In this document: positions 1-64,000 of the stretch, piece after piece
Layout: every line of letters begins with the position of its first letter
Position numbering within the stretch: the first letter of the stretch is position 1
From: Marvania coccoides
Taxonomy: Eukaryota > Chlorophyta > Trebouxiophyceae > Chlorellales > Chlorellaceae
Length of the DNA stretch: 64,000 nucleotides
Assembly (NCBI GenBank): GCA_963854735.1
Contig: OY978097.1
Span: 1,116,001-1,180,000, forward strand
Direction: 5' to 3'
Notes under the pieces: generated by a model
The model's database searches: none
Seen by the model: only the letters and a program-made list of their open reading frames with translations
What the model was told of the DNA's origin: nothing
Made by a program: the position numbers and the translations under genes

Positions 1-585
1 GCAGGGCCCCCCGCAGCGCGCGCAGCCGCTGCGCTCTACCGCATGGCCCTCCCTGTGTCCGTCCTTATGGGCGTGACCGCCATTTCCGGCGCGTTTGTGG
101 CTGGTCTGGACGCTGGTCACGCCTACAACACTTTCCCCGATATGAATGGGCAGTGGATTCCTGACGAGTACTGGGACAAGGCAGGGTGGCGCAATGCCTT
201 CGAGAACACCGCTGCGGTGCAGCTGCACCACCGCGTGCTCGCGCTGTCGACCCTGGGAGCTACTGCTGCGCTGTGGCGGTACGGCTCTCGCCTGCCGGAC
301 CTTCCGCGCGCCTCCAGACTGCTGCTGAATGGCCTGGCGGTCGGGGTTGCTGCCCAGGTGAGTCTGGGCGTGGCCACGCTGCTGACGTACGTGCCGGTGA
401 GCTTGGGAGCTGCGCACCAGGCAGGGGCGCTGACGCTTTTCACACTGGCACTGTCGCTGCTCTACACCGTGCGCCCTGTGCCCACTCTGGCGCCGTTCCG
501 CATGCTACTGACTGCGCCGTACAGCACGATTGGGGCTGCCACAGCCGTGGTGGCGCTGGGCAGTGCCGTCGCCAGCTCGGCGTAG
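1..585 (+). CDS. COX15: Heme A synthase (COX15), C-terminal part, truncated by the window edge
   Basis: The reading frame is open from base 1 and ends with TAG at 585, so only the last 194 codons are visible. COX15 oxidises heme O to heme A in the mitochondrial inner membrane for cytochrome c oxidase assembly. The family signature GAFVAGLDAGHAYNTFP is present, followed by several hydrophobic segments. Two conserved histidine contexts, LHHRVLAL and AAHQAG, correspond to the heme-binding histidines of the C-terminal half. The second base group (gcag) could be a splice acceptor, so the visible exon may begin a few bases in. The internal ATG at 43 is not the true start, because the family has a long N-terminal half with its own helices. 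Identification is firm; the 5' end cannot be judged. Confidence 0.93.
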   Translation, partial: AGPPAARAAAALYRMALPVSVLMGVTAISGAFVAGLDAGHAYNTFPDMNGQWIPDEYWDKAGWRNAFENTAAVQLHHRVLALSTLGATAALWRYGSRLPDLPRASRLLLNGLAVGVAAQVSLGVATLLTYVPVSLGAAHQAGALTLFTLALSLLYTVRPVPTLAPFRMLLTAPYSTIGAATAVVALGSAVASSA

Positions 586-792
586 AAAGATATTAAACTA
601 ATTAAAGAGAACAGAGGTGATTTAAATTTTATTTCGTGTGTTTGTATGTACTGACAGTGAACGAACCAATATAAAAAATGTGCAATTGGTGCATATAAAC
701 AATCATCATGTAACAAAGCAGAAGCGCCCTCATATGCTGCTGGAATAATATTTCTTAGTTCGTAGTCAGTTGAAAAGGGAGAAGATACAGCA

Positions 793-820
793 GGTTTGGA
801 GGTTTGGAGGTTTGGAGGTT
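793..820. repeat. Short tandem repeat, 8-bp unit GTTTGGAG
   Basis: Three and a half copies of an 8-bp unit (GTTTGGAG) run without interruption just downstream of COX15. It is a simple microsatellite-like tract with no evident function. Confidence 0.85.
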
Positions 821-1081
821 TTACATATGGTTGTAACGTCTACTACCAAGGTTGGTGCAAGCCGACGTGCCACTCACCCCGCCACAGTAAGGCGGAGTAC
901 CCCCTTCCATCCGTGGGATCAACCTCAGGTACTGGGGGCGTACGGATACAGCATTACGCCGATACCGCACCGTCGCCCACAATGTAAGACTCTGGCCCCT
1001 GTCTTCCTGAGTCCCCCACCGGCGCGACCGACATGAATAAAAGAAAGAGGAAAAAAAATTTTTTGGGAAAAGCAGGACTCT

Positions 1082-1105
1082 CCGGACGGCAAACGGCCCG
1101 TCCGG
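1082..1105. repeat. Perfect 8-bp inverted repeat (CCGGACGG / CCGTCCGG)
   Basis: The two 8-bp arms at 1082-1089 and 1098-1105 are exact reverse complements separated by 8 bases, and would form a GC-rich hairpin. It lies inside the GC-rich, apparently non-coding island of the COX15 spacer. Confidence 0.7.
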
Positions 1106-1623
1106 TTTGGGGTTCGCGCTTGGGCAATGCTGGCCCGCCCAGCACCCCTCCCATCTACAGCGGTCACTCAACCCCTGGCTTAAGGGTTTATGGTGTACTA
1201 CCCGGTGTGCTCACTGGAAATGTGGCACCCGCCATTTGTACCCGTCCGATAGAGACTACGATACCACGGGGAAGTGAAGCATCCGACGTCGCAGTGCAGT
1301 AAACAACCAAAGTTTACGCACTGGCAGCTACAATGAGCTAACTAGTAGGGAGCGCGAACCACCGCATGTGCAAGCATAATATATTAAATAAATCACCATA
1401 TTGTAAAATTTCTTCATCTTCGTAATCTTGACTCTCTCTCGCTCGCAGCTTGAAGGTTGAACCTTCATGCAAGGCCGCAGTTGTTCACAAAATTCCTACG
1501 CTGCAACTCTGAATCAGCAGTGCCAAGGAGAGCGACTTCAGGAATATGAAAAAGCTTGCCTAGCTCTAGATTTTTCATTTCTTTTTCTTTTTAATAACAA
1601 TATCAAAGCAAGCACGACGTTAA

Positions 1624-1655
1624 CCCCCCCCCCCCCCCCCTCCCCCCCCCCCCCC
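1624..1655. repeat. Poly-C tract interrupted once
   Basis: Seventeen C residues, one T, then fourteen C residues. It is one of three long C runs on the + strand of this window; the others are at 30299 and 51643, both inside introns. Confidence 0.9.
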
Positions 1656-1802
1656 GCCCTCTTTCTGGAATAAATAGTTCACGAAATAAATATCTCTCCC
1701 TCCTCAAGGGTGCAGACGCTCTCGGATGCAATTAAGCCCCTTAGCCCCCATGTTTCTCCAAGCGCGATTCTACCATTAAAATGTCAATATTCTCCTATAT
1801 AA

Positions 1803-4800
1803 TCACCATCCAGCCGCGGAAGCCCAGGAGGGCCTTCCGGGGGCAGCAGCGGGGGGCGGCGCAGCGCTCCCTCCTGCGTGGCACGGGCCTCCTCCATGCC
1901 CGTGGTATCCGGCCGACGCCTGGGGACCAGCGTTGCTGCCCGCAGCGGGCTCTTGGTAGCCGTCCATGAAGGTCCCGGAAGCCCACGCCATCGGGGCCGG
2001 CTGGGGAGCTGGCGGCGGCACCTCGCCGTGGTATCCATGATAGGCGCCATGGCCCCCGTTCCAGCCACCGCTGGTGGCAGCGCCCCAGGAAGTCCCAGCC
2101 CCTGCGGATCCACCAGCGGCATTACCCCACCCGGTTGCGCCACCTCCGTGAGAGCCACCGGCACCGCCACTGCTGGAGCTCGCAGATCTTGCGTAGCCTG
2201 CGCCAGCCCACGACTGCGCGGAGGGCGCTGGCCCGCCCCCATTCTGCCCCCACGAGGGCGAGGAAGAGAAGCCGGGGGGCGGAGCGGCTGTGCTGTAGTA
2301 GCCGCGGCTGGCTCCACCGGCGGAGCCCCCGCTGTAGGCGCCACCGCCACGGGAGGCTTGCGGCGCAGGGGCAGGGGCGGGGGGAGGAGGGGGAGGAGGA
2401 GAAGATGCTGGCAAACTCATCCCAATCACGCCGGCACTCTTGAACCCACTGAAGTACTGGTTGTACTGCCGCAGGCGCTTCCCCGCCAGCTGCATCCGCA
2501 CCGGGTACCTCTCGTCCTCTGCGACGACAAAGCGGCAGGTCATGTGGACCACCGTGGTGCCGTCCTTGGCCGCCCTTCGTGCCCACGCCAGTCCGGCGTC
2601 CACGCGGTCCTGACCGAATGGCACCATGGCCTGCAACAAAAATAAACGAAAGAAAGAAAGGGGTTACAAAAAATCACCGAAAAAAATACTTGGTTAGTTA
2701 TTACTCTGAAAGGGAAAAGTAGAATTTAATTAGAGAAAATGAAGAAGAACGGCCTACCTCGATGAATCCGCTGGGCAGCCCTCCGTTGAGCAGGCTCACG
2801 ACGAGGTCGTAGATAATCTCAGCGTGCTGTACCACGGGGTGCACTTTCTCCTCTATAGCAGGTTTCACGTTGTAAGGGTCCATGAGGTGGCCAGCCCCCA
2901 GCTCTGGGCGCTCCTCCAGGATGGCGTGCAGCAGCCCCAGCACGTGGGCCGCGGCAACCACCACCTGCGCCTGGTTTCTGTACGGCGCTTTGCACGCTGC
3001 GACGTCGTCCAGCAGGCCCACCAGGTGGCGCAGGGCCATCAGGAACAGGTGCCGGTTCTTCTCGGAGTCCAGCATCTTGGGGGAGGAGGCCATGAGGTCC
3101 ACAAAAGACACCGTCTTGACCAGTTTCCTCTCCAGCGCGGGCAACCGCTCAACAGGCTTCCGCAGCTTGGGCAGCCCCACCCCCGGACTAGCGCGCAGGC
3201 GATCGAGGGCGGCCCCCAGGTGGCGCAGCGCCGGGACGTAGTATTCGACCACGACCTGCGGGCACAGCGCGACCAGGGTCATCAGCTGGCGCTCCAGCGC
3301 CGGGAGCTTGCCGCCGGCCCTGCCGGCCTCGCTCCAGGAGCCGATCACCGTGGCCGCGTCGCAGCGGGAGATAACTACCGCCATCTTCTCGGCGGTGTTG
3401 AGCATCCTCTTCACCGGCTCTTTCCACTCGATCGCAAGGTAACACGCATTGGGAAGCGCCTCTCCCACCAACGATGACGCCGCCGGCGCATAGAATTCCT
3501 CCACCTGGAGAGCAGCAGCGGCGGCGGCAGGGTCAATGTCGACAGTTTCAACGTCGATGGTGGCCATAGGGCGTGCCGGCAGTGCCATGCTGCGGGCAAC
3601 GCTAATCAGCCACACCGTGGTGCCTCCTCGCAGCACCCACGCCTCCAGCAGGCAGCTGGGGTCCAGGGTGACGACACCGAAGCGCGCGGTGGTGGGGCCC
3701 TGGTAGGCGTTGGCGAAGCGCAGCGCCCACAGCGCAGCATCGCTGATGGCCACGAGCTTGGCACCCACTGGTGTGCGCGAGAGGAGGGAAGGGGGCCGCT
3801 GCTGGGAGACCACAGTCAGCTGCCAGTTATTCACCTCCACATCCTTCACAGCTGCCCGGAAAGTGGGGGACGAGGAAGGCAGCTCGATGATCTCAACAGC
3901 GGCGGCGGCGTTGCCCACAAAAATGTCCTCAATCTCGACGGCAGCTGGATTCTCGGGCTTCCACTCCAGCAGCAGGGCGTCGGGGCGGTCACTGCCCGCG
4001 AAAATGGTCTCGATGGAGGCCTGCACCAGCTCTTGAGGGCCGGCAAGTGGAGGCGGGCTGGAAGTCTTGACGGGCGCAGTGTGGCGCACCCACGCCTCGA
4101 GCAGAGTGGTGAAAGGGGGCAGGGAGATGGTGAAGGTCTCCACCGTGGTCACATCTACGCCGTTGGCGAAGCGGTGGTGCCACAGAGCGTGCAGGCGATA
4201 GCACTCCACTGCTGCTGACGTTTCAAACACAACAGTGAGAGCTTGGCGTTGCGCGGGCTCGGGGGAGTCCTCCTCCACGGTCACGCCCGATTCCCAGTGC
4301 ATGAGGGACTTGGGGGAGCCCGATTGGGCGGGCTCCAGAGACAGCAAAGCTTGGCCGAGTTTGCCGGCTGTGACGGAAGGCAGGGAGGGCTCAGAGTCCA
4401 CGGGTTGCGCCTCCGTGCGGCTCTCCACAACCGCATCGTCGCACTCCTTGTCCCGGCTCCGCCGCGAGGCGCGGCGGGGCTTTGTAGGCGCGGCAGGCTG
4501 GCCGCGGGATGCAAGAAATCGACAAACACCCACCACCGTGAGGCCTGCAAACAAGATGAGGAAGCGCATGGATTAGCAAGGATACAAATGAATGGAGGAT
4601 GCAGCAACCAGCAGCGCAGAGCGCTCCACGGATCGAAGTGAGAGCAAAATAGTTCAATTGGTTTTGAACTGTTGCAAAATTTGCTGAGCAAATTTGAGCA
4701 GCGGGGGCTCCAACGTAAAGTATGGGGGGTATCCAACCCCACTCACCAGCGGCGATCGCCCAAAGCGCCGTTTCACCGCGCGGGATTCGCTTCTGAGGAG

Positions 4801-4804
4801 CCAT
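1803..4804 (-). CDS. Unrecognised membrane-anchored protein with duplicated domain and Gly/Pro-rich tail
   Basis: Three exons (4804-4747, 4544-2758, 2630-1803) join in frame to give 890 residues. I did not recognise the family. The first exon supplies the start; joined to exon 2 it makes one hydrophobic N-terminal segment (about residues 12-33) followed by an Arg/Lys-rich stretch, consistent with a signal anchor. Residues about 122-216 and 262-397 look like two copies of one unit. Each has, in order, LTVV, ALW with RFAN, LLEAWV, and an EWK box. Next comes an alpha-helical region (about 410-610), then a short conserved-looking segment beginning GQDRVDAGLAWARR. The last 190 residues are low complexity (Pro, Gly, Ser, Ala, Trp, Tyr, His). 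An ATG at 4569 gives a shorter frame but breaks the hydrophobic segment. Function unknown. Confidence 0.75.
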
Positions 4805-5849
4805 CGTTCAGATTCTTGAAGTGAGCAATTTGTGAAATAAGGGTATAAAAGTGGTCGACCAATGTAAATTAATGCAGGGTATAATGCAAAATTTAAAATA
4901 AAAGTAAGACTTTGCCGAAAAGCAACAGCTTTAACTCACTCAATTTTTAATTTTTTTGCGACAAGGGAAAAATTCCTCGAAAATCGCAGTATTGGCGGAT
5001 TCAGCCGTCATATAGGGTGGTTATTGGATCAGGGCGGGCGGCAGATCCAGCGGCATTTGGCTGTGAGCAACCAATTTCAGATCCTTTGCCACTGCCGACA
5101 TGGTTGACTCAGCTGATGCCTCCACGCACTTTGCCAGCCCCATGGCGGGGCGCTGGATCTCCAGAATGCAACATTATGCCCACAAGCCCCTGCAGAGCCC
5201 CCCAAAAGGTTAAAATACATATTAAAAAAACAGAAATGAAGGCGGGGAAGTAATGCGATGAGCATTACGACATTTCCAGCGGTGTTGCTTACCTACGGCG
5301 GACGCAGCAAATCCTGCAGTGTCATTGCCACCCCCGGAGACCGCAAGTATATACTTGCGCGTCTCGAAGAAGGGGAAGAGGGCTGCGGCAAAGGGTGGTC
5401 GGCGTAACCGCTACGCTGCGCTGGATAATCGCGCAAAGCGAGAGAGGAATGGCTGCACACGCCCAGCATGTTATAGAAAAGGGACAAAAGGGTTTGGAAG
5501 AAGAAGCTAGAGAAATAGCAGTTGGTGAATTATTTAATTGAAACCTTGCCAAAGGCGGGGGGGCAGATTGTGGGCATCAGAGCCTCACACAATATCAAAG
5601 CACGTAATATAAGTAGAACTCGAGGTTTTGTTGGCTGACGGAAGGGAAAAGAGCAAAGAAAACCTTGCACAGTTCAGAAGCATCAGGTCTTCTGCAGGTC
5701 ACTGGGCAATTGCGGCTTATAAAATTAAAGTTGATATCACCGAGCCAAGGAGCGCCCTGCTAGCCAGGCTTCCCACGACTTGGATTATTATTTTCACTCA
5801 CACTTGCTCACATGTGCTTTGGAAGCTGATTCTAGTGCTGTTCTAGTTT
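4805..5849. other. AT-rich spacer with no recognised gene
   Basis: Contains the upstream region of the 890-residue gene and otherwise only short frames. A perfect 10-bp inverted repeat (AGATCCAGCG at 5043-5052 and its complement at 5151-5160) flanks a moderately GC-rich patch. The region adjoins the reverse-transcriptase relic and may be more of the same decayed element, but I cannot show that. Confidence 0.45.
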
Positions 5850-6165
5850 GCCCCCTGACCCCCACGGATGCCCACGAGGTCCGTGCGGCGCTCAAACGCC
5901 TGAAATAGAACCGTGCAGCAGATCCCCGTGGCCTCACCAGCGAACTCATGGGGCACAACGGCCCGAGATGTTTGAGCTCCTGCTGGACGTGCTCGACGGC
6001 ATCCTGAGCGGTACCGAGCCTCTAGCGGCTATTAATGCCTTGGTAACCATCCCTCTCCACAAAAAGGGAGACCCGTCACTGTGTGACACTACTGAGACAT
6101 CACCCTGGCACCGCTCGGAAGCTTGCTGCCTCGGTGCTGGGGCACCGGATCAATTGGTAGTGTCT
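5850..6165 (+). pseudogene. Relic of a non-LTR retrotransposon reverse transcriptase
   Basis: Conceptual translation across two frames reads EVRAALKRLK, a stop, then GLTSEL, GPEMFELLLDVL, INALVTIPLHKKGD and DITLAP. This is the order of the finger motifs at the start of a LINE-type reverse transcriptase (the GLTSEL helix, the PLHKKGD box, then the nYRgItL box). At least one stop codon and two frame changes interrupt it. Only about 100 codons survive; the catalytic YxDD region is absent. The fragment is dead. The closest clade cannot be named from so short a piece. Confidence 0.75.
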
Positions 6166-6251
6166 ACTGAGACCTTCCTCGTTGTCTTACGTGATCCTGT
6201 GGCCCATAACCGAGGCAGCAAGCTTCCGAAGGAGCGGTGCCAGTGTGATGT
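6097..6251. repeat. Imperfect inverted duplication within the reverse-transcriptase relic
   Basis: The segment 6097-6152 reappears as its reverse complement at about 6192-6251, with a perfect 19-bp core (6116-6134 against 6210-6228). Both arms encode the same reverse-transcriptase box in opposite orientations: DITLAP on the + strand and YITLAPLLRKLAASVMGHR on the - strand. The arms differ by several small indels and substitutions, so the duplication is old. Confidence 0.75.
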
Positions 6252-6458
6252 ATTGCTGCTTTCTCCTTTTGCGGGCCTCTTCTATTCCAGCATACCTCCC
6301 CTGACAATTTCGCTACGGTTGTAACAACAGAATCTGAGACACTTCTCAGAGCTTCATGCAAGCCGCCATGTTAAAAAGAGCTCAAAAACATGTGAAATTA
6401 TTTAAAAATTTTCAAAAGCCGCATATAAAATAAAACAGTTCTCTCCCGTTCATGCGGC

Positions 6459-7580
6459 TCAAGGGCGCCACCCGCGGAAGGTCTCCTGCAGGGACTCGCT
6501 CGGAGAGGTCACCGAGGGGTGAGCGCCCGAAAACTGACCTAGCGTGGCCTGTCCGTTGGCCTGCGCCACCGCTTCCGCCATCTCCCGGCACTTTTCAATC
6601 CCAGCGCCTTCTTTGGCCCACAGCTGCAGCACGCTGGCCTGCAGCGCGCGTCCGAACGAAAATGACAGCGCCCAGGGCGCCGCTGCGCCTGCTTCGCTTT
6701 GCGCCATTCGGTTGAGCTCGTTCAGATTGCGGGTGGCCTCCGCCTCCGACTGCCCCCCCGACAAAAACATAATGCCGGGCACAGCGGGCGGCACGCACTG
6801 CCGCAGCGCGCGCAGCGTGCGCCGCGCCACCTCCTCTGCCGCCGGCCTCGCCCCAGCAGCATCAATTCCAGGAATTACCATCTGCGGCTTTATGAGCACT
6901 GCTCTCAGCGGGACATTACGCCGCCACAGCGCTGCGATGCAAGCCGATACTGCCCGCACAGTGGCTTCTTCAGCGGCGTCTGCGTCGTGCCCACCGTCTA
7001 TCAGCACTTCAGGCTCCACAATGGGAACGAGCCCTGCCTCGTGGCAAATCACAGCGTACTCAGCCAGCTGCTCAGCGTTGACCTCGCAGGCAGCGGGGGA
7101 GGGGGGCACCCGCAGCGCGGCGCGCCACTTTGCGAAGCGCGCCCCCAGACGGCGGTACTCCTGGCACCGCTGCAGCAGCCCCTGCAGCCCTCGAGTCTTT
7201 GTTTCTCCTGGGTAGTTTTCCTCGTCCAGCGGCTCCAGCCCTTCGTCTACTTTTACGCCCACCAACACGCCACGAGAGGAGAGGCAGTCGACGAAGGTGG
7301 TGCCGTCGGAGTCGGTCTGGTGCAGAGCTTCAGGAAAGAGGATGGCGCCTGAAATTGAGGCGCCGATGGGAGCGGTGTAGAACAGCTCACGGTAGCGCCG
7401 CCGGTTGTCTTCGGTGTTGACGATGCCGGAGCGCTCCAGGCGCTTTCCCATGGTGGAGGGGCTCTCGTCGGAGGCAAGAATGCCCTTGCCAGGGGCGGCC
7501 AGCGCAGCTGCGACGGCTGCAAGCTCGTCGATGTTGGTGGCATTGCTCTGCATGGGTGCTGGCGAGGTCGCTGATGCCAT
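6459..7580 (-). CDS. FBA: Class I fructose-bisphosphate aldolase
   Basis: An intronless gene of 373 residues, the normal family length. The enzyme cleaves fructose 1,6-bisphosphate to two triose phosphates in glycolysis, gluconeogenesis or the Calvin cycle. Conserved positions equivalent to muscle aldolase Asp33, Lys107, Lys146, Glu187 and Schiff-base Lys229 appear as D38 (ASDES), K110 (VGVKVDEG), K151 (FAKWR), E189 (IVEPEV) and K231 (LIKPQMV). The N terminus is short, with only about 15 residues before the fold begins, so it looks cytosolic unless an unseen exon adds a transit peptide. The C terminus ends FRGWRP and lacks the terminal tyrosine that many eukaryotic class I aldolases use. The reading frame abuts AT-rich sequence just upstream of the KDZ element. 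Confidence 0.93.
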   Translation of the reverse strand: MASATSPAPMQSNATNIDELAAVAAALAAPGKGILASDESPSTMGKRLERSGIVNTEDNRRRYRELFYTAPIGASISGAILFPEALHQTDSDGTTFVDCLSSRGVLVGVKVDEGLEPLDEENYPGETKTRGLQGLLQRCQEYRRLGARFAKWRAALRVPPSPAACEVNAEQLAEYAVICHEAGLVPIVEPEVLIDGGHDADAAEEATVRAVSACIAALWRRNVPLRAVLIKPQMVIPGIDAAGARPAAEEVARRTLRALRQCVPPAVPGIMFLSGGQSEAEATRNLNELNRMAQSEAGAAAPWALSFSFGRALQASVLQLWAKEGAGIEKCREMAEAVAQANGQATLGQFSGAHPSVTSPSESLQETFRGWRP

Positions 7581-7826
7581 GTAGTGATTTTGCGGGTTGT
7601 TGATTGTTGATTTGGAAGCAAATGCACTTGAAATGCTTGAGAAAATTTCCGAAAATGTGATCTAAAACTTTGTGACAGGAATAATTATTGAGATAATAAG
7701 CCCCTCTTGCGTGCAGTTGCTTCTAACAATTGAATAATGTTAGCGATGCAATAAAATATGTATAAAGTAATATATAAATAAAGAGGATTTTGGGGCAGCT
7801 GTGTTTTTCAAAATTGTGCCCCCCAA
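7581..7826. promoter_or_regulatory. Upstream region of the aldolase gene, up to the transposon insertion point
   Basis: AT-rich and free of reading frames. It should hold the aldolase promoter; the transposon sits about 250 bp upstream of the aldolase start codon. No specific element was recognised. Confidence 0.4.
7820..7826. repeat. Left copy of the target-site duplication, CCCCCAA
   Basis: The same 7 bases directly follow the right terminal repeat at 15888-15894. The left flank has one extra C in front, so an original 8-bp duplication with one C lost on the right is possible. Confidence 0.8.
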
Positions 7827-7917
7827 CAGGTAAGCCAGTCGGTAAGAAAGGGAGACAGTCTTCGGGAGTGGAGCGAGGAAATTCATTGATTTAGGAATGA
7901 AACTCAGCCAAATCGCC
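7827..7917. repeat. Left terminal inverted repeat of the KDZ element (91 bp)
   Basis: It begins CAGGTAAGCC and matches the reverse complement of 15797-15887 at 90 of 91 positions; the single difference is T here against A at position 5. The start codon I prefer for the left gene lies 73 bp inside the inner end, so this repeat probably carries or adjoins that gene's promoter. Confidence 0.97.
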
Positions 7918-7990
7918 ATTATTTTAGCTGGTTCGCGGCTTGTTATTTAAAACATTGTCTATATTGTTTATGTCCTTGACGCGGGGCGCT

Positions 7991-10900
7991 ATGTCCGACT
8001 CTATTATGATGCTCGACCCGAAGGATCCCGCACAACTCAAATTGACGCCTGCTCAGAAGAAACGCGCCGCAGATGCGCAAGGATATCAAGTTGCACGAAT
8101 CGATGAATACGTACGAAGACTCACCGAATCTTCGCCTAAATCGAACATCATTTGCATAATCCAGTCTGGTTTTAGCGAAAATTTCCCGGTGTATGTTGTT
8201 CGACCCGGAAACGAAGATCCGGTTTGGGCGGAAGCAATGCGAACGGAAATCATGAAGCAGATTTTGGCGAAAAATGCCGACAGCAAGGCCCCCGTCAAAA
8301 ACATCAGTCTGCTCGGCCCTGACGACGCTGTGGGCTTCCTGGCGGGCATCCAAGAAGCCTATCGACGCGGACTTCTCGCCCGCAGCCAAGTAGTGGCGCT
8401 GCAGGAGATGAACGAGACCATCAAGAAGGGTACGATATAAAATTTCGTATTGATCCCGCCAAGCTTGCCGACGTCTAATTCTTCCACGTTGCAGACGAGG
8501 CGGCAAAGGCGAAGAAGGCCCGCAAGACACAGAGCACCAACTGGATGGCCCTTGGCAATTCTGCCGCTGCTGTGGGGCCAGCAAGCGGCGCTGGGCGTGG
8601 CAGCAGCGACAGTGAAGCGGAGGAGGAGGAGGAGGGTAAGAACTACGTCGTAGTAAATTAAGATGAATTTGAGGTATTATAATATATTCAAACTTCAGTA
8701 CAAATAAATACTGTGCGCTTCTTCTCAAATGTTTTTTATTTTAGGCGCTGCTGGTGATGAAGCCACATCTCCCATTCGGGGTGGACCTCAAGCTGCGAGG
8801 GCCGCAGCAGGTATGTCGCAGCCAAACACGCGTCTGCCTGCCTCGGCCTTGTCTGCCGAGGAGCTCCATGCCGAGGGAGTTGGTCTCGGTTTGGCTGCCT
8901 CAGCTGCAGCAGCTCCTGGCTCCGCTGCTGCTGCTGCTGGGCCTAGCCGCGAAGGGTTGCGGCGATCAGGGGCGGGCCAGCGGCAGCCAGGCACTTTGGC
9001 TGGTTCTCCGGCTTTGCTGGCTGAAGACGCGACTGGTGATGCAGCAGCGGGCGACGCGGAAGCAGATCAAGCTGGCGTCGAACCAGAAGAAGAGGAGGGG
9101 GCAGATCCTGAGCCAGGTGAGGCGGTGGCTGGCAGCAGCGGGCAGCCGGTGGCAGGAGTGGCCAGCGCTGCTGGCGGTGGCAGGTACGATGAGGCATATA
9201 AACCCTGTGAGGATAGTGCTGTGGAAGTAATTGTTCAATGCTGTGTTTCTCCGCATTCTTTTTTCAGTTCCAAGCGAAGGCGGCAGCCCAGCCACAAGGC
9301 AGCCCAGCAGGAGGCTTTGGAGGGCGACGGAGATGAAGAGGTTGACGTGCTTGAAGAGCCGTCGGCACAGCGGGCGAAGGGGCCCAGGTATGTTTATGTT
9401 TAACTGTTTGTTCTCAGGGAAGATACAACTCACGATGGCGGCAAAGTGCTCATATCTTGACTGTGTCTTTGCAGAGCTCAGAGTATCAAAACGTTGTCGG
9501 GTCTTTTTGGCGCTGAGGTGAGTCAAATAAAATATCGGGGGGTGTTTGCTGCAATCTATTTGCTGAATGAAGCTGCGTCTTTTTTTTGAAGTGACCTCAT
9601 TTCTCATTAAAGTTTTATTACTTGTCGTTGCCATACGTCAGTTTCTTGTACTACCCTATACTATGTATCGTATGTTGATAAATCCTCTTGCTCCAGTCAA
9701 AAAGTGGCATTTTTGTTCTTATCGCCGACGTTTGCATTTGTTGTGGCCCCTTCTCAGTGGGCAGATGATCCTTTTTCAACCTGTCTTTCCGCGTTGTGTT
9801 TTAATTTACATGCATTGGGTGGCGTGCAACTTTTGAGCACATTCTATTTTTTCATGAATTTTGAAAACACGCCTCTCCCCCCCCCATTTGGCCCCCGCCA
9901 TGGAAGTTTTCATTTTTTTATTTTTTCATGAGAGCTTTGAATTGAGCTCTCAGGGGTTGTTAGAAGCGCCGAGTGCCGTGGTGATGTTTATTTCTACTTT
10001 GGTGTGGTCATTTCAAGGTCTGAGCACCAAAGATGGCGATGCCGGCAAGCGACTCGCCCCTTTTTTCGAGGCAAACAAACAAACTTGTTCTCCTAGTTCC
10101 CTTTGCCGCAGTGCTGCCCAATTGAACTCGCCCTTGATGTGCTTGCATAGTCTCGGTCGATTTGAAATTTCTCTTTCTTGTTTCAACCGGGCTTCCGCCG
10201 CGGGGATAATATTTTCTCGCCGGCACCAGCTGCAGCCTGTCTTTTGCTGGTTCTTATGGTGTGGACGTAGTTTTGGGATTGCTTTCTCTCATCAGCTAGC
10301 GGGAAAGTGCTTGCACCGCTTCCCCGACAATTTATTCAACAAATTGTGAGGCTATTGGGCCACTAGAGCGGGCTCTCTACTCGTTTTACGGCATTTCTTT
10401 TGGTACGCTATGCGTCTGAGACGTTGCTGGGGCACTAGACTCAGTTTCAGCGCTTTTAATTTTATTTTATTTTCTGAGGAGGCTGTCAACCCCCCCCCCC
10501 GGCAGCCCTCTCAGAAAAAAATGAAAAAAACAAATCTCGTTTTTTCTGCCTTACACGCGTTCCTTGGACTGTTTGGGGTATTAAACAACCATAGTCGTGA
10601 AGCTCACCCGTTTGTATGCGCTTTGCTCTGTAGATGACTGCCGCGAAGACGATGGCCATCGAGGCGCACAAGAAGTTCTTTCAAGATGGGAAAGACGTCA
10701 AGGCCAAGGGGTACGCAGGAGCTTTGCTCTCAAGCCTTAAAGAGTACTACGCAGAGGGCAGCGAGGATCGCGACAGAGTGGCTGCGGCGTTGACGGGCGC
10801 GCCGGCCATCTCCCGCTTGGTGGCCATGTGGAAAGATGAAGGCTGGGGTGAGTCACTGATGTTCATTGCTCCGCGCGTTTATCTCAAGCCTTGTTTAACT

Positions 10901-11315
10901 GTTCATTTCATGGTTAATGCTTGATTACAAATAATTTTTCTTTTGCGCAGAGTTTCCACATGTCGTTGCCTGGAATCACGCCCAAGAACAGAAGGACCAG
11001 CAGGCAGCGGCTCAGAAAGAGGCTCTGGTCACGCTTGACTTTGACCCGCCGCCCCCGGGGCCGGAGCCAAAATTTGCTGTGGAATGTTTGGCGTGGATGG
11101 AAACATTCAAGGCCGCCCATATGGAGATTCAGAGCAACGGGGAATGGAAGTTCAAGGACGAAATTGTGACATATGTTCGGGCACTAGGCCTCTATAATCG
11201 GGCCTTGAGTTGGTACAAACATTTTGATAAGATAGCTCCCACCGCTAAGCCAAAACTACATCCATATCTGGGCTTTCTAGCTAGCGCTCTCAGGGTGTGC
11301 GAGCAGCGAGGCTAG
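7991..11315 (+). CDS. Element-encoded protein of unknown function (KDZ accessory gene)
   Basis: Seven exons (7991-8429, 8495-8635, 8745-9183, 9268-9387, 9475-9517, 10634-10847, 10951-11315) join in frame with GT-AG borders to give 586 residues. Residues about 1-150 form a mixed alpha/beta-looking N-terminal region. Next comes a long Ala/Glu-rich low-complexity middle, with an acidic run EAEEEEE at about 190 and a basic cluster SKRRRQ near 340 that could be a nuclear signal. The C-terminal region (about 395-586) is a compact, Trp- and Leu-rich domain. No TET/JBP, SNF2, protease or second transposase motif was seen. Intron 5 is unusually long (1,116 bp). Its place inside the repeats and facing the transposase suggests an element-borne accessory factor, but function is unknown. 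An in-frame ATG at 7940 is an alternative start. Confidence 0.8.
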
Positions 11316-12748
11316 TGTAATCATGCAAGAACTAAGAACGGCGGTGGAGTAGTGAAGAGGCCTTGGCTGAATAAGCTGGTACTTTCTCAGATATTGTAAG
11401 CCTTGTAGCATTGCTTATCAAATGAACCTTGTAGCGAGGTGAGAGAGGCGTGAAGAAATCGGCACGAGGAGTAGCCATGCACCACTAGATAATGTTGGGT
11501 TGAGCGTTGCAAGACAAACCACATGTTGTGGTGGAAAACTTGCTAATTCCTGCATCTATGAGCTCTCAAGTGTACAAGTTTTCTCAAAGAGCTTATTTTG
11601 TGTGCATGCTAGCAAGCATCATGTTGGAATTGGAGAATCTCAAATTCGGCGACAGCGGTCCCTCAAATGGAGTGGTTGGCAACGCGTTCTCCTTGACCCA
11701 TGCACTTTTCCTGGCTCTTCCTTGCATAGTTAATCCATTTATGTTGTAATTTTGAAATTTGGTGGAAATTGATTTCATGAGTTGTTGGTGGTGCTTGGGC
11801 TGGTGCGCTTTTTCTCCTCATATCCAAGTTCACAGCTGACCGCTTTGTGGCTTGACAAATTCATGCCCCTAACTTGTTGGAATGCAGCCTTACACCCCCG
11901 GGAGACGTAATCCTAGTCAAGGCATGCATAAGAATACTCTTCACCTCAAAATTCCACTGCCTCCTTTAATTCCACCTTTTCTCCACCGATGCGGCAGAAT
12001 GGTTGAGCCTTCAGTGCGCTGCTTTCTTTGCGCCCCATGCGCCTATCACCCCCATGAGCACGTATGTAGACGCCTTCGAGCTCCATTTTCGAAATGAATG
12101 GAATATGTTTCATTCTTCCCAGAGATTTCTCTTTAATTTCCGTCGGCGCAATGAGTTCAAGGAAGCTGGCCATGGCCAAGCACGCTTTCGCTCAAACTTT
12201 GCAGCAACGTTCTCGTGGCAAATATGACTCCAAATCACTGGGAGAGACTGGGATAACACCCCAAGGCATTAAATGCGCTGCCGCCTTGAGACACAAAGGT
12301 TGTTCTTCCTTTCTGCACAGCAAACTTAAAAAATGAATAGCAATGGTTGCTTCGATGTCTATATACGACGTCTGTGCCCAAACACTTGGAGAATTGACGC
12401 CCAATTGCTCAGCTTGTAACACCAAGTATGGCGGTGACCAGCGCTGCAAACAGAATACAAAGCACACCCTCACGAACGCCTCGTAATTCTGCGTCCCAGT
12501 ACTCTAAACGATCAAACGTACTATGTGGCTCAATTTTGGCGAACAATTCTAAATTTGATTAACTTAAAATTGGATTGAAACCCAGATAATATAATGTTGA
12601 TGGCGCACCAGATCAAACGGTACAAAAACAGCAATTAAATGAAGGATACATGAAAAATAACACTACAAATACATATATATGAATGATAAACAATTGGGGA
12701 AGCACATATTAATGTACACACGTCGGAGCCCTAGCCGCTGCAAATTTA
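11316..12748. other. Gene-free centre of the KDZ element
   Basis: Lies between the convergent 3' ends of the two element genes. Only short frames without family resemblance occur. It must contain both 3' UTRs; no repeats, RNA gene or nested insertion were recognised. Confidence 0.5.
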
Positions 12749-15726
12749 CTACTGCCCGGGCGGCCGTGGGAGGTATTGGTGCAAGCGGTTGAAGGCTTCC
12801 TTGTGAATGCAGCGCAAGCGCTCATCTTCCCGCCGCAGCAGCACCCCTTTTCCCACCGCCAACCTGCGCTGCTCCTCCAACTCAAAGGCATCGCTGAGGC
12901 TCAGCTCAACAGCCTCTAGGCCACCAGCACACCGAGCTGCTTCTGCCTCCGCGGCAGCAATGGCTGCTCCAACTGCGCCCTCGCGGACCTCCAGCCAATT
13001 GAACACGCGCACGGTCTCGATCTTCAACAGCTCGACCTCCTCCTCTGTGCGTGCCAGCTGGTTGACAGCCGTGCGGTACCGCATGCCAAAATGTCGCCGG
13101 GCGGATGCCGTCCCGTTCCCCACCAAGGCAGAGCCCCAAAGGAAATCTTGGCGCAACGTCCCGTTCAACTCTGCATCGGTGACCGGGGGGGGGGCAGCAT
13201 CATCTGGAAACATCTGCCACCGCTTCCACTTCCCCAGAAGCCCCTTCACGTTGCCCTTGGTGCTCGACATCCGCGTCTTCAGCGCGTGCCCGTTTTTGCC
13301 GCTCTCCAACCGACTCAGCTCCTGCTTGATCTGCGAGTACTTGAACACTTGGTCCTCTATCAGGCGCTGAAAGTGCTGCAGCGTGTGTTGCTTCACCTCC
13401 TCCTCGGCTTCCTTGTACTCCGGCGAATCCACCTCCCAGGGCTGGGCGGGCTGCATCTTCCCGGCTAGCGTGAGTGTCACCTCAAAGCTGCCACGCGCAT
13501 TGACCAGCCGCGCACGCACGCCGCTGTCACTCCTACGGTCCATGTTGATACCGATGTTGTCGGGCAGCAAGATGTCTATGGCAGCCCTGCGGTGGCTGAT
13601 GTTGTCCAGCGCGTCCAGCTTCATCACCACAATGACGTACTGCGCAGCGGTGCTGAGGTCAGCCTGCGAGGCGCCCTCGCCACCGTCCAGATCACTCATG
13701 GCGGCATCCAAGTCAGTCACCCCCTGGGCCCTTGCGTCGTCCTCAATCTTTTTCTTTTCTAATGTACATGTTCCTGCGTAAAAAAGCAGAACACCGGCAG
13801 TTTTAGTTTCACTGGAGATTGCATCTATCGGTCTATTGCCATAAAAGAGCCTATATAAAATCAACAAATAAAAAAATAAAACCCCACCTATCTTTGCATC
13901 GATTCTCAAAATTCTGGCCGCCAACATCTTGGGAAAATTCCACTGCTTGCGGAGACTGAGGAGCAGAAACAGCATGTCCATGCAATCCCTCCAGTTTGCA
14001 TGCGTCATGTACCGCGCCACCTTGCAGAACTTCTTGATCTCGGACCAGAGCTCCTCAGTCTGCTCGCCCACGCGGCGTGCCGCGCCCACCTGGTACAGCG
14101 CGCTGTTCTTCACCTGGCAGGCCATGTCATGGTCAAAGGCGTGCATCATGGGCAGCATGAGACGGATGTCATCCAACCCCGCAACGCGGTCTCGCAGCCT
14201 GTCCAGCAGCATTGACCACCGCCCCCGGAATCTGCAAGCCAGGTCCAGGAAAACAATTTCCAAGTCTGGCCTGCTCTGGATCAGCGATTCCAGCAAATGC
14301 TCGTAGTAGGTGTGGTTTTCGGGGGTCACCATGGGGATGGCGAGCCCCAGCAAGGGGACAACATGGGAGCAACACGCTGCCACCAAGCCGCTGATGTCCG
14401 TCTCGGCCCTGCCCGCCTTCACCGTGGGACGGTTGCATGACAGCTCGGTGGTGCAGCGAGGCCGCACACCTGAGCCATCATCCAGCTCCAGGTCGGCCGC
14501 TGCACGGTTCTGGGCCTCGCTGACCATTTCTCCAGAAGCGTGCAGCTGGCTCACTTTTTCAGCCACCGTGGAAATATACAGTCGCAAAGTTGGCTTGTTG
14601 CTATGCTGACTGCTGCCGGCTGATGTGAAATGGTTGGCAGAGCAGATGGCGTCCATGCTAGCGCAACATTTGCCACTCTGAACTGGAATACCTGCAGAAC
14701 GTTCAATCAACTTAGACCCCAGTCCGAAATCAAGGGATGCTTATAAAGGAAATTTTGGAGTTTAGCTCCTCACCGTTGGTCAAATACGGTCGGACGGTCA
14801 TAGCGCAAACTGGACAGTGGGCAAAGGGGTCGGGGAGCAGCGAAATGAGAGCTTTGGCCAGGATCTCAACCTTTCCCAACTCCACCGTGGCGGTGACGAG
14901 CTGCTGCGGCTTCAAACCCCCACTGATTTCTTCATCCCTAGAATTTTGTATTGTGATTCCGGAGGGCTGCAGGCGGCGCTCCTCGTTTTCTCGGGCACGA
15001 AGAAACGCTGCAATGAAGATCAACATATGTTAATACACATTCATGAAACAATAGCAGCCGCTGCAGATGTTTCTTACCGTTGGCAGCCAGCCCATTGTTG
15101 AGGTTCATGTCCCGGAAGGTGAGCAGGAAGGACTGAGAAATCCAGGTCAAGCAGTTCTCCGTTGGAGTTGTGGGGGCACAGTCTACCGTGTAAGGGTGCA
15201 CTTCAATATTCTTGCCGCATGCGTCGCAGTGATACGACTGCACCCACACGGTGGCTCTGTAGGCGTGGTCTATGTACTGCACAGCGCGGCGGGCAGTCTG
15301 GTGAACAGGGGACGAACCTCCGGCGTCTTGCCGGTGGCGGGCAAAGCAAGGGTGTCGCTGGACGGCGTCCTCTGCAACCGCATCCACGTGGCCCTGGATG
15401 CACGCCGTCCGCGCTTCGTCGATTTTTTTCTTCAGTTTTGCTGCCCAAGGTGCCGCCTTTCTGAACTCGTCCACGTTGGCAGCTCGGCGGTTATCAAATT
15501 CTTCAGCCTGCCTCTTCATATCTCCCCTGTAGGTTCTCGTCTTTGGATCGACATCTTCCTCATCGCCGGAAAAATTGGGCGAGGGATTGTTTGGCAGCTC
15601 GTCATTGGCGGATGCGTGATGCCGTGAACCACGACGCGGGTCTGGAGGGGCCTGGCCTGGCCTCTTGGCCCGCGAATTGTCGGGACGACCTTGGCCCGCA
15701 GCGATAGGTACTACTCGTCTCGGCAT
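12749..15726 (-). CDS. KDZ-superfamily transposase
   Basis: Four exons (15726-15078, 15007-14774, 14691-13888, 13773-12749) give 903 residues. The N-terminal third has the cysteine cluster of the family: C167xxC170, C183, C192 in a CDACGKN...DCAP...NCLTW context, followed by the TFRDMN segment. A second CPVC pair is at 281-284. The RNase-H-fold catalytic acids fit D308 (SMDAI), D444 (FLDLAC) and E504 (GEQTEELWS), and the HxxxHDxxCQ-like segment MHAFDHDMACQ lies between the last two, as in other KDZ transposases. The C-terminal 350 residues are helical and partly coiled coil, also typical. A splice-acceptor-like tag lies just 5' of the ATG, so a 5' UTR intron is possible. The transposase would excise and reinsert the element in the nucleus. 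No damage is visible. Confidence 0.93.
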
Positions 15727-15796
15727 CGTGTCCGGCTCGGCTACAATGTGAAAACATACAATATACATATAATCCTAGAATATTAGGGCTAAAGGA

Positions 15797-15887
15797 GGCG
15801 ATTTGGCTGAGTTTCATTCCTAAATCAATGAATTTCCTCGCTCCACTCCCGAAGACTGTCTCCCTTTCTTACCGACTGGCTTTCCTG
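15797..15887. repeat. Right terminal inverted repeat of the KDZ element (91 bp)
   Basis: Reverse complement of 7827-7917 with one mismatch. It ends ...GGCTTTCCTG. The transposase start codon lies 70 bp inside, so this repeat probably holds the transposase promoter. Confidence 0.97.
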
Positions 15888-15894
15888 CCCCCAA
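15888..15894. repeat. Right copy of the target-site duplication, CCCCCAA
   Basis: Directly abuts the outer end of the right terminal repeat and equals bases 7820-7826. Confidence 0.8.
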
Positions 15895-16037
15895 GCACCA
15901 AGTAGAACTTTTATTTTTACATCAGGTATGAATATTTGGATGAAAAAAGAAGAAGAATGATTTCATGAGCAGAAAAAAAGAGTTTCCTTTAGCAGAAAAA
16001 AGAGTTTAGCACAGTGTATTCATTTTTTTCCCGACGG

Positions 16038-19012
16038 TTAAAGCGCTTTGAACAGCGCCCTGCACTCCTGCTGCAGGAACTCGTGCAGTTTCTTGGCGTG
16101 AACCTCTCCTCCCATCACCGTCGCCAGCCGCGGCAAATCCACTCGTGCAAGTCCCGCCAGGCTGCCCGCCTCTCGCATCAGCCCCCGGTAGTTGGCCTCA
16201 GTCACCCCTGGCAGGCACCGCAGCAGCTCGATCGCTCCGCTGTTGACCAGCACCTCCCCTGCGCCGCCTCCCTCTTCGCCGCTGCCCACGCCCACTGTGG
16301 CCGCCGTGACAGGGTCTGGCTCCTCGTGGTTGGACTTGAGCTGACGGAATATGTCTGCGGTGGCGTGCAGCGAGCGCGACCACACCAGCCGCAGCCGCGG
16401 GTGGTGCAGGCAGAGCAGCACAAGGCGGGACATGAGGGAGTGGGCTTGGACGTCATCGCCCAGCTCCCCAGCGCCCTGCAGCGCAAACTCCCGGTCGCCG
16501 TCAAACTCTACCAGCAGAATGGAGGTCTTGTAGTGCTTGGCCATGGCTTCCGCCTGCTGATAGAGCCGCCCAGAGGTGAGGGACTGGCGCAGATCCGGTA
16601 GGGACTTGCGCTCCACGCAAATTTCTGGGCTCAGCACATAGTCTCCGACTTCTAGTGTCAATGGAACTACTTCTAGACCCCGGGAGTGCAGCACCGCAGG
16701 CAGGGGGCTCATGAATTCTCGAACGTCAACAATCACTTTTACTGGCTCAGGGCGCTGCCCAAGGCGGCCCCCCGCGCGCCGGGTCTGCGCGTTGTTGGCG
16801 CCCTGAGGTGAGGGCAGCATCGGTGGGAGGCCGTTTGAGCCTCCCGCGATGGCTGCGGAGCCGCTGCCGCCGCCTGCTACTGCTGCGGTTGTGGTGGGCG
16901 GGGCCATGATTCCCTTGGCCCTGATGAGGCCCTCGAAGGCGGAGCGTTCCCGCAGCACCGCGTTTTGAAACCTGTCCATCTCGGGGGAGGCTTCGTAGCG
17001 CAGCAGGTACACTCGCAGCGGTACCGACCGACGCTGCGCTTTGAAGAGCTCCAGAGATCGCGTGAGGGCCACGTCAGGGTCGTACACGATGACGTGAGTG
17101 GGCGAGTGCTCCCACAGCGGCAGCGCACCTTGCGCATCCAGCGCCACCAGCACCACGTCCGCAGGATTTGCAGCAGCGTCAGCAGCGGCGTCTTTCTGTT
17201 TGCTGTCCTTTGTGGACGCCCCAGCCAGCGCCTCCGACGCCATTTTCAGCGCGGCAGCGGCGGTCACGGTCCCTCCTCCACGTCCGCCGCCCCGCCCGCG
17301 TCCTCCTGCTGCCCCTCCCCTGCCCTTGCTGCGGCTGGCGCCAACGCCCCTCGCCTCCTTGGCCAGCGCTGCCTCCTCACCCTGAACGTACCCCCCCATC
17401 ATGCGGGGGCCAGAAGACGCAGTGGCAGGAACAGCGCCGTCTCCAGGCTTGCGCTTGGCCCCACCCCCGCTGTCAATTTTGTACTGCAAGTATTCCCGGT
17501 AAACGCGGCGCATGAGGCCGCTGGGCCCCTCACCCCCGCACACCTCCCGCAGCTGCGCACACGTCACCTCGTCCTGGCAAAACACCAGAATGGGGGGCTG
17601 CTGTGCGGAGGGTTTTGCAGAAGTAGAAGCCTCCGCTGCCGGGGCTTCATTTTCCGCCGCAGGCGGTTCCGTTGTTTCTCCCGCTGCTTTTTGCTCCTGC
17701 CGCGCCTCCTCCAGCACCTCCAGCAGTGCATGCCACTTTGGCAGCTCGTCCAGCACCGGCTCGATCGTGGGCACCACCCCACCAGCATCGCCACTTGTGG
17801 TGGCAGCTGCACCACCGGTCCCGCTGTATTCTGCCTTTCGCTTTCTTGTCGCCGCTGTAGGGGCGGCCAGGCGGTACACCCTGGCCTTGGCTGCCTCGAA
17901 CACGATGTGCGCTGCAGAGTGGAAGATCCAGGCGCAGCGCGTGCCCTCAGTCACCCTCAGGGTGTCTAAATAGGTTATGAAAGTGACGGGGTCTAATTTG
18001 TTTAAGAAAATAGCCAGTGTGCGCAGCGTGCGGAGGTCTGCCACGATCTGCCGCGTGCGGGGGGAGACGGTGTGCCATATGGGGGCCAGTTGGCGGCGAA
18101 TAGACTCGTCAAAGGCGGAAGAAAGGCCTTGAGAGGGGGTGAGGTCGGCGGTGTCCAGGCGCTCGTGCTTGCGCAGCTCCTTGATGCAGCCGTCCACGAG
18201 CTCAGCCAGCGCTTCGTACACCAGCTGCGCGCCAGGGTCACAGGGCAGCGAAATCTCCACCAACTGCGGGGGGGAAATATGTCTTGTCAAGGCTTCTTAT
18301 AAAAGGCTAAAGTATTGCTGTGATACACGCAAAAGTGGTGGCTTACCTCGGGGGGCCGGGCCTCGAGGTCGGTCTGCACCTCCATCTGGAAGCGCGGCCA
18401 TAGCAGGAGGCGCCTCGCGTTGAGCACCTTGAGCACCTTTTCCGCTTTGCCAAACTCCGCTGCAAAAGCCGCCGGCACGTCAGAAAACGCGCGCACAAAC
18501 CCCGAGGAGTTGCCCCCTCGGTACAGCCGCACCGCAAACCCCTCCCCCGACGAGTCTGTGATGCGGTGGCCGTTCAGGATGCACAGCCCAGCCACGTCGG
18601 AGGGCAGCAACCGCCCTGACAACAGATCTACCACCAAGATGCGGGTGGTAACAAACAGGCAGGAACACGTGCGGTACAGGCGCAGCCGCTCCGCGGTGGG
18701 TATGTCCGCAGTGACGTCAGCTGGCAGCAGCGGCGGTGGGGTTGGAGCGTCTGGTCGTCGAGCTCGGTCTGCCGCAGGGTGGATCCTCGCCAGCTCCTGC
18801 CGCAGGGCTGTGCGTTGGAAGGGGCTTGCGCCGATGATGATGACTGTGCCGCTCTCCTCTGCGACCTGCAGCCGAACGTCCTGGAGGCGGAGGAGCACCG
18901 ACACCGTCTGGTGGAGGCCAAGCCCGGGGGCCAGCACGCACAGGCAGTCGCCCTCCAGCACCTGCTCCAACAGAGCGCGCTGGAAGGGGAGCAGCTCCGT
19001 GGCGGTGGCCAT
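16038..19012 (-). CDS. XPF: XPF/RAD1/ERCC4 structure-specific endonuclease subunit
   Basis: Two exons (19012-18347, 18263-16038) give 963 residues. XPF pairs with ERCC1 and cuts 5' of bubbles in nucleotide-excision repair, and acts in crosslink repair and recombination. The N-terminal half is the degenerate SF2 helicase-like region, beginning LLPFQRALLEQVLEGDCL. Near residues 735-790 is the nuclease core VIVDVREF, GDYVLSPEICVERKSLPD, matching the GDx(n)ERKx3D signature, with the ERK at about 773-775. The C terminus has a tandem helix-hairpin-helix (LLRCLPGVTEANYRGLM). A low-complexity Ala/Gly linker of roughly 100 residues separates the halves. The gene is divergent from COQ2 across about 250 bp. 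Confidence 0.95.
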
Positions 19013-19261
19013 TCCTTTTGCGTCCTCTCTATAAAATGTTTGTGATCACATTCCTCCTCATTGGTGCTCTCTATTATTGGTTGTAGCGCTCGCTGTGTAA
19101 TGGGTTATTTCTATTTTCAAGAAATTTTTTTGTAATTTTTTAATATGGGAGGGCTGTTGCTCGCGGAATTTTATGCTTCGTTGCATTTTTTTAAAAGTTT
19201 GTTCCACAATTTTTGTCATCAGAATACTATTTTGAAATTTTGTATACAATTCAAACCCGAA
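19013..19261. promoter_or_regulatory. Shared divergent promoter region, XPF / COQ2
   Basis: An AT-rich 249-bp spacer between two start codons that face away from each other. No specific element recognised. An in-frame ATG at 19145 would lengthen COQ2 but would consume this spacer with AT-rich, non-conserved codons. Confidence 0.45.
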
Positions 19262-20494
19262 ATGCTGCAAATTAGCTTGCGAAGGGGCGGCCGCGGGGCC
19301 CTCTCCTGGTTGGCGTCCACCGAATGTCTCACTGCCTCTTCAACTTTCGATTTAAATGCCCAAGGAGACGAGCAAGCAACCCTTTATAATCGGCAACATG
19401 CATTCCAATTGCCGCTGGATCGGTCGTACTCGTCACTGCAGCCCACAACCTCCTCTTTGCTGCCGCCATTATCACCGCCGGCATCGCTGACCGCCTGGCA
19501 CCACCGCCACTTCAGCAGCTCTACACCCAACAGCGGCCCTTCTTTACCTTCGAAAGATCAAGAGACCACCACCCCGCTCTCCCAACCATCTGCCAGCTCC
19601 TTGCTAGGCCGCCTCCCTGCCTCCTGGCAGCCATACCTGCAGCTGTCCCGCATGGAGAAGCCCATCGGCACCTGGCTTCTGGCCTGGCCGTGCTTCTGGT
19701 CCATCGCCCTGGCAGCCCCTCCCGGCGCCCTCCCGGACCTCAAGCTGCTGGCGTTGTTTGGGACGGGAGCTGTGCTCCTCCGTGGCGCCGGCTGCACAAT
19801 CAACGACCTATGGGACAGAGATTTGGACCGCCAAGTGGAGCGCACGCGCACCCGGCCCCTCGCCTCAGGCGCCGTCTCTCCCCTTCAAGCCGTGGGCTGG
19901 CTGGGTGCGCAGCTCGCAGTGGGCCTGGGCGTGCTGCTGCAGCTCAACACATACAGCCAGGTCCTGGGGGCGTCGTCACTGGGGCTGGTGGTGGCGTACC
20001 CGCTGATGAAGCGCGTCACGGGGTGGCCTCAGGCATTTCTTGGCTTGACGTTTAATTGGGGGGCGCTGCTGGGGTGGGCGGCGGCGAGGGGGGCCTGCGA
20101 CTGGAGCGTGGTGCTGCCGTTGTACGCTGGTGGCGTGGCGTGGACGCTGGTGTACGACACAATTTACGCTCACCAAGATAAAGCGGACGACGTGGTCGCT
20201 GGGATTAAATCCACAGCTCTCACGTTTGGGGACCGCAACAGGGCCTACCTGGCGTCGTTTACGGCGGTGAACGTGGGGTGCATGGCGGCGGTGGGGGCAG
20301 CAGCGGGATGCGTCGCCCCATTTTATTTCGGTTTGGCGGCAGCTGGGGCTCACCTGGGGTGGCAGGTGGCCAGCGTGGATTTTGACGACGCAGAGGACTG
20401 TGCCAACAAGTTTAAGAGCAATTCGTGGTACGGGGCGCTGCTGTTTGCCGGGATCGTGGCCGACAGAGCGCTGGCTGTGGGCAGCGTGGCATGA
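19262..20494 (+). CDS. COQ2: 4-hydroxybenzoate polyprenyltransferase (COQ2)
   Basis: An intronless gene of 410 residues. The enzyme prenylates 4-hydroxybenzoate in ubiquinone synthesis at the mitochondrial inner membrane. The UbiA signatures are clear: NDLWDRDLD starting at about residue 181 and DTIYAHQDKADD starting at about 299, each supplying Mg-diphosphate-binding aspartates. About seven to nine hydrophobic segments follow the start of the domain (YLQLSRMEKPIGTWLL). The first roughly 120 residues are Arg/Ser/Leu-rich and low complexity, consistent with a mitochondrial presequence. I chose the ATG at 19262, where GC-rich coding sequence begins, over the ATG at 19145. Tail-to-tail with the protein phosphatase gene. 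Confidence 0.95.
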   Translation: MLQISLRRGGRGALSWLASTECLTASSTFDLNAQGDEQATLYNRQHAFQLPLDRSYSSLQPTTSSLLPPLSPPASLTAWHHRHFSSSTPNSGPSLPSKDQETTTPLSQPSASSLLGRLPASWQPYLQLSRMEKPIGTWLLAWPCFWSIALAAPPGALPDLKLLALFGTGAVLLRGAGCTINDLWDRDLDRQVERTRTRPLASGAVSPLQAVGWLGAQLAVGLGVLLQLNTYSQVLGASSLGLVVAYPLMKRVTGWPQAFLGLTFNWGALLGWAAARGACDWSVVLPLYAGGVAWTLVYDTIYAHQDKADDVVAGIKSTALTFGDRNRAYLASFTAVNVGCMAAVGAAAGCVAPFYFGLAAAGAHLGWQVASVDFDDAEDCANKFKSNSWYGALLFAGIVADRALAVGSVA

Positions 20495-20928
20495 TTTTTT
20501 AGGTTTAAATAATTTAATTCATTGGCTATATTGTTAACTTTACACCTTATTTCTTTATTCAGTAGTACTAGGAAAAATGAATCAGATCAGTGAAAGAATT
20601 GAAGATAGATGTAAAACGCAAGGGGGTATCAGGTGACGAGGAGGGGAAAAAAATGAAAGTCGTGCACGCACACATCATAATTCGGTAAAACTTTTGAGTT
20701 AGTATACCAATGAGAAGTATTGGGGAGCCAAGGGAAATACGAGAAAAACACAGCGACAGTATAAAATCACAGCATCCACTATTTTGCAAACCACGCACCT
20801 CACCTCATTTCTACCTATAGGGAATAAGGATTCAAAATAAACCCGGCTCGGGTTTAGTGGGATATATGGGTGGCAGTTCGTGGAAACCCGCCATGGCAGT
20901 GAACCCGTGAACCCGCGATTCTGCTGCC
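20495..20928. other. Convergent 3' spacer, COQ2 / PP5
   Basis: No gene. Contains both 3' UTRs and a perfect hairpin, AAACCCG / CGGGTTT with a 3-base loop at 20839-20855, followed by further AACCCG repeats. Nothing marks it as telomeric or as an RNA gene. Confidence 0.5.
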
Positions 20929-22632
20929 TCACATTCCAAACATGCCGCCCATCATGCCGGCGGCGTATTGCATGGGCCTCACGTTGGGGTGCGGCGCGGC
21001 CCCAAACTGCGTGAACTGAGGCGTCATGTCCTCACCATTGAACCGAATGAAGGCGCCCTTGTTGCCCATCTGATCGCAGTAGTTGGGCGCAGAAAAGATG
21101 GTGCAGCAGTACCCGCCGTGCGCCAGTTCGTACCCCTCGTCCTTCACCTCGTGCGACCGCACCAGCAGCTGCAGCTGGTTCTCCTCCAGGTACCGCTTTG
21201 TCACGTCGGGCCCGAACGCCACCCCCACTCCGCGCTTGTTGGGGCTGGTGCCAGGCTCGTCTTGGGGGTCATTCCACAGGCACTCGCACATGGGGCCCTC
21301 GTCGGGAGGCTCCCGCGACCGGTCCAGCTTGCGCAGCGACGTGAGGTCGCCGCCCGCGCAGGTGGGGATGCCGCCGTGCACCACCATCACCTTGCCGCCC
21401 AGCACGTACGCAAGCGGCAGCGCACAGAACACCTCCCTGAAGATTTCCACCGCAGACTGCCCCAGCTTGGCCTTGACCTCGCCGTAGAACCCGTAGATTG
21501 TGTTCATGGACTTGCTCTCGTGGTTGCCTCGCGTGAGGTGCACCGCCGAGGGGTCCAGCGCCTTGAACGCCAGCAGCGTCAGAATCACCTCCACGCTCCA
21601 GCTGCCGCGGTCCACAAAGTCGCCGTTAAAGACGTAGGGGTTGGCCGCGGAGGGCAGCCCGTTGAGCTCAAAGATGCGCAGCAGGTCAAAAAACTGGCCG
21701 TGGGTGTCGCCACACACAGTGACGTGGCTGCCTGCGGGCACCGGCAGGTCCACCAAGGAGGGCAGCGCACGCAGCACGCGGTGCGCCTCCAGGCAGATTT
21801 GCATCACGAAGCGGCGGTGCACCATGCGCTGCACCCTGAACTCCTCTAGCATCGCCTGCACAAACTCCAACGTTAGCCGGTACCCTGTGGTGCCCTCCTC
21901 GCTGACTTCCATCCTGGGCCCCGTGTAGGCGGGCAGCACTTCGATGTCCTCCAGCTGCAGCGCGTCAATGGCAGAGGTGGAGTCCTCTGGCATGGCCAGC
22001 GCCTCCTCAAAGCGCACCCGCTTCAGCTCCTTCTCGGCCTCCGTCAGCTTGCGCCGCAGATCGGGGTCGCGCGGCGCCAGCCGGGCCGCCAAGCGGAAAT
22101 CGGACACCGCGTCGCGGAAGTGGCTGAGCGCAAAGGCAGCGTCGCCTCGGCGGTAGTACGCTTTGGCGTATTGGGCGTCCAGCTCCAGGGCTTTTGTGGC
22201 GTCGGCGATGGCGGAGCCAAAATTCTCCATGCGGATGTGGGCGGCGGCGCGGTTGGACCAGAAGACTGGGTTCTGGGGGTCGTGACTGATGGCTGCAGAG
22301 TAGCCGTCAACTGCCTGCCCATAATGGCGCTCTGCACGCAGGGAGGGAGGGGGGAGGGGGTGGTGGAGGGTTGAATGGCAATAAAATACGTGTATTGGGG
22401 AGCGCACGGTGCGTCTTTGCCGAGAGAGAAGGACGAGATGGGATGAAATTATGGAGCACACATATATATTGGTGAAACTGTGTCCGCAAGCAGATGCATG
22501 GGTGAATCGTGTTCATATTTAGCATTCGGGCTGACCTTTGAAGGCTGTATTTGCTGCGGTCTTGCATTTTTCAGCGAGAGATTTATGGTCTTCAAAATTT
22601 CCATTGGCCTCTGTGGCATGTTCCACTGCCAT
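20929..22632 (-). CDS. PP5: Serine/threonine protein phosphatase 5 (TPR-PP5)
   Basis: Two exons (22632-22536, 22331-20929) give 499 residues. Exon 1, read through a GTCAGC donor, supplies the start of the first TPR repeat; the joined sequence runs AANTAFKERHYGQAVDGYS. Residues 20-130 form three TPRs that bind Hsp90-type C termini and restrain the catalytic domain. The PPP metallophosphatase domain follows with GDTHGQ, GDFVDRG, GNHE and VVHGG, all metal or phosphate ligands in place. The tail is Met/Gly-rich (MMGGMFGM). Acts in the cytosol or nucleus on stress and light-signalling clients in plants; the exact role here is inferred. Divergent from SERF. Confidence 0.96.
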
Positions 22633-22856
22633 CGCGACCTTCTACGTCTGAAACAGCGATTTCAAAATAAAAAATACGCGTTTTGTAAGTGGGCGTCTCA
22701 TCTTTTTTTCCAAAATAAATTTTCCTTCGTCAAAACTTCTGGAGGACACTTAGATTCAGTTTTTTCTAAAGTTTGCAAAGAATAGTGCGACAAAGTGCAC
22801 TGAGGACGTCGAGGTGGCCTGCGAAGAGCTCCAGGAAGGCACAACTCAATTCAAAA
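22633..22856. promoter_or_regulatory. Shared divergent promoter region, PP5 / SERF
   Basis: A 224-bp AT-rich spacer between opposed start codons. No specific element recognised. Confidence 0.45.
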
Positions 22857-23214
22857 ATGGTGAGATTTTTGGTTTGTTGTTCGAGAATTTTTATGCAGCA
22901 TTGTCCCCGCCAAGGCGCTCATCTTGACAAATCCAACCATGCCTTGTTGGCTGACGCTCTGCAGACTCGTGGCAACCAGCGTGAGGTCGACCGGGCGAAG
23001 GCCGCGAAACGGGCAGAAAAGTCTGGCGCCAACAAGAAGGACGATGGCCTGACGCCCCTTCAGAGGAAGGAGAGGTGCGTCAAACAATAAGATCCACTCA
23101 AAATGCAGTTCCAGGAGCTTTTTCTCACGCTATTTTTCGAAGTGTTGCAGAGATGCCAAGGCTCTTGCCGAAAAATTGGCGAAGAAGGCAGCCGCCAAAG
23201 CTGAAGGAAAGTGA
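22857..23214 (+). CDS. SERF: SERF-family small basic protein
   Basis: Three exons (22857-22859, 22965-23074, 23151-23214) give 58 residues. The first coding exon is just the ATG. The product begins MTRGNQREVDRAKAAKR and has the KKDDGLTPLQRKERDA core of the SERF/4F5 family, ending in Lys/Ala-rich helix. SERF proteins are small, disordered, highly charged nuclear or cytosolic proteins that bind RNA and modify amyloid formation. The splice model is supported by exact restoration of the MTRGNQRE signature. It lies head-to-head with PP5 and tail-to-tail with MAEA. Confidence 0.93.
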
Positions 23215-23609
23215 CCGTATGCGGGGCTGGATGCTTTGGAAATGCAGTGTTCTACCAGATGCAGGAGCAGTGAATCCGCTCGTTGGCTGTTTCCCGCCCA
23301 CGCACATATGGAGTCACTTATTTCTATGCGCACTACTTTACCAACCTTGCCATGATTTCGTAGCCTTGTTATTCCCCACTTTAAGTTTTAGAGAGGGCAC
23401 ATTGCCCTTTTTCTTTCATTTTGTTTCGTCCGCTTGCGTAGTATTAAGGTCCCTTATTCTTATTCACAAGGCCCTTTATTCTTGCTTTCATATTTGTTAT
23501 CTTTCATCATTGCTTTTTAAAGGATGCGTACATCACAGCAGAGCCAGATAACAATAAATTTCTGCCCTTCCAATCAATTTACAACTCCTACGGAATAATA
23601 ATTTTAATA
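23215..23609. other. Convergent 3' spacer, SERF / MAEA
   Basis: T-rich and without a gene. It contains both 3' UTRs. Confidence 0.5.
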
Positions 23610-24863
23610 TTACATGATGAAGACCCGCCGCAGGTCGCCAAGGGTGTACGTGGCCCCTGTGTGCGGGCACGTAATCCGCCCCTCGTTGGCCTCCGCCATC
23701 GCCTCCAGCGCCGCTTGGCTGTAGACGTAGCCATTGGGCAGCGCCATTGGCGGGTTGTGCTCCGAGATGACCTCCCCAGACAGCGCACACAGCAGCTTTG
23801 AGTGCACGTGCTTGGCGAACGGCAGGTCTTGCGCTAGCCGCCGGAACGTGGGCAGGTGCAGCGGGTCGCGCGGGCCACAGCCTGGGCCCAAGCTGTTCTG
23901 AGTTTTCAGCGCTGACAGTCCTGCCTGCAGGTGGACCTCCAGCAGGGATGCAGGCGGCAGGGAGTGCAGCCGAAACAGCTCGGAGCGAAACAGCGCCATC
24001 AGTTCCTCCCACCGCTGCTCGGCCAGCAGCGCGGCGTAGGGAGCGCAGGCGGTGTCGGGGCGGAAGGCCAGCAGCGCCGCCGCCCGCTGCGTTTCCGCGG
24101 GGTACTGCTCCGCCCAGCGCGCCAAGTGCTGCTGTGCGTAGGCGATGGCCCCGCGCAGGTCCCCCGCCCTGGCCAGCTCCACAAACTCCTGCACTCGCAG
24201 CTGAAATTCCAGGGAGGAGCGCCCCTTTCGCAGCCGCGCAGCGTGGGCAGCACACCATTCCAGCGCCGCCCCGCACTCCCGCCGCCGCAGGCTCTCCAGC
24301 ACGGGCTGCGCCGCCCTGAAAATGTGCAGATCGGTGAGGTCTGCGGCGCCTTCTTGGTGCGCCAGCTGCGTGGCAGCTTCCAGGTAGCCGCAGCGCAGCA
24401 TGTGGTCCACCAGCAGGCGGGACATGCGGCGGCGGTTCCAGTCAATGTGGGCGTCGCGCGCGGGGCGGCCCAGCGCTTGCAGGTGCTCCAGGCGGGCGCG
24501 GCAGCGTTGGGCATCATCGCGCTCCGCCCCGCCGGCATCGTCCAGCTTGCGTTTCAGGCGCTGCAGGCTGCGCATGGCCTCTTCTAGGCGGTGGATCGCC
24601 AGGGCACGCAGCGCGGGGGGCTTGGCTGCCTCGTTGAGCTGTGCCAGGGTGTCCTTGAGCTGGTCGATAGCATACTTCCTTTCTCTGGTCGTGCGCTTCA
24701 ACGACTCAAACGGTACCTGTGTGGGACGAAGAAGGGGTGACGAGGCATCATTTCGGGGGATGTCGGGTTTTAAATTAATAAAACAAACATTTTCTTATTT
24801 TTTTATTCTGACTTTGATCGCGGTGCTTTCAATGACCAGAGCGGGCTCGACAGCGCTCGACAT
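23610..24863 (-). CDS. MAEA: MAEA/Fyv10-type RING subunit of the GID/CTLH ubiquitin ligase
   Basis: Two exons (24863-24813, 24716-23610) give 385 residues. Exon 1 encodes only 17 residues and ends at a GTCAGA donor; the join reads STAIKVPFESLKRTTRE, matching the conserved VPxExL start of the family. In order there are a helical N-terminal region, LisH (MSRLLVDHMLRCGYLEAATQL), CTLH (CGAALEWCAAHAARLRK), CRA, and the degenerate Gid-type RING: LLCALSGEVISEHNPPMALP and ITCPHTGATYTLGDL. In yeast and animals this complex ubiquitinates gluconeogenic and other proteins. The substrate here is unknown. Confidence 0.95.
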
Positions 24864-25166
24864 CACGCGCACAGCTGCCCAAGTTGTGTGTTAAAAAGCA
24901 TTCGACAGGCTGCATGGCCATGGAGAAAATAGGAAGTAAAAAAAACCAAAAGAAAAACAGCGAAAATTTTGGTTTTCACATTTTGGTTTTCACAGCTAAA
25001 TACTTAAATTTAATTTAATAGTAGTGGGTGAATCGCAGCTGGCGAGGCATCTTCCCACACCAGAGCGAAAAAATAGGAATACGTCTTGCTGCTTGATCTA
25101 ACCGCTTCAATTCGACGCAGCACTCTTAATAGCAATTGGCAGTCTAGATAAATATATATTGGTGGA
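24864..25166. promoter_or_regulatory. Shared divergent promoter region, MAEA / TM9SF
   Basis: A 303-bp AT-rich spacer. Short A-rich runs repeat (AAATTTTGGTTTTCACA at about 24964 and a partial copy right after it); no named element. Confidence 0.45.
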
Positions 25167-27902
25167 ATGAATAGTGGCAGGTGGCTGGAGGCCGCGGTGG
25201 CCTTGCTGCTGGTGCAGTTTGCCACGGCTTATTACCTTCCTGGCACATACCCCCAGGAATTCAAGATCGGAGACACACTAGCTGGTGAGAGAGAGAGTGC
25301 CGATGAACGTTGTATGCGATCGGGGCCAGCCCTTTTGCAATTGTATTTTCCCCCCACATTCATCCTCCATCTCTCATCTTCCCCTCATAATCACCATCAT
25401 TTGTCGGGCACCCACCCTTCGTAATTGGCTCAATTGACGATTGCATTGTTGTATTTCCGGTTCTTGGTCTCTTGAGCCCTTTCAAGCCTCCACATAAACC
25501 TTTTCACCGCCCCCACGCCCTGAAAACATATTTAACAACCCTTTGCCTCTGCCGCCCCTGATCAAACCTCCTTCGTTCGTAAATTAGTTCGTATTGACAT
25601 AGCTCACTGACCCCTCCCCTCCTTTATCATTGTTTCGTTTTGTGCAGTGGAGGCCAACTCCCTTGTTTCATCGGAGACTGAGCTGCCCTTTGACTACTAC
25701 TCCATGCCCTTCTGCAAGCCCGACGAGGGCGTGAAGAAGGCGTCTGGCACCATCAACCCCGGCACTATCTTGATGGGCATTCGGATCGAAAACTCGCCCT
25801 ACAACTTCTCCATGATGGTACGTTGAGAATAGGTGTAGCAAGCTTTGCGATGCAGCGGAGGGGGTTGTAGCACCAGCGTGCTATTCGCACGTGGCGGCAT
25901 TCTTGGTGGGGGAGATTGCATCAAAGCAGCATTCGTATTGCTATAAGGATGTTGCCGCACCTGCTTCTTCTCACCCTTGTCTCTCGCATAACTCCCATAT
26001 TTTTTCAGGTCGACGCCAAGGCTCAGCCCGTGTGCAAGAGCAAGGAGTACCCCGACTTCGCCTTCCCCGCCCTCTCCAAGGGCCAGGCCAAGAACCTGAA
26101 GGATAAGATAAAGAACCAGTACCGCGTGCGCCTCATCCTGGACAACCTACCCATAACCACCTACGACTTGGAGCAGGACCCCGAGAGCGTGCGCCCCGGG
26201 TTTGAGGTGGGCTACAAGTCTGGCGACAAGTACTTCGTGAATAACCACCTCATGTTCAAGGTGCTCGTGCACGAGTCAAACGGCCAGTACGCGCGTGCAG
26301 CCAAGGGCAAGGGCTCCCTGGAAGCCGCCGCCGCCGCGGAGGTGTCCGGCCGGCGCCTGCTGCTGGGCAAGAAGGCCGCCAAGAAGGCTGCCCCCGTGCC
26401 GTACACTGGCGAGAAGATGTACATGGTCGTGGGATTCGAGGTGGTGGCCTGCTCCATCAAGCGCACCCCTGGGGAGGCCCTCCGCAACATCCCCTGCCCC
26501 TCCTCCCCCGAGGACGCCGCCGCCCCGCCCGCCCAGGAGGCGAAGGAGGGCGCCCGCGTGGTATACACGTATGACGTGTACTGGGACACCTCGGACATCA
26601 CCTGGGCCTCCCGCTGGGACGCCTACCTGCGCATGCCCGGCGGCCGCGTGCACTGGTTCTCCATCCTCAACTCCCTGATGGTTGTGGTGGTGATGAGCTT
26701 CATTGTCGCCATGATCATGATGCGCACAATCCGCCGCGACCTGCAGCGCTACGAGCAGCTGCTGGTGGACGGCAACCCCAACCAGGACCAGGAGGAGAGC
26801 GGTTGGAAGATGGTCAGCGGAGATGTCTTCAGGGCGCCCTCCGACGTTCTTGCCCTGGCTGTGCACGTCGGCAGCGGCGTCCAGATCCTGGCCTCTGCAA
26901 CCGTCACCCTGCTGTTCGCCACCCTGGGCTTCCTGTCCCCCGCCTCCCGTGGTTCCCTCCTCACAGCCGCCCTGGTGATGTACCTGCTCATGAGCGTGGC
27001 TGCCGGCTTCTCTGCGGTGTGGCTGTGGGGCGCAGTCAACCGCTCCTTCGACGGGTGGTACAAGGTGTGCTGGCGCGTGGCATGCTTCTTCCCGGGCGTG
27101 TCCGTGGCGCTGCTCACCTCCCTCAATACGTTTCTGTGGGCCACCGGCTCTTCGGGCGCAATCCCGCTCGGCTTCTTCTTCTCCGTCATCTTCCTGTGGC
27201 TCATCATCTCCATCCCCCTGGCCTACGCCGGCGGCGTGGTGGCCTCCCGCCGCGAGATCTCGCCATACCCCACCCGCACCAACCAGATCCCCCGCCACAT
27301 CCCGGCTCCCCACTGGGCTTCTCACCCGCTGGTGCTCTTCCTGGCCGCCGGCCTGCTCCCCTTCGGCACCATCTTCGTGGAGCTGTACTTTGCGATGACC
27401 TCCATGTGGCAGGGCTACTTTTACTACATCTTCGGATTCCTTTTCCTGGTGGCACTGCTCACTGTGGTCATCACTGTTGAGGTTTCCATCGTGTGCACCT
27501 ACGTGCAGCTCTGCGCCGAGGACTACCTGTGGTGGTGGAGATCCTTCCAGCGTGGGGGCTCCATCGCCCTCTACGTGCTGCTCTACTCATGTGCGCTTTG
27601 ACGTGTTTTTATAATATTATTATGTATTGATGCTTGGTTTTTTTAGTAATTTATCTGCTCACCTGTCTCTCAAGCATACCTAATCGGAACAGCTATTAAC
27701 ACATATTTCTTTCGCCTCCTTGTGTGCAGTCGGTTTCCTGTTCAACACCCTGCACAACCTGTCGGGCTTCCTGCCGGTGGTTCTGTACCTGTCGTACACG
27801 ACGCTTATGTCTTGGTGCCTGTTCCTGGCCATGGGCACCATCGGCTTCCTTTCTTCTTACATTTTCACCGTGAAGATTTTCGAAGCCGTGAAGGCCGACT
27901 GA
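25167..27902 (+). CDS. TM9SF: Transmembrane 9 superfamily protein (nonaspanin/EMP70)
   Basis: Four exons (25167-25284, 25648-25817, 26009-27590, 27730-27902) give 680 residues. A signal peptide (AAVALLLVQFATAYYLPGTY) is followed by the luminal domain with LPFDYYSMPFCKP, then nine membrane helices starting near residue 300, including the conserved RRDLQRYEQ loop and YPTRTNQIPR. The end is VKAD, matching the KxD/E COPI-retrieval signal of the family. The protein resides in the Golgi and endosomes and acts in cargo sorting. An Ala/Lys-rich insertion (residues about 190-230) in the luminal domain is longer than in most relatives. Intron 1 is 363 bp. Confidence 0.96.
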
Positions 27903-28673
27903 GCTCACCAATTGATTTGAAACAGTGGTTTTTTCCCCATTAACCTTACAGATAGGCTACTTTTTTGCTTTAATCAGTACCAGATTATCAGAACAATATT
28001 TTTTTTCCGAAGAAGAAGAAAGGGGATTCTCTTTCCTGCTGTGCATGTCAACAATTGAAGAAGAGAAAAGTGGATTTCAATTATTATTTGTTCTTGTCAC
28101 AAAATATAAACACACAATGTGACATGGGAAAAAGCCACTGGACAACTTTCGAATGAGAGTCCCCCAGTGCCGGCACAGAAAACTTCGGCACACACATAGG
28201 GATCCTCTCAACAGTCATTCTGGGCCCAGGCGGCGATCAAGATGCTGCATAATGTACTACATGCGCAGGAAACCATGTGCTACATGAGCTGTCCCACGCG
28301 CTTTTACTCGCTGGCCTCTGTTCTGAAGGCATCGTCTGAACATGCTGGGTCCCAAGCTATTGAACAAAAACCCTCCGACAAAGAAATGCTAGAGAAGGCG
28401 CATAGCTTTCCATGCAGGCGTGCAGCGCCTCCAGCCATGAAGCATGAAAAGGAAGAGCTTGCAGCTTGTCTGACTTCAAATATGGTGGAGAATGCCGGCA
28501 GAGTAGAACTCTCTCTTCAGCATTTGCGTTTATAATAAAGTATATCACCATCTTCACTGTTTGTTTCCTTCACTTGTGCAGCGATATTTGAATATTTTAA
28601 AAGATGTTTCACAGGATTTTTTCACTAGAAAAATAGCATGTAGAATTACCATCCACGGGGATAAATCCGATTA
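27903..28673. other. Spacer between TM9SF and the VPS39-family gene
   Basis: AT-rich. One 97-codon frame at 28242-28535 exists on the + strand, but it is AT-coding-biased, has no recognisable domain and no homologue that I recognise, so I do not call it. The region holds the TM9SF 3' UTR and the VPS39-family promoter. Confidence 0.45.
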
Positions 28674-31600
28674 ATGGATCAGTCACGTCGTAAAATATTT
28701 AATGCATCGCTCGTGATCGACCGAAAAGCTCAGATCACGTCCGTGGCAATCGATCACGAGGGCAGCAGAGTATTCCTAGGCTTAGAGGATGGCATGCTGG
28801 AAGAATACAGTCTGGAGGTAACTGGGATTGGCGCGATGGCCTCCCTGACCGCGCGCAAGCCCATTATTGCCAAGGTGAGAGCTGGATAAATGAAACAATC
28901 CACCGCCTCGTCAGCAATGCCTTTTTGCCCCCAGCCCAATGGAATTTTAACCCTCGCACCTTTTCACATACCTGCAGCGTCCCATTCTTTGCATCCTCCC
29001 CGCCACCCCAGCTACCTGCTTGGCTGTCCTCGCTGGTGATGCTGCTCTGCGCTTTGTTCACTCAGACACGCTGGAAAGCAAGGTCATGCACAAGGGACCA
29101 GTGCTGGCAGCCGCAGTCTCCCTACTGTCAGATAAGCGGCTGCCCAGGATCGCCATCGCCACGCGAACTGGGATTGGCAGGGCAGTCAAAGCGGCAGCGT
29201 TTGAAATTCTGCCAGCCGGCGGAAAAGTGGCTGGCTGGCGGCCTCTATGGGAGATCGACCTCCCGCCAGCGCCTGGGGCGATGTGCCTTGCCTGGGCAGG
29301 GGACAGCCTGGTAGTTGGGCTGGGGCAGCGATATTTGTTGGCCATGAGGAGCGGCAGCAGCGGCAAGTGCACGTGGCGGGAGCTTTTTAGCGTGGAGGAA
29401 GGAGGAGCGGTGGCTGCTGTGTCTCTCCCACGTCAGGGGTGCGTTTTCCTCTCCGCTGGGCCAGTGGGGGTGGTGGTAAACCCTGCTGGGGAGCCAGTGG
29501 GCAATCCCCCGCATTTGCAAGATTTGCCTGCTGTGCGTGCATTGGCCAGCGGCGCAGGCACAGCAGCGGTAGTATGCGAAGACGGGATGCACATTCTCGA
29601 CCCTGCAAGCGGTACTGAGGTACAATTATTGGGGTACGGTGACGGTGCAACCCCCATCCCTGGGCAGCCTCTCAGAGCAGCGGGAGGGGGCGCGCCGCAG
29701 TCTGAGACAGTGGTGGTTTCTGGGAGGCACAAGGTGTGGGCTCTCACTCCCGTCCCTCCCGCAGACCAGGCGAGGGAGCTGCTGCAGCGTAGAGAGTACA
29801 CGGGTGCAGCGGTGCTGGCATCAGCAGGAGCTGCCCGAGGGGAGCCGTGGGCGGAGGAGGCGTTTGCCCAAGCTGCGCTGCTCTTGATGCATGGTAAGAT
29901 ACACATTTTATTCTTATTTTAAAGAATTTATCATACTTCCCTTCATGAATCCAAATTTCACGTTTTTCTCGTCACTCTGTGCAGATGGTCGGTTTTCCGA
30001 GGCAATGGACGCGCTTGACAAGTCCCCCCCCGCGGTGTTTCAGCCTTCCGAGCTGTTTCCTCTGTTCCCTGAGCACAATGGGGGACGGCCTGCGGCGTCA
30101 CAAGAAAATACGGCCCAACAGCCGCAGCACTGGGGGCTGCACCCACCGCTTGAAGCAGTCGACGCCATGATTGCGCGTGCCCCCGTGCTACGGGACGATG
30201 TCAGAAGTCTGGATGCTGCAGTGAGGGGCGCAAAGCAGGCGGTAGTGCATTATCTATTCAGGGCAAGTTTTTTTTTGAACGCTTATTCCCGCCCGCGCCC
30301 CCCCCCCCCCCCCCTTTTTTAATTGTTAAAATGTTGAAGCTTACTGCATGCACATTTCATACTTAAAATGAGCAAATCTCGTCCTTTACCTGCGTATTCT
30401 CCAACCCTTATCGACAGGCGCGAGGATTACCCAACATTGCTGCTCCAGAGGGCGTCGACACGCTGCTCATGCATCTTCTGCTGGATCTGGAAGCAGCCGA
30501 AGAAGCCGCAGCGTTCGCTGCTTCCCCCAATGCGGTAGCATGCGTCCAGGTGGCCGATCGGTTGCTGTCAGCAGGCTGGCTTCACTCTCTCGCCACGCTC
30601 CACGCTGCAGAAGGCGACGCTGAGCCTGCTTTGCGAATATGGCAGTCGGTGGCGTCGGCAGACGAGGCCGCAGCATCCCCACGCAGCGCCCAGGAGCGCA
30701 AAGAAGCGCTGGAAGGGGCCGCTGCTCTGATGAAGAGTGAGACCAGCTGTCCCGCAGACCTGGCGCTCTCTTTCTTTCCTTGGCTGCTTTCTTCCGCTCC
30801 AAAAGAAGCGGACAAGGTGCTGGTGTCACGCGCAGACCTCCCACACGCGCAGGTTCTCCCTTTGCTGCCTGTAGGCCACTCCACGCGATGGCGATACCTT
30901 TCGCACATCACGGCTCGCGGCTGTCAGGAAGAAAGCGTGCACACCGAGCTGGCGGCGTCGCTGGTGGCCGCAGTCTTTCAAGCCGCCCCCCACCTGGCCC
31001 AGCAGCAGCATGCACTGCAAGAGCAGCTGCACCGCCCAGCCCCGTTGCCTGCCAGCCTGCCGGCTGCAGCAGCGCAGGTCAGCGTGGCTGCCCTGGTCAG
31101 CGGGGGACGGCGGCCTGACCCCGATAGCGCTGCCGACGAGGCTGAGGCCCTGCGGCTGCGGTTGCGCCTTCATTTGGAGTCATCATCCCTGTGGGACCCT
31201 TCCCAAGTGATGGCAGGCCTACAGGGCTCTGCCTTACTAGAAGAGACAGTGATGGTACACTGGCGACGGGGCGACCATGAGGCAGCTTTGAGGGTGTTGG
31301 CGTTGACTCTGCGAGACCTGGGGGCAGCGGTGGGCTACGCTGCAGCGTGTCTGCCAGCTGCTGAGCACTCCCTCGTGCTGCGGCTGGTGCTGAGCCCGGG
31401 GGGCAGTGACGAGCCGCGGTGGGAGGACGCCTGCCGCGTCGTGGCGGCGCTGGGGGCGTCGTTGGACCCTCTGGAGGTGGTTGAAGCAGCGCCTGGGTCA
31501 ATGCCGTTGGTTGCCGCAATGGCGATGGTGGGGCCTTTGATACGGGAAAGAGGCCACCGCAGGAGGGCAGGGCAGATCACAGCTGCGCTGCACCGCGGGC

Positions 31601-31788
31601 AGGTGACGTCCCGCGCTGCGCGGCAGGCGGCAGCGGAGGGCCAAAAGGTTGTCGTGGACGACGGCCGTGCCTGCCCCAAATGCCACCTGAGAATAGGAGG
31701 GAAAGTGTTTGTGGTGGTGCCTGGAGAAGGAGGGGAAGGGGAGCCGCAGAGCGTGTTGTGTCTGAGCTGCTGGAAGCGCCCACAATGA
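28674..31788 (+). CDS. VPS39/TGFBRAP1 (VPS3)-family tethering-complex subunit
   Basis: Four exons (28674-28874, 28978-29893, 29985-30262, 30418-31788) give 921 residues. The N-terminal third is a CNH beta-propeller (ITSVAIDHEGSRVFLGLEDG; ARKPIIAKRPIL). The middle and C-terminal parts are helical clathrin-heavy-chain-like repeats. The end carries a zinc-knuckle, CPKCHLRIGGKVFVVVP...CLSCW, shared by VPS39 and TGFBRAP1. These proteins are HOPS or CORVET subunits that tether vacuolar or endosomal membranes with Rab7 or Rab5; a Rab7 gene lies two genes away, which is probably chance. I cannot decide between VPS39 and VPS3. Intron 3 has a GC donor (GCAAGT) and contains a 16-base C run; only this donor keeps the frame. 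Confidence 0.85.
30299..30314. repeat. Poly-C run inside an intron
   Basis: Sixteen consecutive C residues, followed by a T run, inside the GC-AG intron of the VPS39-family gene. Confidence 0.9.
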
Positions 31789-31991
31789 GCAGCGGCAGCC
31801 GGCAGCGCTTCTAATTTTTAGCGAATGGGTTTTATAATATGAATGCAAGTTTTGTGATATGTGGTGTAATACTCTCTGTTTAAACATGTGTGTATACATA
31901 TGTGACTACTATATAAAATTTGAAAGAAAACAAATTGAAGGTCGAAAATATCCCTGTCGTTACTTGTACATTGAAGTCCACTGCATTAGCT

Positions 31992-33155
31992 TCAAGGGCT
32001 GGGCGTTTTTTCCTGAGGGGGGCTGAAAGTAATTCTGGCCCCATCCTGCTGCCTCCACCACGCCAGAAACTCTTTGAAGTCCACAGATCCGTCGCCGTTT
32101 GTGTCGAGAACAGAGATTGCTGCGTAGAGCTGATCTTCGTTCATTCCTGGCGCCAGGCGCTCGCACATCTGCCTGAACTCGCCCACGTCAATCTTGCCAT
32201 CGTCGTTGGCGTCCGCCTGCGAGAACTCGGCTGCCACCTCCGCCGCTTCTGCTGCCGTCACCCCCGCGCTCTCTGGGTCGAACCCCGCCTCACTTGCCTT
32301 TAGCAACACCATGTACGCTCCCAAGTCTCGCATAAAGTCTCCCTCGTTGCCGCTGTCCCCTGCCCGCACCTTGAGCCGCTCAAGGATCTGCTCCAGGGCT
32401 TTCAGCACCTGCACACAAAACCCACAAAGAAAAAACAATGTGTGAGCGGGAAAAAAGTCCTCTCAATAAAGCACCCCCCCAGAATGCTCTCGAGAGCTCC
32501 ACGGGTGATGTCTCCGCACCTGCACCGTGACAACCGCCTTCCTGGCCTTGTCCACGACGTCCAGGCCGCTGTCGGGCCCAGCCAGCGTCTGCACCGCCTC
32601 CAGGAAAGCCGCAGTTCCTGCGCTGTATCGCCTCGTGGCCACGCCCACCGCCACCAGCTGGAAGATGTCCAGGGTGGCGTTGATCGTGAGGTACATCGCC
32701 AGGGTGTAGACGACGAATTCAGAGGCCAGAGTGAAGGGGCCCAACGCCCGAGAGGTGGCCAAGCTGTAGCCGCTGTACCAAGCAATCAGCGCTGAAGAAG
32801 CGTCAACCGCCAGCTGCACCGCCACGGCGCCGCTGCGCTCCGCGCCCTTCTTCAGCAGCATGCGGCGGAAACCCGCGGCGTCGTCTGCGCCGGCCTTTCT
32901 CCACATCTTGAGCACCTGCTTGGCAGTGGCCTTGTTGATGCCCAAGTCGGTGAGCATCTTGTCCACCTCCTGGATCCTGCGGTCGCTCTTGGTGAGGGCC
33001 TTTTTGGTTTCGCCGCCGTTGCCCTTCTCAGCGCGAATGATTACTGCGCAGCGGCGGGGAACAGCGATGGCAACAGCGGGGCGGCGGTGGAGGTTCAGGG
33101 GTGGGGTGGAGCATCCGAGGGGCCGAGTAACTGCCAGGTTCGTCATGGCCATCAT
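31992..33155 (-). CDS. Predicted plastid membrane protein with a C-terminal EF-hand pair
   Basis: Two exons (33155-32520, 32408-31992) give 350 residues from the ATG at 33155; an in-frame ATG at 33224 would add 23 residues. The N terminus is rich in Ala, Arg, Pro and Thr with few acids, ending near RRCAVIIRAEKG, like a chloroplast transit peptide. Then come a helical segment (SDRRIQEVDKMLTDLGI), two hydrophobic segments at about residues 115-180, and a C-terminal EF-hand pair with complete loops DANDDGKIDVGEF and DTNGDGSVDFKEF. A calcium-responsive plastid membrane protein is inferred; I do not recognise a named family. Tail-to-tail with the VPS39-family gene, head-to-head with Rab7. Confidence 0.82.
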
Positions 33156-33456
33156 TTTGAGGGAAGGGTCCAGGGCAAATGGAGCGAACGCAAGGCAGAT
33201 AGGTAGGCGAACAAAGCGTCTCAAAAAATATTTGAGTTTGGGGAGACTATGGTGCCTGGTTGTAAGCCAAGAATACGACGGTACTTGATCGAAATGCTGA
33301 TACTTGGAGTTAACATATGAATTAAGCTAGGATTTGCGATAAAATTTGGTTGCGTAAGCCTGGCTCTCAAAAAAAAATGGAATCCCCGCCCAACAGAAAT
33401 TTTATTTAATAGTTTTGACGTTGGTGTCACTTATTCAGCATCTTTGAACCGGCGCC
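33156..33456. promoter_or_regulatory. Shared divergent promoter region, EF-hand gene / Rab7
   Basis: About 300 bp between opposed start codons (232 bp if the EF-hand gene starts at 33224). No specific element recognised. Confidence 0.4.
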
Positions 33457-34319
33457 ATGACGTCGAGGAAGCGAACACTCTTGAAAGTTATCATTTTGGG
33501 AGACAGCGGGTGGGTTTTGCTCCCGCAGGAGCCGCGTTTCATTGTTAAAGCACCCACATTTGCGTGTTCAGTCACTTGTGCCCCTCGCAACCCCAAACAG
33601 AGCCTCTCACCCCCCACTTTCGCGTTTCCCTCGTTTGTAGCGTTGGAAAAACCTCGCTCATGAACCAGTATGTGAACAAGAAATTCAGCAGCCAGTACAA
33701 AGCCACGATCGGGGCCGATTTTTTGACGAAGGAGGTGCAGGTCGACGACCGCCTGGTGACGATGCAAATCTGGGACACCGCCGGGCAGGAGCGTTTCCAG
33801 AGCTTGGGGGTGGCATTCTACCGCGGCGCGGACTGCTGCGTGCTGGTGTACGACGTCAACAGCTCGAAATCCTTTGAAAATTTGGAGAACTGGCGCGACG
33901 AGTTCCTCATTCAAGCGTCCCCGCCCGACCCCGACAACTTTCCTTTTGTGGTGCTGGGAAACAAGGTGAGGAGTGCAGAAAGACAGCAGTAGTAGGACAG
34001 AACTGAACAACGCCCTTTGTGTTCTACTTTGCTAACCGGGCCTTTTCCCCCTTGAAAATCGCCCCCGTCGCAGGTCGACGTCGAGGGCGGCAAGGCAAGG
34101 CAAGTCAGCGAAAAGAAGGCAAAGGCATGGGCCGCCTCAAAGGGCGACATCCCGCACTTTGACACCTCGGCGAAAGAGGACCTCAACGTAGAGGCCGCGT
34201 TCCAGGCTGTGGCTCGCAACGCCTTGAGCCATGAGTCAGAGGAGGAGCTCTACATCCCGGACACCGTGGACGTGGGGGCTTCATCAGCGCCCAGAACCTC
34301 CGCCACCTCGTGCTGCTGA
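33457..34319 (+). CDS. RAB7: Rab7 small GTPase
   Basis: Three exons (33457-33509, 33641-33965, 34074-34319) give 207 residues. The motifs are GDSGVGKTS (P loop, rebuilt across intron 1), [11 protein letters not shown] (effector loop diagnostic of Rab7), [17 protein letters not shown] (rebuilt across intron 2) and TSAKE. The C terminus ends SCC, a double-cysteine site for geranylgeranylation, where many Rab7 proteins have CxC. Rab7 directs late endosome to vacuole fusion together with HOPS. Ordinary length. Confidence 0.97.
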
Positions 34320-35030
34320 ATGTGGGCAGGTTGGAACATGAAAGAATATGACGGGCAGCCTGGCCTGGCCCTCTTTGTAAGAATCAGCAGTGCCGCGTAA
34401 AACATGTGTGTACATTAGCATTTTAAATCTGTGTCTTTGTCTGGTAGCACTTACTCTCATTTCTATATATCTGCTGTCGCTTTTGTTGCGGACGACTTCG
34501 TAATACAATGATTACATAAAGAAGAAAGGGGAAAAAAGATGGTCGTCACGTTCAATCAAAGCGGGAAAAAAAGAGGAAAAACGGGTTGACGGTGTCGTTC
34601 GTCACAAGGTGAATTAGACAAATGTGTTATAAGGAGACAAAATTGTGGGATGAGGGCTGGACGCAGTCAGAGAGGTGTCCACGCAACATCCGATGGTCGG
34701 AGGAGGCCATTTCGTACAAAAACAAAGAAAAGAAACAAATGCGGTCAAAAGAAAGAAATGATAAATTGAAGGAGACAGGAAGGGGGTGGAGATTGCCGCA
34801 TAATAAATAAAGGTTAAATTAGAAAAGGATGAAAGAATGCGTAAAATTTCGGGGGTGGGGACAGGGAAAAGGAGATTATTCATCAAGAACCAAAACCAAA
34901 TTGATTGATACGAGCAACGAAATAATTCCAATGATGAATGACGATGATGAATAAAAAGAACTCGAGGTATCAAGAAGAAGATCATGAGAAAGGAAAAACC
35001 ACAAAAGTAAAAATGTCCAGAGATAAAATT
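34320..35030. other. Long convergent 3' spacer, purine-rich on the + strand
   Basis: No gene. From about 34500 to 35030 the + strand is strikingly purine-rich (runs of A and G with few pyrimidines), so the GH31 transcript, if it extends here, would have a pyrimidine-rich 3' UTR. No RNA gene or repeat family recognised. Confidence 0.5.
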
Positions 35031-37849
35031 TCACAGGTAGACGCCCGGCGCGCCGTCTTTAACAAACACCGGCAGGTGGTGCAGGGGGGCGTCCAGCCCA
35101 CGCAGCCACCTCCCTCCTTCCACCACCTTGCGGGGGTCCTGCAGGTCCCGCCACAGCCCCTCTGTCAGGTACACGTCCCTCCGCTTGGCGCCTTTGTGCA
35201 CCACAGGGGCCACAATGACGTGATCCCCCAGCGCAAACTGGTCGTGGATCTCGTAGGTCTGCTCGTCGTGCGGGGCCAGCATCCACAGCGGCCTGCAGAT
35301 GGGGGTCAGCGAGTGGGCGGCCTCCTCCGCCAGTGCCAGCAGCAGGTCCTCCACTTTGGCGCGCATGCCCAGCGCTGAGGCCACCAGCTTCTCCGTCTCC
35401 AGGTCCAGGTCCCAGGGGGGGATGCTGAACTGCAGGGACGGCATCAGCGCCGAAACCTGCGTCCACCGCACCATCAGCTCCGCATCGGGGGACTGCCCAA
35501 AGTAGGCGTTGCCGCCCACCATGTCCGGCAGGCAGAAGGGGTACCCCAGCAGCCCGGAGGTCAGCAGGGTGGGGATGAGCGAGCGCAGCCCGTTTGCGGC
35601 GTCCCAGGTAGAAAACCTGTCGCCCATGCGGCACAGCACCGCCACGTCCTGGGTCAAGTGCCCCGTGCGCACCTCTGAGATCCCCCCCGCGAACTTTCCA
35701 GCCACCCGGCTCACGTACAGCCGCGTGTACTCCGCGGGGGTGGGCAGCGGGGCGTGCGTCAGCGGGTTGCGCGGCAAAAAGCACGGCTCCCCAGCGTCGA
35801 ACTTGAAGCCGTCCACGCCGGTGGACTCCTGCAGCGCGCGCAGCCGCCCCACGAACCAGTCCACCGCCGCAGGGTTGGTCACGTCCAGAGCAGCCACGGG
35901 AGGAGTGTTCCACCACGCGAAGAATCCAGGAGCGGAGCCGCCGGGGGCCAAAGGGATGATGGGAGGGGTGGTGGCGGCGCCGCGCAGCCACGCCCATGCC
36001 CCACCGACGCCTCCCTGCGCCGGGCCGTTGCACCCCACGAAGTAGCCCTTTGCTGCACCCTCCCGGTACGCCACCGAATTTTCTTCCACAAAGGGGTGCA
36101 CCCAGACGGTGACCTTGAAGCCCAGGGCGTGCAGCTCGTCCACCATCTGCTTGGGGTTGGGGAACTTTTTGGGGTCGAAGGAGAGGTCGCCGTATGCCAC
36201 CTGGGAAGAAGAAAAAAAAGTAAGTAGAGCAATGAATTGGCGGGGGTGATGAGACTATCAGAAGAAGAGAATGACTGCACGTAAATTTCGCACGAAATAC
36301 GTTACGTACATGAAACATGATTCATACAATACAAAATATGTCAATCGTGTTTTTTCTTTCTTCCTCACCTGCCACCTGTCGTCGATTTCCATCACGCTGC
36401 GGGGCAGCCCACGGTCTGTGATCTCGCGGGAGAAGCGCAGCACCTTTTCTTGGTTCACCTTGGTCTTGTAGCGGGCCCAGGTGGTCCAAATGGGGGCTCT
36501 GAAGACCTCGGCAGAGGGACGCTGTCGGGGCGGGGTGTGGGTGCGCAGCGCCATCTTGCAGGCCTCAGCAGCGTTGGTGGTGGCGCACAGCGCCAGCCGC
36601 ACTGACAGCATGCCGTCGGCCGCGCGTTCCTCTGCCGCAATCCTTTCCTCCTCGCTCTCCTCGCCGTTGTCCCGCTTTGCCAGCCAATGCCGCAGCGGGT
36701 GCTGCATTTTGTGGTCGTCATACGAGGCTCGAGCCTGCACGCGCAGCAGCCCATCGCTGCCCGCGCGCGCCACCCGTCCGTGGCCCAGCGTCAGCGGCAG
36801 CAGCTCCCTCGTGGCGTTCTGAATGCCAACCCCCCACTTCCGCGCTGTCCACGCTTCCTTGCCCGCCTTTGGCGCGTTCATCCCCACGTGCAAAAAGGGT
36901 GTCCCCGGGTCCACCGTCACCAGGAGCCCCTTGCTGGTCATCCAGTGCGGCCCCAGCAGAGTGTTAACGCCATTGGGCCCGTTGTCAAACGCGTACCAGG
37001 GGCCCACCTCCAGGGCGGCGCCGTTGAGGGGCCACAGCTGGCGGATGAAATGCCCGCCGCCGAACCAGAAACCGCTGGGCTCCAAGTGGATGGCTACTTC
37101 AGCGCAGGAGGGCTCGGCACGGGCAGCCACGCGGAAATCCAATCCAAAGCCACGGGAGAGCGACTGCACAGAGATTAGAGGGGGGACACGGGGGTAAGAA
37201 TGGCTAGATTTTGAGATTACTTTATTGGAAAATCCATGTTGAATCAAAAGGGGGGAAAACGTTTCGGAATACTTGGGCTTTGAAGCAAACTGACCTCTGC
37301 AAACGGATGGGAGGTGCTGGCAGCGCCGCAGGACGGGTCTTCGAGCGCCGTGATGTGGAGCTCGGCGTCGGGCGAGGAGGCAGCGCCCCACCGCAGGATG
37401 GCGCCCACCGATCTGCCGTCGCTATGAGTCAGGTCCTCCACCACGGGCCTCACGTCGGTGCACGCGGAGGGCAGATGGAGGTTGCCAGTGGCTGACAGCC
37501 TATCTGGGCCACCTGACTCGACACGCTCCCACAATGCAATGGCTCCGCTGGCCGAAAGCGACAACCTCACCCCGTCTGCTGTACATAGTTCTAAAAATAC
37601 GGGCTCTTCGGTAGTTTGGGCGGGCTGCGCGGGGCGGGACTCCTTGCGAAATATTTTCCCTCTCTCTGATTGTGTTGTCGGAGAAATTACCAAAGATGAG
37701 GAGCCGCCGCTGTGATTCGGAAAGCTCAACACTGCCTTGGGAATAATTGAATGGCGTTGAAAATTGATGGGGCGCCGTGTTAAAGTCTTCAGCGGCAAAG
37801 CAGAAGAAGCCCTGAGCTGTGTCTCCATGAAACAACAGCTGTTCAGCAT
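35031..37849 (-). CDS. Glycoside hydrolase family 31, MYORG-like
   Basis: Three exons (37849-37295, 37163-36369, 36200-35031) give 839 residues. The catalytic barrel has the nucleophile in DGFKFDAGE (Asp at about 585), the acid/base region MGDRFSTWD (Asp at about 644), and GYPFCLPDMVGGNAY. The last of these resembles the MYORG/NET37 branch of GH31 rather than starch alpha-glucosidases. Residues 1-185 are a poorly conserved N-terminal beta region that starts with a basic, Ser/Thr-rich stretch, possibly a transit or signal sequence. Substrate is likely an alpha-linked sugar (animal MYORG acts on alpha-galactosides); this is inference. Intron 1 uses a GTCAGT donor. Confidence 0.88.
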
Positions 37850-38101
37850 CTCCCACCCCTCAGAATCAAAAGTGAGACGTGCACGAAACTACAAACAACT
37901 AAATTGGTTGTAGCGAACGCCCCCCCCTCCCCTTGCGAAACGAATTTCTGGCCAGCAAATATCAGTAGTTTGAGGCGCGCTCGCGACCCAAAAAGCCCCG
38001 GTTTGAACATCCGAAACCATACACTTGAACAAGAAAAAAATAGTTGGCCCCCACTACCTGCATCCCTTTGCAACACTTGTGTCCATCCAAGACACAAGGG
38101 G
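37850..38101. promoter_or_regulatory. Shared divergent promoter region, GH31 / plastid membrane protein
   Basis: A 252-bp spacer between opposed start codons. The frame of the + gene stays open upstream to 37904, but that extension runs through non-coding-looking sequence. Confidence 0.4.
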
Positions 38102-38958
38102 ATGTTGCTCACCGGCGCCAGATCACAACTTTTCCCAAATGCGACGCCGCACGTCGCTGGGCTGCACCGCAGCACGTGCAGAAAACCTCCCCGACACCGA
38201 ATCGCCCGCCCCTTCCCCGTCCAAGCCGCTCTTTGGTCTTCATCTGACGACGTCGCTTCTGCCCTGCGCCTGGGCACTTTGCTGGCTGCAGCCATGGGCA
38301 TGGGGGTGTCGCTGCTGCCCATCCTCACGGGAGACTCTAAGGAGCGCAACGAGCGTCGTTTCTTGCAGCCAAATCCCGAGGAGGGTGACGAAAACATTAA
38401 ATGGGCCGTCATGTCTGTTCTCGCCGTGGCGCCCTTTTTCAACCCCATGGTAAACTCTTTAGCCTCTGCAGGGTGATTTAGGAATGCCTCTAAAATCTTG
38501 TTGCCCCCACGCTGCAGAGCTGGGTGTTTGGCGCGCTCAGCGATGAAGATTCCAACACCCTGTACCTCACCTTTGCCGCCCTCTACGCCGCGCCCTACCT
38601 CACCAACGGGCTCGAGCTGGACTCCTTCGCAGTTGCGATGCTGGTCCTGGGCGCGGTGCACATGCAGATTGAGCGGATCGCTCAAACGGAGCCGGCAGAG
38701 ATAGAAATTCCGAAGGTGCTGAGGGCGCTGCTGCGCGGGCTGCCGCGCGCGGTGACCGCCTTGGGGCGATATGGCTCCAGCGTGGGCAGCGAGGTGTCGG
38801 AGCGTGTGCAGCGCAGCGCTGAGGCCCAAGGCCGACGCCCCGACCGGAAGTACCTGGAGGAACGCTCAAGGGAGGCGAGGGCGGAGCTGGAGAGCTTCGA
38901 CCGGAAGATGAAGGAGAAGCAGCAGCGGGAAATGGAGCGCCAGAGCGACGGGAAATGA
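38102..38958 (+). CDS. Putative plastid-targeted membrane protein, family not recognised
   Basis: Two exons (38102-38449, 38518-38958) give 262 residues. The first 45 residues are rich in Arg, Ser, Pro, Ala and His with no acidic residue until about 50, as in chloroplast transit peptides. Three or four hydrophobic segments follow: LGTLLAAAMGMGVSLLPIL, WAVMSVLAVAPFFNPMSWV, LYLTFAALYAAPYL and FAVAMLVLGAVHM. The C-terminal 80 residues are charged and helical (RSREARAELESFDRKMKEKQ), probably facing the stroma. I do not recognise the family; a conserved green-lineage protein is likely. Start chosen at 38102 because upstream codons are unlike coding sequence. Confidence 0.75.
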
Positions 38959-39173
38959 ATGGGGGAAACTGAACGAATGGAATCAATAAATGTTGAACGG
39001 AAAATGAAACGAATCAGCCATGGAATACTCTGCAAAAAGTTTTTTTTCCTGTTTTTTTTTTAACTCTCAATAAATGTAGTTTTGTTTCTGTTGCTTCTTT
39101 GGTGTGTTGGTGCATAGCATTGCTGTCAAGTCAAATAAACAGTTTTTGTAAAAATAAAACCGGCATCCCGCGG

Positions 39174-40039
39174 CTACTGTCCTTCTACTGGCGGTGCAGC
39201 TGCCGGTGCCCCCAACGCTTCCGCCTCCGCTTCCACTCGCCTGCACGCCGCATCGAGCTCCGCGTTTTTCGCCACCAACGCCAGGTACTCCCCTTCCAGC
39301 GCCTTCAACTCCCTCCCCGCTGCCGTCTGCTGCAGCTTGCGCTCCCTGTTGAGCTGGTCAATGTCCGCCCGCACGGTCGCAATGTCTGCCTGCAGCCGCG
39401 CCACGTGCGCTGCCAGCGCCTCGTTTTGCGCCCTCCATGTGGTGGGCCCGAATTTAAGGAGCAGCTCGAGGTTGAGCAGCCGGTTTCTCTGGTGCTCCAG
39501 CTGCGCGTGAGCGTTGTCCAGCGCGGCCTGCCAGGCGGCGGGGTCCTCGCGCTGGGAGGGCGGGGGAGGGGCGAGGTTGTAGCGCTGCAGGTCCAGGGCG
39601 GCAAGAGGGGCGCCGCCAGCCACGCGCTGAAGCTCTGCTTGCAGCAGCCCGTTGCCCTGATAAGATGGGTGGGGTTTATTAATATAAATGTCAGGAGTTG
39701 AAGTAAATGCAAGCAATTAAATTTGTTTAAATAGCTCACCTCGAGACGGGACGGCGGCACCGGCGGCAATTCATTCAGATAGTCAGCTGGCGTCTTTTCG
39801 CTCCGCTTGGCCTGCAGCGCAAATTGTTGACGGCTTAGCAGATGCAGAAAGTGGCTGAGAGTTAATAAAATGCGCGTAGTTCTCACCTCTTCCTTGATTA
39901 GAGCCATCACTGCAGCTTTCTCCGAGGCCTCCAGCCCATCGACATAGGGCAGCGCGTCGATGAGTTCTTGTTGTCTACGCCATCCTTTCTGCTCAGAGAA
40001 TGCTTCGTTGGCGAGCGCCAGAGGCTGGTTTTGGCTCAT
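39174..40039 (-). CDS. SPF27: SPF27/BCAS2 subunit of the Prp19 spliceosomal complex
   Basis: Three exons (40039-39887, 39811-39740, 39656-39174) give 235 residues, near the family norm of about 225-250. The N terminus has the signature LIDALPYVDGLEASEKAAVMALIKEE. A linker with DYLNELPPVPP follows, then the long coiled-coil half with NLELLLKFGPTTWRAQNEAL, typical of SPF27. It is a core component of the Prp19/NTC complex that activates the spliceosome. The C-terminal 12 residues are Ala/Pro-rich. All introns are phase 0. Confidence 0.92.
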
Positions 40040-40360
40040 CTCGAATAAAATTTATTTTATTTCAGCGCACGGCGGGACCCCTATTCCTGATGAGAAGATG
40101 CTTGCAGTGTTTGTCCAGATTTCTTCAACTAGAAAATATTTATTAATTAAAAAGTACAAGGAACACAGGAAAGGAAATTTTTATGCTGGGCGGGCGGTGT
40201 TAAAACAAAATTGGGGAGTGCAGCCACCGTCTATATTCAGACATGGCCCTGCTGCTGGATCTTCATATACACATCACTCGTTTTCGTATATTGCATGCCC
40301 ACGGGCGGCCGCAGTTTGTTCATCTGCAGCCTGATGGCAAAAAGGGAGCTCCGCTCCACC
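40040..40360. other. Spacer between SPF27 and the calcineurin-B-like gene
   Basis: Both neighbours are on the - strand, so this holds the SPF27 promoter and the 3' UTR of the other gene. No gene seen. Confidence 0.45.
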
Positions 40361-40999
40361 TCACAAGCTGAGCTGCGCCACCGTGGTCGCCTGGAGCATT
40401 CCTCTGAATGCAGGGTACGACAGCCGGCCGTCTCGGTCTAAAAGGTGCTCCACCACCTGCTCCAGCTGCGCCGTCGTCATGCCCCGCTTGTTGGTGAGCT
40501 GGAGGACGATCGTTAGCTCTTGTCGGTCGATGAACCCGTCGTTGTTGGTGTCAAACAGGGCGAAAGCAACTAAAGATTGGATCAAATGGGGGAAATGGAC
40601 GTCAAAACGCAATCTATTCACTCCCATGCAAAAAAAAACACCCAAACACTCACATCGGCAGCGTGACTCCTCGTCTCGCAAGCGGGTGAACAGCTCCATC
40701 ATCTGTTTCATGTCATCCAGGCCCAGGAGGCCGTCGCCGTCTGCATTAAACACGCATTTGCTTTGTGAGTTGTCGTCCGCTGGCCTTTCTTCATCCTTGT
40801 TGAAAATTAACTCACCCGTGTCGTACATCTGGAACATGCGATCCACAAATGGGTTTGTTGCCAGGCAAGGGAGGCCTCTCAGGTCGCTGCGAGCCACCTC
40901 TGAGCGCCCCCTGCCCAGGCGGCGAAGCCTGCGCTCCAGCCGATCCACCTCAGCTTTGCTGAGGGTCCCGTCGCGCGACAGACTCTGCAGGTTCCCCAT
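40361..40999 (-). CDS. Calcineurin-B-like EF-hand protein
   Basis: Three exons (40999-40816, 40740-40654, 40569-40361) give 159 residues, about ten fewer than animal calcineurin B. Start MGNLQS is a likely N-myristoylation signal. Of the four EF-hand positions, the first (RRLGRGRSEVARSDL) has lost its ligands. The second (DTDGDGLLGLDDM, rebuilt across intron 1) and third (DTNNDGFIDRQEL) are complete. The fourth (LLDRDGRLSYPAF) is shortened and lacks the final acidic ligand. The linker RFAFALFD matches calcineurin B. It may regulate a phosphatase or kinase; the partner is not in the window. Confidence 0.82.
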   Translation of the reverse strand: MGNLQSLSRDGTLSKAEVDRLERRLRRLGRGRSEVARSDLRGLPCLATNPFVDRMFQMYDTGELIFNKDEERPADDNSQSKCVFNADGDGLLGLDDMKQMMELFTRLRDEESRCRCECLGVFFCMGVNRLRFDVHFPHLIQSLVAFALFDTNNDGFIDRQELTIVLQLTNKRGMTTAQLEQVVEHLLDRDGRLSYPAFRGMLQATTVAQLSL

Positions 41000-41306
41000 T
41001 TCAGAGGCTTTAAAATTCTCTGGCTGTCGAATAAGTGGGGGTGCTGGCAGTGGATGCGCAGATTTCTCAACTACTTCAACGACACAAAATCACAGCGGGC
41101 AATGAGCATACTCAGTGTGACAATAACGAGTTTTCAAAGCTTCTGAATAAAATAAAAATAAATAACTGCACCGAAACGCGAGCAGCTGCAGCCCAACCAA
41201 AAAAAATCCTCGTAAATTTTGACTCGTCAATGAGGTGAATCCGTGAGCTTTTAGAAACTATTTTCGTTATACTTTACTGTTTGTTATACTCTTGCATAGT
41301 TTGAGT
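41000..41306. promoter_or_regulatory. Shared divergent promoter region, calcineurin-B-like / Mpv17
   Basis: A 307-bp AT-rich spacer between opposed start codons; no specific element recognised. Confidence 0.4.
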
Positions 41307-42121
41307 ATGGCTGGATGGGGCCTGGTTGGCCGAGCGCTGAATGTCTACACGAAAAGTCTCCATCAAAGACCCATCGCGACCCAAATGGCATCTTCAGCGC
41401 TGCTCTGGTGCGTTTTAAACACGATGGTGCAGCGTTGCAGGCGCTCCTTCGCCTCAGACGCGTCGAGTCAATCCTTGCCTTGCATTGACCGCTCTGCCGC
41501 CGGCAGTCTCTCTCCAGGGCACAACCACGCTGCATTGCTGGCCGATGAAAATAGCCTTACGCCCCCAGAATCCGTCGATTCCTTAATTTCACCTCTCACC
41601 TCTTTACATTGCTGTGCAGGGGTCTCGGTGACATCGCCGCTCAAAAGTTGGAGGGCCAGGCTCTATCAGTCAAGCGCCTGGTTGTGACCACCGCGTACGG
41701 CGCTTGCTTCAACGGTATTGTGGGCCATTTCTGGTACCTGGGCCTTGACACAGCCACTGTCCGCGTGGGACTCAGGCCTGGCACTGCGCCCTTTGTCGCC
41801 GCTAAAGTAATAGTGGACTCGCTCATCTTTGGGCCCCTCCACATCGCGGCGTTCTTTACGACCATGAAGTGCGCAGAAAACGGCGGGGACGTGGGCGCGG
41901 CGCGGGACAAGCTCAAGGCTGACTTTTTGCCGACGCTCGCGGCAGAGCTCTCGATTTGGCCGCCCCTGCAGACGCTCAATTTCTGGAGGGTGCCAGTCAC
42001 GCACCAGCTGCTGTTTGTGAACGCGCTCAGCTTCCTGGACGCATGCTTTATGAGCCATGTCAGCCACATCAACGTGATAGAAGAGTTCCAGGCGGTGCTC
42101 GGCAAGCTGAAATCCAGCTGA
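41307..42121 (+). CDS. Mpv17/PMP22-family membrane protein
   Basis: Two exons (41307-41407, 41620-42121) give 200 residues, the family length. Family landmarks are YTKSLHQRPIATQMASSALLWGLGDIAAQ (across the intron), GPLHIAAFF, and the signature IWPPLQTLNFWRVPVTHQLLFVN near the C terminus. Four membrane segments are expected. Members sit in peroxisomal, mitochondrial inner or plastid membranes; the first residues do not decide which. Intron 1 uses a GTGCGT donor. Confidence 0.94.
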
Positions 42122-42666
42122 AACAAATTTTCCACCATCTTCTTTACTATGTGATGCCCAAGACTACATGACTGTTTGTATTCTGTTTTTATTTTTTACC
42201 TCCTTAGCAAGAGGCTGAATTATATTTTTCAAGAAATGATGAGAAACCGGACTGTTATGCCATTGTAATGATAGTACTTCCCACAACTGCTATGGCAGCA
42301 TCTCTATGGTAATCGGGGGGGGAGGAACAGCATGGATTGCGTCTCATCTCCCAATCCTCTGTGTGGCTGGCTCCTTTTTCTTTTATTCTGCCACCGCCGA
42401 AAAAGGTAAAACTTTCCCGACTTTCCCGTAGACCTTGCGAACTCAAGCCTCCAGGGGAGCATGCTAGCCTCCACCCTAAAGCACTGCAGCTTTAAGACAG
42501 CAACAGGTGCTGTCTTTCCCAATAAATTTGGGGGAACAAAACAATGCTTTCTTCTACCTGTAGGTAGACCATTGTTTTTGCAAAGACCATTTTTAGTTCA
42601 CTCACCTTTGCTGCTATTTATCTCGTATTATAGGCGCAGATCATTCATCTTGCGGGCATATAAGCA
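42122..42666. other. Spacer between Mpv17-family and ubiquitin-like genes
   Basis: A mixed-composition 545-bp stretch with no convincing exon. Both neighbours are on the + strand, so it holds a 3' UTR and a promoter. Confidence 0.45.
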
Positions 42667-43229
42667 ATGGGTAAGCGCTCATCAAGCCAGAAATATGTTT
42701 GAAAAATGTGCAACAATCTCGTCTTTTTCTCTGTCGCAGCGTCGAGTGCAGGCAACCAGATATTCATCAACCTCAAAAAAAGCCAGAAAGAGGGTCTGAA
42801 CAACCCTCCAAAGACCGTGGACGTCAGGTTTGTGAGGTCAAACTTCGGGGAATAGCTAATTGACTGGACTCGCTCGCCCTAAAGTCCTTTCGATTTGCGC
42901 CCTGTACAATCTTGTGTCTGAATCTGAGAACGGCATGTGCTTGCAGGGTGAAGTACGAGCAAACGGTGGGCGACCTGCGGCGGCTCGTTGCCAAGAAGGC
43001 AGGCCTGGAGCTGGCCCAATTGCAGCTGTTTTGGCACGGCAAGGAGCTGCTGGCGGAGAAGCACGACTCCAAAACGCTGCTGGAGATGGACCTGCACACG
43101 GGATTCTCGCTGATGGCGTACGATTTGAGCCAAGGGCCAATCCCGCTGGATGGGTATTGGCCGCCAGTGCGCAAGACGCCTGAGGGCTTGGTGGTTATCC
43201 CCGCATCTGAAATCAAGGCTAAACCATAA
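42667..43229 (+). CDS. Small ubiquitin-like-fold protein
   Basis: Three exons (42667-42670, 42740-42827, 42947-43229) give 124 residues. The first coding exon is only ATGG. Residues about 8-90 fit a ubiquitin-like beta-grasp: IFINLKKSQKEG, VKYEQTVGDLRRLVAKKAGL, LQLFWHGKELL and TLLEMDLHTGFSLMAYD follow the strand-helix-strand order of ubiquitin. There is no C-terminal Gly-Gly, so conjugation is unlikely. The 30-residue tail (LDGYWPPVRKTPEGLVVIP) is not recognised. Function unknown. Confidence 0.78.
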
Positions 43230-43294
43230 GAATTAATCGATTTAAACTCTTCCCCAAAGAACATTTATCGTGTTTCTTTCATTAACAGAAGAGC

Positions 43295-43482
43295 TTAATT
43301 ATCCTCGGTGCTTATCGGGCATATGAATTAACAGAAGTGACTGGACGCAGGAAACCTTTGAGTAGGAACCGTGCACCTACTATAGGCGTCCTCCCCCTGG
43401 GGTCTCTTTAAATCTTATTTTTGTTGAGAAATAAGACTGAGTTTAATTATCCTCGGTGCTTATCGGGCATATGAATTAACAG
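43295..43482. repeat. Two identical 40-bp direct repeats, 148 bp apart
   Basis: Bases 43295-43334 recur exactly at 43443-43482 (TTAATTATCC ... AATTAACAG). They lie in the tail-to-tail spacer between the ubiquitin-like and YebC genes. An extra copy of the ATTAACAG end occurs at 43281. The origin could be a local duplication or a small element; no terminal inverted repeats were seen. Confidence 0.85.
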
Positions 43483-43506
43483 TTATCCTTCAATTGAATT
43501 GAGCAA

Positions 43507-44462
43507 TTACTGGAAGTTTGAATATACAGCATCGACATCGTCCACCGCCAGCAGCTTCTCCATCATGGTCTCATTCGCCGCAAAGTCCTCGTCGCTGGGG
43601 GCCACCTCCGCCAGGGGAGTGTACACAAGGCCGCTCGCCTCCATATTCAACTTCATCCCCTGGCTCGCCAGACTGCTGCTGACCGCTGAAAACGACTCCA
43701 ACGAGCATAGCACTTTGTACCCTTCCAAGTTTCCATCGTCGTCGTTGGCTGGCATCATGTCGGAGGCACCGGCATCCAGTGCCGCCTCCAGCGCCGCATC
43801 TTCGTCCTCGCTGGGGTCCACCATGATGAGACCGGTGCGAGAGAAGTTGAACAGCACGCTGCCCGAGTCTGCCATCTTTCCTCCGCTCTTTGTGACCGCT
43901 GTGCGCACGTCGGAGGCGGTTCGGTTGACGTTGTCGGTGAGGGCCTCAATGATGAACCCAGTGCCGCCAGGACCTGGTAAATAGATGGAGGAACCGAGGT
44001 TTCGATAAAAACGAATGGGGGCAATTGTAAGTGTACACTATTTTGATAGAGGAGAGGAAAATGTGAAGACTCGCCGTACGCCTCGTACACCATTTCACTG
44101 AAATCTGCCGAGTTCTTTTCAGATGCCTTTTTTAGGTTGCGGTCGATAATGTCGACGGGCAGCTGCGCCAGTTTGGCCTGATGGAGGACCTCTCTCAGGC
44201 GGGAGTTGGCAATAGGGTCGGCCCCACCGGAACGCACCGCCTGGGCAATGAGCTTGCCGATCTTGCCGTACAACTTGGCCTTGGCTGCGTCTGTCTTGCC
44301 CTTTTTAGTGGCAATTTTGGCTGATCGCCGGCCCATGGCCACAATTTGGGAGACATGGAATGGCCGAACTTGGCGCATTGATGGCGCAGCAAGCGGCATG
44401 CTGCTGCCACGAAATGCCTGCCTGCTTGTATGAAGTGTAAAGTTCATGGCGATTCTCAACAT
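43507..44462 (-). CDS. YebC/TACO1-family protein, probably mitochondrial
   Basis: Two exons (44462-44075, 43973-43507) give 284 residues. After an N-terminal 40 residues rich in Arg, Ser and Met (mitochondrial-type presequence) come the family landmarks [59 protein letters not shown], and GSVLFNF. TACO1 promotes mitochondrial translation; bacterial YebC proteins act on translation or transcription. The intron has a GC donor (GCGAGT): only this junction restores YGPGG and the frame. The next GT downstream would shift the frame. Confidence 0.93.
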
Positions 44463-44728
44463 AAAAGTAAACTAATTAAGACTAGATAAATTCACAAAAT
44501 AAAGTAGAATTGGCAGGCAAGGTGGGTTCTGCAAGCCTTGGATGCAGATTGTAATGTTTGAATATGCCAATGCGTGTGGAAAAAGCTCGCAACGTCGGCC
44601 CATATAGATAGAGCCTGTGATGGAAAGATTTGACTAAAAGTCAAACATTTCTACGCCTTCTATAGGCATCTGAACGAGGCCTTCTGAAGCTATACGTATC
44701 AGACGTAATACATACTACTGACTGCAAA
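44463..44728. promoter_or_regulatory. Shared divergent promoter region, YebC / TPR protein
   Basis: A 266-bp spacer between opposed start codons; no specific element recognised. Confidence 0.4.
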
Positions 44729-46265
44729 ATGGACGAGGACGCTGCGGCACAGCAGCTGAAACTTGCTGGTGATGAATGTGAGCAATCTACAAAATTAAAT
44801 AGTATTGCATTTCTCCGTTGCTCGACATCATACAACTACCCAATTATACTGCAGCTTTGCGAGCCCAGAGGTATGAGGAGGCTCGACTCACGTACGCCCT
44901 GGCCTTGGAGCAGACGCCTGACGATCCGTATTTGCTGAGCAACAAGAGCCTTGTAGCCCTAAAACTAGGTACAGATGGCAGCAAAAAACCAATTATTCGT
45001 TTGCATAATGTGTAACCATTCTATTTCTTACTACAGGCCTGCATGCCGAAGCCGTCGACATGGCAGAACAAGCCCTGGCCATTCTGCTGGCCGATCCCTC
45101 ATCCCACCCGGCCACAGAGGTGGCAAAGGCCTTCCACCGGAAGGCGCAAGCTGAAACTGTTGCTGGCGACGTGGTCCACTCACTGAAGACCTACAAGGAG
45201 GGCCTCGCCCGCTGCGGCGGCAACGAAGGCTTGGCTGCGGCAGCGCGCCTCACTCTGGACCAGGTGAACCCCCGCTGGCTGGCCGTCTACTGGGCGCGCA
45301 TGGTGGCTTCAGCGCAGGCACCCCACCCCCTCTCTTCCCGCGATGGCAAGCTCCTGAAACTCGTGCCTCAGCAGCACCGCATGAACGAGGCCCAGCTGCA
45401 GGTTCACATCGAGGACATGCTGGTACAGGACGACACCTGGATGGAAGAGTCCAAGGATCTTGTGTGCGCAGTGTGGTCTGAGGCACGCTCGCTTGGTAAA
45501 GCCGAGGTTGCATTTTTTCGCGCAGCTGCGTACTTGCAAGCCGGCAACGCGGACCAAGCCCAGCGCGACGCCTGGACTGCGATAATTTACGGCCCCAAAG
45601 ACGAAAATGATAAGCCCGCGTGGGCAGCAGCCCTGATGCTGCATTCTGCCGCTCTTGAAGCTGGCGGCAACAATGTCCCTGCGCTGATGGACGCTGCGAG
45701 GGCGGTAGCGCTGGCTCCAGTCTGGTGTCTGGCTGAAGATAGTGTAGAGCGTCTCTCTCGCCGCGTGCCCGAGCACTACGCTGAAGCAGTGCGTTCTCGG
45801 GGCGCTGCAGGGTTGGAGGATATCCTTGCTGCTGAGCGGGAGCGGGAACTGCCTCCGTTCATGAAGCCCCGCCCAAAATACTACTACTACTACGAGTGGA
45901 TGCGGCGGCGCATCGAGGCGCGGCATCCAGAGCTGCCTGAGCCTGTGATGGACAAACTGCTGACGCTGGATGCAAACGAGCTGGAGCTGCTGCTGCAGTA
46001 CCCCGAAGCCATCGATGGCACTGTCAAGATGCTCACCGGGGTGCTGCAGGAGCAGGGGGAGGCGGCTCTGACCACCGCGGCGGTGCCGTTGTTGAGCTGG
46101 GAGGCAATGAAAGAGATGGAGGCAAAAGCGGCGATGCCGCTCATTGTTGGAACTGCGCAGGAAGTGCGGCCATCTCTGGAGGGCGTAGCAGCCCCATCTG
46201 GAGCTCTTTCGGCTGCCCATGAGGCCGGAGAGAACAGCGGCGGGCAACTGCTGGGTCTGGACTGA
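44729..46265 (+). CDS. Tetratricopeptide-repeat protein, function unknown
   Basis: Three exons (44729-44777, 44855-44968, 45037-46265) give 463 residues. Residues about 1-110 are TPRs (LRAQRYEEARLTYALALEQTPDDPYLLSNKSLVALKLG; EVAKAFHRKAQAETVAGD). A second helical repeat block lies near 220-290 (AAYLQAGNADQAQRDAWTAI). Around residue 330 is a notable run PKYYYYYEWMRRRIEARHP. The remaining 130 residues are helical and acidic. No catalytic domain is visible. I do not recognise a named family; a co-chaperone or scaffold role is only a guess from the TPRs. Confidence 0.82.
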
Positions 46266-46368
46266 TATCATGTATCAGATTATAGCGAAGCAAGTACAAA
46301 ACAAAATAAATGGTATATAAATTATTTGAAATTAAAATGCAAATGAACTCATAAAAAAATATTGGTGT

Positions 46369-47518
46369 TTATTTCGATTCGGTCTTGAGCAGCTCGCGTT
46401 TCGTATGCAGCTCTCGCAAGAAGGAAGGTGACCCCAGGTTGCAGTGACCCTCATCAGGCTCTTTCGTGCTGCTCACTAGCTGCTCCAGCACCTCCCTGTC
46501 GTAGAATTTCCCGCTCGTTTCCCGATTTTCTTGCATCTCTGCTCTGAGCCATTCCGCGGTTTGCTCATCGAAATGCGCGCTCAATATCTCTTTGACCGCA
46601 GCTTCCTTCTTCAGGCTCACGAACGTGATCTTTTCCTTGGTTTTGGGGTCAATAAATGGCTTGAGTGCGCTCCACAGCGTGTTGAATAAAACCGGGGCAT
46701 CCACGACCCAAAATTGGCCCAGACGCTCGGGGTAGTGGGTGGCAGCCAGGTGCAAGAAGACGCGCGCCAGCCGAGGGTCGCCTGGAAAGCAGCCGTGAAG
46801 AAAAAGAAGTTATGAGGAGAAAGTGCTCAGTGAAAAGTTGTTTTAACTGTCCATGCTATCTATCTTTTTGCTCAAAAACTCACAGTCCCTGATTGAAAAG
46901 CCGTGAAAGTCCAGCAGCCAGCACCACTGCTCCACCCCTGGCGGCATCGCCCGAATGGCGCTCTCAAACACTTCAATCATGTGCTTGCGGTTGTCTTCGA
47001 TGCTTTTGTTATTTGCCAACGCGAGACAAGAGTATATGACGGGTCTGCGTGATTAAATATTTATCGAAAATTAGCACAGTGCGGATAAATAAAGGTCTGA
47101 ATGAGTATAATAAAGATATTTACCTCTCGGTTAGGTCTCTGCATGCCACGTGCATGTAGTGGCTGGAGGGGTCTGCCAAGCACGCTGGGCACACCATTTC
47201 CTGCGGATTCTCCTCGTGCCACCATGCCAAGGTGCTTCTCAGTCTTCGAATAGCATGCTTGGCGTCCATTGCCGAAGCGCAAAGATAACGCAGCACCATG
47301 TCATCAGCGACGGCCGCATTCTCCTCGGGGGTGAGCTGGCTTCGGACATCTGCAATCTCCTCTCTACTGCCAGCAGCAGCTACAGCGCCTAAAGAGTCAC
47401 GACAGTCAGCAGCGGCATCTGGCAGGGAGTTGGTGGGCAGGGGCTCTTCCGCCAACGAGTCTGCGGCCAGATTGCAGGACCCATTGCTCAACTGGTCATC
47501 GCGGGCGCCTGTCTCCAT
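46369..47518 (-). CDS. CRAL-TRIO (SEC14-like) lipid-transfer protein
   Basis: Three exons (47518-47124, 47044-46884, 46781-46369) give 322 residues. The CRAL-TRIO-N helices hold LRYLCASAMDAKHAIRRLRSTLAWW. The lipid-binding domain follows with RPVIYSCLALANN, WCWLLDFHGFSIRD, HYPERLGQFWVVDAPVLFNTLW, and KPFIDPKTKEKITFV. The order and spacing match SEC14-like proteins that exchange phosphatidylinositol or related lipids between membranes. No GOLD domain follows, so it is not a patellin. About 60 N-terminal residues are acidic and probably disordered. Confidence 0.94.
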
Positions 47519-47772
47519 TGTTCCAAGCCCGAAAAATATTTGAATCTCAGTTCGAAGAAGTTACGTGATGTGATCGAAGGAAGAGGGCGATGGTCTCAAT
47601 GCTCGTTCTGTAAGCGTAGATCGCTACTGCGAATAATATAAACAGTGTAAAAATATTGAAATGCCCGCTGCATTGATCGAAAATAGCCTCATGTCACCCC
47701 TCGTTTCACATTTCAAAACATTTTATATGTTAATTTATTTTCCTTTGGTGAATTGTTTCACCATCGTGTTCC
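47519..47772. promoter_or_regulatory. Shared divergent promoter region, CRAL-TRIO / NNRE-PNPOx
   Basis: A 254-bp spacer between opposed start codons; AT-rich on the NNRE side. Confidence 0.4.
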
Positions 47773-49467
47773 ATGCGACTAGCTGGCCTCGCACAGCGAT
47801 GCCTTTTCTCTACTGTTCGACTCAAAATTGATCCACCTCAGCAGCTCTTTCGCACAACGCTTCACTCTCGCGCACCCCAGCTCAGGCAATTCGCTCATCA
47901 CTGCAGAGCCATGAGCGTGCAGGCTGGGCAGGAAGTGTCTTTGCTGTGAGAATGAATGAGCGGTCCTCGTCGCCGCTCGCCTTTCCTACCTCTCACCTCA
48001 AGGCCTACCTCGCTCATTCAACCCTCTTCTGTATCGCAGGGGACAAACGGCCGCCCAGCAGCTGGACGAAGATCTCATGGGCCCTCTGGGCTTTTCGGTT
48101 GACCAGCTCATGGAGTTGGCTGGGCTTTCCGTGGCATCTGCCATCATCGCTGAATTCCCTCCGACAACCCACCCCCGCGTGCTCGTGCTGGCAGGCCCCG
48201 GCAACAATGGTGGCGACGGACTCGTGGCAGCCCGCCATCTCCACCACTTTGGCTACTCCGTCAGCATGTAAGTACTATTAATAACATTTTTCCCTTGAAA
48301 GAAGGGAATTCTTCAACCAAAAGAATGCTTGCTTGCAGCTGCTACCCCCGTCGGACGGACCGCCCGCTGTACCACGGCCTCGTCACACAGTGTCGCTCCC
48401 TGGGGCTGCCCTTTATCGACACAGAAGAGGCTCTGGTGGGCGGATACAGCTCCTATTCCGATATTGTCGTCGACGCCCTGTTTGGATTCAGTTTCAAGGG
48501 GGCCCCTCGCCCGCCCTTTGACGCGCTGATCGCCGCCATGACCCCTCCCGCTTCCCCGCCGGTGGTGGTCGCGGTTGACGTTCCCAGCGGGTGGGACGTC
48601 GAGGGGGGCAACGTTGACAGCACCGGCCTTGCGCCAGACATGCTGGTTTCCCTCACAGCGCCCAAGCTCTGCGCCCGCGCCTTCACCGGGAAGCACCACT
48701 ACCTGGGAGGCAGGTTTGTGCCCCCAGAAATCGTGACAAAGTACGGACTGAAGATCCCGAGATACCCCGGAGCGGAGCAGTGCGTGAAACTGGGAGGCGC
48801 TCCTGCCGCGCCCCCCTCCGTGGCCGACATGCGGATTTCGTACTCTGTGGGCGCGCTGGAGGAGTCCACCACCCCAAGCGACCCCTGGGCGCTGTTTGCA
48901 GAGTGGTTTGAAGCCGCGAAAGACTGCAAGGCGGTGGTGGAGCCCAATGCGATGGCGTTGGCCTCCGTGGACGCCCACACGGGGGCTCCGTCCCAGCGAT
49001 TCTTGCTCATGAAGGGATTCGGCCCCCGAGGGGTGACATTTTACACGAATTACGACAGCAGGAAGGGCGGGGAGCTGGAGGCCAACCCTCGCGCGGCTGT
49101 GGCGTTCTGGTGGCCGGCGCTGGAGCGGCAGGTGCGGTTCGAGGGCAGTGTTGAGCGCGTGCCTGCAGAAGAGAGCGACTCGTACTGGAATTCCAGGCCT
49201 TGGGGGCACCAGGTGGGGGGCCTGGCCAGCCGGCAGTCTTCGGTCATTCCTGGTGGCAGGCCGGAGCTGGAGGCGCAACTGGAGGCGGCGCAGGCGGCGC
49301 ATCCCGAGTCTGAGGGTCCCGTCCCTCGGCCGGCACACTGGGGGGGGTACTGTCTGCGTCCCGAGAGAGTTGAGTTTTGGCAAGGGCGGGCCTCGCGGCT
49401 GCATGACCGGCTGAGGTACTCGAAAGACCAAGGGGCCAAGTGGAAGCGAGAGCGGTTGGCGCCGTAG
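47773..49467 (+). CDS. PDX3: Fusion of NAD(P)HX epimerase and pyridoxamine/pyridoxine 5'-phosphate oxidase
   Basis: Three exons (47773-47945, 48040-48267, 48339-49467) give 509 residues. An Arg-rich, acid-poor N terminus (about 45 residues) resembles an organellar targeting peptide. Residues about 50-280 are the YjeF_N epimerase that repairs hydrated NAD(P)H ([30 protein letters not shown]). Residues about 300-509 are the FMN-dependent oxidase that makes pyridoxal 5'-phosphate in vitamin B6 salvage ([42 protein letters not shown] end). The same fusion is known as PDX3 in plants, which supports a green-lineage host. Confidence 0.96.
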
Positions 49468-49790
49468 TCAAGAGAGCGACAACAGGAGGTTCTGGAGAGA
49501 CAAGCATGCCCTGGCCGCTTCTTTATTATGGAAATATGGAAATAAATTAGCTTATTGCTGTCGGGATGCCATGTAATTAAACGAATACAGGTCTTACAAG
49601 GTTGGAAAAGTTTAAGTGCAGCAAACAGGAATTTTTTATAAGTTTAAAATAAAAGAGAGGAAATCCCCGCTCACAAACGAAGAAGAATGAACAAGGTATA
49701 TCTAAATTTCCTTTCGTTTTATGGTTTTTTCTTTCCTTGATAGAGGTGTGCAAAAAAAAGAAAACTCTCTAAGAAAGAAAACAATAATCA
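49468..49790. other. Convergent 3' spacer, NNRE-PNPOx / CPN20
   Basis: AT-rich, with both 3' UTRs and no gene. Confidence 0.5.
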
Positions 49791-50562
49791 CTACGCCACC
49801 GTGGCCAGGATGTCGCTGTCGCGCACCACAATGTAGTTCTTGCCGTCGGTGCCCTCAAACTCGGAGCCGCTGAACTTGGAGTACAGCACGGAGGATCCCA
49901 CGGCCACGGAGGGGGCGGTGGTCTCCTCTCCCTCGCCAGCACGGCCGGGGCCCACAGCCACCACCTTGCCGATAGTGGGCTTGTCCTTGGAGGCCTCAGT
50001 CAGCAGAAGCCCCCCCGTGGTAGTGTCCCCAGCCTCTGCCACCTCCAGGAGCACGCGGTCCTGCAGCGGCTTCAGAGCGGAGATGTCGTCGCCGCCGGAC
50101 AGCACGCCAATCACGTCGTCCTCCTTCAGGATGATGTGTGCCGCGCCGCTGAGCTCCACCTCGGTGCCTGCGTATTTGGAGTAGACCACGCGGTCGCCAG
50201 ACTTGACGGCAGCAGCGGAGGTGGAGACGACGTCGCCCTGGGTGGGCTTTTTCTGGGCGGAGGTGGGGAGCAGGATGCCGCTGGTGGTCTGCGCCTCGGG
50301 CTCCACGGCCTTGACCAGCACGCGGTCGCCCACAGGGGTCACGGTCTTGATCTGCAGACGAAACAAATGTGGAATGATTGGTGGATTTTAGTGAGATTGG
50401 AGTTGCGATGGGGCGATGGCGGGGGTAATTGGACGCAGTGTGTAATTGAGGTTGAAATGCGCGTACCTCTGCGGGGAGAGCAGTCGCGGCACGCACAGAG
50501 ACGGATGTTCTGCGGGGTGCTGGAGCCACCGAAGGCTTGGCCGAGACGAAGGCGCGCTGCAT
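49791..50562 (-). CDS. CPN20: Chloroplast co-chaperonin 20 with two GroES domains
   Basis: Two exons (50562-50467, 50351-49791) give 218 residues. Exon 1 (32 codons) encodes a transit-peptide-like sequence (MQRAFVSAKPSVAPAPRRTS). Two tandem Cpn10 domains follow: TPVGDRVLVKAVEPEAQTTSG with its mobile loop, then KPLQDRVLLEVAEAGDTTTGG with a second mobile loop. Each half ends with a conserved KYAG/KFSG...VLY strand pattern. It caps the plastid Cpn60 chaperonin. The double domain is specific to plastid-bearing lineages. Confidence 0.97.
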
Positions 50563-51249
50563 TGTAATTTTTGGTATTAAATAAAGAAAAAAACACACAA
50601 TGTGCTTTATAAAGTGCAAAATGCCATCAGAGTTCTCGAACGCCGGCAAAGCTGGAAAGATAGGATGTGAGAGAATTTTTTTTCTGTTGCAGGCATTATT
50701 TTTTACTCCCTCCGTGCAAGCCTCAGGACAAGTTGTGGAGGATTAACAAGTGATGGCCTGGGCCAGCTTTTGACATGTTCAATTTGACTAACTCTCTGCC
50801 TGCCACCGCCACCGCCGAGTAGACTGCCGATGGTAACACAGGTCACAGCATCAAGGACATGAAATTTACTGGAAATACTTCATGGCATCAATGGAAGGTC
50901 AGAGAGGTCCTGCCCGGGGTTTGTCTGTGACTCGTCGGAGACGGTGACCAGAAATCCCCATGCCTGGGGGCGTACTCCTCCCAGAGCCTCCCATGTCCTG
51001 CTCTGAGGGTGTTTTTTTATTAAAAAGAAGTGCCTGAAAAGCCGGTGCGGTGCGACACTCATCTTCAAAAGCCCAGCCTTTCACATAATGCCTCTCTTCG
51101 CATGTTCGTTTTCCTATTGTTTCTGTCCCAAAATATTTTCTCGGAACAACCCGGATAAACATTTTTAGTATCGAACACAGTAAACACAGCGCATAGACAA
51201 AAAAACTCTTTTGTTTTTTTTTTTGACATTTTTGACATAGGGAAAATCG
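50563..51249. promoter_or_regulatory. Divergent spacer, CPN20 / ARF
   Basis: At 687 bp this is the longest head-to-head spacer in the window. Short non-coding frames only. No element recognised. Confidence 0.4.
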
Positions 51250-52309
<1,060 letters not shown>

Positions 52310-52599
52310 CATGGCACCCCAGGCAGCAGCAGCAGCGGCGCTCTTTCTTCGGTTGTTTCTTTTGCCGCCGCCACTCCATTTAATTTTCTATTCGCACTGC
52401 CTATCTACCTATCCCTTCTTAAACCGTAATCTTCGCTCTTTCTTTTGCCGCCAATGTGGCCTGCAAACTGTTGCCCTCCTTTGAAAGGAACTGAGAGGGT
52501 GCCAGCGGCCTTAAGAAAAAAATGTAAAATTTCATTGAATTCATCGATTCTCTTAAGAGCGATTTAAGATCTTAAAAAAATATTAAAAATGCTTCAACC

Positions 52600-53370
52600 T
52601 TGTCAACATTGCCACGCGCCATGAACAGCAACGCTGAGCTTTATTACACCAAAATCACGACTGATCACAAATCAGATTATATCGTGAGCACGCAATTCTT
52701 CCCGAAGGGCGCCGACGTGGAGCAGGGCTACATGAACATCGACCTAACCGACGGCAAATTATATTGGAGGGCCCTCTCCGTCACAGCGCAATCGCTAAAC
52801 AACGTTGCTACCAGCACCGTCCGCCATACTCTCCAAGCCTTGACCGACAAGAATCCCCCAAAGCCAGAGGAACACGAGGCGTCGTACACCTTTAGGTTCA
52901 CCCCCGATGGCGAGAAGCCTGGGGTGAAGGTGTTTAGTATTCACTACACTGAAAAAAAGCAAGGCACGCGGCTGAACGTAGAGCTGCAGGCGCCCGCGCT
53001 CCCCAAAGTCGAAATACTGTCCACCATGACACGTCTGCTTCGCAACTCCAAGCGCCTGCGCACCGCCACGGAGCAGCTGCGGCAGCTGCGGGACGATTTG
53101 GAGGCGACTGCGGCGGAGCTGCAACGGCTGGTGGACACCCGGCACAAAACGGACAAGGCTGCGCAAAGAGAGGTGTATGCTGGCGCTGCGGAGGCGCTGA
53201 ACGAGCGAAAGCACCGCCTGCAGGCGGTGGCTGGAGTTCCCGAGGCGGTGGAGCTAGAAAACGAATTAGAGGAGGAGGAGATGCAAGCAGAAAGCTCACC
53301 ACGGAGGCGCCGCGAAGAAGAGAGCGACGAGGAGAACGTTCCAACCAAGGAACGGACCCACCAACCCTGA
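52600..53370 (+). CDS. XRCC4: XRCC4 homologue (non-homologous end joining)
   Basis: An intronless gene of 256 residues from the first ATG; the ATG at 52621 is a plausible alternative. The N-terminal head domain lines up with XRCC4: GYMNIDLTDGKLYWRALSV and YTFRFTPDGEKPG...RLNVELQAPALPKVE. The stalk coiled coil follows (residues about 145-215), ending with VYAGAAEALNERKHRLQ, which resembles the conserved VLNEKK segment of XRCC4. The tail is acidic with a basic cluster (SPRRRREEESDEEN) that could be a nuclear signal and CK2 site. XRCC4 holds DNA ligase IV at double-strand breaks. Identification rests on the three conserved segments in the right order. Confidence 0.82.
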   Translation: MSTLPRAMNSNAELYYTKITTDHKSDYIVSTQFFPKGADVEQGYMNIDLTDGKLYWRALSVTAQSLNNVATSTVRHTLQALTDKNPPKPEEHEASYTFRFTPDGEKPGVKVFSIHYTEKKQGTRLNVELQAPALPKVEILSTMTRLLRNSKRLRTATEQLRQLRDDLEATAAELQRLVDTRHKTDKAAQREVYAGAAEALNERKHRLQAVAGVPEAVELENELEEEEMQAESSPRRRREEESDEENVPTKERTHQP

Positions 53371-53604
53371 ATGAATGAATGAGTTGTTACCCACACCTTT
53401 TTTATGATCCTTTGCTTCATACATACGCTCTCGTTTTCCTGACGAATAAAAGAATGATTTTTACAGTAGCCTTTTTCCCCCAAATTGCGCGCATTTCTGG
53501 AGGACTGTGCCCGGAGCCCGGCGGGCCTTGAAGCTTCTAATTTCCCCATCGTCAGTGAGCACAACAAGCAAGTCAACATTCAGGGCGATGAATCCATCAA
53601 TTCA

Positions 53605-56600
53605 CTACGAGTGTAACAGGTCGCTGGGCAGCAGGCCCAGCAGCTTCTCCATGCTGGCGCTGTCAACGCCGACGTCTTGGGCCGGCGGTGCTGAGCCGTG
53701 GCGCCCTGGCGGCCCATTGTTAGTGTTCATCATCCGCCAATCGGCGGCGCCAAACAGTCCACCGCCCGCGTCGCCGCTGCCGCCGTCCTGCAGCGACCGC
53801 ATCGAGTCCAAGCTTCCATGGAAGGGCCGGGCAAACGCGTTGGGCTGCTGTTGCTGCTGCTGGTGCTGTTGGTGGTGCTGCTGCTGGCTGGAGGGGCGGA
53901 AGCCTCCAGGAGGGCCAGGCTTGGCGTTGGGGGACAGCGAGTTGAGGTGGGGAGGGCCTCCTTGAGGCGGGTTGCGTCCCAACAGAGCGTTGGCCCGTCG
54001 CAGCCCTGTCTCGTGCATTGCCGCCACAGCCTCCACATCTGCGGGGGCGGCAGCTTCCAACCCTGCGCCGGTGGTCAGCATCGCCAGGCGCTGTCGTTCC
54101 GCGCCCAGGTGCTGCTCCAACGCGTGCTGAGCGCCCAGCGCAGCGCGAAGTCGGGTCTCGCGATCGGCAGTCGCGGCGCGAGCTGCCGCCAGCTCCTGCT
54201 CGCGCTGCACCACCGCCAGTTCAGCCGCTTCAGCGCGGCGGCGTGTCTCCACGGCCGCCTTTTCTGCCCGAGCCACGGCCATGCCAGCGTCTCCTTTTGC
54301 GCGAGCTGCTTCGCCCTCTGCCCGCTCCACTGCCTCCTCCAGCTCCCGCAGCCGCTCCGCCAGCCCCGAGCGGTCCTTTTGCGCGCGCTTCTGCTCGTCG
54401 CGCCTCGTCGCCTTCAGCCGCGCCAGCTGCGCCTCAGCTTCAGTCGCCCGCTGCGACGCCTCGCGGCCCTCCCTGGCACGGGCAGACCGCTCCTCGTCGC
54501 GCTCGCTGCGCACCCACTCTATCTGCTGCTCAGCAGCCCGCAGCTGCGCCTGCAGCTCCTTCCTGTCAGACGCCAGCCCCGCCAACTCTGCTCGTTGCTC
54601 GGCCATGCGTCGAGCCATCTGCGTCTCCAAGTCAGACAGCTGATCCTGGGCGCGGCGCTCCGCGGTCTCCGCCTTGGCGATGGCCGCGCGCGCGCCTGCC
54701 AGGTCCTGCACGTGCTTGGCGGCAGCAGCAGCGGAGTCGTGCTGGGCGATTGACGCAACAGCTTGCGCCGCCGCCGCCATCTCGAGCACCACGCTCAGCA
54801 CCAGGCTGCTGCCCCCGGGTGACAGCGACGCCAGGGTGGCCAGCAGGGAGGATGCCAGCGCAGGGGCGGGGGGAGGACCATTGACCGAGGGTGTGGCCCT
54901 GCTGGCAACTGTAGCAGGGTCTGCAGCGGGCACAGGGGCATCCCTGCCAGACAGCGCGATCTCCGCCAGGCTGCGCAGCACGCGGCGCTGGGAGGCAGCG
55001 TCTGCAAAGCACTTGAAAGCAGCGGTGTAGGTGGCCGCCGCCAGCTGCTTGCTGTTGCGCCCCTTCGTGCGCAGCAGCGACTCCGCCGCGCCCAGCAGGC
55101 CGCCCAGCTCGTCGGCAGACGCGGGGGCGGGCAGGTGGGGCAGTCCAGCGGGCGCTGCATTCTCCGGGAACCACAGGCACAGCTGCTTTGCTATCGCAGT
55201 GGACATTGGGCCGTCTCCAGGGTCGTTGGCCAGCGGGTGGGCCCTCACGAACGCGCGTTGAGACACAGACGCCAAAGGGGGGCCGTGGGTGACCTTTCTG
55301 GGCGCAGCCTCATCCTCGTTCGAGCTTTCAGCGGATGAAGAATCTCCATCGCTGGCAGCTCCGTTGCCGTCGCCCTCAGGAGGCTGCTGCTGCTGCTGCG
55401 CTGACGCCTGCGCCGCCTGTTGCCGCTGCTGCGGTTGCTCCTCCAGGGCTTGAGCAGCAACTCTGCGCTCTTCCAGGCACCCCACAAGGGCTGTCTCGTC
55501 CAGCCGCCCCAGCTTTCCGCACTCCTCAATCGCCGTCAGTGCCTCGCTTCTGAGGCTGGGGAGCACGAGGCAGTCCAGCAAGACGTGGGTGTCAGCGCGG
55601 GACATGCCGCCAGGCGCGGGGGTGCAGGCATCTGCGTCCTCTGGAGGCGTTGCCGCCTTGCAGGCTCGAGACTCCTCCCTGATGGCTGCCAACGCTGCAG
55701 ACGCCACCGCAGAGTGCTGAACCACGGCCAGACGCAGCGCTTCGGTGGCTCCACTGGGAGGAGCTGCAGCTGCTGCGCCCTCCTCGCTGCTTGCGGCGCC
55801 CTTGATGCGCTGCCTCACAGCGGCGACAGCAGACTTGCAGGAAGACGCGTTGCCGCTGGCCAGCTTGAGCACGAGACCGATCGCGGGGGGGAGCTCGCTG
55901 TCGGACAGGCTGGGAAGGGCCTGCAGTTGTAAAGAAAGGTTTCGCATTAGAAACGAAAAGTAATTTATGCAGATTTTTTTTTAATTGTTTGTTGATGTAG
56001 CTCACCTCCAGAGCGGCTTGCAGCACCTTCTGCGCGACTCCAGGGTCGATTTGCAGCGCCCCCAAGGCGGCCAGCACCGGCAGCCTGAGAGCAGCCTCAG
56101 CCTCTTGGCCCTCCTTGGAAGCTTCGGCGAGGCGCCCCAGCAGCGCTCCAGCTGCCGCGGTGTGCTCCTGCGGGCCCACCAGCTGCGGCACTAGCGCCAC
56201 GATGTCGGGCTGCAGCGCACGAGGCGCGTCAGCCAGCAGCATTGACACTTTGTGCAGCGGGCTCAGCGGGGTGGAGGGAGAAGAGGAGGGGCCAGCCGCA
56301 GAAGAGGCAGCGGCAGCAGAGGGAGGCAGCAGCTTGGAATCTGCACAGTAGCAAAAATTGGGGAAAACCAATTAATATTAATATTGTCATTTTGTTCACG
56401 TTCTCAAAGTAAATAAAGACTTAAAAACAAGCAAAAAAAATATTTGTCTACTCACCAATGCTGCGCATCCAGCCCAGAATGAGGCTCAAAGTCTGCTCCA
56501 CGTCGTCAGGCGGGGTGTTGGCCAGCGACCCGCTGATGCGCGCGCTGCGACCGCTGTCGGCGGCGGCAGCCTTGGCAGGCGGGGACGTGGGCGGGGAGCC

Positions 56601-59600
56601 AGCAGCGTCCACTGCAGGCTGTGCCTCGTTCTCGCCGCCTTCTACAGCAGCGGCTGAGGGCGAGGGCGGGCTGCTTCCCATGAGGTGCCTGTGCATTTTG
56701 GCGGTGAGCGTGTGGTCCAACATGACGTCAACCAGCATGTTGAACAGCGGCTGCCGCATGGCTGCGATGCCCGCCAAGATGCTGATCACCGCAGGAGCCA
56801 CCCCGTAGATGGCTCCCGAGGTGGTGGGGGCGGTGGACAGGCAGGGCAGCAGCAGGCGCTGCACGCGCGGTAGCGAGCTCATGTACATTCGCAGCGAGGC
56901 CACAAACATGGGGATGGCGCCAGGCTGGCTGTGCAGCATGTCGTCCAGGGTGCTCTGCACCGCAGCCACGTCTCCCACCATGGGAGGGTGGTTGTCAATG
57001 CCCAGCAGTTCCAGCCCAGCTGCGGACAGCCACCGCCCCAACGCATCCTCGACTTCGGCATCGCCGCGAGGGTCGTCGTCTTCCTCGTCATCCTCGTCGT
57101 CTTCCTCGCTGCCAGCGCTGCTCCCGCTGTCCTCGTCTTCCTCCCCTTCGCTGGTGTCATCGTCATCAGGAGAGTTGCGACCAGCGGCAGCTCCAGCCGC
57201 GGTCTCGCCCATGCCGCCGTCGGCAATGCGCTGTCCCGCCGCTGTAGGCGTCATGGGCGCTGCAGCAGGGGGCGTGGGTCCCGCGTCCGCGTCCTGCGTC
57301 CAGGGCCGGCAGTCCAAAATTTCCACCGCCACTGCCAGCACATCTCGCACCACCAGCCCAGCCTGATCGCCGCCGCTGATGGCTGCGCCCACGCGCGGGA
57401 ACTGCAGCACGCTGTTATTCCAGGAGCGCGTGTACACGCTGCCTTCCCGCCACTGCGTTTTCTCGGGGTGGCGCTGGTTGAGAATGGCGGCACGGTACCG
57501 CACCCAGTAGCTCACGGGCTTGTCAGCAGGGGGCGCCGCCGCGGTGGAGGCGTCTCCCGCAATGCCCCCTCCGCCAGGGGTGCCGCTGGAGGGCGCCAGC
57601 GGGGGCGTCACAGCGGTGTCGCTCTCCAGGTAGACGCACAGTGAGTCGAAAGACTCGTACAGACCCACCCGCACGTCGCACGGCCCCGCAGAGAAGAAGC
57701 GACTGAAGATTTTGCGCGTCTCCACGACGTCCTTGAACGCCAGAAAGTTTTCGATGCGCCACGTGAAGGAGGTCTTGGAGGGCGGCTCTGGGGCAGCCGC
57801 GGAGGTCGCGGCAGGCGGCGTTGCAGCGGGCGAAGCAGCGATGGCTGTGGTGGAGGAGGAAGGGGGCGACGGGGGTGTTGGCAGCACAAGCGGCGCTACT
57901 GTGATGGGAGTGGCGGCGGCAGCAGCGGCGGCGGGTGCCGCTGCACCAACAGGAGCAGCATGCGGCAGCGCCAGCGGCAGCGGAATTTTCTTCGCCTCGC
58001 TGCTCTCCTTCAGCACCAGCACCTCTGCGGAGAATACAACGGCGTCGTTTACCAGGAATCCCGCGTCCGCATCGAACAGCGTGGTGAGGGACACAAATTC
58101 CCGCCACCCCCAGTCTTTCGCGCTCTTTGAGTACCGGTTCTGGCTCTCTTTAGACACCGAACGGTCCGCCTCGCCGCGCTGGTTGACCACCGAAAGCCGG
58201 TGGCTCACAAAGCAGGTCCAGTCGGGGGAGGGGGGCGAGGGATCGGTGACCTCGAGGAACACCGACAGAAACGTCGGCGGCTGGCTCTGGCCGCGCGGGT
58301 AAACGATCAGGCGGCAGTCGCGCCCGCCCACCGTAAACCTGCGCGACTTGATGCACAGTCCCGTGATCTTGCGCTTCTTCAGCAGGTCTTTCAGCCGCGT
58401 GAAGTTCTCCAGCCGCCACTGGAAACGCCCCGCCCACTCGCTCTCCCGGGAGGCCGCCTTGCGCTTGTCCCGGCCGCGCACCAGGCTGGACCCCCCCACC
58501 AGCGCCCCGCGCGGCTCCAAGTGCCGCACCAGCGACGTGGACTCGCGAATGACGTGGAACGAGGTGGAAAACACGGCGGTATCGCCCTCAAGATACCCTG
58601 CCGGCTGCGCCAGGAACTCCTCCATCTTCATAAAGTCATTCCACCCCAGGGAGGTATTGTCCCCCGACCGTCCGTCGCACGCAAACCGCCCGTAGGAGTC
58701 GCGGTGGATGGTTTTTCCGCCCTCTGCCTGCTGCGGCTGCACCGCCAACCGGAAGAGGCACCAGCAGGTGCGGTCCGGCGACCCCGTGCGCTCCGTGTCT
58801 TTTGACTCCAGGCACAGCGACAGGTAGTCCACGCCGCCCACAGTGGACTGATAGACTGACATTCGCAGGGCACACTCGCCGGCGGGGAACGCTGGCGACA
58901 TGATCTTCTGGGTGCGCAACAGCGGCTGGAACACTGAGAAGTTCTGGACCCGCCACACAAACTTGCCGCTGTATACGTCGCTGCAGGAGAGGGAGGTGGA
59001 GCCCCCCAGGTCACTCTCGCGAGTGAAGCTCACGCTCTCGTCCAAAATTGTGATGTCGGTCGACACCTGAATCGTGCCGCCCGGCCCCAGGAACCCCTGC
59101 TTGGCGTCCAGCAGCGTGCTGAGCGCGGCGAAGTCGCACCACCCGTGGCTGCGCTTCTTGGCGGAGAAACGGTGCCAGCTGTCGCGGCGCACGCTCTTCG
59201 TGTCGTCCGCGAGGTTGCGCACCGCCAGCTGGTAGCTCGCGAAGCAGTCCCACTTGCTGCTGCTGCTGCCAGGGTCGCTGATCTGCAGGTAGAGGCTCAT
59301 GTAGCCGGGCAGGGCCTGGGCGTCGCCTGTGAGCACAGGGGGCAAAATTTGGGCAGAGAGTGAGGAGAGAGGGTTAGGGAGGGCAGCAGAGTGACGCCCA
59401 AATTATGAAAGCGCTATTTGGGGGGCAAGGTGTGATAAAATAGGGTGCCGGAGCATGTCAAATGCATGTTCACGACAACTGCCCAGAAAAAAGAGGTCTG
59501 CGGGCAGCGCTGCTTACCTGACGGGTACACCAGAAGACGACAGTCGTAGCCGCCCACCTCAAAGTACTTGGAATAGAGAACTTTCTGCTTCTGGCTAAAG

Positions 59601-59743
59601 CCTGCGATGTTCCATTTGCAGGTCACAGAGTGGCTGCCGCCATTCTCTCCATGCCGCTGGATGATAAGGTCATCCGCGACTCCGTTCCCAGGGGCTTCGC
59701 CCCTGCTGGAGGCTTGCGCCACAGCCATGTTCTCAGAGGACAT
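53605..59743 (-). CDS. Giant four-MATH-domain protein with coiled coil and Gln-rich tail
   Basis: Four exons (59743-59518, 59326-56456, 56340-56006, 55920-53605) give 1,915 residues. Four MATH/TRAF domains occupy about residues 30-720, each opening with a W-x-I/V/L-x-x-F strand (CKWNIAGFSQ, FVWRVQNFS, FQWRLENFT, FTWRIENFL). Next come an acidic, disordered stretch (EDEDSGSSAGSEEDDEDDEE) and helical repeats. A coiled coil of about 250 residues (about 1540-1790) rich in Ala, Glu and Arg follows, then a Gln/His-rich run. Land plants have a similar large TRAF-like protein with several MATH domains and a coiled coil, so this is probably its algal counterpart. MATH domains bind partners, often for ubiquitin ligases or deubiquitinases; no catalytic domain is present. 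An in-frame ATG at 59788 is an alternative start. Confidence 0.88.
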
Positions 59744-60633
59744 TGCAAAAAAATTGGTGTTCAGTGCATGTTCAAGAGAGCTAAACACTCGCTAAACTAT
59801 TATTTCTAATATATATATATATATATATATATCAATCGCGTGATTACGAAAAGCTGTCGCAATTAAAAACCTCGTAGTTTCCGGCTGGCTGTGTTTTCCC
59901 AGCATGATGGGGTGGAGGCCGGGATGAATTTGAAAATCTTGAATTGAAGGGGCGGAGAAAGGCTGCGTGTGTGCGGTAGACTCGCAGCCCTACCAAGATG
60001 CTTTTTTATTCAGAAAATTCTCCTGCATGGACTTCATGTTGATACTTTACGCCGGGCTGCCCACCGGCGTGCCTGTCTTCCACTTCCACTCAGTAGGCTT
60101 TTCTGCGGCTGGAGCCCAGCCAGGTAAATTTATACAATATTTAATACAATGGGCTGCGGGATTTGCTTAGACATAGATAGGAGATACGTGCTTTGCTGAT
60201 TTTGACTTGCTAAACGGCATTGCCTACATTTCATAGAGAAAGAATGATCTATGAAATGGCATCGATTAAGAATGTTAAGTCATATTTTGTAATTTTTAAT
60301 TTAGCAACCAAGGATATTTTTGCACCCATGTGTTGGTATTGCAAAGAAACAAGCAGCGTTTTCTGCCAACGCTGCTGGCATGTCATAGGCGCACAAGCCA
60401 GTGCATGCACACGGCATTCGGAGATCTATATATTTACGTCACCAAACAATGCATACCATCTCAAGTTCATTTGAAACCATTAATAAAATATAATAAATAA
60501 TATTTCAACTTTTTTTCATATGCCCGCCAAGCACCTATATTTCAACTTTTGCACTTTCCTCTTTCTCTGCATAACTGTTGCTTTCTTTCCCATACGTTAC
60601 ATGCGATTGGACAATATTAACGATTTTCGTCTT
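59744..60633. other. Spacer between the MATH gene and the LRR-hydrolase gene
   Basis: AT-rich, with no convincing exon. It contains the MATH gene promoter (neighbours are both on the - strand) and an AT dinucleotide tract. Confidence 0.5.
59809..59832. repeat. (AT)12 microsatellite
   Basis: Twelve uninterrupted AT units just upstream of the MATH gene. Confidence 0.95.
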
Positions 60634-62444
60634 CTAGTACAAATTTGCTATCCTGACGTTGTTGGCAGAGATCCCCATCTCGTTCAATATCGCCTGCTGC
60701 AGCGTTGGCACCAGTCTCTTTGTGCGGTCAAGAACGATGGCCAGACGGTGCGAAGGCACGCTGTAGATCTGCACGTGAACGTCGTCCTTCGGCAGCAGGT
60801 TGGCTTGGTCTAGATCGTGCTTCCAGTCACCGACATGCACCGTCACTCTGCCAGGGCACGCTGCTGCGCCCTCCAAAACCCGCCGCCGCAGCGCCGCCCC
60901 CCACTCAGCCCCCTTTCCAGGTCGAATGGAGGAGCTGGCCAGGTCAACTTGGGGGCAGAAGGCATGCACCGACGTTGCCAGTCCTGCAAACATCAATGCT
61001 GCGGTGGCGCCCATGCTGTCGCCAATCATCACCACGTGGCGGTACCGGGAGGTCACTGTCGCCAGGCGGGAGGCGTACTGTTCGAATTCAGGGTCTTCCC
61101 CGCCGCCTTCGTACCTTTTGAAATAAAAGAAAAGAAAAATATATTAACAATCATGCAACAGTTGTACAGAAAAAACTAGTTTCCATGGCTGGCTCACCAT
61201 CTCCGGTAGGGGTCGACAACGTAGAGCACGTCGAAATCATCGTGAGCAGGCTCAGCGGCTGCGCCCCTCACTCGCTTCAGCGCCCCTCCCCAATTGGGCA
61301 CCCCAGGGGCCGAACCGAATGCCACCACAAGCACGCTGGCAGCGCCAATCTGTTTCCCAGCAGGGCCCCGCTCCAGCTTGAAGTACCCGGGACCCTCTCC
61401 TACGATTTCGCTCATTTTTAGGGCGGCACCGGCAGCAGCCACCAGCTCTGGGGAAACGTGGGCCAGCTGACGGGCGTCCAGGCCCAGCGTGGTCAATCGC
61501 CCCTCTGTTGCTGCTGCCCCGTGCAGCAGGGCCTCCACAGCCTGCGAGTCCAGCTGCGCGTTGCCCTCAGCCCACAGTCCCGTCAACGAAGGAGCCTCCA
61601 AGATGGCGGCAGACAGCGCACGCAGGCGATTGCCGTAGAGCGTGAGCGTGCGCAGCGCGGGCGCCGCGCCCAGAGCGCTGGGTACTTTTTCAAGAGCGCA
61701 GTCGGCTGCCGAAAAGTGTTGCAGGGCGGCAAGGCTGCCCAGCTCGGAGGGGAGGTGGGCCAGGCCGGGGTTGCCTTGCAGCCACAGCTCCCGCAAAGAA
61801 GAAAGGCCGGCAAGGGAAGAGGGCACGCTTTCCAGCTGGTTTCCATGCAGCGTCAAAATTTCCAGCGCTGTTAATCCTTCCAGCTCGTCGGGCAGCGACC
61901 GCAGGTTGTTGCCTGCAGCCACCAGCTCCTTCAGCTTCTTCATGCCCCCCATGCTGGGCGGCAGCGACGACAGCTCGTTTCCCGCCACCGACAGCTGCAC
62001 CAGGTTTGAAAGAGAGCCGATCGTGGCTGGGAGCTCTGTCAGGCGATTGCCGTGCGCCCACAGTCCCTCAAGCTGCTGCAGCTCCCCGAACGAGTCTGGG
62101 AGCTCGCGCAGGTGGTTGCCCGACAGCTGCAGCCGCTGCAGGCACTTGAGCTGCCCAATCTCAGGCGGCAGGCTCGCTATTTCATTGCCGGCCAGCGACA
62201 GCTCCTCCAGCTCCACTAGGTCGAAAACTTGAGGAGGGATCTCGCGCAAGCCGCACTCGGAGAGGTCCAGCCGCCCAGAGGACTCCGCCAGCATGAGTTT
62301 CACCCTGATAGTGGCGTCAGGGATTAAAGATTTTGCGTCGGCTGCAGCTGCAACTCGAAATAGAAGGCGATTCGAGCGTCTCCTGGGTGGTTGGCTAGAT
62401 GCGGGTAGAGGTGCCGCTCCACTGCCGACCTCTTGCATGCGCAT
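60634..62444 (-). CDS. Leucine-rich-repeat protein fused to an alpha/beta-hydrolase domain
   Basis: Two exons (62444-61198, 61114-60634) give 575 residues. Residues about 45-310 are some eleven LRRs of the plant Ras-group/SDS22-like type (LxxLxLxxNxLxxLPxxIG), cytosolic in character with no signal peptide. From about residue 355 to the end the protein changes to an alpha/beta-hydrolase-like fold: VLVVAFGSAPGVPNWGG, then VVMIGDSMGATAALMF with the nucleophile elbow G-D-S449-M-G, then CPQVDLASS and VHVGDWKHDLDQAN. The catalytic acid and histidine are not certain (candidates lie in SVPSHRLAIVL). The intron falls inside the hydrolase part, so the fusion is built into one transcript. Substrate unknown. 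Confidence 0.82.
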
Positions 62445-62460
62445 AGTCGAGCCCTCCTTT

Positions 62461-62805
62461 CTACTTGCGTGCTGCGCGCTTTGCTGCCTTGAACAGCGGT
62501 GCTTTCCACTTGCTGGTGGCGCTCTTCTCCCCTGGCTGCGGCTGCGGCAACGCCTCGATCTTGCTGCTCTTCTTCTGCTGATCACCCGAAGCGAAGCCCT
62601 CGTAGGCGGTGTGGATTACAGCAAGTGCAACGCTAGCTCCGAGAACGCTGGCGACAACCCCCCACCTGAGAAAAGAGTATCGGCGGGTTTGTCGATCTAC
62701 TGGCTTGTGTGAATCGCACAACGGGGTTCCGTCACTGTGGCTCACACTGCGGGTGAAGGTAAATACAAAACTTTCGAAAAAAATAAATCTACCACAATGC
62801 AGCAT
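62461..62805 (-). CDS. Small single-pass membrane protein, uncertain start
   Basis: An open frame of 114 codons from ATG 62805; it stays open to 62961. The C-terminal two thirds look coding: DRQTRRYSFLRWGVVASVL, a membrane segment (WGVVASVLGASVALAVIHTAY), then a Lys/Ala-rich tail (KAPLFKAAKRAARK). The first 35 codons are AT-rich and less convincing, and an unseen 5' exon may be the true start: a GT donor and a CAG acceptor occur nearby, but joining them hits a stop. The stop codon lies only 16 bases before the LRR-hydrolase ATG on the same strand. No family recognised. Confidence 0.55.
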   Translation of the reverse strand: MLHCGRFIFFESFVFTFTRSVSHSDGTPLCDSHKPVDRQTRRYSFLRWGVVASVLGASVALAVIHTAYEGFASGDQQKKSSKIEALPQPQPGEKSATSKWKAPLFKAAKRAARK

Positions 62806-63172
62806 TGATGTCACATCTTTTGACTCACATTCAATGGTGTTGATGGTGGACGGTTCAACAGACTTGCAATAAATAAGTGAATAAGCTGGGAGGGCGAGAA
62901 TGTGAAGATTGAAATGAAGGGAAAAAACTTTGGAGCCCTCTTTTCCGAGACTGTAATGCATGTGTGTATAATTTCAAAATTACAATATTCGTTGACCTTT
63001 CATCTACGCCTTGAGCCCGGTCGATAGCGCTTTTGCAAAATATTTTATATAAAATCTTACAAAATCTTTCACAAAGTCAAACTCAAGCTCGCATTTTGCT
63101 GATTAAACACGGAAAAGAAGCAAGACACTGCATTTCAAATACACTCTTTGACGCGCGAACGAAGGAAACGAC
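62806..63172. promoter_or_regulatory. Divergent spacer, small membrane protein / EMG1
   Basis: AT-rich, about 370 bp between opposed start codons. No specific element recognised. Confidence 0.35.
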
Positions 63173-63954
63173 ATGCCTGGAGGAATTGAGGCTCCCGACG
63201 TGCAGGTGGAGGCTGCCGTTCTGGAGTCCAAGCAGCGCTGCGTCTACTTTGTGCTGGAGGGCGCCAACCTGGAGGTGGCCAAAGTGGGAAAGAACTACGA
63301 GCTGTTGAACTGTGACGACCACAACAACTTTCTCAGAAAACACGGCAAGGACCCTGCCAACTACCGGCCAGACATCGCCCATCAGGTATCTTTTTAATTG
63401 GATTTTGTTGATATAAAGTAGTAGGTAGTAAATGTTTATGTATTTGAAAATAAGACAACGATTCTTTTCAATTTGCGCAGGCGCTGATGATGATCCTGGA
63501 CAGCCCTTTGAACAAGGCCGGCAAGGTGAAGGGCATCTACGTGCACACCGCCAAGAACGTGCTCATCCAGGTGAACCCCCAGGTGCGGCTGCCCCGCACG
63601 TTCCGCCGCTTCAGCGGCCTCATGGCGCAGCTCCTTCAGAAGCTCAGCATCCGCGCCACAAACGGCGCGGACAAGCTGCTCAAGGTGATCAAGGGGCCGG
63701 TGGCGCGACACCTGCCGGTGGGTGCGCATCGCATGGGGTTCTCGCGGTCGGCACCGCAGACTGTGCCCATGCATCGACACCCTGCCATCGACCGCACAGA
63801 CCCGCTGGTGTTTGTGCTGGGGGCTTTTGCGCACGGCAAGATTGATGACTCCCAAGTGGACGAGTTCATCAGCATATCGCAGTTTCCGCTGAGTGCTGCT
63901 TACGCGCTGAGCCGCATCACCAATGCGCTGGAGCAGAAATGGGACGTGGTGTGA
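63173..63954 (+). CDS. EMG1: EMG1/NEP1 rRNA pseudouridine N1-methyltransferase
   Basis: Two exons (63173-63385, 63481-63954) give 228 residues. EMG1 methylates a hypermodified pseudouridine of 18S rRNA and is needed for small-subunit assembly in the nucleolus. The SPOUT-fold landmarks are present: YELLNCDDHNNFLRKHGKDP, RPDIAHQALMMILDSPLNKAG, NPQVRLPRTFRRFSGLM, and the SAM-binding knot region PLVFVLGAFAHGKID with ISISQFPLSAAYALSRI. Length is normal. Confidence 0.97.
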
Positions 63955-64000
63955 CGCCCTCCATTGCACGAGTGCGAAAAAAAAGAAAATAATGCGATTT

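Follow-up and report, generated by a model that had tools for sequence, protein, structure and literature searches.

A structurally complete, Kyakuja-like transposon of probable KDZ affiliation in the genome of the green alga Marvania coccoides

We analysed a stretch of 64,000 nucleotides of the Marvania coccoides genome (hereafter the window; C1:1116001-1180000 of an assembly of 22,462,713 bases in 15 contigs). An interval of 8,061 bp within it is, in all probability, a complete and structurally autonomous cut-and-paste transposon of the KDZ superfamily, Kyakuja-like in its 7-bp target-site duplication and its CA..TG ends. Table 1 gives its features. The element is compact and its ends are exact. 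Three insertion sites in the 22.5-Mb genome show 7-bp duplications, and two sister copies have moved recently; together these traits offer a tractable start for biochemical tests of a KDZ transposase.

The element is located 246 bp upstream of the candidate start (position 7580) of a minus-strand gene for class I fructose-bisphosphate aldolase and 150 bp past the stop of a minus-strand ERCC4-domain gene. As a separate observation, the RuBisCO small subunit gave four matches within 10 kb at G000:C7:351572-361242, forming a gene cluster, and one match each on C4 and C11.

Table 1. Features of the candidate transposon; positions are numbered from the first letter of the window
Feature	Position	Strand	Details and basis
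Whole KDZ transposon (candidate), 8,061 bp	7827..15887		TIRs, duplication, comparison with two other full copies
Left target-site duplication	7820..7826		CCCCCAA; flank comparison
Right target-site duplication	15888..15894		CCCCCAA; flank comparison
Left terminal inverted repeat	7827..7917	+	Starts CAGGTAAG; inverted-repeat match
Right terminal inverted repeat	15797..15887	-	CAGGAAAG on the minus strand, position 5 being the single mismatch with the left repeat; inverted-repeat match
Gene 1 (predicted), 586 aa	7991..11315	+	Exons 7991-8429, 8495-8635, 8745-9183, 9268-9387, 9475-9517, 10634-10847, 10951-11315 (with stop)
Transposase gene (predicted), 903 aa	12749..15726	-	Exons 15726-15078, 15007-14774, 14691-13888, 13773-12749 (with stop)
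Transposase exon 3	13888..14691	-	Bears the stretch matched by the KDZ model (residues 305-536); profile match
Transposase exon 1	15078..15726	-	CxxC cluster (CxC3-like, below cut-off); profile match, alignment

Ends of the element and its copies in the genome

The two terminal inverted repeats (TIRs) of the window element are 91 nt long and 99% complementary, and the outermost bases of the element are CAGG..CCTG. Among the lengths from 2 to 12 bp that were tried for the flanking duplication, 7 bp was the only one that fitted. The first-pass annotation of this DNA had described 91-bp TIRs differing at one base and a 7-bp direct duplication abutting both, and the sequence bears out both statements. 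It had also proposed a search of the host genome with the repeat. That search recovered two further full copies as well as a lone left end, and the ends are where they had been claimed to be: both other full copies stop at the corresponding bases, each with a 7-bp duplication of its own.

In this search, the left end of the window element gave seven matches in the genome, six of them the two ends of three elements and the seventh a left end without a partner. The two additional full copies are found at C8:400237-407717 and C7:1129361-1136801 (loci L008 and L009). They match the window element at 82-83% over pieces of the transposase gene, at 83% over the first 260 bp and at 73-78% over four other pieces each. 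Their target-site duplications are CCCCGGG (C8) and AAATTTA (C7), again 7 bp only when lengths of 2-12 bp were tried. All three full copies, at three sites, have CAGG..CCTG as outermost bases (the position-5 change in the window copy apart), long TIRs (91 bp in the window, 70 bp in C7 and C8) and 7-bp duplications. With the KDZ domain model, all three candidates scored in the host genome exceeded the cut-off, compared with none in 14 control genomes; only the best candidates were scored, and genome copy counts are therefore lower bounds.

Two fragments were detected besides the full copies. One, beginning at C3:1039612 and about 640 bp long (L010 4001-4640), comprises the 5' end only and is closer to the subfamily of the C8 copy (88-91%). 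The other, on C13 at approximately 152,724-152,924 (L027), is a 5' end lacking the outermost 56 bp, and it is closer to the window copy (87% over 180 bp, versus 80% over 193 bp). Both fragments derive from the 5' (gene 1) end.

No substitution separates the C7 copy from the C8 copy over their whole length. A poly-C run differs in length by 4 bp and a (TCC)n run, located in transposase intron 3, by 36 bp, and these are the only differences. A blastn piece gave two mismatches between them at the (TCC)n run, where the alignment of the whole elements gave none. The flanks of the two copies do not align to each other. Because the copies show no substitutions and their flanks are unrelated by alignment, we conclude that C7 and C8 represent two independent insertions of a single subfamily, both very recent, and hence that this sister subfamily has moved very recently in the same genome. 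In the region that separates the alignable portions of the two genes (11101-12729, compared with L008 4448-5212), the window copy has about 860 bp more, an excess that either an insertion here or a deletion in its sisters would explain. The 1.4-kb stretch between its genes had only its self-match in the genome.

The two genes

The first-pass annotation held that two genes are open through all 11 exons, and our analysis agrees; the genes are convergent, with seven exons in gene 1 and four in the transposase gene and GT..AG borders at all nine introns. It had also assigned the transposase to KDZ. A profile search confirmed this assignment: the Pfam KDZ domain (PF18758) matched residues 305-536 of the 903-aa protein with 73.7 bits, far above the cut-off of 26.6. 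The candidate catalytic acids D308, D444 and E504 were located at the positions given for them in the 903-aa model. They are identical in six of six aligned proteins, namely those of the window and C8 copies and the four public relatives P0001-P0004 described below, P0001 being nearly the same protein as that of the window. By the KDZ motif, these three residues would be the catalytic set; in the same alignment, D481 and E507 are conserved to the same degree. For the further claim of a retained KDZ cysteine cluster, our data are no more than suggestive, since the match to the CxC3 cluster reached 17.7 bits and stayed under its cut-off of 26.6. The CxxC pairs are also present in the C8 copy and in P0004, and P0001-P0003 are without this N-terminal stretch. 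AlphaFold2 models of the transposase from four- and six-sequence inputs had pLDDT values of 52.6 and 44.3, too poor to judge an RNase-H fold or the triad.

Transposition of the element may proceed as follows. The product of the minus-strand gene would be the transposase, whose N-terminal cysteine cluster presumably aids binding of the repeats and whose putative RNase-H-type core, with the candidate triad D308, D444 and E504, would cut at CAGG..CCTG. Joining of the ends with a 7-bp stagger would then create the 7-bp duplication. The product of the plus-strand gene 1 may be an accessory protein of unassigned family, perhaps a DNA-binding or regulatory partner. Neither excision nor transposition nor an empty site was observed.

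We compared the transposases of the window and C8 copies, in which 693 of 900 aligned residues are identical. The Nei-Gojobori estimates were 0.322 for dS and 0.137 for dN (ratio 0.425). In successive blocks of 150 alignment codons, dN/dS was 0.71, 0.44, 0.25, 0.12, 0.74 and 0.45, with 1.37 in the last 8 codons; the two lowest blocks (0.25 and 0.12) span the KDZ domain. Fisher tests, computed from rounded counts with sites treated as independent, gave p values of 2e-15 for the whole alignment and 3e-12 for the block at 0.12. The transposase is under purifying selection (dN/dS 0.43). Such constraint, together with the finding of a single copy of the window subfamily, might be expected of a domesticated pair of host genes that is no transposon at all. 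We regard domestication as highly improbable, as the TIRs and the duplication are intact, the KDZ acids are kept and recent movement is evident for sister copies that carry this gene pair.

Gene 1 had no Pfam match at E up to 1, and related pieces of its exons occur in the C8 and C7 copies. For five exon pieces compared between the window and C8 (exons 2, 4 and 5 excluded, and exon 1 split into the parts before and after an insertion), dN/dS was 0.45, 0.78, 0.98, 0.45 and 0.52 (summed p 3e-4), suggesting that gene 1 is less constrained and more diverged than the transposase gene.

The insertion in question is 158 bp long and, according to the alignment, shifts the frame in exon 1 of gene 1 in the C8 copy and likewise in the C7 copy. 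Neither the window copy nor the C3 fragment has it; among the three full copies found, only the window copy has an uninterrupted gene 1. A 161-bp stretch across the insertion (L008 1462-1622, C8:400698-400858; the same in L009) has a G+C content of 74.5%. In the downstream frame, the insertion gave a short Peptidase_S74 match (23.5 bits, cut-off 22). Its translation matched 480 phage records, all with less than 60% identity and, among the matches listed, mostly tail-fibre proteins. Elsewhere in the host genome, neither the DNA of the insertion nor a further match to Peptidase_S74 (E up to 0.1) was found.

The C7 and C8 copies moved despite their shifted gene 1. Either an intact gene 1 is not needed for movement, or a later start is used, or the protein is supplied by another copy such as that of the window. 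A stronger version of the last option would be that gene 1 encodes a second transposition protein needed by this branch of KDZ, and that C7 and C8 moved recently with protein provided in trans by the window copy. We give little credence to this version; if it were true, the KDZ elements of this genome would be two-protein transposons with concerted evolution of long TIRs.

Public protein databases were searched for relatives of the transposase. With the whole protein as query, P0001 was the sole match among the 7,993 candidates sharing most words with it. Of 4,410 candidates scored with the KDZ region, four proteins matched at E up to 10, and a four-sequence alignment again gave P0001 alone among the candidates sharing most words. 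None of the four related proteins bears a branch name. Among viral contigs, 12 pattern matches were found and none of them was confirmed as a relative.

P0001 is a protein of 618 aa that occurs on two contigs, the longest of 3,198 bases, with the source tag 'lgn'. Across 67% of the window transposase, the two proteins agree at 99% of residues, with few differences. P0001 starts with a few codons equal to the sequence of window intron 2, and it is without intron 3, being spliced exactly at the predicted junction of exons 3 and 4. Intron 3 is 114 bp long and open in frame, so that a mechanical list of open reading frames gives 663 aa at this place. P0001, read as a protein sequence, suggests a partly spliced transcript; it is the sole public protein to hint at one, and it may alternatively stem from a genomic copy that has lost intron 3. 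The distant relative P0003, known as protein only, has unrelated residues at the place of intron 3, as expected if the same intron were read through.

Age and activity of the window copy

The first-pass annotation took the near-identity of the TIRs as a sign that the window copy is young. In the first 70 TIR positions, the window and C8 copies differ 11 times when their left ends are compared and 12 times when their right ends are. Eleven of these differences recur at both ends of the two elements; the remaining one, at position 5, marks the only place where the two ends of the window element differ from each other. Such shared differences are expected from conversion of one end by the other or from replacement in the course of repair, and not from independent decay. 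Because all 11 differences are shared by both ends, the matching TIRs are no clock for the window copy, and TIR identity should not be used for dating such elements. The inference of youth fails accordingly: the TIRs change together between lineages, and a search of the genome for a near-identical copy of the window element yielded pieces of 82-84% identity at best. The related suggestion of recent movement stands for the family, as C7 and C8 demonstrate with their zero substitutions, and does not extend to the window copy, for which no such twin was found.

The window copy could be old and no longer mobile, its youthful look due to TIRs that evolve in concert, and its genes intact by chance or through serving other copies in trans. 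The shared TIR differences and the lack of a second copy of the window subfamily among those found are in line with this reading. So is the change at position 5 of the right TIR, which none of the six other ends carries and which could weaken that TIR. However, both genes are open over 11 exons, the two 7-bp duplicates match base for base, and other public data include a transposase almost identical to that of the window copy, with few residues changed, though this may be the same locus in another strain. On balance we consider an immobile relic rather unlikely, and the window copy itself may well be active.

Placement of the element among KDZ transposons

For comparison with known systems we used excerpts of four papers. 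Those of PMC12730594 describe complete KDZ elements with ends in fungi and 7-8-bp duplications for the superfamily: Kyakuja lacks TIRs, ends in CA..TG and duplicates 7 bp of its target, and 8 bp are given for Zisupton and a Dileera. In excerpts of PMC10828217, a Chlamydomonas gene harbours an insertion of Kyakuja-3_cRei, which has imperfect TIRs and is flanked by an 8-bp duplication. Excerpts of PMC12477816 report eight KDZ families in Ectocarpus with 6,403 copies (148 of them intact), up to 30.3 kb long and many with additional genes, and mention, citing other work, a 31.7-kb KDZ element that moved in Chlamydomonas. Zisupton and Kyakuja have also been recorded in Chlamydomonas and its relatives (PMC8226300, in part). 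In view of these accounts of complete elements and of movement in fungi, Ectocarpus and Chlamydomonas (PMC12730594, PMC12477816, PMC10828217), the first-pass statement that complete KDZ copies are rarely described does not hold.

The window element is most like Kyakuja in the length of its duplication and in its ends, and the fungal description of TIRs is at odds with it. The 7-bp duplications and CA..TG termini are those of Kyakuja, and the 8-bp duplication of Zisupton was found in none of the three full copies. The absence of TIRs reported for two fungal Kyakuja families does not fit; given the TIRs described for Chlamydomonas Kyakuja-3 in the excerpts of PMC10828217, it may not define the branch. 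It is quite conceivable, although we do not favour it, that the element belongs to Zisupton, Dileera or an unnamed KDZ branch, which would leave everything in our main explanation but the branch name. The long TIRs, which the two fungal Kyakuja families lack in the excerpts of PMC12730594, point that way, whereas 7-bp duplications with CA..TG ends point to Kyakuja over the 8 bp of Zisupton and a Dileera in the same source. Duplication length alone cannot decide the branch, because Kyakuja-3_cRei has 8 bp (PMC10828217, in part).

With the Kyakuja-like placement retained, the nearest described systems differ in several respects. The fungal Kyakuja-1_LB and Kyakuja-2_LB share the KDZ group, 7-bp duplications and CA..TG termini with the window element, but in the excerpts of PMC12730594 they are without TIRs and carry a TET/JBP gene; here the TIRs are 91 bp (window) or 70 bp (C7 and C8) long, the second gene has no Pfam match, and no TET/JBP dioxygenase match was found in either protein with Pfam at E up to 1. 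Kyakuja-3_cRei of Chlamydomonas reinhardtii is likewise a KDZ element of a green alga with TIRs, and it has been seen to move; its duplication is 8 bp and its TIRs are imperfect (PMC10828217, in part), in contrast to the 7-bp duplication and long, near-perfect TIRs of the window element. Zisupton belongs to the same superfamily and has TIRs, but its duplications are given as 8 bp in the excerpts of PMC12730594, compared with 7 bp in all three full copies here. The combination of a 7-bp duplication with long, near-perfect TIRs does not appear in the descriptions contained in the excerpts of PMC12730594, PMC10828217, PMC12477816 and PMC8226300. Ectocarpus also has intact algal copies of KDZ elements (PMC12477816, in part); we found three full copies of 7.4-8.1 kb and two fragments. 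Measured against these partly consulted sources, the window element is a new example of KDZ, a kind of transposon that is already known.
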